Below are positions 1 to 45,358 of a stretch of 45,358 nucleotides of DNA, one piece after another (position 1 is the first letter of the stretch; each line of letters opens with the position of its first letter). The notes beneath the pieces are model-generated. The model saw nothing but the letters and a program-made list of their open reading frames with translations. It made no database searches and was not told where the DNA came from. This DNA is from Desulfobulbaceae bacterium (GTDB lineage Bacteria > Desulfobacterota > Desulfobulbia > Desulfobulbales > Desulfobulbaceae). The position numbers and the translations under genes are program-made. The stretch covers positions 1-45,358 of the forward strand of contig JAFLKR010000080.1 of the NCBI GenBank assembly GCA_019163135.1. Direction: 5' to 3'.

Positions 1-43
1 GGGCCAAGGCAAGCAGCAGGTGGCGAGTTGCCTTGGCTTTCAT
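1..43 (-). CDS. 5' end of a secreted or lipoprotein gene (truncated by window edge)
   Basis: An ATG on the minus strand at 43-41 opens a frame that runs off the left edge of the window. Its first 14 residues read MKAKATRHLLLALA: a short basic start followed by a hydrophobic run, as in the first part of a signal peptide. A GAGGGA ribosome-binding site lies 8 bases upstream of the ATG. The gene is divergent from lpxK. Only the export signal is visible, so the product cannot be named. Confidence 0.5.
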   Translation of the reverse strand, partial: MKAKATRHLLLALA

Positions 44-176
44 AACTAATCCCTCTTCCGGCCAGACTGGATAACGGTAACAACTTGAGCCTGTGGTGTT
101 TCGTTTCATACCTCGTTCAGTTTTTTTTTGCACAAAAAATGAGGCGGGGCCTAGGGGTGAAACGGCGAGCTTTATC

Positions 177-204
177 TTGATAAAATTTATATATTTTATA
201 TAGT
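177..204 (+). promoter_or_regulatory. Candidate sigma-70 promoter for lpxK
   Basis: TTGATA at 177-182 and TATAGT at 199-204 are separated by 16 bases in a very AT-rich stretch upstream of lpxK. Both boxes are near consensus. An AT-rich gap can give such matches by chance, so this is a moderate call. Confidence 0.4.
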
Positions 205-361
205 TACGTTTAAAGGCGGCGATGCTATGGGATGGATTCCGCCTTCAAGTCTTTTTCTGGTCAATTTATACTGCGCCGTCGCCGCAACGATCCAGGCGCG
301 GTGCCAAAGCATTTCTGTTCAAATATATTTCGGTTCACCTCCCTCCATCTGGTTAACGAAG

Positions 362-1435
362 ATGCAGACAACAAAATTGTATTTCACCTTGGGTAGACCC
401 CTTGCCCCGCTTTACAGTGCCGCGATGCGCCTTCGGGAAACCTGCTATCGCCGCGGGATTTTTAGGTCGCACCGGTTGGATGTGCCAGTGATCAGTGTAG
501 GCAATCTGACCATGGGTGGCACCGGCAAGACCCCGATGGTTCAGTGTCTGGCGCGGTTGCTGCTGGCCCATGGATTTCGTCCGGCAATCATCAGTCGCGG
601 TTATGGCGGTTCAGCCAGGGGGAAGGTCAATCTGGTTTCGGATGGCACCAACCTGCTGCTCGAAGCCCGGGTCGCCGGTGACGAGCCTCGGTTTCTGGCC
701 GAAACCTTGCCCGGTGTCCCGGTGCTGACCGGTATAGTCCGGCGACTACCGGCGCAAATGGCGGTTGAGATGGGGTATGATGTACTGTTGCTTGATGACG
801 GGTTCCAGCACATGCAGATCGCCCGCGACGTCAATATGGTTCTCTTTCACGCGGACCGGTTAGCCGGTAATTCGCGCGTCTTTCCGGGGGGGGAATTGCG
901 GGAACCGGTGGCGGCTCTGCACCGGGCTACCAATTTCATTCTGACCGGTGTCCATGACCGGAACCGGGAGCGGGCACAGCAATTTGCCGCATTGCTCCAG
1001 GCTCGATTCCCGCAGATTCCCCTTGCCCTGACCGGTTATCAGGTAGCCGCAACGGTTCGGCTTTCAACAGACGGCATGATTGAAGAGGTCGACACGGATT
1101 TCCAGATCGAAGATCGGTGTTTCGGCTTTTGCGGCATCGCCAATCCGGAATCTTTTCGCTCTACTCTGGAACAATGCGGATGCACCCTTGCCGGCTTTAT
1201 TCCTCTGGGGGATCATCAGCGATACACTCTTGGTGTCATCGGAAAAATAGCGGCACAGGCGCGCCAGGCAGGTGCAAAGTTTCTGGTAACCACCGAAAAG
1301 GATTTGGTGAAGCTTGGCGATTATGCCGCCGACCTCCCCCTGCCGCTGTTGGGATTGCGCATGGAAGTGACCGTGGATGAGGCTTTAGTGCAGTCAGTCC
1401 TTAACCGGGTGCAGGCTGGGATCCCCTCTTGGTGA
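362..1435 (+). CDS. lpxK: Tetraacyldisaccharide 4'-kinase LpxK
   Basis: LpxK phosphorylates the 4' position of the tetraacyldisaccharide lipid A precursor at the inner membrane. The Walker A segment GNLTMGGTGKTP falls about 47-58 residues from the chosen start, after an amphipathic N-terminal region (LGRPLAPLYSAAMRLRE) of the kind this membrane-associated family has. The LLDDGFQH motif and a late TTEKDLVKL motif are also typical. The frame is open from 227, but the ATG at 362 gives 357 residues, close to family size, and puts the membrane segment at the N-terminus. The ribosome-binding site there is weak, so the start is uncertain. A run of eight G at about 885-893 is a possible sequencing risk, but the frame stays intact. 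lpxC follows after 270 bases. Confidence 0.9.
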   Translation: MQTTKLYFTLGRPLAPLYSAAMRLRETCYRRGIFRSHRLDVPVISVGNLTMGGTGKTPMVQCLARLLLAHGFRPAIISRGYGGSARGKVNLVSDGTNLLLEARVAGDEPRFLAETLPGVPVLTGIVRRLPAQMAVEMGYDVLLLDDGFQHMQIARDVNMVLFHADRLAGNSRVFPGGELREPVAALHRATNFILTGVHDRNRERAQQFAALLQARFPQIPLALTGYQVAATVRLSTDGMIEEVDTDFQIEDRCFGFCGIANPESFRSTLEQCGCTLAGFIPLGDHQRYTLGVIGKIAAQARQAGAKFLVTTEKDLVKLGDYAADLPLPLLGLRMEVTVDEALVQSVLNRVQAGIPSW

Positions 1436-1545
1436 GCAGTCATGATTCCGGTGGGACTGTGTCGAAAATTCAACATTTCCAGAGAGTTTTGCTAAGTGTA
1501 GTTTTTTTGACACGTTTTTCCGGCGGTCCTATTTGCTGGTGGTGG

Positions 1546-1572
1546 TTCACTTTTTTGGTAACCTGCTATAAT
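1546..1572 (+). promoter_or_regulatory. Candidate promoter for lpxC
   Basis: A perfect TATAAT lies at 1567-1572, 133 bases before the lpxC start. The best upstream partner is TTCACT at 1546-1551, with a short 15-base spacer. The 270-base gap between lpxK and lpxC holds no convincing gene, so lpxC probably has its own promoter here. Confidence 0.35.
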
Positions 1573-1705
1573 TGTACAAATTTTAACACAAGGCTGAATA
1601 GTTGCCAAGGTCCCAGGGGTGGTCTGTTTATTGCAAATATAACGATACCTTGTTATTTTCGTTCATTATTTTGGATATCATTCCCCTCAGGCAGGATACA
1701 ATAAA

Positions 1706-2704
1706 ATGGCATCACCCATTGAGCCACATCAATATACTTTGAAACGCGCGGTCAGTTGTTGCGGTGTCGGATTGCATACAGGCCGGACCGTGAACCTGAC
1801 CATCAAGCCTGCCCCGGCCAACTCCGGTATCCAGTTTTTGCGCTCTGATCTGGCTGGTCGTCCGATTATTCCGGCCCGGGTCGAAAAAATCATCGATACC
1901 ACCTTGGCCACCACCATCGGCGACGGGAACCATAAAGTGGCAACCACCGAACATTTGATGGCGGCGCTGCGGGGGTTTGGAATCGACAATGCCTTGGTGG
2001 ATCTGGATTCGCACGAAGTGCCGATCATGGACGGCAGTGCCGGGCCTTTCATCCATCTGCTTAAAAGCAGTGGTCGCCAACGGCAGCAGGCTTTACGCAA
2101 AATTTTACGGATAACCCGACCGCTCAGCCATACCGTCGGCGATAAATCCATCCGGATCGAACCCTACGATGGTTTTAAGGTGACCGGTCGGATTCATTTT
2201 GACGATGCCTGTATCAATGAGCAGCGCTACTCGGTCGAAGTCACCAACGAGCGCTTCTGCAAGGAAATCGCCACCGCCCGAACTTTTGGATTTGTCGAGC
2301 AGGTCGAATACCTCTGGCAGAACGGTTTAGCGTTGGGCGGCACGCTTAATAATGTCATCGCCATTCACTGGGATCGACGTTCCATCCTCAACGAGGATGG
2401 CCTTCGCTTTGATGATGAATTCATTCGGCACAAGGTGCTTGATGTCATCGGCGACATGGCGCTCCTCGGTTCCCCGTTGCTTGGCCATGTCATTGCCGAT
2501 CGTTCTGGCCACAGTCTGCATCTCGGCCTTATGCAGACTATCGTCAACAATCCGGATTGTTGGGAGTATGTAACCTATACGCAAAAAGGAGACGCTTTTT
2601 TTCGTCAGGTCTCCAATTCAACCCAAGCTGCGGGCCATCGTTTTTCCCCTTTTTTCAAATCAGTCGGCGAGGCCATGGCGACTTGTCCGAATTGTGCTGT
2701 TTAA
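1706..2704 (+). CDS. lpxC: UDP-3-O-acyl-N-acetylglucosamine deacetylase LpxC
   Basis: LpxC is the zinc amidase of the committed step of lipid A synthesis, removing acetate from UDP-3-O-acyl-GlcNAc. Zinc ligands of the family are recognisable: H83 in TTEHLMAAL, and H242 and D246 in RHKVLDVIGD. The catalytic region SGHSLHLGLM (H269) is present, as is HEVPIMDGSAGPF near residue 103. The length of 332 residues is about 25 more than the common form. The extra sits at the C-terminus, which ends CPNCAV; two cysteines so close to the end are unusual. The start is preceded by AGGAT. Finding lpxK and lpxC so close gives a small lipid A locus. A clear terminator follows at 2815. Confidence 0.96.
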   Translation: MASPIEPHQYTLKRAVSCCGVGLHTGRTVNLTIKPAPANSGIQFLRSDLAGRPIIPARVEKIIDTTLATTIGDGNHKVATTEHLMAALRGFGIDNALVDLDSHEVPIMDGSAGPFIHLLKSSGRQRQQALRKILRITRPLSHTVGDKSIRIEPYDGFKVTGRIHFDDACINEQRYSVEVTNERFCKEIATARTFGFVEQVEYLWQNGLALGGTLNNVIAIHWDRRSILNEDGLRFDDEFIRHKVLDVIGDMALLGSPLLGHVIADRSGHSLHLGLMQTIVNNPDCWEYVTYTQKGDAFFRQVSNSTQAAGHRFSPFFKSVGEAMATCPNCAV

Positions 2705-2814
2705 AGTTATAATCTCGAATTTCGCTTATGGAGCGAACCGGCCAGCACATCGATAAAAATTTTCTGTAAAAAATACTGCGCCTTGATTCTGGACTCCAGG
2801 ATCCCGCACTCTTG

Positions 2815-2843
2815 AAACCGCCGCCTGTCCCGGCGGTTTTTTG
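2815..2843 (+). terminator. Rho-independent terminator after lpxC
   Basis: A perfect 9-bp stem (AAACCGCCG at 2815-2823 pairing with CGGCGGTTT at 2831-2839) with loop CCTGTCC is followed by more T. It lies about 110 bases after the lpxC stop and separates it from proC. Confidence 0.8.
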
Positions 2844-3055
2844 TTTGCCCCGTGCTCGATTGATTATGAACAACTGTTGTCGGTCATGCTGATCAGGCTT
2901 ATACTGATCGTCGGTGTATGCTCCGGTTTAAGCTGAAATCAGTATTAAAATAGAAGATTTGACAGCTTGTTTTTGATCTTTTTTTCGACGGACCGGCTAC
3001 ATTCGCTTACCATTCTAAATAATTCCAAGAAAAATATTCTTACAGCAGGAGCATT

Positions 3056-3871
3056 ATGACGGCATCATTCGGTACACTAGGGTTTGTCGGCGGCGGCCAG
3101 ATGGCCGAAGCCATGGTCCGCGGCATCCTGGCAGCCGGCCTGGTTACCAAAGAAAAAATTATGGTTGCGGAGCCCAATATTGACAGATGCGAATATCTGC
3201 AGGGCCAATACGGAGTCGGCTGCACCCAGCATGCCGAATCCCTCTGCCGGGCCAGCGATGTCCTGGTGGTGGCGGTCAAACCCCAACAGTCGGAACGGGT
3301 CTTCAACCTCTATCGCTCCTTCATTACCCCCAAGCATCTGCTCATTTCTATTATGGCGGGTGTGCCTTTAAAGGTGCTAGCCGGATATTTCACCGAACCT
3401 GTTCGTCTGATCCGGGTGATGCCTAATACCCCGGCTCTAGTGCTTGCCGGAGCCTCGGCTTTCAGTCCCAACCAGCAGGCCACCAGGGAAGACCGCGTGA
3501 TTGCCGACGCTCTCTTCTCGGCGGTGGGGACCTGTTTCGAGGTACCGGAGAATCTGTTGGACGCGGTGACCGGATTAAGTGGCAGCGGGCCGGGCTATGT
3601 CTTTACCTTCATTGAGGCCCTGATCGACGGCGGCGTGCTCGCCGGCCTGCCCCGGCCGATTGCGGAGCAATTGGCGTTGCAGACCGTCTACGGCTCAGCT
3701 AAACTTGCCCTGGAAACCGGGGAGCCTCCCGCCGTGTTGAAAGGGAAGGTGACCTCACCCGGCGGCACGACCATTACCGGCCTGCAGGTGCTGGAGGCCG
3801 GTGCCTTCCGTGGGGTGGTCATGGGAGCGGTTGAAGCAGCCACCAGGCGTTCCAGGGAGTTAGGGGCATGA
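3056..3871 (+). CDS. proC: Pyrroline-5-carboxylate reductase ProC
   Basis: ProC reduces 1-pyrroline-5-carboxylate to proline with NAD(P)H in the cytosol, the last step of proline synthesis. The N-terminal Rossmann motif GFVGGGQMAEAM binds the dinucleotide. The C-terminal dimerisation half carries the family signature: LSGSGPGYVF near residue 175 and KVTSPGGTT near 231. The length of 271 residues is standard. AGCAGGAGC precedes the ATG at good spacing. The stop codon overlaps the nadK start (ATGA), so the two genes are translationally coupled. Confidence 0.96.
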   Translation: MTASFGTLGFVGGGQMAEAMVRGILAAGLVTKEKIMVAEPNIDRCEYLQGQYGVGCTQHAESLCRASDVLVVAVKPQQSERVFNLYRSFITPKHLLISIMAGVPLKVLAGYFTEPVRLIRVMPNTPALVLAGASAFSPNQQATREDRVIADALFSAVGTCFEVPENLLDAVTGLSGSGPGYVFTFIEALIDGGVLAGLPRPIAEQLALQTVYGSAKLALETGEPPAVLKGKVTSPGGTTITGLQVLEAGAFRGVVMGAVEAATRRSRELGA

Positions 3872-4728
3872 AGGTCGACTACGCGGGCATCATCACCCGC
3901 CCTGAAAGTGTGGAGGTGGAACAGATAGGTAGGGAGGTGGTTGCTTGGTTTGCAGAACGCCACATTAAAGCGGAGCTCAACAGGATTGTGCCTGAAATGG
4001 ATGTGCTGATCGTGCTTGGCGGCGACGGCACCTTGCTGCATGTGGCCAATGAGGCCAGCACTTACCAATTGCCGGTGTTGGGTGTGAATCTCGGCAATCT
4101 CGGGTTTCTAACTGAGGTGGTCGCGAATGAGATGTACGAGGCTCTAGCCACCTTGCTGTCGGGGGATGTCCGTATGGAGAAGCGGATTATGCTCTCGGCG
4201 GCCTATGTCAGCGGAGCGACCGGTGAGACCAGCCGGTCGATTCGCGCTCTTAATGAGGTGGTGATTGTCAAGAAAAGTACCGAGGCGATGATTCGGCTTC
4301 GTTGCTGGGCCGATAGGGAATACGTGACCACCTATCGGGCCGACGGCCTGATTATGGCGACCCCGACCGGATCCACCGCTTACAATCTGTCGGCGGGAGG
4401 GCCGGTGGTGCATGCCGAACTCGATGCGGTGGTGCTGACTCCAATCTGTCCGTTCATGCTGGAGTCGCGGCCGATACTGCTGGGATCGGAGCGTAAGATT
4501 GCCACCCAGTTGCTGGCGCCGGCCGGGCAGGTCAAGGTGATTATCGACGGGGTGCTGCAATGGACCATCACGGAAAATGATTATCTACTGGTGCAGAAGG
4601 CACCCCATCCGCTTTTGATTGTCAGCTCTCCGTGGAAAAGTTATTTCAATATTCTGCGCAATAAGCTCAACTGGGGCGGGGCGTCCGTCGATGTTCCGCT
4701 TCCGGAACAGGTGTGCAAACACTGTTAA
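3868..4728 (+). CDS. nadK: NAD kinase NadK
   Basis: NadK phosphorylates NAD to NADP. The family motifs are visible: GGDGTLLHVANEA (near residue 51) binds nucleotide, NLGNLGFLTEV follows, and ADGLIMATPTGSTAYNLSAGGP covers the conserved substrate loop near residues 156-177. At 286 residues it is a normal size. The start ATG overlaps the proC stop by 4 bases. Pairing with proC is sensible, because ProC uses the NADPH that NadK supplies, although a regulatory link is only inferred. The protein ends CKHC, an odd cysteine pair of unknown meaning. Confidence 0.96.
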   Translation: MKVDYAGIITRPESVEVEQIGREVVAWFAERHIKAELNRIVPEMDVLIVLGGDGTLLHVANEASTYQLPVLGVNLGNLGFLTEVVANEMYEALATLLSGDVRMEKRIMLSAAYVSGATGETSRSIRALNEVVIVKKSTEAMIRLRCWADREYVTTYRADGLIMATPTGSTAYNLSAGGPVVHAELDAVVLTPICPFMLESRPILLGSERKIATQLLAPAGQVKVIIDGVLQWTITENDYLLVQKAPHPLLIVSSPWKSYFNILRNKLNWGGASVDVPLPEQVCKHC

Positions 4729-4780
4729 GGATATACCCACCACCTCTGCAGCAAAACGGCGGTTATTGTAACCCCTGGGT

Positions 4781-6169
4781 TTATTTTTTCCGGCGCTGCA
4801 GGTTATATTTTTTCATCTTGTACTGCAGCAGGCTTTTGGTGATGCCCAGCTGTTCCGCCGCCCTGGCCTGGACATAAGCGGCGTCATCCAAGGCCTTACG
4901 CACCAGTTTTTCCTCAATCCCGTTCAACACTTCAGCCAGACTCAGATTCTCAGGAATAAATTGGTTGAGTTCCAGGCCGGAACTCCATTCATGGGCGTTG
5001 CTCAACTCGCTCGAATCCGGCTGCACGTCTTCGGGTTCGATTTTATTACCATTGCAGAGAATGGCGGCCCGTTCGATGGTGTTCTCTAATTCCCGGACAT
5101 TTCCTTCCCAGGGGAGACTGACCAGCAAGCGGAGCGCTTCCGGGGAGAGGTCGAGCTCCTTCCCTAAATTTTTGCTGTTTTTCTCGATAAAATGGGTCAC
5201 CAGATCGGGGATATCATCGACCCGTTCCCGGAGGGGAGACAGGTGGATATGAATGACATTGAGCCGGTAATAGAGATCTTCGCGGAAATGGCCTTTTTCG
5301 ACTTCATCCTTCAAATCTTTGTTGGTGGCGGCCAGGATGCGGACATTGACCTGCTGGGTGAGATTGCCGCCGACCCGTTCGAAACGTTTTTCCTGCAGCA
5401 CCCGCAACAGCTTGGCTTGCAGTTGGGGCGGCATTTCTCCGATTTCATCGAGAAAAAGGGTGCCGGTATCGGCCAGTTCGAACCGTCCTTTACGCATGGC
5501 GATGGCATCGGTGAAGGCCCCTTTCTCATGACCGAAAAGTTCGCTTTCCAGGAGATGTTCGGAAAGGGCGGCGCAATTGACCGAAATGAAAGGAGCGTCC
5601 TTACGCGGGCTAAGATTATGAATGGCCCGGGCAACCAACTCCTTGCCGGTGCCGGATTCACCGGTGATCAATACCGAGGAGGGGGTCGGGGCCACCTTTT
5701 CGATTAACTGGTAGACCGCGCGCATCGACGGACTTTTGCCGATCATCCCGCCAAAACCGGAGCGCGGGGTCGCTTCATCCCGCAATCGTCTGATTTCCCG
5801 GATCAGGCCATAATGTTCGATGGCCTTGCGGGTACTGGCGAGCAACTGCTGGTTGGAAAAGGGTTTGGCCAGATAGGTGAAGGCACCGAGTCGCATGGCC
5901 TCCACTGCCTTTTCGACCTCGGCATAGGCCGTGATAAGAATAACCGGCAATTCTTTGTTGAACTCTTTGATTTTAGCAAGGAATTCAATGCCGTCCATGC
6001 CCGGCATCTTCATGTCGGAAAGTACGAGGTCTAAGTCGGTGCTGTAAACGATCGGCAGGCCGGCCAAGCCGCTGTTAGCGGTAAAGACCTCAAAGCCCTC
6101 ATCTTTGAGCAGTTCAGCTAAGACGATCTGATAGTTGGGCTCGTCATCGACAATTAGAATGGTATGCAT
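4781..6169 (-). CDS. NtrC-family sigma-54-dependent response regulator
   Basis: This 462-residue protein is a three-domain transcription activator. An N-terminal receiver (residues 1-118) has phosphoacceptor D52 in LVLSDMKMP and K102 in YLAKPF. A sigma-54 AAA+ domain (about 142-370) has Walker A GESGTGKE (170-177), the sigma-54 contact loop GAFTDA (217-222) and Walker B TLFLDEIGEM (237-246). A Fis-type helix-turn-helix sits at about 435-458 (AAEQLGITKSLLQYKMKKY). It would activate sigma-54 promoters once phosphorylated. The partner histidine kinase is not in the window. The gene starts 5 bases after the PHP gene stops, so the two are co-transcribed. Its targets are unknown. Confidence 0.93.
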   Translation of the reverse strand: MHTILIVDDEPNYQIVLAELLKDEGFEVFTANSGLAGLPIVYSTDLDLVLSDMKMPGMDGIEFLAKIKEFNKELPVILITAYAEVEKAVEAMRLGAFTYLAKPFSNQQLLASTRKAIEHYGLIREIRRLRDEATPRSGFGGMIGKSPSMRAVYQLIEKVAPTPSSVLITGESGTGKELVARAIHNLSPRKDAPFISVNCAALSEHLLESELFGHEKGAFTDAIAMRKGRFELADTGTLFLDEIGEMPPQLQAKLLRVLQEKRFERVGGNLTQQVNVRILAATNKDLKDEVEKGHFREDLYYRLNVIHIHLSPLRERVDDIPDLVTHFIEKNSKNLGKELDLSPEALRLLVSLPWEGNVRELENTIERAAILCNGNKIEPEDVQPDSSELSNAHEWSSGLELNQFIPENLSLAEVLNGIEEKLVRKALDDAAYVQARAAEQLGITKSLLQYKMKKYNLQRRKK

Positions 6170-6174
6170 AAGGG

Positions 6175-7047
6175 TTATAGTAAAGAAGAAGGGTTGCGGT
6201 TTCGCCCGTTTTGACGGGCAAGGATGGCGTCAATGATCGAATAAGGCGGACAAACCGTTTGGTCCCGGTCGCCGGCCAGACGGTTGGCGGGCCGGGTGGC
6301 ACCGTGAAAATCGCTACCGCCGGTAACAATCAGATTATTTTGAGCCGCGATGGCTTTAAGTTTTTTCAGAATTTTTCGGGTATGGCTTGGATAGTAGAGT
6401 TCAATACCGTCAAGCCCGCGGAGTGCCAGTTCCCGGATCACCATCGACTGGACGCGCATTTCCTGGTCCAGCGTTCCCGGATGCGCCAGCACCGCCAGCC
6501 CCCCGGAACGATGGATCATATCAATAGTTTCGCTGGCGGAGTAGCTGAAGCGACTCTCCCAGGCAAGCTTATTGCGGCCGAGATATTGACGAAAGGCCGC
6601 ATCAAAGGTGTCGACCACTCCTTTTTCAATCAGCAGCCTGGCTATATGAGGCCGGCCGGTCTGACCACAGCAGGAAATCTTGCTGATTTCTTCGGCGGTG
6701 ATCGCAATCCCCAAGTCCTGCAGTTTTTTTAAAATGGAGGCATTTCGTTTAGCCCGGCCCTGCTGCAAGGGCAGCAGCCATTGATGGAGGCCAGGGTCAG
6801 ACGGGTCAATGCCGTAGCCGAGGATATGCAGGGTATATTGCCGCAGGGTTGTGCTGATCTCCACTCCTGTCAAAATGGTGATACCGACCTGCTTGCCCAG
6901 TCGTTGCACTTCCTCGACCCCTTCCACTGTATCGTGATCGGTGAGCGCCAACCCTTCGAGGCCGTTGGCCACGGCCATTTCGATCAGTTCTGCCGGGGTT
7001 GAACTGCCGTCGGAGTAGATGGAGTGGGTATGCAGATCTATACACAT
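6175..7047 (-). CDS. PHP-domain phosphoesterase (TrpH/YciV, RNase AM type)
   Basis: This 290-residue PHP-superfamily metal-dependent phosphoesterase has the metal-binding motifs in order: DLHTHS (4-9), TDHD (36-39), GVEIS (61-65), GRPHIAR (131-137), LAHP (187-190) and GGSDFHG (243-249). Length and motif set match the TrpH/YciV group. Characterised members of that group hydrolyse 3',5'-nucleoside bisphosphates or act as 5'-3' exoribonucleases that trim rRNA ends. Which activity applies here cannot be told from sequence. No strong ribosome-binding site precedes the ATG. The sigma-54 activator gene follows after 5 bases, probably in one transcript. Confidence 0.88.
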   Translation of the reverse strand: MCIDLHTHSIYSDGSSTPAELIEMAVANGLEGLALTDHDTVEGVEEVQRLGKQVGITILTGVEISTTLRQYTLHILGYGIDPSDPGLHQWLLPLQQGRAKRNASILKKLQDLGIAITAEEISKISCCGQTGRPHIARLLIEKGVVDTFDAAFRQYLGRNKLAWESRFSYSASETIDMIHRSGGLAVLAHPGTLDQEMRVQSMVIRELALRGLDGIELYYPSHTRKILKKLKAIAAQNNLIVTGGSDFHGATRPANRLAGDRDQTVCPPYSIIDAILARQNGRNRNPSSLL

Positions 7048-7108
7048 GGGGAACAGGTCGGGTAAGGGACGAAGGGGGAATGCATATCCGGGAGCAAAAA
7101 TCCCGATG

Positions 7109-7123
7109 CTAATAGCCTATTAG
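7109..7123. promoter_or_regulatory. Perfect short palindrome between divergent genes (candidate operator)
   Basis: CTAATAG at 7109-7115 and CTATTAG at 7117-7123 form a perfect 7-bp inverted repeat with a 1-base centre. It lies in the 194-base gap between the divergent PHP gene and CbbQ-type gene. Its position about 60 bases upstream of the PHP start fits an operator for a dimeric regulator. The regulator is unknown. Confidence 0.3.
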
Positions 7124-7177
7124 TTTAATCATGCCGACTTCTTTGTGCAATAACCAAATGAAATCGCCATAAAAACA

Positions 7178-7205
7178 TTGGCTTGTCAACCACGGCACCC
7201 ATAAT
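7178..7205 (+). promoter_or_regulatory. Candidate promoter of the CbbQ/CbbO-type operon
   Basis: TTGGCT (7178-7183) and CATAAT (7200-7205) are spaced by 16 bases and end 36 bases before the ATPase start. The -10 box matches consensus in five of six positions and the -35 box in four. Confidence 0.4.
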
Positions 7206-7241
7206 TATTATTGAGGCAAATACCATTTCAGGGAGAGGCCT

Positions 7242-8054
7242 ATGCCAGGACGACAATTGCGAATCGACGAATACAGAATTGAACAAGAACCCTATTATTT
7301 ACCTACCGGTGAGGAGGTCGCTATTGCTGAGGCTGCCTATCGTGAAGGGGTGCCCCTGCTGTTGAAGGGGCCCACCGGTTGCGGCAAGACCAGATTCATC
7401 CAATACCTCGCCTGGAGGCTGCAACGTCCGTTGATCACGGTGTCCTGCCACGACGATCTCTCCACCAGCGATCTGGTCGGCCGATATCTGATCCGGTCTG
7501 GAGAAGCGGTGTGGACCGACGGCCCATTGACCATGGCGGTCCGCTCGGGAGCCATCTGTTACCTGGACGAGATTGTCGAGGCTCGCAAAGATACCACGGT
7601 GGTAATTCATCCGCTCGCCGATGATCGGCGCCAGCTCCCCATCGAAAAACGGGGCGAGCTCCTGACCGCGCCGTCGGAGTTCATGCTGGCAGTTTCCTAC
7701 AATCCCGGCTACCAAAGTGTGTTGAAGGATCTCAAGGCTTCCACCCGGCAACGGTTTATCGCCCTGAGTTTTGATTACCCGATCCCGGAGAAAGAAACCG
7801 AAATTGTGTGTAAAGAAGGCGGATTGGGGGTGGAGGTCGCCCGGCCACTGGTCAAGTTGGCGGCCATGACCAGGACCTTGAAGGATTCGGGGCTGGCGGA
7901 AGGGGCGTCAACCCGTCTGCTCATCCAGGCCGGCAAATTGATCACCAGGGGCATCCCGGTACCAACCGCCTGTCGGGCCGCGATCAGTGAGGCCCTGACC
8001 GATGATCAGGAGTTGCTGGCCGCCCTTGATGAAATGGTTAGCTCGCTTTTCTGA
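7242..8054 (+). CDS. MoxR-class AAA+ ATPase of the CbbQ/NirQ/NorQ group
   Basis: This 270-residue AAA+ ATPase has Walker A GPTGCGKT (43-50), Walker B AICYLDE (104-110), a sensor-1 asparagine in SYNPGY (near 154) and an arginine-rich TRQRF (168-172). The tail after residue 180 matches the CbbQ/NirQ/NorQ C-terminal domain. Characterised members (CbbQ, NorQ) assemble as hexamers with a VWA protein (CbbO, NorD) and remodel or activate a client metalloenzyme, Rubisco or nitric oxide reductase. Here the VWA partner is the next gene, 6 bases downstream. No Rubisco or NO reductase gene is in the window, so the client is unknown. GGGAGAGG precedes the ATG. Confidence 0.9.
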
Positions 8055-8060
8055 ACCGCC

Positions 8061-10340
8061 ATGGACCTTGAAGCACTCAAAACCAGATTCTATGAACTGG
8101 TAGCGCCCAGCCTGCCCAACGAATGGGATGTCGAGGAGGCATTGGCAGCCTTGGCCACGGAAAATACCGACCAGTTGGACAATATTTTATCACAGGTTCC
8201 TGCGATCTGGCCTGTTTCCCATTCCCTCTGCTTTGCCTATCTCGCCGCAGCCGGTCCGGCACTGCACTGCCTGGCCCCGGAGGAACTGTCACTTTGGGTC
8301 CATACCCTCCTGGATCGTTATGAAACCACCGGGTTGCACGGGGCACAGGTGTTCATGAATGAAGGACAGCAACATTTTGTCCGCCACCTGCGAGGGCAGG
8401 GAGGTTTACGCTTGATCGAGGTCCGCTCCCGATTGCAGCCATACGTCAACGGTCTTGCCGGCACGGAGTTGCCGCTGATCGCCTCTGATAGGGCGTACAC
8501 TGACACGGAGTGCATTTTCCTTCCCCATGAAATCGGGCTGTTCGCTGGTAACGAAGAAAACTTTCTTCTCTATAAATTGATGGTTTCCTTTCAGTGGGCT
8601 ACCATCCGGAGGGGAACTTTTACTGTCCCGCGATTTTTTTCGCCATCCGAGTCGGCCATCCATCCGCTGGAGCAACTGTTTGCTGATTTTGCGGTCCCTG
8701 CCAATGCCCGGTGTCTCTATCATTTTTTCGAAACCGGGCGGGTCTTAAGTTTCTTGAAGGACGAACTTCCGGGCCTGATGCGTCAGTCACTTGCTTTGCT
8801 GCCGCGCCTGCCGATTTCCGCTGACACTGCTGCCGCGCCGAATCTGCTCGATCGATTGCAACAGGGCCTGCTTCGGGGAATATTGTCTGCCGCCGACCAT
8901 TCGGAAACGGAGAACCGGGCCTGGGCTTTGCTGCAGCGATGCCAGGGACGCGGTGCGGATAATCAGGTTAGCCTGGATGCCGTCCGCGAGCTCACGCTGC
9001 TGCTTTCCGGCGATGAGGATTTTTTGACCACTAAGCCGCTTGTTTTTCAAGGGCCGCTACGTCTGCAGGAAGTCTGGAGTGCCCAATTGAAACGTCGGCA
9101 GGAACGGGAATTACGGTTTATCAAGGCGTTGACCATCCATGTTCAGCAGGCCGCCCTCAGAAAGACCGCTGACAAGACAGATGACCAAGACGGACCTAAG
9201 ATCGCTGCAAGCCAACAAGGGGCGGATCTGGCCCTGGTGGTCGAGACGGAACACCAACCGCAAGCCAAGTCCCAACCGCAGCCCCTGACTTCGTTACGGA
9301 TCGACAATCAAGAAGTTGCCTTAAGCGAGGAACTCACCGAACTGGCCGAACAGATCCGACAGGATCTCGGTGTTCTACCCGAGGACTATATCAGCAGTGC
9401 CGCCGGCAAGGCCGGTCAGGGCTTCAGCGCGATCCACCCAGCAAGTCCCGCCGATGGATTGGGCGTCTCAGCTCCGGTGGTCTATGATGAATGGGATTAC
9501 CGCCGCAAGGGATTTCGTAAAAACTGGTGCGTGGTTACAGAAAGAGAAATGCCGACGGTGCAGACCGCTTTCATTGAACAGACTTTGCAGCAGTACAAGG
9601 GGCAGATCCGGCGGTTGCGTCATCAGTTTGAATTGCTCCAGACTAACGAGCATTTTGTGCGCCGACAACGGGACGGCAACGATATCGACCTTGATGCCTT
9701 GGTCGAATCTTTGGCTGATATCCATGCGGGACGGCCGCCTTCGGATCGGCTTTTTATTCGGCTGGCCCGTGAACAACGCGATATTGCGGTTTATTTTCTG
9801 GTGGACATGTCCAACTCTACCGCCGGTTGGGTCGGTCAATCGATCAAAGAAGCGCTGGTTTTGATCTGCGAGGCCATGGAAGTGCTCAACGACCGCTATG
9901 GCATCTATGGTTTTTCCGGGATGCGACGGTTGCGCTGTGAACTTTTCCCGGTCAAACGGCTGGATGAACGATATTCCACGGTCGTTCGTCAGCGGATCGC
10001 CGCCATCGGACCCAAAGAATATACCCGCATGGCCCCGGCTATTCGCCACATGACCTCACTGTTTGCTGAGGTGGAGGCAAAGGTCAGGCTGCTGATCATT
10101 CTTTCCGATGGCAAACCCGAGGATTACGATGACTACAAGGGAGAATACGCCATCGAGGATACCCGGCATGCATTGCTGGAAGCCAAAGCAAAAGGCATTC
10201 ACCCCTTCTGCATCACCATCGATCGCCAGGCCCATGAGTATATGGCCCATATGTATGGCGAGGTCAACTCGATCTTTATCGATGAGGTCGGCCGATTGCC
10301 GGCCCGGATGCCGGAGATCTATCGAACCCTGACCACCTGA
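8061..10340 (+). CDS. CbbO/NorD-type VWA-domain activation protein
   Basis: This 759-residue partner of the preceding ATPase has a C-terminal von Willebrand A domain from about 573, whose MIDAS motif is DMSNS (582-586), with further metal-site segments near TRMAPAIRH and LIILSDGKPEDYDD. Before it lies the block YDEWDYRRKGFRKNWC (475-490), which is characteristic of NorD/CbbO proteins. Residues about 365-465 are a low-complexity, Q/A/D-rich linker. In CbbQO and NorQD systems the MIDAS site of this subunit recognises the client while the ATPase ring does the work. The client here is not identifiable from neighbours. The ribosome-binding site is weak, so coupling to the upstream gene is likely. 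Confidence 0.88.
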   Translation: MDLEALKTRFYELVAPSLPNEWDVEEALAALATENTDQLDNILSQVPAIWPVSHSLCFAYLAAAGPALHCLAPEELSLWVHTLLDRYETTGLHGAQVFMNEGQQHFVRHLRGQGGLRLIEVRSRLQPYVNGLAGTELPLIASDRAYTDTECIFLPHEIGLFAGNEENFLLYKLMVSFQWATIRRGTFTVPRFFSPSESAIHPLEQLFADFAVPANARCLYHFFETGRVLSFLKDELPGLMRQSLALLPRLPISADTAAAPNLLDRLQQGLLRGILSAADHSETENRAWALLQRCQGRGADNQVSLDAVRELTLLLSGDEDFLTTKPLVFQGPLRLQEVWSAQLKRRQERELRFIKALTIHVQQAALRKTADKTDDQDGPKIAASQQGADLALVVETEHQPQAKSQPQPLTSLRIDNQEVALSEELTELAEQIRQDLGVLPEDYISSAAGKAGQGFSAIHPASPADGLGVSAPVVYDEWDYRRKGFRKNWCVVTEREMPTVQTAFIEQTLQQYKGQIRRLRHQFELLQTNEHFVRRQRDGNDIDLDALVESLADIHAGRPPSDRLFIRLAREQRDIAVYFLVDMSNSTAGWVGQSIKEALVLICEAMEVLNDRYGIYGFSGMRRLRCELFPVKRLDERYSTVVRQRIAAIGPKEYTRMAPAIRHMTSLFAEVEAKVRLLIILSDGKPEDYDDYKGEYAIEDTRHALLEAKAKGIHPFCITIDRQAHEYMAHMYGEVNSIFIDEVGRLPARMPEIYRTLTT

Positions 10341-10484
10341 CCACACCTCTCCGTCCCCTCCATCTCCTGGGATCAAAGGAGGCCTTAATTCGGTTCACCC
10401 CAAGGTTTTCGCTTGAATCCCTGGCTGGCATGTTGTTTAACCAGACCATATGGATCAACCACTTCTCCTGTCTTGGGCTCTGCT

Positions 10485-11261
10485 ATGCGGTGGCATTTTC
10501 TTTTTGTACTTTTGACGATTTTTATGGTGGTGGGAACGGCGCACTCCCAGGAAATGGAGGATACCACGCTTCGCTTGAAAGCAGAGGCCTATCGGTCCTA
10601 TTACGGCAAGGGGCAACCAATCGATTATGCTCGAGCCTACCGGTTATATCTCGCGGCTGCTGACCGGGGAGATGTCGAAGCACAGTTTATCATTGGCGGG
10701 ATGCTTTATCAGGGGCAGGGGGTTGAGCAGGATAAACGGGGAGGATTTAAATGGCTGTTGCAGGCTGCGGAGCAGGGCAAGGTTTCACCGGAGTCGTTGA
10801 ATATTATCGGCGGCATGTATCTTCGCGGCGAGATTGTCCCACTTAATTATCTGGAAGCCAAGAAGTGGCTGACCAAGGCTGCTGAACAGGGCAACCTGAG
10901 CGCTCAGAATGATTTAGCCTATCTCTTGTTCAACGGTCTGGGGGGAGAGCGGGATTATGAAAAGGCGCTTGTCTTATATGAAAAGGCCGCCTTGCAAGGC
11001 GATATCATGGCTCAGGCTAACACCGGATTGATGTACGCAACCGGTACCGGCACCGACATGGATAAGGCTCGAGGTTATGCCTGGTACTCCCTGTCCGCCA
11101 GCCAGGGAAACTCCTTTGCCATCGTCAACCGCAACAATCTGATGATCGACATGAACTGGGAAGAATTAAATCGGGCGCAGGCCATATCAGTTGAGCTCTT
11201 TCACCGGGTGGAAAAATTCGGTGCAAGCAAAGCAAAGGCTGGGAATGGAGCGGGGCCTTAG
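10485..11261 (+). CDS. Secreted Sel1-repeat protein
   Basis: The ATG at 10485 begins a clear signal peptide (MRWHFLFVLLTIFMVVGTAHS, likely cut before Q). An upstream in-frame start at 10413 would bury it, so the later start is preferred. The mature part is built of about four to five Sel1-like repeats of roughly 36 residues, recognisable as GDVEAQFIIGGMLYQGQGV, GNLSAQNDLAYLLFNGLGG and GDIMAQANTGLMYATGTGT. Sel1/TPR-like solenoids act as periplasmic or surface scaffolds for protein contacts; a catalytic role is not expected. It lies 144 bases after the VWA gene in the same direction. Its stop overlaps the end of the convergent dus gene by 4 bases. Confidence 0.85.
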   Translation: MRWHFLFVLLTIFMVVGTAHSQEMEDTTLRLKAEAYRSYYGKGQPIDYARAYRLYLAAADRGDVEAQFIIGGMLYQGQGVEQDKRGGFKWLLQAAEQGKVSPESLNIIGGMYLRGEIVPLNYLEAKKWLTKAAEQGNLSAQNDLAYLLFNGLGGERDYEKALVLYEKAALQGDIMAQANTGLMYATGTGTDMDKARGYAWYSLSASQGNSFAIVNRNNLMIDMNWEELNRAQAISVELFHRVEKFGASKAKAGNGAGP

Positions 11262-12241
11262 TCCTCTGGATCGCGGTCGCTGTCATTATGTTGAAGCAGC
11301 AGAGTTATAATCTCTTCGACCGTGCCAGCGGCATAAATTAATTGGCGCAACCGGGCCGCTCCCTGGAGGCCGGTCAGGAATCTGGATGTATGATTTTTTA
11401 TCTTGAAAAGCACCCTGGTCACGGGAAGATACTGTTTGGACAACTCCAGATAACGCAGGATCACCGGTAAGCGGTCAAGCAGGGTGGCCGGCTGCCCCGC
11501 CGGTCCAAACACCCAGGGATTGCCAAGTGCTCCCCGGCCAACCATTACCGCATCGCAACCTGTTTCCGCCATCATCTGCATGCCGTCGGCATAGGTAAGA
11601 ACATCACCGTTGCCGATCACCGGGATGCGGACCGCCTCTTTGACCGCCTTGATCACCCTTCGATCCGCCAGTCCGCCAAATCCTTGCGCCCAGGTCCGCC
11701 CATGAATGGTGACCGCCGCGGCTCCAGCGGCCTCGGCCATGGCCGCAAATTCAGGTCCATTGATGGTATCCTCGGTCCAGCCGCTGCGAAATTTGACGGT
11801 GACCGGTAGCGAGGTGTGGGCACAGACGGTTGTAATGATCGTTTGCGCCAGCCGAAGGTCCTTCATCAAGGCGCATCCGGAGCCTCTCTTGGTTACCTTG
11901 CGCACCGGACAACCCATATTGAGATCAATGAGGTCAACCGGATGGGTAGAAATGATGGCCGCAGCCTGACCCATGTGCTCCGGGTCGCTGCCAAAGAGTT
12001 GGACGCCGAATGGACGTTCCTCGGCCACAGTCTGCATCAGGTCAACGGTGTTTTTCTGCCTATAGGCAAGCCCATGACAGCTGACCATCTCTGAAAAACA
12101 AAGCGCGGCCCCGTTTTCACGGCAGACCAGGCGGAACGGGAGATCGGTATATCCTGCCAAGGGCGCTAAAATCAGGGGGGAGGGCAGCACGAAGCTCCCG
12201 ATGGTGACTGGAGAAACGAGAAAACCGGTGGCAGTATTCAT
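11258..12241 (-). CDS. tRNA-dihydrouridine synthase (Dus family, DusB-like)
   Basis: This FMN-dependent enzyme reduces specific uridines in tRNA to dihydrouridine. The TIM-barrel motifs are intact: LAPLAGYTDLPFR (25-37), DLNMGCPVRKVTKRGSG with likely catalytic C111, VKFRSGW, HGRTWAQGF and IPVIGNGDV, and the phosphate-binding VGRGALGNPW. The length of 327 residues is normal. Position specificity (DusA, B or C) cannot be assigned with certainty; DusB-type is most common in this lineage. It is the last gene of the block that begins with rpsF, and lies about 70 bases after the LptE-like gene. Confidence 0.92.
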   Translation of the reverse strand: MNTATGFLVSPVTIGSFVLPSPLILAPLAGYTDLPFRLVCRENGAALCFSEMVSCHGLAYRQKNTVDLMQTVAEERPFGVQLFGSDPEHMGQAAAIISTHPVDLIDLNMGCPVRKVTKRGSGCALMKDLRLAQTIITTVCAHTSLPVTVKFRSGWTEDTINGPEFAAMAEAAGAAAVTIHGRTWAQGFGGLADRRVIKAVKEAVRIPVIGNGDVLTYADGMQMMAETGCDAVMVGRGALGNPWVFGPAGQPATLLDRLPVILRYLELSKQYLPVTRVLFKIKNHTSRFLTGLQGAARLRQLIYAAGTVEEIITLLLQHNDSDRDPED

Positions 12242-12310
12242 GGCAAAAGGAGCGAAAGAGGCGCTGCAGATCGCTCTGCTGCGCTTGGTACGAGAGGCCT
12301 TGTCAACAAA

Positions 12311-12850
12311 TCAGTTACCGGGTTTTTGCTGCTGCTGTTTTCTGATTTTACTCAGCGTACCGATGTAGATATCTTCCGATAAATCTTCAATGATCTGACC
12401 TATGGCCTGGTCATCCGAAACTGCACTGGCCGTTTTCACCGAGTAATCGGCCGTATATAGCTTGCCCGACACATCCCAAAGTACAACTCCGGTTTTAATA
12501 TCTTTGAGAGAATAGCGAACAGTCAGTTTAACTTTTGTACTGGTAGCATCCGACACCCCATCCCAAGAAACGCTGGGCAGGTCAATGGAGATGATTTCTC
12601 CCGACAGCGTGAGATCAGCCTTGGTCTTGTCCTTGGTAAGGTCGATGGCTTGGGATTTTTGAAACCACCGGGCCAGAGATTGGTAAATATTGTTGTCCAG
12701 CCCAAGTTTATTGGTGCGGTTCTTCCAATTCGGCATGTAAACAACATGGGCCGGACCATTGTAAACATGAGGGAAATAATAGCCGCACCCGCTTAGTATC
12801 AGGGTTAATAGCACCACGACCCCTAGTCCATATTTTCCAGTTTTCAGCAT
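12311..12850 (-). CDS. lptE: LptE-like LPS-assembly lipoprotein
   Basis: The ATG at 12850 is preceded by AAGAGGAAAATC, a good ribosome-binding site. A longer frame from 12901 is open but would hide the signal sequence. The product begins MLKTGKYGLGVVVLLTLILS and has a lipobox LSGC, so it is a lipoprotein of about 179 residues. The mature start GYYFPH, and later YSLKDIKTGVVLWD with an alternating strand pattern, match LptE, which plugs the LptD barrel and helps insert LPS in the outer membrane. Its place directly after leuS is the classic location of lptE in many Gram-negatives. Sequence similarity in this family is low, so context carries much weight. Confidence 0.8.
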   Translation of the reverse strand: MLKTGKYGLGVVVLLTLILSGCGYYFPHVYNGPAHVVYMPNWKNRTNKLGLDNNIYQSLARWFQKSQAIDLTKDKTKADLTLSGEIISIDLPSVSWDGVSDATSTKVKLTVRYSLKDIKTGVVLWDVSGKLYTADYSVKTASAVSDDQAIGQIIEDLSEDIYIGTLSKIRKQQQQKPGN

Positions 12851-12918
12851 GATTTTCCTCTTGAGGCTGTCTTCGTAATATTGATGAAGAGTCCGCCGCA
12901 TTTCATCCCTTTGATCGA

Positions 12919-15396
12919 TTAAAGAACGATATTGACCAGTTTCTTTGGTACCACGATTATTTTTCTGGGTACCTTGTTTTCCAGCAGACTGGCTATTTTT
13001 TCATCGTTAACGGCTGCCTGCTGCAAGGCCTGATCCTCAATATCGGCAGGGACCTGCAACTTAGCTCGTACTTTACCATTGATTTGCACCACTATGGTAA
13101 TTTCTTCTTCCCTGGCGGCCTCGAGGTTATATTGCGGCCAGAAGGCGGTGTGCAGAGGTTGCCGATGACCCGACACCTGCCATAATTCCTCGCAGAAATG
13201 GGGCACCATCGGAAACAGCAGGGTAAGTACAGTTTCCAGGGTTTCCCGGAGGACCGCCGGATCGATTGCCTTTTGTTCACCAGTGGTTGCGGCTACCAGA
13301 TTAACCAGTTCCATTACTCCGGATATGGCTGTGTTGAAATGAAAATTGGTTTCAATGTTTTCCGTCACCCGGCTAATGGTTTGGTGCGTTTTTCGGTACA
13401 ACTGACGGGAGGATTCGTTAAGCGAGGTGACTTCGATTGCTGCGGAGGATTTAAAACAAGACAGGTTCTGACTGATTATCCGGTAGACCCGGTTGAGGAA
13501 GCGGGAGGCGCCTTCCACTCCCTGGGCATTCCACTCAAGATCGCGTTCCGGTGGTGCCGCGAACAGAGAGAACAGGCGGACCGTATCAGCCCCGTATTGT
13601 TCGATCAATTCGTTGGGATCGACCACATTGCCTTTCGATTTCGACATCTTGGCCCCATCTTTGATGACCATGCCTTGGGTCAACAGGTTGGTGAAGGGTT
13701 CGTCGACCGTTAAATAACCGAGATCCCGCAGCATTTTGGTGAAGAAACGCGCGTAGAGCAGATGGAGGATTGCATGTTCCACCCCGCCAATATATTGATC
13801 CACCGGCAGCCAGTAGGCGGCGGCCTCCTGATCAATGGGGCCGGTGGTCAGGCCGGGATTAGTGTATCGGGCAAAATACCAGGATGACTCGACGAAGGTA
13901 TCTAACGTGTCGGTCTCACGCTTGGCGGCTTTACCGCACCGGGGGCAGGTGGTTGCTATGAAATCTTCCTGCTGATGTAGCGGCGAGTGGTTGCCTTTTA
14001 GTTCACCGGCGCCTGGCAGCAGGACAGGTAGTTCGTTTTGCGGCACCGGGACGATACCGCAGGTTGTACAATGAATCACTGGGATAGGCGCTCCCCAGTA
14101 CCGTTGTCGTGAGATACCCCAATCGCGGAGCCGATAAGTGATATGGGCGCGACCAATCCCCGATTTTTCAGCGAAATCGATGATGGCTTGTTGGGCGGCT
14201 TGCGAATCGAGACCAGTAAAGGGTCCCGAAGCGATCAAGATTCCCGATTCCTCTGAGGCCTCGGTCATGGCGGCCAGATCAAGGGGTTCGTCGGTTGGTT
14301 GAACAACGACCCGCACCGCCAGACCATATTTTTGGGCAAACTCGAAGTCCCGTTGGTCATGGGCCGGTACAGCCATAACAGCGCCGGTACCGTATTCCAT
14401 TAGCACAAAATTGGCAGCATAGATCGGCACACGGTCGCCGGTGAAGGGGTTGATGCAGTAACTGCCTGTAAATACACCTTTTTTATCCTGTTCCTGGTCC
14501 AGGCTGGCGCGTTGTTTGTCGATGATGGTTTGCCGGATAAAAACGTTAACTTCAGGTTCCTGGGGTTTGCCGGCGGTCAACGCTTTAAGAAGCGGGTGTT
14601 CAACCGCCAAGGACATGAAGGTTACACCAAAAACAGTATCCGGTCGGGTGGTGAAAATGGTGATGGTCTGGTCGCTATCGGCAACTTTGAAATCGCAGGC
14701 CAGGCCGGTACTTTTTCCGATCCAGTTGCGCTGCATGGTCACAACTTTCTCGGGCCAACCGCTCAGTTTGCTCAAATCCGCAAGCAGTTCTTCGGCATAA
14801 TTGGTGATCTTGAAAAACCAGCCGTTCATAATCTTGGGCTGGACCGGTTGATCGCAGCGCCAGCAGGTTCCGTCAATCACCTGCTCACGGGCCAGCACGG
14901 TCTGGCAGTCGTTGCACCAGTTGACCGTAGTTTCCTTGCGGTAGATTAATCCCTGGTCGAGCATCTTCAAAAAAAGCTGCTGTTCCCAGCGATAGTAGTC
15001 GGGGCGGCAGGTGGCTAATTCCCGGTCCCAGTCATAACTCAGACCCATGGCCTTCAGTTGTCCGCGCATGTAGTCGATGTTCTCATAGGTCCATGCGGCA
15101 GGATGAATGCCGCGTTTCATGGCAGCATTTTCGGCGGGAAGACCGAAGGCGTCCCAACCCATGGGGTGAAGAACGTTGAATCCCTGCATCCGCTTGTAAC
15201 GGGCGATGACATCGCCAATAGAGTAGTTGCGGACATGGCCCATATGGATCCTGCCGGAAGGGTAGGGGAACATCTCCAGGACATAATATTTGGGACGTCC
15301 GCCTTGATGGGTTACCTTGTTGGTATTTTCCTGTTCCCAGCGCTGTTGCCATTTTTTTTCAATGGTCTTAAAATCGTACTTATCGTTGTTTTGCAT
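12919..15396 (-). CDS. leuS: Leucyl-tRNA synthetase LeuS
   Basis: This class I aminoacyl-tRNA synthetase charges tRNA-Leu. The HIGH-type motif appears as HMGH (51-54) within [15 protein letters not shown], and the KMSKS motif at about 582-586. An editing domain lies between them, with [13 protein letters not shown] and the [15 protein letters not shown] segment. Zinc-type cysteine pairs are seen (CTTCG; CPRCG). The length of 825 residues is normal for bacterial LeuS. No strong ribosome-binding site is visible before the ATG. It lies 43 bases after dnaB and 68 bases before the lptE start. Confidence 0.98.
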
Positions 15397-15439
15397 GACG
15401 GATTATACGGATGTAAAGATTGACTGGAGGAAGTGGTGG

Positions 15440-16858
15440 TCAGTTGAAATCAATGTCCGCAGCCATGCCTTGGTCAGGCATGTATTGCGGGGCAGGCGGA
15501 CGGTTGGTGTAATTTTCAAAGGTAGTGTATTCGCCGAGAAAGGTCATCTTTACCATGCCGGTGGGGCCGTTACGCTGTTTGGCAACGATGATTTCGGCCA
15601 AGCCGCGGTTTGGATTATCTTCAGCGCGGTTATAGACCTCGTCGCGATAAATGAACATAATGACGTCGGCATCCTGCTCAATGGCACCAGATTCGCGTAG
15701 ATCGGAAAGTTGCGGCCGTTTATCGGTGCGGTTTTCCAGGCCACGGTTCAATTGCGAGAGGGCTAGCACTGGGACGTTGAGTTCTTTGGCCATGGCTTTG
15801 AGGGATCTGGAAATCTCGGAAATTTCCTGGGTCCGGTTTTCGGAGTTTGATTTCCCTTGCATGAGTTGGAGATAGTCGACCACGATTAATCCAAGATTAT
15901 GTTCGGATTTTAACCGACGGGCCTTGGCCCGCATTTCCAGAGCAGTGAGGCCGGCGGTGTCATCGATAAAAATCGGGGCGTCGGCGAGCATGCCGGTGGC
16001 GCGGGTTAGTTTAGGCCAATCGTTCTCATGAAGTTTTCCGGTGCGGATGCGTTGCGAATCGATCCGGCCAAGCGAACAGAGCATACGCAGGGCCAGAGAT
16101 TCGGTGGACATTTCCAGGCTGAAGACCGCCACTGTCACCTTGCTGCCGAAGACAGCAGCCTGCTGGACGATGTTCATCGCCAAAGCAGTTTTTCCCATTG
16201 AAGGGCGCGCCGCCAGAATGATCATTTCGGAAGGTTGAAGCCCAGCGGTCATCCGATCAAGTTCTTCATAGCCGGTGGCCACCCCGGTGATGTGCTCTTG
16301 TTTGTCGAATAATTTAGTAATTCGGTCAAAGGCCCGAGGCACCACGGACGACATCGGTTCAAATCCTTGGCCTTTATTGGAATGCGCAATTTCAAATATG
16401 GATTTTTCAGCCTCTTCCACCAGGGACTCGATGTCATCCTGGGCGTCATAGCAGCGGGCTGCCACATCAGAAGCAGTCTGGATCAACTTGCGCAGGATGG
16501 ATTTTTTCCGGATGATGGTGGCATGATGAATCAAGGTGCCGGCAAAGGGAATGATGTCGGTCAGTGAGGCCAGATAGGTTGCGCCGCCGATATCCTCCAA
16601 CTTGTTATGGTCATTAAGCAATCCGGTAACCGTGATCAAGTCGTGGGGCTCACGTTTTTCAAAAAGGGTGAGCATGGTTGCAAAAATAGTTTTGTGGGCA
16701 TCGCGATAGAAATCGTCGGGTTTCAACAATTCGACGATTTTTAGGAGCGCCTTATCCTGCAGGAGAATGGTGCCGAGTACCGCCTGTTCCGCTTCTATGT
16801 TTTGCGGAGGAAGTATTCGAGACGATTGTGCGGTGATCGAGGAAGAAGAATACTGCAT
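15440..16858 (-). CDS. dnaB: Replicative DNA helicase DnaB
   Basis: DnaB is the hexameric 5'-3' helicase of the replication fork. The N-terminal primase-binding domain begins PPQNIEAEQAVLGTILL. The RecA-like core has Walker A ARPSMGKT (217-224 from this start), Walker B LIVVDYLQLM (324-333) and the SQLNRGLENR and LRESGAIEQDADV motifs. An open frame reaches back to 16933. The ATG at 16858 gives 472 residues, like other DnaB proteins, while the extra 25 residues look unlike the family. Neither start has a strong ribosome-binding site. rplI followed by dnaB is a widely conserved order. A strong hairpin lies between them. Confidence 0.97.
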   Translation of the reverse strand: MQYSSSSITAQSSRILPPQNIEAEQAVLGTILLQDKALLKIVELLKPDDFYRDAHKTIFATMLTLFEKREPHDLITVTGLLNDHNKLEDIGGATYLASLTDIIPFAGTLIHHATIIRKKSILRKLIQTASDVAARCYDAQDDIESLVEEAEKSIFEIAHSNKGQGFEPMSSVVPRAFDRITKLFDKQEHITGVATGYEELDRMTAGLQPSEMIILAARPSMGKTALAMNIVQQAAVFGSKVTVAVFSLEMSTESLALRMLCSLGRIDSQRIRTGKLHENDWPKLTRATGMLADAPIFIDDTAGLTALEMRAKARRLKSEHNLGLIVVDYLQLMQGKSNSENRTQEISEISRSLKAMAKELNVPVLALSQLNRGLENRTDKRPQLSDLRESGAIEQDADVIMFIYRDEVYNRAEDNPNRGLAEIIVAKQRNGPTGMVKMTFLGEYTTFENYTNRPPAPQYMPDQGMAADIDFN

Positions 16859-16945
16859 AGATGACTTTTTGAAGGGTGGAAGAAGGCTCAACGGGATTGT
16901 CGCAAGTATAACGTCACCGCTTTGGAATGGCACGTTGAAAATGAA

Positions 16946-16975
16946 AGTGCCTTTTCTGTAAGCAGAAAAGGCACT
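16946..16975 (-). terminator. Perfect 13-bp hairpin between rplI and dnaB
   Basis: AGTGCCTTTTCTG at 16946-16958 pairs perfectly with CAGAAAAGGCACT at 16963-16975 around the 4-base loop TAAG. Read on the minus strand it is followed by TTCATTTTC, a broken T-tract. It could act as a partial terminator that lowers dnaB relative to the ribosomal genes, or as a processing or stability element. It ends about 85 bases before the dnaB start. Confidence 0.6.
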
Positions 16976-17101
16976 CGGACAATATGCTGCAAAACCTTGA
17001 GGTTAGCGCCTATCTTTTTGAAAAAAGGAACGGCCTAATACCTACAACCGAACAGAATGGTAAGGGAGATAACAAAAAAACAGATTATTGAACAACAAAG
17101 G

Positions 17102-17563
17102 TTATTTTGCATCCCCAACAGCTTTCGGGACAACCTGAACTAGTATATGGGCGGTGGTCTGGTAGCCGGTTTTAATCGCCACCTTGTACTCACCCGTAGT
17201 TTTAATGTTATCCGGCAGAAGGATGAATTTTTTGTCGACGGTTACCCCAGCCTCATCCAAGGCGGAGGTGACATCGTTATTGGTCACAGAGCCAAATAAA
17301 CGGTTTTCGTCGCCAACCCGTTTGCTGATGATAATAACCTTTCCTTCCAGTTGCGCTGCCAAACCATCTGCCTGGTTTTTTTGCGCCGCCAACTTCGCGG
17401 CAATCGCCTGTTTCTCTTTTTCGAGGCGAGTAAGCGAGGCCTTGTCCTTCAAAACCGCTTTTTGTTGCGGAATGAGGAAATTTCTTGCGTAACCAGGCTT
17501 TACGTTGACTATTTCGCCTTCCTGCCCTAATGTTTCAATTGTTTCTTTTAATATAATTTCCAT
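17102..17563 (-). CDS. rplI: 50S ribosomal protein L9
   Basis: L9 binds 23S rRNA domain V near the L1 stalk and limits frameshifting. The protein starts with the L9 signature (MEIILKETIETLGQEGEIV), then KPGYARNFLIPQQKA. A long central helix (about 41-75) and a C-terminal rRNA-binding domain with RLFGSVTNNDV follow. The length of 153 residues is typical. GGAAGAGG precedes the ATG. It follows the DUF2232 gene by about 90 bases. Confidence 0.98.
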   Translation of the reverse strand: MEIILKETIETLGQEGEIVNVKPGYARNFLIPQQKAVLKDKASLTRLEKEKQAIAAKLAAQKNQADGLAAQLEGKVIIISKRVGDENRLFGSVTNNDVTSALDEAGVTVDKKFILLPDNIKTTGEYKVAIKTGYQTTAHILVQVVPKAVGDAK

Positions 17564-17653
17564 TGATATTAACCTCTTCCTGTATCGTATGTATCAGTTA
17601 TTCACAATTTACTGTAAAAAAATGAGGCGACCTATTGTTTGACGAGGTCCCAT

Positions 17654-18628
17654 TCACATTTGATGCTCGCGATCCTTCAGTTTTTCCCTGAAATTGAACC
17701 AGACATCTCCAAGACCAAGGAAGGCTAGAAGAATCAAGCCATAACTTTGAATGATCAAAATAAAATAGAGAATGCCTCTCACGTACGTCGGAATGTTCCA
17801 TCGTTCCATCAAGGTTATGAAAACGGACAAACCTTGAAAAAAGTACAAGAGCCCTGAAATCAACAGTAACCAACCGCCTGCATATTGGAAATAGCCTCGG
17901 CCGACCAACATAAGTGTTATTGCCGCTATAGGCATCCAGACGAACTGTTCGGGTAACTGCCAGGTAGCGTATTTTCCCCAAGGGTAATTGCCCTTCTGCA
18001 AACGGCCCATCAAACTGTTACTGAAAAACATGTTAAACCAAACCGTTATAAGCAGTACCGCTGCCAGCAATCCCGGCAAAAGTTTAGGTATGGTCTCCCT
18101 TACTTTTTCGGTAACTTGCTGCAGATTGTACATCGTTTCCTGAGTCAGTCCCGCTTCTTTAGATGTATAGAATTCTAAAGACTGTTGAAATCCGAGATCA
18201 AGCACCTCAAGCAGGTATTTGTACGGGTTAACTCCTGTGGTAGCACCGTAAATGCTCCAGAAAAACAACCAAGTCAGACCGAGAACGACAATACCTTTCC
18301 CGCCGCTGGTCGCAGCAGATTTTTGATCTACCGAGTCCTTAAAAAGGGTGTAGCCCAGAGGGATCAGCGTAAGCGAGAAAAGGAACACTTCCAACCGGTG
18401 CATTACTAGTGCTCCTAGTCCAGCGACAAGGAGGCACCTTTGCAACAGCGTGGTCCCTGCTTTAAATCCGTTGACGGTCAGCAGATAAAAAACAGGGATT
18501 GCAACAATTCCATTGAGCCAGCCAAATAAAGGTGGATTTAAGGTCGGGATAAAAAAAAAGGCACTGAAAAGAAGAAACTGGCGGGGAGATATAAAATATT
18601 TTTTCAGCCCGGGCCCGATAGTTACCAT
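17654..18628 (-). CDS. DUF2232 (YybS-like) multi-pass membrane protein
   Basis: This 324-residue protein has about eight hydrophobic spans, for example near residues 20-36, 38-53, 60-78, 80-98, 112-128, 192-208, 232-250 and 290-310. Its length, topology and place between rpsR and rplI match DUF2232/YybS proteins, which often sit in the rpsF-rpsR-rplI locus. Their function is not firmly known. Roles in membrane or envelope homeostasis have been suggested from context only. The start lies 15 bases after the rpsR stop without a clear ribosome-binding site, so coupled translation is likely. Confidence 0.8.
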   Translation of the reverse strand: MVTIGPGLKKYFISPRQFLLFSAFFFIPTLNPPLFGWLNGIVAIPVFYLLTVNGFKAGTTLLQRCLLVAGLGALVMHRLEVFLFSLTLIPLGYTLFKDSVDQKSAATSGGKGIVVLGLTWLFFWSIYGATTGVNPYKYLLEVLDLGFQQSLEFYTSKEAGLTQETMYNLQQVTEKVRETIPKLLPGLLAAVLLITVWFNMFFSNSLMGRLQKGNYPWGKYATWQLPEQFVWMPIAAITLMLVGRGYFQYAGGWLLLISGLLYFFQGLSVFITLMERWNIPTYVRGILYFILIIQSYGLILLAFLGLGDVWFNFREKLKDREHQM

Positions 18629-18643
18629 TATTTGGTTAAAACG

Positions 18644-18883
18644 TTAAAACTGGGTAGACCCCATGTAGGGCAACAAGGCCAATTGTCGGGCGCGTTTAAC
18701 AGCTTCGGTCAACTGGCGTTGATGTTTAGCGCAGGTACCATAAATGCGCCTAGGGATGATCTTACCTCTTTCGGTAACAAAATTCCTCAGCGATTTTGAG
18801 TCTTTGTAATCAATAGTAACATCTTTGTCTGTGCAAAAACGGCAGACGCGGCGTCGTGAAAAAACTTTTTTTGGTTGTGCCAT
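18644..18883 (-). CDS. rpsR: 30S ribosomal protein S18
   Basis: S18 binds the 30S platform with S6. This 79-residue protein has the S18 core ([26 protein letters not shown]). It also has cysteines C14 and C17 in RVCRFC, together with C51 and H54. This is the zinc-ribbon-like 'C+' pattern that some S18 proteins keep and others lose. AGGAG precedes the ATG. It lies 41 bases after rpsF. Confidence 0.98.
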
Positions 18884-18924
18884 AATACTTCTCCTTCGGT
18901 AACCTTAGTGACTTTGAGCGAGAT

Positions 18925-19350
18925 TTAATCTTCGACGGATTCGTCTTCCAGTGCTTCGCTATCAAAATCATCGCCTTCAACGTCTTCAGCCAATGCGGCT
19001 GCACTAGCGGCAGCTTTGTCTGCAATTCGTTGTTTCTCGAGTTCGATAGCCTCTGCATCCATTGCATCACCGAGTTTGACAGTGAGGAAACGAAGAGCTC
19101 TGTCATCAATGCGGAAAATGCGCTCAATTTCCTTTACCGTGTGTCCAGGAGCCGCATAATTCAGATACACATAGTAACCCTGTGTTTCTTTGTTGATCTC
19201 GTATGCCAGCCGTTTAATGCCCCAGCGGTCGAGACAGATAATCCCGCCGCCGTCATTGGTAACAATGGCATTGGTACGATCAATGATTTCGGTGAGTTGT
19301 TCTTCGCCCAGGTTCGGGCGGAGAATGTACGTGGTTTCGTAATGACGCAT
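18925..19350 (-). CDS. rpsF: 30S ribosomal protein S6
   Basis: S6 forms the S6:S18 pair on the 30S platform. The start MRHYETTYILRPNLGEEQL and the segments GIKRLAYEINKETQGYYVYLNY and IDDRALRFLTVKL are diagnostic. At 141 residues it is longer than the basic fold because of a C-terminal tail from about 105 that is rich in Ala and then very acidic (residues D/E from 122 on). Such acidic tails occur in S6 of several species. GAGGAGG precedes the ATG. It is the first gene of the block down to dus, with a promoter at 19429-19458 and a leader hairpin before it. Confidence 0.97.
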   Translation of the reverse strand: MRHYETTYILRPNLGEEQLTEIIDRTNAIVTNDGGGIICLDRWGIKRLAYEINKETQGYYVYLNYAAPGHTVKEIERIFRIDDRALRFLTVKLGDAMDAEAIELEKQRIADKAAASAAALAEDVEGDDFDSEALEDESVED

Positions 19351-19376
19351 GATTCCTCCTCGTGGTCATAGTGGCC

Positions 19377-19405
19377 CTCGCTTCAATCCTGGCGGTGAGA
19401 GCGAG
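19377..19405 (-). promoter_or_regulatory. Candidate S6:S18 autoregulatory leader hairpin
   Basis: In the rpsF leader, read on the minus strand, CTCGCT (19405-19400) pairs with AGCGAG (19382-19377). The enclosed segment contains ACCGCC and CAGGAT. Bacterial rpsF leaders often carry a hairpin with a conserved CCG that imitates the 16S site for S6:S18 and represses translation. Position (27 bases before the rpsF ATG) and the CCG fit. The fine structure was not checked against the published model. Confidence 0.4.
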
Positions 19406-19428
19406 AAGGTTAGTATGGTAAGCTTTTC

Positions 19429-19458
19429 ATAATAATAAGAAACTAAAGAGTATGTCAA
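19429..19458 (-). promoter_or_regulatory. Sigma-70 promoter of the rpsF operon
   Basis: On the minus strand, TTGACA (plus-strand TGTCAA at 19453-19458) is a perfect -35 box. TATTAT (plus-strand 19429-19434) follows after 18 bases. Transcription would begin near 19422, leaving a leader of about 70 bases with the hairpin at 19377-19405. The -35 box lies only 13 bases after the mazG stop, so the ribosomal operon is started independently of the che operon. Confidence 0.75.
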
Positions 19459-19470
19459 GGGAAAAGGGGC

Positions 19471-19899
19471 CTATCGGGGAGAAGTGGGAGAAGATCGTTT
19501 TTCAAGCTCTTTAATCCGTTCCCATTGGGCACGGAGTTCTTGTTCATTGCCGACGGGGGCGCCAGCGAAGACATGGGGGTGGCGTCTTATCATTTTCGCA
19601 ACTATTTGTGCAAAGACATCGTCTACGGTGAAACGTTGCTGCTCGGTATAAATGGTGATCAACATGGTGAGAATGAAGAAAACGTCGCCGATTTCCTCGC
19701 AAACATCTTCTCCTCGGTCCTTGTCAATAGCCTCAATCAGTTCCTGGCATTCTTCGACCAAATAATTTTTCAGAGATATCGGGGTTTGCTTTCCATCCCA
19801 TGGGCAACCATCGGCACCTCGCAAGGTGACTATAATTTGTTGCAAGCGACTGAAAGCGTCGGAGGCAGGGAAGTCCTGGGAAGATTCCGTGCTGGTCAT
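19471..19899 (-). CDS. mazG: MazG-family nucleoside triphosphate pyrophosphohydrolase
   Basis: MazG-type enzymes cleave (d)NTPs to monophosphate and pyrophosphate, removing aberrant nucleotides or adjusting alarmone levels. This is the short form at 142 residues, one catalytic domain. The metal-binding EExxE..ExxD pattern is intact: EECQELIEAI (48-57) and EEIGDVFF (68-75). The entry segment GCPWDGKQTPISLKNYL and RRHPHVF are also typical. Its start overlaps the stop of the receiver protein gene by 4 bases, so it is translated with the che operon. A link between this enzyme and chemosensory signalling is unexplained and may be chance. Confidence 0.9.
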   Translation of the reverse strand: MTSTESSQDFPASDAFSRLQQIIVTLRGADGCPWDGKQTPISLKNYLVEECQELIEAIDKDRGEDVCEEIGDVFFILTMLITIYTEQQRFTVDDVFAQIVAKMIRRHPHVFAGAPVGNEQELRAQWERIKELEKRSSPTSPR

Positions 19900-20465
19900 C
19901 TGGATTCGAGAATCTGGAGAGCCTGTTCGATACGATGGAATTCATCTTGCCGGCTATCGCCAAGGATGTCCTCAAGCCGGTCAAGTAAACGGACGAGATT
20001 GCTGTTGGTTATTTCAAGATTCTGAATGGTTTGAGCCGCTGAGGATTCGGTAACATCCATCGCCTCCCTGAGATCCCCAGCATTTTTCATCAACGCTTTG
20101 ACTTCCGCTATTCTTTCCAGGCGGAGAAACAATTCATCGAAATTTACTGGTTTTTCCAGATAATCGACGGCTCCTTTTTTCATGGCGTCAACCGCGGTAT
20201 CTACCGATGAATGAGCGGTAATAACAATCACCTCGATCTCAACACTTTTCTCTTTTGCAAGGTTGAGTAATTCAATTCCGCCGATATCCCCAGGCATCAC
20301 CAAATCGGTGATGACCACGTCAAACGGCATAGCGTGGAGCAATTTCGCGGCCTCCGTGCCATCGGAGGCTACCGTAACCTCATAGCCTTCTTTGCTAAGA
20401 CGTTTTTCGAATAATTTTCGGATGACCGGATCATCATCGGCAATAAGAATCGTCATAGTATTCAT
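19896..20465 (-). CDS. Receiver-domain protein with C-terminal coiled coil
   Basis: Residues 1-120 form a response-regulator receiver: acidic pocket DDD (10-12), phosphoacceptor D54 in VVITDLVMP, the conserved T in VIVITAHSS and K104 in YLEKPV. The remaining 65 residues (about 122-189) are predicted helical, rich in Leu, Glu, Asp and Arg with heptad-like spacing, and match no DNA-binding domain I recognise. It could be the CheY-like output or a phosphate sink of the neighbouring che system, with the tail used for dimerisation or partner binding. No strong ribosome-binding site is visible. A second ATG three codons in is an alternative start. Confidence 0.85.
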   Translation of the reverse strand: MNTMTILIADDDPVIRKLFEKRLSKEGYEVTVASDGTEAAKLLHAMPFDVVITDLVMPGDIGGIELLNLAKEKSVEIEVIVITAHSSVDTAVDAMKKGAVDYLEKPVNFDELFLRLERIAEVKALMKNAGDLREAMDVTESSAAQTIQNLEITNSNLVRLLDRLEDILGDSRQDEFHRIEQALQILESR

Positions 20466-20507
20466 AGGCGCACCAGAGAGCGTTAAAAAGAGCTTGATCA
20501 GTATCTG

Positions 20508-21344
20508 CTATTTCAACTGATAAAAAATAGACCGGAGATGGCGTTTTGGAATGAATCGAGGGCATATGCCGGTCAGAGACTCGGTGGAACCGATGATCAG
20601 ATAACCATCTGGTTCCAGCACATCGGCTATTTTGTTAAAGAGTTTTTTCCGGTCCTCCAATGTGAAATAAATGGCGACGTTTCTGCAGAGCACGATATCA
20701 AATTTCCCCAGGCCGATGAGGGGCAGCATGAGATTGAGTTTACGAAAATTAGCCATGGCCCGGATCTGGTCATTCACCTTCCAGGTCTGACCGGCCATGG
20801 TAAAATATTTGGTAAGTTTATCCCTGGCAAGGCCTCGTTCGATTTCAAATTTGTTGTATTTCCCGCTGCTGGCCTGGGCGACGGCGGCGTCCGAAATATC
20901 CGTGCCCAAAAGTTTGATCGCATACTTGGACAAGTCACCAAGCAGTTCTTGTAAAACGATAGCAACTGAATACAATTCCTGTCCGGTAGAACTGGCCGCG
21001 CTCCATATTTTTAGAGGGGTTTTGAAGCCGATTTTTTTAGAGGCCCGTGCATCGATCAACTCCGGTAAGATTTTGTGCTGTAACAGTTGAAAAGGCCCGG
21101 TATCGCGGAAAAAAAGGGTTTCGTTGGTTGAGATAGCGTCAATAATCTTACGTTCGATAACTTTAGTCGCGTCCGCTTTTGTTTTCTTAACAAAATCCTG
21201 GTAACTCGAGCATCCATGTTCCTCGGCAATAGTATTCAGCCGGGTCTCAAGGAGATACTTTTTACTTTCATCAAGATATATCCCCGAAATTTCGTAGATA
21301 TATTTAGTGATAAGCTTGATCTCTTCAGGTGATATTTTAAGCAT
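20508..21344 (-). CDS. cheR: Chemoreceptor methyltransferase CheR
   Basis: CheR methylates glutamates on chemoreceptors with S-adenosylmethionine during adaptation. The 278-residue protein has the all-helical N-terminal domain (about 1-75). A SAM-binding methyltransferase domain follows, with TNETLFFRD (73-81), IWSAASSTGQELYS (113-126), LLGTDISDAAVAQA and DIVLCRNVAIYF. The usual SAACSTGQEPYS motif has Ser for Cys and Leu for Pro here, which is conservative. It lies 25 bases after cheB. The receptor in this operon lacks an evident NWETF-type CheR tether, so CheR probably works without one. Confidence 0.95.
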   Translation of the reverse strand: MLKISPEEIKLITKYIYEISGIYLDESKKYLLETRLNTIAEEHGCSSYQDFVKKTKADATKVIERKIIDAISTNETLFFRDTGPFQLLQHKILPELIDARASKKIGFKTPLKIWSAASSTGQELYSVAIVLQELLGDLSKYAIKLLGTDISDAAVAQASSGKYNKFEIERGLARDKLTKYFTMAGQTWKVNDQIRAMANFRKLNLMLPLIGLGKFDIVLCRNVAIYFTLEDRKKLFNKIADVLEPDGYLIIGSTESLTGICPRFIPKRHLRSIFYQLK

Positions 21345-21369
21345 GAGGACCGTAATTTGAAGGAATCCG

Positions 21370-22518
21370 CTATTTAACCGATTTGATTATTTCACCGGCT
21401 ATTTTGTCCAGAGGTACCACCACATCGGTCAAGCCGAGTTCCGCAGGGGCTTTGGGCATACCATACACAACACAACTCGCCTCATTCTGCCCAATTACCA
21501 AGGTGCCTTTCTGTTTGAGGATTTGTAATCCTTTGGTGCCGTCAGAACCCATACCGGTCATAATGACAGCTGTTGCCCGGCCTACATAATAATCGGCAAC
21601 GGAACGAAACAAATAGTCGGCGGATGGTTTGCAGGAATTCTCAGGAGGATCATTGGTGATTTTGATCAATCGGTTTGTGCCGTCGGTGGAAGCAACCAAT
21701 TTCATCTGTTTACCACCGGGGGCGATATATGCAATGTTTGGTTGTAAGGCTTCGCCGTCCTGCGCCTCTTTGACCGTAAGCGCACATTTGGCGTTAAGGC
21801 TGTTGGCCAGGGATTTGGTGAAAACGGGCGGCATATGCTGGACAATCACAATGGGCACCCCGAGATCACCGGGTAGCATGGGCATCATCCTTGCGAGGGC
21901 ATTTGGACCGCCGGTGGAAATGCCGATGGTAACAATTTCAGATTTTCCCTGGCGACGCATGTTGCCGATAACGGGTCCTGCCATTTTGCGATCGGTTAGC
22001 GTGGTCGAGGAGACCGACGGGTTTTTCGTATCACCTGCTCCGACAACGGATTTGCGGGCGACCATCCCAACCCGTGCGTCCGCCTGCAAGGATCCAACCG
22101 TGGTGCGACCAGTCTGAAAAGCTTTGATCAACGGGGCCAGATAGGTCCGAAGATGCTGTTTGCTATCAACAATATTGGTAGTATTAGGTTTGAGGATAAA
22201 ATCATAGGCACCGAGTTCCAAGGCCCGCATCGTCATTGCGCCGCCTTCGCTGGTTAAGGTTGAAACCATGATAGCTGAAACGTGCGGGGCGTGTTGCTGC
22301 AGATACTGGAGTACTTCAATGCCATTCATTTCAGGCATTTCGATATCAAGGGTCAGGAGATCGGGCTTAAGTGTCTGGATTTTTGCAACGGCAATTTTAC
22401 CGTTATGGGCGACCCCAACCACCTCAACTCCAGGCATTTCAGCGAGAATGTCGCTGACCGCCTTTCGGTAAACAATGGTGTCGTCCACCACCAGAACTTT
22501 TATTTTTTTCCCAAACAT
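21370..22518 (-). CDS. cheB: Chemotaxis protein-glutamate methylesterase/glutaminase CheB
   Basis: CheB removes methyl groups from receptors when phosphorylated by CheA. It has an N-terminal receiver with D58 in LLTLDIEMPEMNG and K110. A linker spans about 137-190, longer than usual and basic. The C-terminal esterase has the catalytic triad in its normal places: S201 in GISTGGPNA, H228 in VQHMPP and D326 in TGMGSDG. The length of 382 residues is within the family range. It sits 49 bases after cheW and 25 before cheR. Confidence 0.96.
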   Translation of the reverse strand: MFGKKIKVLVVDDTIVYRKAVSDILAEMPGVEVVGVAHNGKIAVAKIQTLKPDLLTLDIEMPEMNGIEVLQYLQQHAPHVSAIMVSTLTSEGGAMTMRALELGAYDFILKPNTTNIVDSKQHLRTYLAPLIKAFQTGRTTVGSLQADARVGMVARKSVVGAGDTKNPSVSSTTLTDRKMAGPVIGNMRRQGKSEIVTIGISTGGPNALARMMPMLPGDLGVPIVIVQHMPPVFTKSLANSLNAKCALTVKEAQDGEALQPNIAYIAPGGKQMKLVASTDGTNRLIKITNDPPENSCKPSADYLFRSVADYYVGRATAVIMTGMGSDGTKGLQILKQKGTLVIGQNEASCVVYGMPKAPAELGLTDVVVPLDKIAGEIIKSVK

Positions 22519-22567
22519 AAATAATTACTTTAAGAGAGTTGATTGAATAAGGTCCTATCGTGGAGCC

Positions 22568-23047
22568 TTATCGCTCCATTCCCCTGCCCAGATTTTCCGA
22601 TTCGATCCTCAGGACTTCTTTAATATCCAAAATGCCGATTAATTTGTTCTCGGTTTTATAAACACCGGTAAAAAAACCGCCCTGCAAACCGCTCATGTTG
22701 GCGGGTGCCGGTTCGATTTTATCCGGATCGGCCATAACCACATCGCTGATGCGAGTGACCAACAGGCCGACATGCTCACCGGGGGTGTTCACAATAATAT
22801 TGCGCGATTCATTGCTGAGTTCCGCTTTGCCCAATCCCAATTTCTGACCAAGATCAATGATGGTGACAATCTGACCACGCAAGTTGAGGATGCCGATCAT
22901 GTAATCCGGTGCCTGCGGGACTTTGGTCATTTCCATGAGTTTATTGATTTCCTGGACTTTGAGAATATCCATGCCGCAAAGCGCATCGCCCACATAAAAC
23001 GTGGCCAGTTCTATGGTGTTTTTTGTAGATATACTTTGTTCAGCCAT
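22568..23047 (-). CDS. cheW: Chemotaxis coupling protein CheW
   Basis: CheW links receptor tips to the CheA kinase. The 159 residues form one CheW domain with the usual landmarks: FYVGDALCGMDILKVQEI near 18-35, APDYMIGILNLRGQIVTIIDLGQKLGL (46-72) and EHVGLLVTRISDVV. GTGGAG precedes the ATG. It is placed between the receptor and cheB. Confidence 0.95.
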   Translation of the reverse strand: MAEQSISTKNTIELATFYVGDALCGMDILKVQEINKLMEMTKVPQAPDYMIGILNLRGQIVTIIDLGQKLGLGKAELSNESRNIIVNTPGEHVGLLVTRISDVVMADPDKIEPAPANMSGLQGGFFTGVYKTENKLIGILDIKEVLRIESENLGRGMER

Positions 23048-23098
23048 TATTCAACTCCACATTGGACTGTAAAAATAATATTTTCTATATGTCTAATA

Positions 23099-24817
23099 TC
23101 ATACTTTAAAATGACGAACTAACTCTTTCAGTTTTTCCGCCATGGTGGTCAAGTCGGCGGCACTGGATTTCACCCTTGCGCTACCTTTGAAAATGGAATC
23201 GGCGGCTTGACTGACTTCAGTAATATCTTGGGCCACGGAACTGGAAACCGTTGAAACCTGGGCGACATTTTCTGTAACTTCCTGAATACCGATGGACGCC
23301 TGACTGATATTTGTGGCGATTTCTTTGGTTGTAGCGGACTGCTCATCAACTGCGGTGACAATCGAGGTGACGATATTGTTTACCTCACCGATTACTTGGG
23401 TGATCTGCTGAATCTGTTTCACCGTTGCATCGGTAGATTCCTGGATGGAACTGATCCGGTTTTTGATTTCCCCGGTAGCTCCAGCTGTTTGTTTGGCCAG
23501 TTCCTTAATTTCATTGGCCACCACCGCGAAACCTTTCCCGGCATCTCCGGCACGAGCGGCCTCAATGGTTGCATTCAAGGCCAACAGATTTGTTTGTTCA
23601 GATATCTCGGTAATCGCTTCTGTAACCTTACCGATCTCAATCGCCGCTCGTCCAAGTTCGTCAACCTTTTCAGAAGCCGAATTAGCCTCTCGCACCGCGG
23701 CCTTTGCGATTTCCTGAGCCTTTTCGGTAGACCTCGCGATACCGTTGATCGTGGAGGTCATTTCTTCGGTGGCGGTGGAAACCAAGGCGATATTGGTTGC
23801 TGCCTGTTCGGTTGCCGCAGCGACTGTCGCCATATTGGCGCTCATTTCTTCGGCGGCAGCAGCGACAGAAATAGTTCTTGCTGCGGTATCATCCGCACTT
23901 ATGGAGAATTCCTCAGCTGACACGCCAAGTTTGCCGGACGAATTGAACAGCGTGTCACCCGTGTCGGAAATATTTCTGATCATGACATTGAGCTTTTCGG
24001 TCATCCCGCTCAATTTATTGATCATATTGCCGATTTCGTCATTTGTTCTGGCCTTGAGTTTGCCACTCAGATCACCATCGGAAATCTTGTCGATGAAACC
24101 GTTGACCTCACGCAATGGCTTAATGATATTGGATTGAAGCAGATAGATACAGATAACGGCGAGAGCTACAAGAGTGGCCGATACCGACAGCAGTACGTTC
24201 CAGCGGGCAGTCGCCACGGCCTTGTGTGCCCCTTCCAATGAACTGATGATCTCAAAGGCACCGTGAATTTCGCCCTCACGCCATCCTTCCTTGGTCCCCC
24301 CAACGGCATCTTTGGCACCGACAGGGTCACCGTGACAATAGAGGCAATCAGCAGTCAAACGGACTGGTTTGAAGTAACGAATCTGATTTTCCTCAATAAT
24401 GATTTTTTCTTTTATACCGGTTCGAGCAAATTCTTCCAGTACCCCTTTTTCCAAATCGTTTGGAGTATTTTGCGGATTTCTGGGTGCTACCTTTGGCGCA
24501 CGGAACGTGAATCCAGCCTCCTGAGCCTTGGAGGCCGCAATCTGCATGGCAGTGACCACCGGCACGGCTTCCAGGATGTTGGAGGAGTTTAATTGGTCAA
24601 AGGGTTTGATGACGCCGCTCTGCAGTTTTTTGGACATCTGTTCGCGGGCCGCTTCCGCCATCAAGACGATACCGGTGCTTTTGGAGATAATGGCTTCTTC
24701 AGCGCCGGAACGAATATCGTTGATTCGCTGCCAGGCAAGGATTCCTGCAATAATCACAGGTCCAAGCAAGGTTAAAATGAGAATTTTCCATTTGATGCTT
24801 AAGTGAGACAATTTCAT
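23099..24817 (-). CDS. Methyl-accepting chemotaxis protein with CXXCH (Tll0287-like) sensor domain
   Basis: This 572-residue receptor has a first membrane span at about 12-28 and a periplasmic domain of 29-205 with CLYCH at 158-162 followed by GDP. A second span (207-227), a HAMP domain (about 228-282) and a cytoplasmic signalling helix pair follow, with the conserved tip [19 protein letters not shown] (404-422) and [15 protein letters not shown]. The sensor resembles DUF3365/Tll0287-like domains, in which CXXCH binds haem c; the preceding [10 protein letters not shown] and following GAFEIISSL fit. It therefore probably senses redox state or a small gas ligand. There is no C-terminal NWETF. 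AGAGGAAG precedes the ATG. It is the only receptor of this che operon, so it is probably its dedicated input. Confidence 0.93.
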
Positions 24818-24854
24818 CTAGGTGCTTCCTCTGGGCAGAAAGAAAAAAGAGAAC

Positions 24855-27740
24855 TCATACAACCATGGCAGATTTGGCGTAACGGTGCACGCTTTCCATG
24901 AGCCGTTCCTTGTCGAGTTTGATATGGTACTCATCCACACCGACCGACTTGCCTCGGGCTATATCTTCATCCGCAGCCAAAGTGGTCAGGGCGATAACAG
25001 GTAAATGACTGAATCTTTTGTCATTTTTTATTTTTTCCGTTAGCTCGAATCCGTTCATGTTGGGCATTTCAATGTCCGTGACCACCATGGTGATCTCGTC
25101 GCCATGTTCTTCCAGGACACTCCAGGCAATTTTGCCATCCTCACCTTCCAGGACCTTAAACCCGGCTTCGTCCATGTAACCTTTCACCTGATTGCGGAAA
25201 AAATTAGAATCTTCCACAATTAAAATGGTCGGGGCCTGGGCTTTATCAATTTCAATCTCGCCATAGGCGACATGGTCTTCGAACCATTGAGGGTTAGAAA
25301 TCTGTATAATTTCGAAGATATTGACCAGCATGGTTGTTTTGCCGGCAATGATGGCCGACCCCATTATACCAGGTTGCTTGAGGGTGGAATCATCAATATC
25401 CGTATTGATTTCAATGGCATCAATTGGACCGGTAGCCAACAAGCCAACATCTTTTCCGGCAAGATGGAAAACAATAACCAGTAGATCATCCCGGTCGGCC
25501 AACGGCATTACCGATGCCACCTCATCGATACTGATCAACGGTAAGCTGCCACCGCGATACTGCATAACCCGACGTCCGCCAATCTCCTCGATATGGTGTC
25601 GTTTAATCTTCTCAACCCGTTCTACTTGATTGAGCGGCACGCCGAACTGCTCCAGTGGCGAACTCGAAAAAGTGAGTAGCGCCTGCTTGTCACGGGTCTT
25701 GGTGATATTATCCTTGGCCGCTTCTGCCAGTTCGTTGGCACGCTCACAGCCATCGAGTGACGTCAGACCAGCCATTCGTGCGATGTTGCTGACATCAAGG
25801 ATCAAGGCAATGCGGCCATCACCCATGATGGTGGCACCGGCATACCCCTGGCATTGCTGCAAATGTCGGCCCAAGGGCTTGATGACGATTTCCTCGGAGT
25901 CATGCAGGCGATCGACAATTAGACCATATTTCATCGCGCCGGTTGAAACGACAACGATATTGAGGGCACTGGAAGCGCTTAATCGACGTTCCTTTGATTT
26001 TCTATGCAATTCCTGGGAACTATTTGTGGGAGGCGATGGTGGTGGTTCGCCTTTTTCTTTGAACAGCGGGGTTGATTTGGATCGTCGGTCCGCTATGTTG
26101 ACCCGCCGGTCCGATCTGGTCTCCTCCTGTACCGGATCATAGTAGGTCGGATCAATATCAAATACTTCGGCCATTCGGATCAAGGGCAGGAGATTGCCGC
26201 GCAGTCGAACCACCTCGGCGTCGCCGACCCGTTCCACTCGCTCTTTGACTTTGGCCGCCGGAATACGAAGGAGTTCTTCGAGATTGACTTGGGGAATAGC
26301 GTAACGCTCACCGCCTGTCATAACGATCTGACAGGGGATAATCGCCAGGGTCAACGGCAGTTTGATGCCGATGGTCGATCCTTTACCGACCTCGGATTCA
26401 ATCTCAATAGAACCGCCCAATTGATCAAGGTTGGTTTTGACTACATCCATTCCAACGCCCCGACCGGAGACGTCGGTGACTTTTTTGGCGGTGGAGAAAC
26501 CAGGCAACAAAATAAGGTTAATACGCTCTTTTTCCGACATTAGCTTGGCTTGATCGGAGGTGATCAATCCTTTCTTGACCGCTGTTTCGGCGAGCATGTT
26601 ACCATCAAGTCCCTTGCCGTCATCGCTGATTTCGATCACTACCTGTCCGGCAGCGTGATAAGCTTTTAAGACGATGAGTCCGCGAAGATCCTTTCCTTTT
26701 TTTCTTCGGTCTTCCGGGGATTCGATCCCGTGATCAACCGAATTTCGGATCAAATGAGTCAGGGGATCATTGATGGCTTCGATAATGGTCTTGTCGAGTT
26801 CGACATCCTTGCCGACAATGGTCAGATCGATATGTTTACCGAGTTTTTTAGAGAGATCCCGGACGACGCGCGGGAATTTATTGAAGACGTTGCCGATGGG
26901 TTGCATGCGGGTAAGCATGATAGCCTCCTGCAATTCGGAGGTCACCAGATCGATGCGTTGACCAACAGCTTCAGCGTTTCTCATATCTCCGGAGGTAATT
27001 GTCTGGAGCAATTGATTGCGCGAGAGCACTAATTCGCCCGCCAGGTTCATCAACTGGTCCAGTAGACTGACCGTTACCCGGATACTTGTGTCTATTTTCT
27101 GTGATTCCGAAGGCTTACGTGTTCTGGTGACACCGCCGGCATCTTGCGAAACAGCACTGACAGAATCAGTATCGTCCTCATGTTCCTCCACAAGGTCATC
27201 ATCGGTGGCGTCATCGGTTATGTCTTCAAAGGTTTCGCTGATGGTTTCCTGTTCCGGCAGGCTGGATTCAATCTCTTCAAGGACAGGCTGTAGTTCAGGT
27301 TGAGGAACAACCGCAGTCGACCGCTCTGGTTTAGGTCCTGAGGGGGGCGCCTCGCCGCCTTCGTAAATAATATTGAGGGCGTTAGTATGACAGGAAATAT
27401 CGACATTGTTACTGTTGCCGACATCTTCAATGAGGTGTTGCAGTTCATCGGCGGCGAGCAACAGCACATTGATTATGTCCGGGTTGGGGATAAGTTTGCC
27501 GCTGCGGATAAGGCCGAGGACATTTTCGGCAGCATGGGCGAGATCCTGGATAACGGACAGTCCCATAAAACCCGCTCCGCCTTTGATGGAATGAGCGGCT
27601 CGAAATACTTTATTGACGAGTTCGACATCAATATCGGCCCCACTTTCTTCGATGGCAAGTAGGTCATTTTCGATATCAGAGAGATGCTCAAGCGATTCTT
27701 CTATAAAACCCTGCAATATTTCATCATCTTCAATAGACAT
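24855..27740 (-). CDS. cheA: Hybrid chemotaxis histidine kinase CheA with C-terminal receiver
   Basis: This is a 961-residue CheA. It contains an HPt domain with H50 in FRAAHSIKGGAGF and an acidic linker (about 130-215). A dimerisation helix pair (217-280) is followed by an ATPase with N-box HLIRNSVDHGIE (329-340), G1 DDGKGLD (373-379) and G2 GRGVGMDVV (426-434). Next comes a CheW-like regulatory domain interrupted by a basic, proline-rich insert (about 535-590), a second CheW-like domain (about 685-820), and a receiver with D889 in VVTDIEMP and K941. The ATG at 27740 follows GAGGGAG; the upstream in-frame ATG at 27785 lacks one. A receiver fused to CheA is typical of systems without stand-alone CheY or with non-flagellar outputs. 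It is the first gene of the operon that ends with mazG. Confidence 0.94.
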   Translation of the reverse strand: MSIEDDEILQGFIEESLEHLSDIENDLLAIEESGADIDVELVNKVFRAAHSIKGGAGFMGLSVIQDLAHAAENVLGLIRSGKLIPNPDIINVLLLAADELQHLIEDVGNSNNVDISCHTNALNIIYEGGEAPPSGPKPERSTAVVPQPELQPVLEEIESSLPEQETISETFEDITDDATDDDLVEEHEDDTDSVSAVSQDAGGVTRTRKPSESQKIDTSIRVTVSLLDQLMNLAGELVLSRNQLLQTITSGDMRNAEAVGQRIDLVTSELQEAIMLTRMQPIGNVFNKFPRVVRDLSKKLGKHIDLTIVGKDVELDKTIIEAINDPLTHLIRNSVDHGIESPEDRRKKGKDLRGLIVLKAYHAAGQVVIEISDDGKGLDGNMLAETAVKKGLITSDQAKLMSEKERINLILLPGFSTAKKVTDVSGRGVGMDVVKTNLDQLGGSIEIESEVGKGSTIGIKLPLTLAIIPCQIVMTGGERYAIPQVNLEELLRIPAAKVKERVERVGDAEVVRLRGNLLPLIRMAEVFDIDPTYYDPVQEETRSDRRVNIADRRSKSTPLFKEKGEPPPSPPTNSSQELHRKSKERRLSASSALNIVVVSTGAMKYGLIVDRLHDSEEIVIKPLGRHLQQCQGYAGATIMGDGRIALILDVSNIARMAGLTSLDGCERANELAEAAKDNITKTRDKQALLTFSSSPLEQFGVPLNQVERVEKIKRHHIEEIGGRRVMQYRGGSLPLISIDEVASVMPLADRDDLLVIVFHLAGKDVGLLATGPIDAIEINTDIDDSTLKQPGIMGSAIIAGKTTMLVNIFEIIQISNPQWFEDHVAYGEIEIDKAQAPTILIVEDSNFFRNQVKGYMDEAGFKVLEGEDGKIAWSVLEEHGDEITMVVTDIEMPNMNGFELTEKIKNDKRFSHLPVIALTTLAADEDIARGKSVGVDEYHIKLDKERLMESVHRYAKSAMVV

Positions 27741-28143
27741 ATACGGTTCTCCCTCAATAATATGGTCATGACACAAATAAAACAAAAGATCGGTGCTAGG
27801 TGGCTTTCGCTCGGCTGGTATTCCGATGCATGCCGCTGAACCTTATACCACTGTGGTCCTAATAATTATTGTACGTATACAAAAAAGATTGTACAGAATT
27901 TTTTTAGAGATTGATTATTATTGAAAAAAATAAGAATTTTTCCGGGGTAATTTTTCCGAAAATTTAACATAGCCCGGGAATATTAAAAATTTGGTTTGAA
28001 GCAGAGCGATACAGGATAGATAAGCGGAACAAGGAGGGGATAACGATTAGGCTGGGAGCCACCCCATTGTTTTGCCGCTGGCAAGAGCCACCCCAGAACT
28101 GCGGGGGCGGCTGAGCGGGAAACCGAGAAGAAAGGGAAGGGGG
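27741..28143. other. AT-rich intergenic region upstream of cheA
   Basis: No coding frame is convincing in these 400 bases. The middle part (about 27850-27990) is very AT-rich and should hold the cheA promoter. ATTGTAC occurs at about 27866 and again at about 27889, and ATTTTTCCG-like strings occur twice near 27935-27960. I could not find a clear sigma-54 or sigma-28 promoter here. Confidence 0.4.
28086..28112 (-). terminator. Hairpin downstream of the FKBP gene
   Basis: AGCCACCCC (28086-28094) faces GGGGCGGCT (28104-28112). In minus-strand RNA all nine pairs form with one G-U wobble, whereas plus-strand RNA would have an A-C mismatch. This fits the 3' end of the minus-strand FKBP transcript, 30 bases after its stop. 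There is no T-tract, so it is not a textbook intrinsic terminator. Confidence 0.35.
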
Positions 28144-28584
28144 CTAATTGCCGATCGCGTGGAGTTTGACGGTGTAGCTGATGGTTTTCCCGGCCAACGG
28201 ATGGTTATAATCAACGGTAACAGTTTCACTGTTGGTGGCAAGCACTGTGGCTGGCACCTGTTGTTGCATGCCATCCTTTTCGATGGTAAGCGAGAGAATC
28301 ATGCCAGGTTTGGGATCAATCCGCCCAGCGAAGTTGGCGCGTGATACCTCATGCACCAGTGCTTTGTAATAAGGGCCGTAGGCATCTTCAGGCAAAATAT
28401 GCACTGTCTTGGTCTGACCCGGTTTCATGCCCATTAGCGATGCTTCGACGGCTTTGAGGATGCGGCCTGAGCCTATGACCAGGGTGATGGGCTTATTTTC
28501 CGGCGCGCTTTCGATAACCTCCCCGGAAGGGAGGGCAGCAGTATAACTGACGGAGACGGTGTCGAGGAGTTGTACAGGGTTCAT
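28144..28584 (-). CDS. FKBP-type peptidyl-prolyl cis-trans isomerase (SlyD/SlpA-like)
   Basis: This 146-residue isomerase and chaperone catalyses prolyl bond rotation in folding proteins. The FKBP part is split as in SlyD/SlpA: the N-terminal strand DTVSVSYTAALPSGEVIES, then ITLVIGSGRILKAVEASLMGMKPGQTK. An insert-in-flap domain (about 70-120, including PEDAYGPYYKALVHEVSR) follows, and the C-terminal VDYNHPLAGKTISYTVKLHAI closes the fold. It lacks the histidine-rich metal tail of SlyD, so it is closer to SlpA/FkpB. AAGGAT precedes the ATG. It stands alone, with a 385-base gap to the divergent hisI. Confidence 0.92.
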   Translation of the reverse strand: MNPVQLLDTVSVSYTAALPSGEVIESAPENKPITLVIGSGRILKAVEASLMGMKPGQTKTVHILPEDAYGPYYKALVHEVSRANFAGRIDPKPGMILSLTIEKDGMQQQVPATVLATNSETVTVDYNHPLAGKTISYTVKLHAIGN

Positions 28585-28969
28585 TCTTTAGATCCTTTAC
28601 AGGGTAAAAGTGGAATTTTGCCGATTAATATACTCAATGGCCTTTGCTTTGACAAGAGGAGGATGTTTTAACTCAAGACTTGACAAAGCGGCGGTGAACG
28701 CATAAAAGTGCTTTCCCCGAAAAAAAGTGGCGTGCAACCAAATTTTTACCGAATATAGCTGGCGTTGCCATGTGTATCAATCAAAATTTACAACGAAAAT
28801 CTCTCCGGAACAGGTGGGTCGGACTTGACCGCCTCGAGTAAATGTTTACCCAATTCAAAAATGTGAAGCGTTGGCCTTTTCAGGATGGATACCCTGATTG
28901 CAATAAGTTAATATGTTCTTTTCGCCCACGGCTTGATAGTTGAGAATTCTCGATAAAAAAGAATAAAAT
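28585..28969. other. Intergenic region between divergent FKBP and hisI genes
   Basis: I see no gene in these 385 bases. The part nearest hisI is AT-rich and contains the perfect palindrome GAGAATTCTC at 28942-28951, 19 bases before the hisI start, where an operator or leader element could lie. No his leader peptide with a run of histidine codons is visible. Confidence 0.4.
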
Positions 28970-29356
28970 ATGATAGAACTTGCATTTAATAAGGATAAAA
29001 ATGGCCTTCTGCCCGCAATTGTGCAGGATTATCAAACCGGTGAGGTGTTGATGCTTGCATATATTAATAAGCTGGCCTGGGAAAAGACGCTCGAAACCGG
29101 CAAAGCCCACTACTGGAGTCGTTCCAGAAATAGTCTTTGGCTTAAAGGGGAAACCTCCGGCCATATCCAGCTTGTCAAGGATATCTTTGTTGACTGCGAC
29201 CAAGACACAGTGGTCTTCAAGGTGGAACAGATTGGTGGCGCCGCCTGCCACACTGGTTATCGCAGCTGTTTTTATCGAAAAGTTACAGGAAATGAACTGG
29301 CCGTCCACGAGCAGCATCGGGTTTTTGATCCAGCCGCAGTGTATGGAAAAAAATAA
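28970..29356 (+). CDS. hisI: Phosphoribosyl-AMP cyclohydrolase HisI
   Basis: HisI opens the adenine ring of phosphoribosyl-AMP, the third step of histidine synthesis. The family core is intact: [40 protein letters not shown] and [14 protein letters not shown], then [15 protein letters not shown] with the metal-binding cysteines. It is a 128-residue mono-functional enzyme without the HisE domain. The ribosome-binding site is weak. hisG follows 27 bases later. The remaining his genes must be elsewhere. Confidence 0.97.
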
Positions 29357-29383
29357 CGTAATATTAATTTTTAAAGGAACATC

Positions 29384-30256
29384 ATGAATATATTAAAATT
29401 GGGTATTCCCAAGGGCAGTCTTGAGGACGCCACCATCGCGCTGTTTGAGAAATCAGGCTGGCGTATCAAATTGATTTCGAGAAATTATTTTCCTGAGGTC
29501 GATGATCCGGAACTTTCCTGTTCCATCTGTAGGCCACAGGAAATGTCGCGATATGTGGAGTCGGGGATGTTAGACGCCGGAATTACGGGGAAAGACTGGA
29601 CCTTGGAGAATGAGTCGGATGTGGAGGTGGTTGCCGACCTGGTCTACTCGAAGGTAAGCAGACGACCAACTCGCTGGGTGATTGCCGTACCCGGTGACTC
29701 AAACATCACCCGGGTCGAGCAATTGGACGGGAAAAAAATCGCTACCGAGCTGGTTAACGTCACTCGGAAGTTTTTCGACCAACGGGGCATCAAGGTTGAT
29801 ATCGCTTTTTCTTGGGGCGCGACCGAGGCCAAGGCGGTTTCCGGTCTGGCCGACGCCATTGTTGAGGTGACTGAAACCGAATCGACGATTCGAGCCCATG
29901 GACTGCGAGTCATCCACGAACTGATGCAATCGAACACCCAGATGATTGCCAGCAAAGCCGCCCTCGCTGACCCCTGGAAGCGGGAAAAAATTGAAACCAT
30001 TGCCCTGCTGCTTCAGGGCGCGCTGCGGGCCGATCGGATTGTTGGGTTGAAAATGAATGTGCCGAAAGAAAAACTGGACCTGTTGATCAATATGCTACCC
30101 AGTTTGAACGCACCGACCGTGGCCCAGCTATACAAGCAAGAATGGTTTTCAGTGGAAACGGTGATTTCCGAGCATCAGGTCCGTGACCTGGTGCCCAAGC
30201 TGAAGAAAAACGGCGCAGAGGGTATTATTGAGTATTCCCTAAACAAAGTCATTTGA
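29384..30256 (+). CDS. hisG: ATP phosphoribosyltransferase HisG, long form
   Basis: HisG joins ATP and PRPP in the first, feedback-regulated step of histidine synthesis. At 290 residues this is the long form, with the catalytic two-lobe fold (LGIPKGSLEDATIALFEKSGW; GMLDAGITGKDW; GLADAIVEVTETESTIRAHGL). A C-terminal regulatory ACT-like domain follows from about 215 (MNVPKEKLDLLINMLPSLNAPTVAQL), which binds histidine, so no HisZ partner is needed. AAAGGAAC precedes the ATG. Confidence 0.97.
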   Translation: MNILKLGIPKGSLEDATIALFEKSGWRIKLISRNYFPEVDDPELSCSICRPQEMSRYVESGMLDAGITGKDWTLENESDVEVVADLVYSKVSRRPTRWVIAVPGDSNITRVEQLDGKKIATELVNVTRKFFDQRGIKVDIAFSWGATEAKAVSGLADAIVEVTETESTIRAHGLRVIHELMQSNTQMIASKAALADPWKREKIETIALLLQGALRADRIVGLKMNVPKEKLDLLINMLPSLNAPTVAQLYKQEWFSVETVISEHQVRDLVPKLKKNGAEGIIEYSLNKVI

Positions 30257-30304
30257 CGGCGTTTTGATTCGATCACAGCCTGGCGAAACGGGCGGAGAGC
30301 AGAC

Positions 30305-30910
30305 ATGGATTTTAAAAAAGTAGCGTTTCTACTTTCCGCCTACGCCATCAAACAATTACCGGACCCGATCTACCCTGATATTGCCTTTGCTGGCCGTTCC
30401 AACGTCGGCAAATCAAGCCTGATCAACCGACTGATCAGTCGGACCAATTTGGTCAAGACCAGCTCTAAGCCTGGAAAAACCCAGAGTCTCAACTACTTCC
30501 TCGTTGATGAATCCCTCTTCTTCGTCGATCTGCCTGGGTACGGTTACGCCCAAGTCCCCCAGCAGACCCGCGAGGCTTGGCGTGGTCTGATCAGTGAGTA
30601 TATAGAAAAAAGGGCTACATTGGCCTGTGTGATCGTGATTATCGACCTGCGGCACGAACTCAAAGCTTTGGACCGGGAACTGATCGACTATCTCCGCTTT
30701 CACCAGCGTGCCTATCTCCCGGTTTATACCAAGGCCGACAAGTTGACCCGCAACAATCAGGCGAAAAATGCTGCAACCCTGGATGCCGGCCTGACTATCA
30801 CCGCCGAGGAGCGAATTATCTTTTCTGCAAAAACCGGGCTGGGCTGCGACACCTTGCAGAGTCGGATCGCTGGCTATGTGCTCTCCAGGCCTGTTGAGGT
30901 TGTCGAGTAA
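30305..30910 (+). CDS. engB: Ribosome biogenesis GTPase EngB (YsxC/YihA)
   Basis: EngB is an essential small GTPase in large-subunit assembly. The G motifs are clear: G1 GRSNVGKS (30-37), then the G2 region KPGKTQSLNYF, G3 DLPGYGYAQVP, G4 TKADK and G5 SAKTGLG. The length of 201 residues is typical. GGAGAGCAG precedes the ATG. It follows hisG by 48 bases and converges on lepA with only 27 bases between stops. Confidence 0.96.
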   Translation: MDFKKVAFLLSAYAIKQLPDPIYPDIAFAGRSNVGKSSLINRLISRTNLVKTSSKPGKTQSLNYFLVDESLFFVDLPGYGYAQVPQQTREAWRGLISEYIEKRATLACVIVIIDLRHELKALDRELIDYLRFHQRAYLPVYTKADKLTRNNQAKNAATLDAGLTITAEERIIFSAKTGLGCDTLQSRIAGYVLSRPVEVVE

Positions 30911-30937
30911 GGCAGTTCCGGGAAATTTCGCTCGTAT

Positions 30938-32731
30938 TTATTGATCCGATTTAAGCACCGCCAGAAAGGCCCGTTGCGGTATTTCGACATTCCCGACGGT
31001 CTTCATCCGTTTCTTTCCCGCCTTCTGTTTTTCCAGCAGTTTTCTTTTTCTCGAAATATCACCACCATAACATTTGGCGGTTACGTCTTTGCGCAGGGCG
31101 GAAATATTTTCTCGGGCAATGACATTGCCGCCGATGGCCGCCTGGATGGCGATCTTGAACATCTGGCGCGGAATCTCCTCTTTCAGGCTTTCGCAAGCCT
31201 TGAGCCCCCTTTCTCTCGCCCTGTCTCTGTGTGTGAGTTGCGATAGGGCGTCGACCTGTTCGCCGTTGACCAGGATGTCGAGTTTGACCAGATCGCTGGT
31301 TCGATAATCGATCAGTTCATAGTCAAATGAGCCGTATCCTTGGGTCACGGATTTCAATTTATCGTAAAAATCGTAAATAACCTCGGCTAAGGGCAGTTCG
31401 CAGGTGAATTCGATCCGGCCAGGCATGGGGTAATGATATTTGGTATTTTCTCCGCGTCGCTCCATACAAAGGTTCATGACTACGCCCATATAGCGCTCTG
31501 GAATATGGATGGTGGCTTTTATGAACGGTTCCTCAATACGGGCTATGGAGCCCGGATCAGGGAAATACGAAGGATTATCGATTTCCACCACCGTCTTGTC
31601 GTGAAGATAAAAGATGTATTTGACAGTAGGGACGGTGAGGATAAGCGAGATGTCGAACTCCCGCTCCAGGCGTTCCTGCACCACTTCCAGGTGGAGCAGG
31701 CCGAGAAAACCGCAACGGAAACCAAATCCCAGGGCTGCAGAGGAATCCTTCTGGAAGGTCAAGGCAGCGTCATTGAGTTTTAATTTTTCCAGGGCGCTGG
31801 CCAGATCTTCATAATCATCGGTGGACACGGGATAGAGCGAGGAATATACAACTTGCTGGACCTCCTTGAAGCCGGGCAGGGCGACGGCGCAGGGTCGGTC
31901 TTTGAGGGTGATGGTGTCGCCGGGGCGAGTGTCAGATACTGTTTTTACCCCGGCGATGATAAAACCGATTTCGCCAGCGGAAAGTTGCGGCCGTGACTCC
32001 CGGCGTAGGTGAAAAACACCCACATCCTCCACCCGATAGTCGGCACCGTTGGACATGAAAAGAATTTGGTCACCGGTCTTCACCGTGCCGTTGATAATTC
32101 GTACTGAAATCACGGTGCCGCGGTAGGGATCGTAACTGGCATCGAAGATCAACGCTTCCAGCGGTTTTTCGGGATCTCCCTGGGGAGGCGGTAAAAAATG
32201 GACAATGGCATTAAGTAACTCTTTGACGCCTGTGCCGGTTTTGGCGGAACACATCTGGATGGCTGCGCCGTCCAGGCCGAGATCTTCTTCGATCTGCGCC
32301 GCCACCTTTTCCGGTTCGGCCGCAGGTAGGTCGATTTTGTTGATAACCGGGATGATCTCGAGGTTGTTTTCCATGGCTAGGTAGAGATTGGCAAGGGTCT
32401 GCGCCTCGATGCCCTGGGCCGCATCGATTAAGAGCAAGGCGCCTTCGCAGGAGGAAAGGGCGCGGGAAACCTCATAGCTGAAATCCACGTGCCCAGGGGT
32501 ATCCACCAGATTAAAGATATAAGTCTTTCCGTCAGCTGCTTTAAAGGGCAGGCAGATTGTCTGTGACTTGATGGTGATGCCGCGTTCTCGCTCGATATCC
32601 ATGGTGTCGAGCATCTGATCCTTGAATTCACGATCAGTGACCATGTCGCAGAGTTGGATCATGCGATCGGCCAAGGTTGATTTACCATGGTCGATGTGTG
32701 CGATAATGCTGAAATTACGTATTTTATTCAT
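30938..32731 (-). CDS. lepA: Elongation factor 4 (LepA)
   Basis: LepA is a translational GTPase that acts on stalled or mis-translocated ribosomes. The 597 residues show the G domain (AHIDHGKSTLADRM with G1; RERGITIKSQTI; DTPGHVDFSYEVSRAL; NKIDLP), the EF-G-like domains II, III and V, and the LepA-specific C-terminus ending KRMKTVGNVEIPQRAFLAVL. It is complete. It is divergent from rpoH, with about 200 bases between the start codons. Confidence 0.98.
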   Translation of the reverse strand: MNKIRNFSIIAHIDHGKSTLADRMIQLCDMVTDREFKDQMLDTMDIERERGITIKSQTICLPFKAADGKTYIFNLVDTPGHVDFSYEVSRALSSCEGALLLIDAAQGIEAQTLANLYLAMENNLEIIPVINKIDLPAAEPEKVAAQIEEDLGLDGAAIQMCSAKTGTGVKELLNAIVHFLPPPQGDPEKPLEALIFDASYDPYRGTVISVRIINGTVKTGDQILFMSNGADYRVEDVGVFHLRRESRPQLSAGEIGFIIAGVKTVSDTRPGDTITLKDRPCAVALPGFKEVQQVVYSSLYPVSTDDYEDLASALEKLKLNDAALTFQKDSSAALGFGFRCGFLGLLHLEVVQERLEREFDISLILTVPTVKYIFYLHDKTVVEIDNPSYFPDPGSIARIEEPFIKATIHIPERYMGVVMNLCMERRGENTKYHYPMPGRIEFTCELPLAEVIYDFYDKLKSVTQGYGSFDYELIDYRTSDLVKLDILVNGEQVDALSQLTHRDRARERGLKACESLKEEIPRQMFKIAIQAAIGGNVIARENISALRKDVTAKCYGGDISRKRKLLEKQKAGKKRMKTVGNVEIPQRAFLAVLKSDQ

Positions 32732-32879
32732 ACAGGGAAAGAAAGCCTTGAGGGGAGAGGGTTCAGGAGAGCATAGCTTTATATCAATAGCACAGATTCC
32801 CTGAAAATAAAACTCTTCAACCGATCACTGTCGTATTAAAGTGTTTTTTTTTATTTTTTAGAGTAGGATTTTATAAAAG

Positions 32880-32908
32880 CCCTGTAGGAGTATTTGCTCG
32901 CTGCAGGG
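32880..32908 (+). promoter_or_regulatory. Hairpin in the rpoH leader
   Basis: CCCTGTAG (32880-32887) pairs with CTGCAGGG (32901-32908, one G-U). Inside it GAG (32888-32890) pairs with CTC (32897-32899) around the loop TATTTG. It begins just after an AT-rich stretch suited to a promoter and ends 30 bases before the rpoH ATG. The AGGAG in the 5' arm is the only Shine-Dalgarno-like string near this gene and would be hidden in the stem. This could be a thermosensor or an attenuator; neither is proven. Confidence 0.4.
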
Positions 32909-32938
32909 TTACGTTTTCTATCGATATACCAGAGATTA

Positions 32939-33925
32939 ATGAGAGATCAGAACGAAATCGACAATCTGGAACTGAACGAACCGCAGCAGCATGCCTTGAT
33001 GCTTGCCAGCAATGATGACAACCTTCCTGCGTTAAGCAACCCCGCCCTTCATCGCTATTTACAGGAAATCAGCCAGTACGAGTTGTTGAGCCGGGAAGAC
33101 ACGGAGGCATTGGCAGTGCGATTTCAGGAAACCGGAGATCCTGATGCCGCGTATCGGCTCGTTTCTGCTAACCTCCGCCTAGTGGTCAAGGTGGCCATGG
33201 ATTTCCAGAAATACTGGATGCAGAATTTCATGGACCTGATTCAGGAAGGCAATGTCGGCCTCGTTCAGGCAACGAAAAAATTTGATCCTTATCGTGGCGT
33301 CAAATTCTCCTATTATGCCGCCTACTGGATTCGCGCCTATATCCTTAAATTTATCATGGATAACTGGCGCCTGGTTAAAATAGGCACCACCCAGGCACAG
33401 CGAAAGCTGTTTTTCAGCCTGAACAAAGAAAAAAAACTGCTCGAGTCCCAAGGTTTCAAACCCGAAGTAAAACTGTTGGCTGAACGCTTGAACGTTAAAG
33501 AAAGCGAAGTCATCGAAATGGGTCAGCGCATGGACAATTGGGATGTTTCACTAGAAGCCCCGGTGCGTAGCGATTCGGAAGACGAACAAAAGAATTTTCT
33601 TCCTCATGACGGCCCAGGGATTGAAGAGGTGGTCGCCAGCCAGGAGATGCGTGAACGGTTGGCGCAAATTCTTGCCGATCTCAGCGATCGGCTCAATCCA
33701 AAAGAACAGGTTATCCTGAATACCCGACTGCTCAGTGATGAACCTAAAACGCTGCAAACCATTGCCGATGAATTTAACATTTCAAGGGAAAGAGTTCGGC
33801 AGATTGAAGCCAATTTATTGAAAAAAATCCGAAAACAGCTGGAAAAAGAAATGCCTGATATCCAGGATTTTCTCAGCGGCGATGGGGTCATTCTCGCTGC
33901 TGGACCGATCGATCAGACCTCCTGA
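32939..33925 (+). CDS. rpoH: RNA polymerase sigma factor RpoH (sigma-32 type)
   Basis: This is the alternative sigma factor for heat-shock genes. Region 2 (about 76-146, NLRLVVKVAMDFQ, FMDLIQEGNVGLVQATKKFDPYRG, FSYYAAYWIRAYI) and region 4 with a helix-turn-helix (LQTIADEFNISRERVRQIE near 278-296) are clear. The RpoH-specific box appears as QRKLFFSLNKE (154-164), and region 1.1 is absent, which separates it from RpoD. The ATG at 32939 gives 328 residues. An in-frame TTG at 32894 follows AGGAG by only 3 bases and would add 15 atypical residues. A hairpin overlaps that upstream site. Confidence 0.88.
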   Translation: MRDQNEIDNLELNEPQQHALMLASNDDNLPALSNPALHRYLQEISQYELLSREDTEALAVRFQETGDPDAAYRLVSANLRLVVKVAMDFQKYWMQNFMDLIQEGNVGLVQATKKFDPYRGVKFSYYAAYWIRAYILKFIMDNWRLVKIGTTQAQRKLFFSLNKEKKLLESQGFKPEVKLLAERLNVKESEVIEMGQRMDNWDVSLEAPVRSDSEDEQKNFLPHDGPGIEEVVASQEMRERLAQILADLSDRLNPKEQVILNTRLLSDEPKTLQTIADEFNISRERVRQIEANLLKKIRKQLEKEMPDIQDFLSGDGVILAAGPIDQTS

Positions 33926-33977
33926 ACACCTCGTTCTTTTCTAAATCACCATCCCTAATCCTATAGTATTTATCTCC

Positions 33978-35165
33978 ATGAATGTACCCCTGCTTGATTT
34001 GAAACCGCAACTAACCCTTTTACGTCCGCAGATTATCGAGGCCGTCACCAGGGTCATCGATTCAACCGGCTATATTTTAGGCCGTGAAGTGACGGTGTTT
34101 GAAGAAAAAATTGCAGGTTACTGCGACGCTGCCTTTGGTATCGGAGTATCTAGCGGCACAGATGCGCTCCTGGCGGCTTTGATGTCCTTGGACATCGGTC
34201 CCGGCGACCTGGTGCTGACTACGCCCTACACGTTTTTCGCCACCATGGGTACCGTGCTCCGAACCGGAGCTCAGCCGGTTTTTGTCGACGTGGAACCCGA
34301 AACTCTCAATATTGACCCGCAGGCCGTAGCCGAAGCCTTGGAGGCGGACCGAAAAACCGGGAGCCGGATTAAAGCCATCATTCCTGTGCATCTTTATGGG
34401 CAATGTGCGGACATGCAACGGATTCTGGCACTTTCCCAAGAATACGGCATTCCGGTTATCGAAGATGCCGCCCAAGCGATCGGGGCTGAATTTCCCTTTG
34501 AACAAAATGGGCGAATCACTTGGAAACGGGCTGGCAGTATGGGGCTTTGCGGCTGTTTTTCGTTTTTCCCCAGCAAAAATCTCGGCGGTATCGGCGATGG
34601 TGGCATGGTCACTACCTCAGATATTAGCTTTGCCGAAATTCTCAGGTCCAACCGTAACCATGGGGCGGAACCTAAGTATTATCATTCGCGGGTGGGGGGG
34701 AATTTCCGTCTCGATCCCATTCAGGCGGCGGTGCTTGCCATCAAGTTCGATTATCTCGAAGAATGGCATGCCGCTCGACGGCAAAACGCCGCGCATTATC
34801 GCCAGCTTTTCATTGATGCTGGCCTGGCTGAGGCACCGGTGATTTTGCCGCGGGCGATATACGCTGAAGTCGACGGGGCGGAGCAACATAATCACCACAT
34901 ATACAATCAATTTATTATTCTCGTGCCTCGACGAGACGAGCTGCGTCAATTTCTTCAAGAGCAGTCCATCGGTTGCGAGATCTATTATCCGTTGTGCCTG
35001 CATCAGCAGGAATGTTTAAAGTCCGAAACATATCGACACCAGTCATTCCCGGTTTCGGAAAAGGCAGCAGCCACTTCGTTAGCTTTGCCGATCTATCCCG
35101 AATTGAGCTATGAACAGCTTGCTTATGTGGTCACTATGATACAACGTTTTTATCATGGCACCTGA
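33978..35165 (+). CDS. DegT/DnrJ/EryC1/StrS-family PLP aminotransferase
   Basis: This family transfers amino groups to keto-sugars for surface polysaccharides or secondary metabolites. The 395 residues show the family layout: PLLDLKPQ at the start, SSGTDALLAALMSL (58-71), VIEDAAQAIGA with D163, and CFSFFPSKNLGGIGDGGM with the PLP-binding K200. SNRNHG and NFRLDPIQAAVLAIKF follow, as does the late LPIYPELSYEQ. Residues about 171-186 hold an insert relative to many relatives. The substrate cannot be assigned, because there are no other sugar genes nearby. It starts 52 bases after rpoH without a clear ribosome-binding site. Confidence 0.92.
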   Translation: MNVPLLDLKPQLTLLRPQIIEAVTRVIDSTGYILGREVTVFEEKIAGYCDAAFGIGVSSGTDALLAALMSLDIGPGDLVLTTPYTFFATMGTVLRTGAQPVFVDVEPETLNIDPQAVAEALEADRKTGSRIKAIIPVHLYGQCADMQRILALSQEYGIPVIEDAAQAIGAEFPFEQNGRITWKRAGSMGLCGCFSFFPSKNLGGIGDGGMVTTSDISFAEILRSNRNHGAEPKYYHSRVGGNFRLDPIQAAVLAIKFDYLEEWHAARRQNAAHYRQLFIDAGLAEAPVILPRAIYAEVDGAEQHNHHIYNQFIILVPRRDELRQFLQEQSIGCEIYYPLCLHQQECLKSETYRHQSFPVSEKAAATSLALPIYPELSYEQLAYVVTMIQRFYHGT

Positions 35166-35316
35166 AAGGAGGATTCCCCTCGCAGGATCGATGGGTTAAT
35201 AACACCCGAACAAATTTGGCAGTTTTGGTCGCCGCCATTGGGGGCAGGAGATGGGTGAACGCAGGGGGTAATCTTTGCAACTCCCCGGGATTCTAAAAAT
35301 TTGGCATTGAAAATTA
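35166..35316. other. Non-coding stretch downstream of the aminotransferase gene
   Basis: No gene or strong structure is seen in these 150 bases after the aminotransferase stop. They form the first part of a 510-base gap before greA that also holds the repeat block described separately. Confidence 0.4.
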
Positions 35317-35318
35317 CA

Positions 35319-35454
35319 GACCATATTTAATGGTTTCGCAAAAACTCAAAAATTGAAAATATACATTTATAATATCAAGAAGTTATTAGATGCGAAACGG
35401 TTAAGATTGGACTTTTTCGCGAGACTATCATATTTGATGGTTTCGTAAATAGTC
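35319..35454. repeat. CATATTT-TGG-TTTCG repeat copies with imperfect palindrome
   Basis: Related strings occur near 35321 (ACCATATTTAATGGTTTCGC), near 35426 (ATCATATTTGATGGTTTCGT) and, more degenerate, near 35566 (ACCATATTTAACTTACTG). The middle copy is half of a long imperfect palindrome at 35410-35454, where GACTTTTTCGCGAGACTATCA faces TGATGGTTTCGTAAATAGTC around TATT. TTTCGCGAG also recurs near 35554. This looks like a miniature mobile or palindromic element rather than a gene. Confidence 0.55.
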
Positions 35455-35462
35455 TTATTCAA

Positions 35463-35533
35463 CGTCACTCCAGCGCAGGCTGGAATCCAGAACTTATTGA
35501 AAGCATTGGATTCCGGCCTGCGCCGGAATGACG
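35463..35533. repeat. Nested palindromic REP/MITE-like element
   Basis: Two 28-base arms (35463-35490 and 35506-35533) are inverted copies with four differences, separated by 15 bases. Each arm is itself a hairpin: TCCAGC-GCAG-GCTGGA in the first and TTCCGGC-CTGC-GCCGGAA in the second. The loops GCAG and CTGC are complementary to each other. Elements with the core GGATTCCGGCCTGCGCCGG recur in many bacterial genomes. It sits between the flanking CATATTT repeats, so the whole block 35319-35580 may be one compound element. Confidence 0.7.
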
Positions 35534-35591
35534 GTAGCTAGCAATTCCAAACTTTTCGCGAGTTTACCATATTTAACTTACTGAAATAGCC

Positions 35592-35624
35592 AAAAGCGTC
35601 GAGTTGTTATGCTCAACGCTTTTT
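35592..35624 (+). terminator. Hairpin with T-run upstream of greA
   Basis: AAAAGCGT plus GAG (35592-35603) pairs with CTC plus ACGCTTTT (35612-35624), with one C-A mismatch and an 8-base loop, followed by TCATTATT. It is nearly symmetrical and could end transcripts from either side. It probably isolates greA from the aminotransferase transcript. Confidence 0.55.
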
Positions 35625-35678
35625 CATTATTCCCACATAGCGGTTTAACAGCAGCTTAACAGATTAGGAGGAGTGGAC

Positions 35679-36164
35679 ATGGTTGTACGTATCCCGATGT
35701 CCTTGACGGGAAATCGGCAGCTTCGCACCGAGTTGGAACGGCTTGAGCGAGGCGAGCGGCATGAAATTGTTAAGGCCATCGAGGTGGCTCGAGCCCATGG
35801 TGATCTTAAAGAAAATGCCGAGTATCATGCCGCCAAAGAACGGCAGAGTCTGGTTGAAGGGAGAATCCTGGAGTTGAAAGATAAACTCGGTCGAGCTGAA
35901 ATTATTGACTGCTCAAAAGTCACCAGTGAGAAGGCGGTTTTCGGTACCGTCGTTACCCTCATGGATCTGACCACCGAAACTGAGGTGACCTATCAGTTGC
36001 TGGGCCCTGAAGAAGCCGATGTAAAGCGGGGTTCGATTTCTGTCCTTTCCCCTCTGGGCAGAGCGTTGCTTGGCAAAGAGGTCGGGGATGAAGTTGTTAC
36101 GAAAACGCCCGGTGGGATACGGGAATTTGAAGTGATTCTTATCTCGGCCTCCACCATTCAGTGA
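35679..36164 (+). CDS. greA: Transcription elongation factor GreA
   Basis: GreA rescues backtracked RNA polymerase by stimulating transcript cleavage. The N-terminal coiled coil (about 10-75) includes HGDLKENAEYHAAKERQ, with the acidic tip residues D and E that work in the polymerase channel. The C-terminal FKBP-like domain has SPLGRALLGKEVGDEV. An in-frame GTG at 35673 is possible, but AGGAGG at 35666-35671 is spaced correctly for the ATG at 35679, giving 161 residues. Confidence 0.97.
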   Translation: MVVRIPMSLTGNRQLRTELERLERGERHEIVKAIEVARAHGDLKENAEYHAAKERQSLVEGRILELKDKLGRAEIIDCSKVTSEKAVFGTVVTLMDLTTETEVTYQLLGPEEADVKRGSISVLSPLGRALLGKEVGDEVVTKTPGGIREFEVILISASTIQ

Positions 36165-36275
36165 GTTTTAATTCTACATATAACTATTTCATGTAAAAAT
36201 GGGTGGTTATGTCAAAATGCGGAGAAAATGAATTCGAAGAGAAGGAGGAGCTAAACGGTCGAAGGACCAACTAAC

Positions 36276-36866
36276 TCAGGAGGTGGGCGTGAGTAATCCT
36301 GTTTGATAAATAATGGTAACTTGACGACTTACCTCTTCGACGGTAGCTGGGCAATCGTTGCCCATATGCCATATTCTTGAAACATCATCCAGCGAACCGA
36401 AAAGTATCTGCTTGGCTATTTCCGGTTTGATATCCTTACGAAAAACACCTTCCCGTTGTCCCTGCTCGATAATTGAGGCAATGATGTCGAGATATTCGCT
36501 GAATTTGTTTTTTCGATATTCACGAATGAGTTTGCTGGTCTGGCGCAACTCTATATGGATGACCTCGGCGAGGTATCTGTTCCTCTTCATCTCCTCTAAA
36601 TGATTATTGATAAAGACCTCCAGCCGGTTTTTCGGGTTGGTTTCTTTTTCCAATAATACGGTGACCTGGTCGATCAGTTTGCCGATTTCCTGTTCAAAAA
36701 CGGAGAGAAGAATGTCGAACTTATTGTTGAAATAAAGATAGATAGTGCCGTCTGCCACCTTAGCTTCTTTAGCAATGTCAGAGATCCTGGCGTTAAAGAA
36801 GCCTTTCTTGGCAAAAACTTTTGTGGCAGCACGTATTATTTTACGATGCTTATCAGGAGATTTCAT
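36276..36866 (-). CDS. TetR-family transcriptional repressor, FadR (Bacillus)-like
   Basis: This 196-residue TetR-type repressor has the N-terminal helix-turn-helix IIRAATKVFAKKGFFNARI, then SDIAKEAKVADGTIYLYF (29-46). The ligand-binding half, including VIHIELRQTSKLIREYRKNKF and KQILFGSLDDVSRIWHM, resembles Bacillus-type FadR repressors, which respond to long-chain acyl-CoA and control fatty acid degradation. A matching palindromic operator lies 35 bases upstream of the start, so self-repression is likely. No fatty acid gene is in the window, so its other targets must be elsewhere. It converges with greA. Confidence 0.88.
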   Translation of the reverse strand: MKSPDKHRKIIRAATKVFAKKGFFNARISDIAKEAKVADGTIYLYFNNKFDILLSVFEQEIGKLIDQVTVLLEKETNPKNRLEVFINNHLEEMKRNRYLAEVIHIELRQTSKLIREYRKNKFSEYLDIIASIIEQGQREGVFRKDIKPEIAKQILFGSLDDVSRIWHMGNDCPATVEEVSRQVTIIYQTGLLTPTS

Positions 36867-36900
36867 TTAATTTGATTAAACAGGCAGTTGCTATGAAAAA

Positions 36901-36918
36901 TGAATGAGTACTCATTCC
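36901..36918. promoter_or_regulatory. FadR-type palindromic operator upstream of the TetR gene
   Basis: GAATGAGTACTCATTC at 36902-36917 is a perfect 16-base palindrome. With its flanks it closely matches the known Bacillus FadR box (TGAATGA, four central bases, TCATTCA). It lies 35 bases upstream of the TetR gene and about 190 bases before purD. Binding by the adjacent repressor is inferred. Confidence 0.7.
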
Positions 36919-37106
36919 GAATGGTAACAGGTTTCCCGGCAGGGTGTCAAGAAAAATGCCGGAAGTCACCAGCAGAAGAACGCTTTATCGATGTTAAGAA
37001 GGACAATGCGATTATTTTCTGGACGAGATTGGATAAGATTTATTAGAGAGAGTAAACAAAACACAAGTAGATATGTATTCAATCTTAACGTTTAGAGGTA
37101 GCTGCA

Positions 37107-38870
37107 ATGAAAATTCTGGTGATAGGTGGGGGTGGTCGCGAGCATGCTCTTGTCTGGAAACTTAAACAATCCGATAAGGTTGACACGATATTCTGTGCAC
37201 CCGGCAATGCTGGTATTAAAAAAATTGCAACTTGTATTGATCTTGCCGCTAACGATATTCACGGTTTACTGACCTTTGCGTTGAACGAAAAGATTGACCT
37301 GACCATTATCGGGCCGGAAGAACCGCTCACTTTGGGTATTGTTGATAACTTTCAAGCGAAAGGTTTACGCGTTTTTGGACCAGACAGCAAAGGCGCGGTA
37401 CTCGAGGGCAGCAAGGTTTTTGCCAAAGATTTTTTGAAAAAATACCAGATTCCCAGTGCCCATTACGGCGCTTTTAAGAAAAGGGGGGAAGCCAAAAAAT
37501 TCGTCAAAACCATCGGGGTCCCTTGTGTGGTCAAGGCGGACGGTCTTGCGGCTGGCAAAGGGGTTATCATAGCCCAGACCATTGCCGAAGCCGAACAGGC
37601 GATTGATCTCATCATGAAAGATAAGGCCTTCGGCTCCGCCGGCAATAAAGTGGTGGTTGAGGAGTTCCTTATCGGTGAAGAAGCCTCGTTCATTGCCTTC
37701 ACCGATGGAAAAACTGTCCTTCCTCTACCATCATCTCAGGATCATAAAGCAATTTTTGACGGTGATAAAGGTCCCAATACAGGTGGTATGGGCGCCTATT
37801 CTCCGGCTCCGGTGATGACCGATGCTCTGACCCAGAGGGTTATTGATGAGGTCATGTTGCCTACTATCCGGGGTATGGCTACTGAAGGGCGACCGTATAA
37901 AGGGATGCTCTATGCCGGCCTGATGATCGATAATAATCGGATCAATGTGCTCGAATTCAACTGCCGCTTCGGTGATCCGGAATGCCAGCCTTTGTTGATG
38001 CGCCTGCAGAGTGATCTTGTTGATATCTTGGACGGTTGTATCGACGGAACGCTTGACCAGGTGCAACTGGTCGTCGACCCACGGCCTACGGTATGTGTGG
38101 TTATTGCTTCGGAAGGCTACCCTGGCAAATATGAGACCGGTAAACCCATCAACGGACTGCAGAAAGCCGCCACTATTGAAGGTGTAGAGGTCTTCCATTC
38201 AGGAACAGTAAGTAAAGGTCGACAAATCGTTACCAATGGCGGCCGGGTTCTAGGGGTGACCGCTATTGGTAAAACTATTAAAGAAGCCATCGAAAGGGCC
38301 TATCTCGCTGTTGATGTGATCAACTGGCAGGGGTGTTACTGTCGGCGCGACATCGGCCACAAGGCTTTATCGCGCCTCAAGGGTGCGGTGGTGGGCATTG
38401 TCATGGGAAGCGATTCTGACCTGCCGGTGATGCGGGCTGCCGTTGATTTTCTGGCTGCTTCCGGTATCAGCTACGAACTGACCATATCTTCGGCCCATCG
38501 TACCCCTGACCAAGCCGTCTCCTATGCGAAAACAGCGAGAGATCGGGGGCTTAAGATTATTATTGCCGGCGCTGGAATGGCAGCCCATCTGGCCGGGGTT
38601 CTCGCAGCCCATACCACTTTGCCAGTCATCGGGGTGCCCCTTGACGCCTCCTCGCTCAACGGACTGGATGCTCTGCTCTCCACCGTGCAGATGCCTCCAG
38701 GGATTCCTGTCGCGACCATGGGTATCGGCAAAGCCGGGGCCAAGAACGCTGCGGTCTTGGCGGTTCGTATTTTGGCCATTGGAGATCCCGCATTGCAGCA
38801 GAAACTCGAACTCCATGCCCAAGAGATGGCCGAACAGGTCGCGGCCAAGAACAAAGCCCTGACAATGTGA
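37107..38870 (+). CDS. purD-purE: Fused phosphoribosylamine-glycine ligase / 5-(carboxyamino)imidazole ribonucleotide mutase (PurD-PurE)
   Basis: One continuous 587-residue frame joins two purine enzymes. Residues 1-422 are PurD, which makes GAR from phosphoribosylamine and glycine. They show IGGGGREHALVWKL at the N-terminus, the ATP-grasp motif KADGLAAGKGV (143-153), PNTGGMGAYSP and NCRFGDPE. Residues 425-587 are PurE class I, with VMGSDSDLPVM (432-442), SSAHRTP (461-467, H464 at the active site) and AGAGMAAHLAGV. The joint (RRDIGHKALSRLKG) is short. The two steps are not consecutive in the pathway, so the fusion more likely ensures equal amounts than direct channelling. AGAGGTAG precedes the ATG. 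The last codons overlap the next gene. Confidence 0.95.
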   Translation: MKILVIGGGGREHALVWKLKQSDKVDTIFCAPGNAGIKKIATCIDLAANDIHGLLTFALNEKIDLTIIGPEEPLTLGIVDNFQAKGLRVFGPDSKGAVLEGSKVFAKDFLKKYQIPSAHYGAFKKRGEAKKFVKTIGVPCVVKADGLAAGKGVIIAQTIAEAEQAIDLIMKDKAFGSAGNKVVVEEFLIGEEASFIAFTDGKTVLPLPSSQDHKAIFDGDKGPNTGGMGAYSPAPVMTDALTQRVIDEVMLPTIRGMATEGRPYKGMLYAGLMIDNNRINVLEFNCRFGDPECQPLLMRLQSDLVDILDGCIDGTLDQVQLVVDPRPTVCVVIASEGYPGKYETGKPINGLQKAATIEGVEVFHSGTVSKGRQIVTNGGRVLGVTAIGKTIKEAIERAYLAVDVINWQGCYCRRDIGHKALSRLKGAVVGIVMGSDSDLPVMRAAVDFLAASGISYELTISSAHRTPDQAVSYAKTARDRGLKIIIAGAGMAAHLAGVLAAHTTLPVIGVPLDASSLNGLDALLSTVQMPPGIPVATMGIGKAGAKNAAVLAVRILAIGDPALQQKLELHAQEMAEQVAAKNKALTM

Positions 38871-39502
38871 ATCGTCTTGTCGCCGTCACCGGGGAGACCC
38901 TCCATCGTGCCACCGAGATTTTGCGTTCCGGTGGAGTGGTCGCATTTCCCACGGAAACCTATTACGGCCTGGCGGTGGACCCCTTGCAATATCTGGCCCT
39001 TGATCGATTATTCCTGATCAAACGCAGGTCCAGGCAAATGCCGATTCTAGCTCTGGTCGCTGGAACGAGTCAACTCAATCTGCTGGCAAGCGAAATCCCG
39101 ACGGTGTATCATTGCTTGATGGAGGATTTTTGGCCAGGGCCTTTGACCTTGGTATTTCCTGCCCTGCCAACACTGCCGCAACAGTTGACCGGAAATACCG
39201 CCACTATCGGTCTCCGTCAATCTTCACACCCGATAGCAAACCGATTAATTGTCGACTTCGGTGGCCCGATCACTGCCACCAGCGCCAATTTTTCGGGAGC
39301 TCCATCAGCGGTGACCGCGGATGAAGTCCTTCGGATATTTGACGACAAGGTCGACCTGATCCTCGATGGCGGTCGAACTCCGGGCGGGTGCGGCTCAACA
39401 CTTGTTGGGTTTTGCGGGGCATCCCTGTGCTGTCTTCGCGAAGGCGTCATTCCCTTCGCTGCCGTGCAGATCTGCGCTGCGACCAATTCGATTAATGATT
39501 AA
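38867..39502 (+). CDS. Sua5/YciO/YrdC-family threonylcarbamoyl-AMP synthase (TsaC-like)
   Basis: TsaC-type proteins make threonylcarbamoyl-AMP for the t6A base of tRNAs that read ANN codons. Motifs present are GGVVAFPTETYYGLAVDP (22-39), KRRSRQMPILAL, WPGPLTLVF and ITATSANFSGAPS, the core nucleotide- and threonine-binding pocket. The length of 211 residues is the short form without the Sua5 C-terminal domain. Translation starts at GTG 38867, overlapping the purDE stop, so the two are translationally coupled. YciO paralogues look similar, so exact function is slightly uncertain. Confidence 0.9.
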   Translation: MNRLVAVTGETLHRATEILRSGGVVAFPTETYYGLAVDPLQYLALDRLFLIKRRSRQMPILALVAGTSQLNLLASEIPTVYHCLMEDFWPGPLTLVFPALPTLPQQLTGNTATIGLRQSSHPIANRLIVDFGGPITATSANFSGAPSAVTADEVLRIFDDKVDLILDGGRTPGGCGSTLVGFCGASLCCLREGVIPFAAVQICAATNSIND

Positions 39503-39522
39503 TTAAAATGCCGGAGGCACAT

Positions 39523-39846
39523 ATGGCTGATTTGCTGTGGAATAAAGCGTTTGCGATGGAACAGACTGCGGATGACGAAGAACTGCTGGAGGAATTGCTG
39601 ATCTTGTTTAAAGATTCAGCGGCATCCGATTTGGAACAGTTGCAACAGGCGGTGGCGACTAATAACCCTGCAGGAGTTGTAAGAGCGGCTCATAGTCTCA
39701 AAGGGGCCTCGGCTAGTCTGGGGATAGAGGGGATTCGTCAGTTGGTCATGGCGATGGAGTCCGATGCTCGCAATAACTCAGTTACGGTCGCCAGGGACAA
39801 TCTGGCCGTCTTGATCGAACTGCTCGATCAACTTAAAAACATCTAA
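39523..39846 (+). CDS. Stand-alone HPt (histidine phosphotransfer) protein
   Basis: This 107-residue single-domain phosphotransfer protein has the HPt motif AAHSLKGASASLG with phosphorylatable H57. The rest is a four-helix bundle by its Leu/Ala pattern. An upstream ATG at 39508 is in frame, but GGAGG at 39512-39516 is spaced for the ATG at 39523. Such proteins relay phosphate between hybrid kinases and receivers. No kinase or receiver is adjacent. The hybrid CheA and the receiver-coiled-coil protein lie 12-20 kb away and are possible but unproven partners. Confidence 0.88.
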   Translation: MADLLWNKAFAMEQTADDEELLEELLILFKDSAASDLEQLQQAVATNNPAGVVRAAHSLKGASASLGIEGIRQLVMAMESDARNNSVTVARDNLAVLIELLDQLKNI

Positions 39847-39889
39847 GGTTATCTGTTTTATATTTGCTCCCAGGGGGGGCCCTGAATAG

Positions 39890-40099
39890 CAGTGTCGTCA
39901 GCGGCCCCATTCCAGCACCGGCCAGGCGCCTTTCACCCGGTTCGCCGATCATGTCGAACTGATCAGGACGCCGCAGTCCGACGTCGAGGATCACTTTCGC
40001 AAAGCGGTCAGGCGAAGGGTCGCCAAGGATCGGACCGTCTCCATTGACGGCCGCCTCTATCATGAGCACAAGCCTGAACGGGTGGAAATCGTCCACTAG
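39890..40099 (+). pseudogene. C-terminal remnant of a DDE (rve/Mu-C type) transposase
   Basis: A frame with no start reads RPHSSTGQAPFTRF and continues to DRTVSIDGRLYHEHKPERVEIVH before a stop at 40097. The first part matches the region after the catalytic glutamate of rve-type DDE transposases. The second resembles the beta-barrel C-terminal (Mu-C) domain of the transposases paired with ExeA-like ATPases. About the last 69 residues survive, and an in-frame stop at 39887 marks the break. Confidence 0.65.
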
Positions 40100-40105
40100 G
40101 GCTTG

Positions 40106-40442
40106 CTCCCAAGGCCTTCATTCTTGTCGGTCAAAACAATCTCGCTGATAACCTCCTTACCGCACAGCCATTCCCTTGGCCTCGCGCGTCATTGGCAGAG
40201 CGCACCTCAAGGCGGTTGACAGCGAGCGAATGGAACTCTACATCAACCATCACCTCGCACTTGCCGGCCTGAAAAATTCGCCTTTTGACGAACAGGTCCT
40301 CACCGCTGTCCATCAGGGCTCCGGGGGCCTGTTTCGCAAGGCAAACCACCTGTCCAGAGGGGTGATCATCGCCGCGGCGGCTGAAAAATCGCAACTTGTC
40401 ACTGCTGATCATGTCAGAACTGCAGAATCTGAATTACTTTAA
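40106..40442 (+). pseudogene. Broken ExeA/TniB-like AAA ATPase, partner of the transposase
   Basis: PKAFILVGQNNLADNLL (40108 on) matches the Walker B and sensor region of ExeA-type ATPases. A frameshift before 40176 then leads to GRAHLKAVDSERMELYINH and HQGSGGLFRKANHLSRGVII, the usual C-terminal domain. The N-terminal half with Walker A is missing. Its position directly after the transposase tail is the normal gene order of such elements, with an internal deletion of about 160 codons. Confidence 0.65.
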
Positions 40443-40457
40443 CGTAATGAGATATCA

Positions 40458-40610
40458 ATGAAATCTGAACAACAGATCTGTTTCCTCGCTGATTTGCTCG
40501 AACTGGTCAGGGGACTGGACACGATGGTTAAAGACTATTGCCGCTACATTACCGCCGACCAAGACGGTTCATGCCTGGAGAAAACTGAATTCGACGAAGA
40601 ATCGTTCTGA
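40458..40610 (+). CDS. Small hypothetical protein downstream of the ExeA remnant
   Basis: A 50-residue frame starts MKSEQQICFLADLLELVRGL and ends DEESF. It begins 16 bases after the ATPase remnant. Short accessory genes often follow ExeA in such elements, so this may be a surviving third gene. The sequence is acidic and helical in pattern, and I recognise no family. A weak ribosome-binding site makes expression doubtful. Confidence 0.35.
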   Translation: MKSEQQICFLADLLELVRGLDTMVKDYCRYITADQDGSCLEKTEFDEESF

Positions 40611-40825
40611 ACGAATAAGCAATATGTAAACGCTTCCCTGTACGTAGAGCTGTTAAAGCAAACGACGAAGCGTATCAAAATAATTAGAAAACATTGTCAA
40701 AATAGATAAAACAAAATTAATTAATGCGAGAGGCAACAGCGGTTTACTTGAACACGCCCATCACGCTTGACCAAAACTGACAGTCAATTTACAAAGAGAC
40801 ACCAGCGTCGCTTAGCTCCGACCGG
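40611..40825. other. AT-rich non-coding gap between mobile-element remnants
   Basis: No gene is visible. The stretch is AT-rich in its first half, around 40660-40730, and joins the ExeA-type remnant to the IS256-type remnant. I could not identify terminal inverted repeats. Confidence 0.3.
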
Positions 40826-40987
40826 TGGCCCACTTTCGCCGGAATACCCATCCAGGATATCTTCATTGCCTGTGTTGACGGTCTGAAGGGTTTTCCGGAG
40901 GTTATCGAGACGGTTTTTCCTCATGCCCAGGTTCAGCTCTGTATCGTCCACATGGTGCGTACTTCCTTGAAGTATGTCTCATTTTAA
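40826..40987 (+). pseudogene. Internal fragment of an IS256 (mutator)-family transposase
   Basis: The frame reads WPTFAGIPIQDIFIACVDGL, then KGFPEVIETVFPHAQVQLC and IVHMVRTSLKYVS before a stop at 40985. This is the highly conserved block of IS256-family transposases that includes the second catalytic aspartate region (ACVDGLKGFPEAI...QLCIVHM). Only about 50 residues remain, without start or ends. Confidence 0.75.
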
Positions 40988-40996
40988 AGAAGGTAA

Positions 40997-41026
40997 ACCA
41001 CCGTCTAGTGGTCAGATTTTTTTTTA
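40997..41026 (+). terminator. Small hairpin followed by T9
   Basis: ACCAC (40997-41001) pairs with GTGGT (41008-41012) around CGTCTA, then CAGA and nine T follow. It has the shape of an intrinsic terminator on the plus strand, though the stem is short. It lies just after the IS256 fragment. Confidence 0.35.
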
Positions 41027-41030
41027 ACAT

Positions 41031-41080
41031 ACCGCTTTGAGCGGTCCACAATCTTTTAAAGCCACTGGCTTTGCCGGTGG
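41031..41080. mobile_element. Two adjacent hairpins resembling an IS200/IS605-type end
   Basis: ACCGCT-TTG-AGCGGT (41031-41045) is a perfect 6-bp hairpin. CCACTGGC-TTT-GCCGGTGG (41062-41080) is an 8-bp hairpin with one G-T pair, preceded by TTTTAAAG and followed by TTACTTACTC. Subterminal hairpins of this kind are what IS200/IS605 transposases recognise. No transposase gene is present, so this would be a solo end. The assignment is inference. Confidence 0.35.
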
Positions 41081-41177
41081 TTACTTACTCACTGGAATGG
41101 TCGTTTCGTCAGTGGGTTAAAGCAACAAATCTCCATGCATGCCCGCCGAACCTTTTTATATCGCCTTTTGTCTTTGG

Positions 41178-42239
41178 CTACATCAGACGACGAAAAGCGG
41201 AAGCTTTGATAACTGCCACCACCTCTTTCCCTTCCTCCAGTTCCAGTTCACGCCTCGATTCCGGTACGATCTGGACAATCAAGGGTTGCGAACCGCACTG
41301 CAATTCGACCCGGACTCTGTTGCCAACCGTGAAGATTTTGCGGACCGTGCAAGGCAAAAGATTTCTGGCACTGGTTGCCTCGGGATGACGTTTAAAAAGA
41401 AGAATTTCCCGTGACTCCAGTTCAAAGATGTTTTCTTCGTTTTCACCATAATCGGTTAGAATGAGGCTGACATCCCCCCATTGATAAGCCCAAAGATCTC
41501 CATGGGGCTTCGGTTGGCCAAGCCGTAGCAGATTCACATATCCCTGGCGGGGTGCAGCCCACGTTGACTGAGCAAGTTCCTCAGTTGCCACCTGTCTCAC
41601 GATCTGACCATTTTCGATAATCAGGATCTGCTCGGTCATCAGGCGCATTTCCAAGAGCGAATGGCTAATAAACAGCAAGGGAATATCGAAATTAGAAAAA
41701 ACCTTGTTCAGATAGAGCATGATTTGGGACTTCAGTTCTTCGTCTAGTCCGGCCAAGGGCTCATCCATGAGGATAAGGCGGGGACAGGTAAGGACTGTTC
41801 GTGCCAAGGCGACCCGCTGACGCTCACCACCAGAAAGCAGATTGACTCCACGGTCAAGGAGATGCCCAAGGTGGAGTACCTCAATAATTGCCTCTGGCTT
41901 GATATGTCGATCCTGCTCCGGTGTCCGTCGCCATCCATAGAGCAGGTTGCGCTGCACACTCATGTGAGGAAAGAGATGTGCATGCTGGAAAACAACTCCC
42001 ACTCTCCGTTTTTCCGGTGGCACATTGATGCCGGCTGTACTGTCAAATAGGACAGCTTCACCCAATCGAATTCGGCCGTTATCGGGTTTTAGAAGACCTG
42101 CAAGCAGATGCATCAGGGTGGATTTACCGCACCCGGACGCCCCGAAAATACCAACCCGTCTACCATCTAGGCTGAATGCAGCGTCAAGATGGAAGGCCCC
42201 GAGTTTTTTTTGGACCGAGACCTCAAACTGCATGGTCAT
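41178..42239 (-). CDS. modC: Molybdate ABC transporter ATP-binding protein ModC
   Basis: ModC powers molybdate import through ModB. The ATPase domain (1-235) has Walker A GASGCGKS (33-40), the Q-loop FQHAHLFPHM, signature LSGGERQRVALAR, Walker B LILMDEPLAGLD and switch H in LLFISHS. A C-terminal Mop/TOBE domain (about 285-350, SARNLLPCTVRKIF) can bind oxyanion for trans-inhibition. At 353 residues it matches the family. The ATG overlaps the modB stop by 4 bases. Confidence 0.96.
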   Translation of the reverse strand: MTMQFEVSVQKKLGAFHLDAAFSLDGRRVGIFGASGCGKSTLMHLLAGLLKPDNGRIRLGEAVLFDSTAGINVPPEKRRVGVVFQHAHLFPHMSVQRNLLYGWRRTPEQDRHIKPEAIIEVLHLGHLLDRGVNLLSGGERQRVALARTVLTCPRLILMDEPLAGLDEELKSQIMLYLNKVFSNFDIPLLFISHSLLEMRLMTEQILIIENGQIVRQVATEELAQSTWAAPRQGYVNLLRLGQPKPHGDLWAYQWGDVSLILTDYGENEENIFELESREILLFKRHPEATSARNLLPCTVRKIFTVGNRVRVELQCGSQPLIVQIVPESRRELELEEGKEVVAVIKASAFRRLM

Positions 42240-42916
42240 CCCTTGTTGAGGGTTTTGGCGGCAGCGCTACTGGCTAGCAGCACTATGAAGGAAAGAAGGA
42301 TGGAAACAAGGCAGAGGGAAAGCGCCATTCGATCCCCCCTCGGCGAACTGGTGTATTCATAGATCGCCAAGGGGATGGTCTGGGTAACGCCTGGAATATT
42401 GCCCGCCAAAATGATGGTAGCACCAAATTCCCCAAGGCTACGGGCAAACATCAGAGTCATGCCGGCTAAAATGGCGCGACCGGAGAGGGGCAGCGTAATG
42501 GTGAAAAAGGTATCCCAAAATCCGGCTCCCAGAGTTCTTGCCGCTCTGCGATAGGAAGCGTCAACCGACTCCATGCCCAGGCGAATGGAGCGGACTAACA
42601 AGGGGAAACCAACCACGGCTGAGGCTATGATCGCCCCGGTCAGGGTAAAGATGATTTGAATGTTAAACTTGGCCAGAAATTGACCTATCCAGCCGTGACG
42701 ACCAAAAAGGACAAGCAGCAGATAACCGATAACCACCGGCGGCAGGACCAGGGGCAGATTGACAAGTCCCTCCCAAAATGCCTTACCGGGGATACGAGTA
42801 TGGACAAGGATGTAGGCCACACCAATGCCCAGAGGGGTGGACAATAGGGTTGCGGAGAAGGCCACTTTGAAGGAAAGAATAATGGCCTGTATATCCGAAG
42901 GTTGGAGAAAAGACAT
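42236..42916 (-). CDS. modB: Molybdate ABC transporter permease ModB
   Basis: This 226-residue inner-membrane permease has about five spans. The binding-protein-dependent transport signature is at residues about 113-170 (MESVDASYRRAARTLGAG, the EAA loop that contacts ModC). The start of the fold, IILSFKVAFSATLLSTPLGI, and GRHGWIGQFLAKFNI are typical of ModB. It lies 41 bases after modA and overlaps modC. Confidence 0.96.
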   Translation of the reverse strand: MSFLQPSDIQAIILSFKVAFSATLLSTPLGIGVAYILVHTRIPGKAFWEGLVNLPLVLPPVVIGYLLLVLFGRHGWIGQFLAKFNIQIIFTLTGAIIASAVVGFPLLVRSIRLGMESVDASYRRAARTLGAGFWDTFFTITLPLSGRAILAGMTLMFARSLGEFGATIILAGNIPGVTQTIPLAIYEYTSSPRGDRMALSLCLVSILLSFIVLLASSAAAKTLNKG

Positions 42917-42957
42917 GGTGTCGCCACTAATAGAACTGTTAAGAGCGCTTTCTCATC

Positions 42958-43719
42958 CTATTTTGCGGCGCTGAATCCGTATTTCAAGAAGACCTTTGTC
43001 CCTTCTGGTCCGGTGAGAAACGCATAGAAGGCTTTGGCCTCGGATTTCTTGGCACCATCTACGGTTAAAGCTATTGGATAGGTCACACGATCATACAAAT
43101 CTTGGGGTACCTCGAAGAGAATGACGGCCTCGGCAGCCATCAGGGCATCGGTTTTGTAGACAAAGGCGCCTTCGGTTTCACCACGATCAGCATAGGTCAG
43201 AGCCTGACGAACATCCTTTGCCATGACCAACTGTTTCCCGTCCTCGAGTTGCTTGTAAATCCCTGCCTTTTCCATAGCCTGAACTGCATATTCACCGGCT
43301 GGGACACTTTTGGGACTGCCGATAGCGATTTGTTTGAGCTTGACGATATCGGCCATTGAGGTCACCGCCGGATTTCTCTTGCCGGCAAAGACCAAAGTAT
43401 TAGCAGCCAGGATTTTCTCGGTAGCTGGCTCAACCCTTTTTTCCTCGCGCAGGAAGGTCATCCATTTCTGATTGGCGGAGATGAAGATATCGGCGGGCGC
43501 GCCCTCATTGATCTGTTTAGCCAGCGCTCCGGATGGGCCATAGTTGGGTATGATCTGGGGATGTTTTCCCGATGCCCCAAATTGGGAGATAAGCTCCTTG
43601 AGAGCATCGGTCATGCTGGCCGGCACGGAAAGGCTGATCTCCTCAGCCGCCTGCAAGGATGAAACCGTCAGTAATACGCTGATGGCTATCAAAGAAAAGA
43701 GCATTTTAATTTTTTTCAT
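42958..43719 (-). CDS. modA: Molybdate-binding periplasmic protein ModA
   Basis: ModA captures molybdate or tungstate in the periplasm. The ATG at 43719 follows AGGAT and begins a signal peptide (MKKIKMLFSLIAISVLLTVS, cut near SLQA-AEE). An earlier in-frame ATG at 43734 lacks a ribosome-binding site. The mature protein shows SLSVPASMTDALKEL, PNYGPSGALAKQINEGAPADIFISAN and IAIGSPKSVPAGEYAVQAM, the residues that wrap the oxyanion. The length is 253 residues. It sits 95 bases after modE. Confidence 0.96.
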   Translation of the reverse strand: MKKIKMLFSLIAISVLLTVSSLQAAEEISLSVPASMTDALKELISQFGASGKHPQIIPNYGPSGALAKQINEGAPADIFISANQKWMTFLREEKRVEPATEKILAANTLVFAGKRNPAVTSMADIVKLKQIAIGSPKSVPAGEYAVQAMEKAGIYKQLEDGKQLVMAKDVRQALTYADRGETEGAFVYKTDALMAAEAVILFEVPQDLYDRVTYPIALTVDGAKKSEAKAFYAFLTGPEGTKVFLKYGFSAAK

Positions 43720-43814
43720 GGTTTTTATCCTCATGGGTAGGGTGACTGATCACTGCAGCAATCACGGCCTGAAAGTGTTTTTTAGAAACTTTGACGGTTG
43801 AGGGGGGGATTGTA

Positions 43815-44624
43815 TCAAACTGTGGCCAAGAGAACATCCGAGGCTTTGATTATCGCTGTGATTTTCATGCCTGGAACCAGTCCAAGGCGTTTGACACTTG
43901 CTGAGGTCAAGATAGAGGTGACGGTGTCACCGCCTGGTAAGTCGATAACCACCTCATCATTAACCACTCCGGAAACTATCCGGTTCACCTGGCCTTCAAG
44001 GATATTGCGGGCTGATATTTTTTGTCTGTCGATCTCAAGCCCTAGCATTACTGAAGGTGCCTTGACGATGGCTAGAACTTCGGTCCCTGGTTGCAATCCT
44101 AATCGCTGTACAGAGTTCTCGGTGATGACTGAGACAATCGTGTCCTTACCCTTCAAGGAAATGGTGACCACACTGTTAACTGCCCCTTTTTCTATTTGGG
44201 TGACATTGCCAAGCCAAACATTGCGCGCGCTGATCTTCATTTCTATTCTCCTTAAAGTTTTCAGGGTGTTGAAGGCTTCTTCCGGTGAAAAATAAAAAAA
44301 GTTGAGGAAGCTTGTGAATTCTCTTTGGAGGAGATGAGCCCGTTTGAGGAACTCATGCCCAGCCTCAGTGAGTATCGTGCCACCACCACCACTACCACCT
44401 ACCTGACGGCTGATCAGCGGTTCTGGTGAGAGGTTGTTAATATTTTCAATTCGCTCCCAGGCGGCCTTATAACTCATACCTACCACCTTGGCGGCTTGAT
44501 TGATTGAGCCACAGGTATGGATTTCCTGAAGGAGTTTTACGACTGGGTTCTTAGTGTCCGAAGACCCAATCATATATTGGAGGAAGAGAGAATCTGCTAC
44601 GGGGGGGCTTTGTTTTGTTGCCAT
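43815..44624 (-). CDS. modE: Molybdate-responsive transcriptional regulator ModE
   Basis: ModE represses molybdate uptake genes when it binds molybdate. The 269 residues contain a winged helix-turn-helix (about 25-105, with GSINQAAKVVGMSYKAAWERIE and the wing GGSGGGGTILTEAG). Two tandem Mop domains follow (129-196 and 201-269), each with the ISARN motif and an RLGL.PG.....I(V/I)KA segment. This is the full-length, molybdate-sensing form. It is the first gene of the mod operon, with an upstream ModE-box-like palindrome that suggests autoregulation. Confidence 0.96.
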   Translation of the reverse strand: MATKQSPPVADSLFLQYMIGSSDTKNPVVKLLQEIHTCGSINQAAKVVGMSYKAAWERIENINNLSPEPLISRQVGGSGGGGTILTEAGHEFLKRAHLLQREFTSFLNFFYFSPEEAFNTLKTLRRIEMKISARNVWLGNVTQIEKGAVNSVVTISLKGKDTIVSVITENSVQRLGLQPGTEVLAIVKAPSVMLGLEIDRQKISARNILEGQVNRIVSGVVNDEVVIDLPGGDTVTSILTSASVKRLGLVPGMKITAIIKASDVLLATV

Positions 44625-44641
44625 GTTTTGTCCATAGTCAT

Positions 44642-44691
44642 CGTTATTCTGATTTGAATAACGGAATACAAAATAAGCTGGCGTTTGTAAA
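44642..44691 (-). promoter_or_regulatory. modE promoter with overlapping ModE-box-like palindrome
   Basis: CGTTATTC (44642-44649) and GAATAACG (44656-44663) form a perfect 8-bp inverted repeat with a 6-base spacer, resembling the ModE box of E. coli (CGTTATAT-type half-sites). On the minus strand a TTTACA -35 box (plus 44686-44691) and a weak TATTCC -10 box (plus 44663-44668) with a 17-base spacer lie immediately upstream. Bound ModE would therefore cover the start site. It ends 18 bases before the modE ATG. Confidence 0.6.
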
Positions 44692-44894
44692 GTACAAGCA
44701 CACTATGATTACCGCGTGCGCTATTTTATAGATCGATCGTCCTCTCAAACCTACGGTTGAGCGATCGCACCTAAAGTGGGAGGAAGCGGAGTCGCTTGCC
44801 CCGGTGCGGATGCTTGATTGGTTATAAATAGGCGCAAGGTGAAGCAACGATTCTACCATTTCCATGTTCCTTTTTCCGTATTGTTGGCCAATAA
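44692..44894. other. Intergenic region, nothing recognised
   Basis: About 200 bases without a supportable gene. Minus-strand open frames here (for example 44644-44865) have no ribosome-binding site and no family resemblance, and one would overlap the modE promoter. Confidence 0.35.
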
Positions 44895-45095
44895 TTCCTG
44901 ACGTCAGCGAAGGGTGTCTTTTGTCGTGGCGTGGCGGCTAGTTGTCGTGGTAGATTGTCCCGATTAAACTCATGTCGTGTCACCCGCTGCAACGAGGCGG
45001 TGGGTGTTGTCGAGATGAAGCCAGCCCTCACCGGATATGATCAGATCACCGCCAGCGAGGGCATTATCGGTTTGTTCAGCGTTACCAAAAAATGA
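44895..45095 (+). pseudogene. Possible gene remnant upstream of the final gene
   Basis: A plus-strand frame with no good start is open from 44895 to a stop at 45093. Its last part reads CNEAVGVVEMKPALTGYDQI followed by TASEGIIGLFSVTKK, which looks like real protein (balanced composition, GYD and EGIIGLF) rather than random translation. A GTG at 44931 or the ATG at 45015 could start short forms. I do not recognise a family. It ends 40 bases before the next gene and may be the tail of a decayed neighbour. Confidence 0.25.
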
Positions 45096-45134
45096 AAGGC
45101 CGATCACCCAATCCATTTTTTTTGAGGAGAAACC

Positions 45135-45358
45135 ATGTCGCGTCTCGAATTTTCGTCCACACAGTTTCTTCCCTACCTTCCTGAATCGTGCCAAGTGGGG
45201 CCCGGTGCCTACGGGTTTGAACTTGCCAGTTGGCTGTCGCAGAAATTGGCCAAGGCCGGTTTCGCCACCAGGTACCCCAGCAATGATGACGACCGGGGCT
45301 GGTACATCGAATACCTTGAAGGCGAGGCGGAATTCATGATCGGCTGTGGTTGTCAGGC
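45135..45358 (+). CDS. Unrecognised protein, 5' part only (runs off the window)
   Basis: The ATG at 45135 follows TTTGAGGAGAAACC, a strong ribosome-binding site, and the frame stays open to the window end (74 codons). The visible part begins MSRLEFSSTQFLPYLPESCQ, contains ELASWLSQKLAKAGF and GWYIEYLEGEAEFMIGCGCQ, and has no signal peptide. A helix with WL..KL..AGF, then an acidic patch and an alpha/beta pattern, suggest a small cytosolic protein. No function can be given. Confidence 0.6.
   Translation, partial: MSRLEFSSTQFLPYLPESCQVGPGAYGFELASWLSQKLAKAGFATRYPSNDDDRGWYIEYLEGEAEFMIGCGCQ

Follow-up and report, generated by a model that had tools for sequence, protein, structure and literature searches.

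The Tll0287-like family of sensor domains binds a redox-active, gas-binding c-haem (PMC12889525, PMC8396549), and a 2026 preprint has named it sCache_heme, the domain being a Cache fold into which a segment with CXXCH is inserted (PMC12889525). GSU0582 and GSU0935 of Geobacter sulfurreducens, c-haem chemoreceptors of this kind, bind NO and CO and have a redox-linked ligand switch at Met60, with different midpoint potentials (PMC8396549). For a P. azotoformans member of the signalling type, which has no axial Cys, the preprint reports tight NO binding with a slow off-rate and no stable complex with O2 (PMC12889525). For Desulfovibrio, DcrA is cited in PMC3460858 as a reported oxygen/redox sensor. 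Here, we describe a receptor encoded in the window, by which we mean the whole stretch of 45,358 nucleotides that was analysed. The protein is an ordinary, well-supported member of this recently described family, placed in a typical che operon (Table 1).

Table 1. Features of the che operon and of the haem-type receptor in the window
Feature	Position	Strand	Evidence
Haem-type methyl-accepting chemotaxis receptor, 572 aa (sCache_heme + HAMP + MCPsignal)	23099..24817	-	Pfam and model
Tll0287-like (PF11845, sCache_heme) periplasmic sensor domain, residues 39-191	24245..24703	-	PF11845 E 2.6e-29; 5b82 Z 14.8
CLYCH haem c attachment motif (putative), residues 158-162	24332..24346	-	sequence and conservation
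Val85, column of the distal-ligand Met of GSU0935-type domains	24563..24565	-	alignment; Met column inferred by motif and spacing
cheA, hybrid kinase with C-terminal receiver	24855..27740	-	Hpt, H-kinase_dim, HATPase_c, CheW, Response_reg
cheW	22568..23047	-	PF01584 E 9.8e-33
cheB	21370..22518	-	PF01339 and PF00072; NF001965 392 bits, cut-off 293
cheR	20508..21344	-	PF01739 E 1.6e-48
Response regulator, receiver domain with C-terminal extension	19896..20465	-	PF00072; NtrC/NtrX-type receiver; conserved in cluster

The receptor gene opens with an ATG at 24817, and its product runs from a first transmembrane helix (TM1) through the periplasmic domain and TM2 to HAMP and the MCP signalling domain. 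An earlier note on this DNA had placed the gene at 23099-24817, with CLYCH at residues 158-162 between two membrane spans, in a DUF3365/Tll0287-like setting and ahead of a standard signalling half, and each of these points is borne out. The positions agree with the sequence, the profile check that it proposed for the sensor region returns PF11845 (formerly DUF3365) at 103 bits against a cut-off of 24.1 (profile positions 4-142 of 144), and Pfam recovers HAMP (PF00672, residues 229-276, 25.7 bits against a cut-off of 25) and MCPsignal (PF00015, residues 363-524, E 9e-31). In an AlphaFold2 model of residues 1-228, built from a 27-row alignment (mean pLDDT 92.1), a long helix 8-66 represents TM1 running on into the periplasm, strands follow at 104-106, 138-141, 145-153 and 184-193, the haem motif is carried by a short helix 159-162 between the last two strands, and helix 195-227 includes TM2. 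The two helices that flank the motif, 8-66 and 195-227, are partly hydrophobic and are followed by HAMP, from which an extracytoplasmic location of the sensor domain is predicted.

The best match to the model among solved structures is Tll0287 (5b82), both by Foldseek (E 6.1e-7) and by VIA-align (150 residues, rmsd 3.4), followed by WalK, MCP and Cache sensor entries at Z 7-11. The sequence profile of the window clade also finds 5b82 (E 8.8e-12); the GSU0582/GSU0935 structures gave no sequence match from either profile and are absent among the fold matches listed. Ligand-binding Cache domains match the model as well, at Z 5-7, and small molecules are common ligands of Cache domains, so the haem could be structural or vestigial while the Cache fold binds a small-molecule ligand. 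We consider this very unlikely, as C158, C161 and H162 are invariant in all 25 clade members, which span 34-74% identity, and the CXXCH motif is conserved in 99% of the family (PMC12889525).

How would the haem be attached, and what faces it on the distal side? A ResB-type cytochrome c maturation protein is found in the genome and CcmF gives no match there; system I (CcmF-type) maturation was therefore rejected, and system II is the likely attachment route for a haem c that, judging by its sequence, the receptor would bind covalently at CLYCH. In stand-alone members, cyanobacterial and proteobacterial ones, a Cys occurs in the stretch at the start of the second helix, and in the cyanobacterial proteins it is the sole Cys outside CXXCH. 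We had considered placing the axial Cys of Tll0287 in helix 1 near Met61, and dropped this placement because stand-alone plasmid-borne relatives have their Cys at the start of helix 2. The axial Cys of the Tll0287-type stand-alone proteins is absent from the window domain, where Cys158 and Cys161 are the only cysteines.

Most other signalling members from related genomes have an EAMS/ELMS motif at the start of the second helix. In one example (L152) the Met of this motif lies 85 residues before the haem His, compared to 84 between Met60 and His144 of GSU0935, so we take it as the Met60 column; as GSU0582 and GSU0935 gave no sequence match and are absent among the fold matches listed, these ligand positions are mapped by motif and spacing only. 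Here the window clade reads Glu-Ala-Val85-Pro86-Val, with Val85 and Pro86 in 25/25 members, and the distal Met of the GSU0582/GSU0935 type, as assigned by motif and spacing, is thus absent. The structure model suggested in the earlier note gave the Tll0287 fold at high confidence, and by alignment the domain has neither of the known distal ligands, the Cys and the Met. With neither ligand at the distal site, an open site appears most likely, with NO or redox sensing. Met53 and Met61 are conserved in 24/25 clade members and His185 in 23/25, so each of these could still serve as a protein distal ligand.

The nature of the signal, NO or redox, is extrapolated from relatives, and NO specificity in particular would follow one published signalling member, that of P. 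azotoformans (PMC12889525). Possibly the receptor is a redox sensor proper, in which the haem senses the periplasmic potential, or that of an electron acceptor, via a Met53 or Met61 switch and NO binding is incidental. The near-invariance of these two methionines would fit such a switch. The closest named relatives of the organism, which also favour a redox role, belong to Desulfobulbus, a genus of anaerobic sulfate reducers. A redox-linked switch with differing midpoint potentials has moreover been proposed for the two Geobacter receptors (PMC8396549), and DcrA, as cited in PMC3460858, counts against NO specificity. However, the column of the Geobacter-type ligand holds Val throughout the window clade, and although we take the redox reading seriously, we lean against it.

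The sCache_heme domain is common in related genomes: at least one was found in 51 of the 57 searched, and one genome has 14. The window genome has three such proteins, the receptor and two others, which from their sequences we read as histidine kinases (L001 on contig C88 and L003 on contig C33). The C88 kinase keeps the AMS methionine, and the C33 kinase has NPAM instead.

The operon runs cheA, receptor, cheW, cheB, cheR and response regulator, with gaps of 25-51 bases. The likely start of cheA is the ATG at 27740 rather than the TTG at 27785 that opens the reading frame, because orthologue matches begin near residue 16 of the TTG frame and because of the start context. The response regulator, an NtrC/NtrX-type receiver with a C-terminal extension and not a plain CheY, may form an output of the pathway. 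The window also encodes, some 12 kb away from the operon, a stand-alone Hpt domain protein (112 aa, 39508-39846, plus strand), a possible phosphotransfer partner. Elsewhere in the window we noted a PurD-PurE fusion in one reading frame (phosphoribosylglycinamide synthetase domains and AIR carboxylase, 37107-38870, plus strand) and, at 41178-44624 on the minus strand, ABC transporter genes with a regulator containing LysR-type HTH and TOBE domains, resembling molybdate uptake.

Does the che pathway listen to this receptor alone? The earlier note had called it the sole input, and this holds for the operon, where it is the only MCP encoded with cheA, cheW, cheB and cheR, but not for the genome, in which 18 MCPsignal matches correspond to 16 MCP genes, as two pairs lie each within single frames. 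One of these frames (C53:16365-18320, L005:1021-2976) is a 652-aa ORF with two tandem MCP signalling domains and no other Pfam domains. Eight of the 16 MCPs, the window receptor included, have a common tip sequence, and in these eight the C-terminal length after the tip is 157-158 residues, bar one cut by a contig end. The seven same-class receptors share 55-62 of 75 tip residues with the window receptor, compared to 32-41 for the others compared, and the sensor domains of five of the seven are of the four-helix-bundle, HBM or Cache type. Because arrays are generally shared by receptors of one class, the window receptor is most likely one input among several, a step that assumes such sharing here. 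The genome also contains flagellins and four CheAs, of which the paralogue on contig C32 is 64% identical to the operon CheA and has the same hybrid layout. A dedicated single-input pathway would suit the presence of one MCP in the operon, and six further genomes of the window genus have the same haem-receptor arrangement; we nevertheless regard it as highly improbable, given the seven same-class receptors elsewhere in the genome and the many related operons, described below, that lack a receptor at this position. That the whole pathway reads this one signal is, on the same grounds and given the paralogous CheA, not supported.

In relatives, the conserved cluster reads hisG-FKBP-cheA-[slot]-cheW-cheB-cheR-RR-mazG-rpsF, and we read what occupies the slot, the position that separates cheA from cheW, in 80 orthologous clusters from the order, besides that of the window. 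The slot is empty in 60 of the 80 (60 of the 78 that are readable, two ending at a contig end), and in the 52 empty-slot clusters measured, cheA and cheW are no more than 359 bases apart. A haem receptor fills it in 12/80, followed by a second receptor in two of them, a PilJ receptor with a nitrate N-box in 3/80, and another receptor in 3/80. Even in G020, the genome whose CheA is closest (92%), the slot is empty and the haem receptor is encoded elsewhere, on a small separate contig, and close homologues of the haem receptor are also present outside che clusters. The empty slots and the haem receptors outside clusters indicate that the core pathway is independent of the haem receptor and that the slot takes different receptors. 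On the best tree of haem receptors, those in the slot need two or more changes, so they may or may not stem from a single insertion.

The N-box receptors (L114, L137 and L139, Pfam PilJ, from sister genera G027, G038 and G028, respectively) read INLAGRQRMLSQ or INLAGRQRMLTQ at the N-box, an exact fit to the published nitrate pattern [IVL]-[ND]-x-A-G-x-Q-R-M-L-[ST]-Q (PMC6381276). Haem and nitrate receptors make up 15 of the 18 occupied slots, a suggestive pattern, drawn from few genera, that may reflect few events. It would be tempting to see in the slot a recurrent docking place for nitrogen-oxide sensors, haem-c NO-type in some genera and N-box nitrate in sister genera of the same family, with the haem clade as a third sCache_heme distal-ligand type (Val-Pro, open or with a helix-1 Met). 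We offer this idea as speculation that is rather unlikely to hold.

Our preferred reading, which we consider quite probable, is a periplasmic sCache_heme chemoreceptor that signals a change in haem coordination to the operon CheA-CheW, in mixed arrays. Cys158 and Cys161 would receive the haem from system II (ResB-type) maturation, and His162 would serve as its proximal ligand. With both known distal ligands of the family missing, the iron would be five-coordinate or water-bound, or Met53 or Met61 would hold it loosely. Its coordination could then change when NO (or CO) binds or when the redox state of the haem changes, moving the long N-terminal helix against the sheet, and TM2 and HAMP would relay this movement to the kinase-control tip. 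Placed in arrays with same-class receptors, the receptor would act on the operon CheA-CheW, with CheR and CheB providing adaptation.

The locus puts a putative haem-c gas/redox sensor directly in a che operon of Desulfobulbus-type bacteria; on Desulfobulbus chemotaxis and NO, nothing relevant appeared among the titles and abstracts listed. Most useful among the additions of this work are the prediction on the distal ligand and the swappable nature of the slot, which is the one mildly new point. The slot offers a natural experiment, since operons that otherwise match differ in whether they carry a haem receptor, a nitrate receptor or no receptor there, and the published NO-sensor proposal can be put to the test in a member whose distal haem site is different.

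Among described systems, the signalling-fused 'Cluster 2' of sCache_heme (PMC12889525) resembles the window receptor in profile, fold, TM-HAMP-output architecture, lack of an axial Cys and the placing of CXXCH on a short helix that lies between two strands, but the distal column of the window clade is Val-Pro. GSU0582 and GSU0935 share the periplasmic c-haem domain, HAMP and MCP output, whereas their Met60-type distal ligand appears, by alignment, to be replaced by Val85. Tll0287 (PDB 5b82), the closest solved structure in both sequence and fold, is a stand-alone protein with Cys/His haem ligation, in contrast to the window domain with no Cys outside CXXCH. DcrA of Desulfovibrio vulgaris can be likened by description, as a c-type haem chemoreceptor of a sulfate reducer (PMC8396549, PMC3460858). 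Finally, the McpN/PilJ-domain nitrate chemoreceptor (PMC6381276) has an unrelated helical sensor domain and no haem, yet N-box receptors of its type fill the same operon slot in sister genera.
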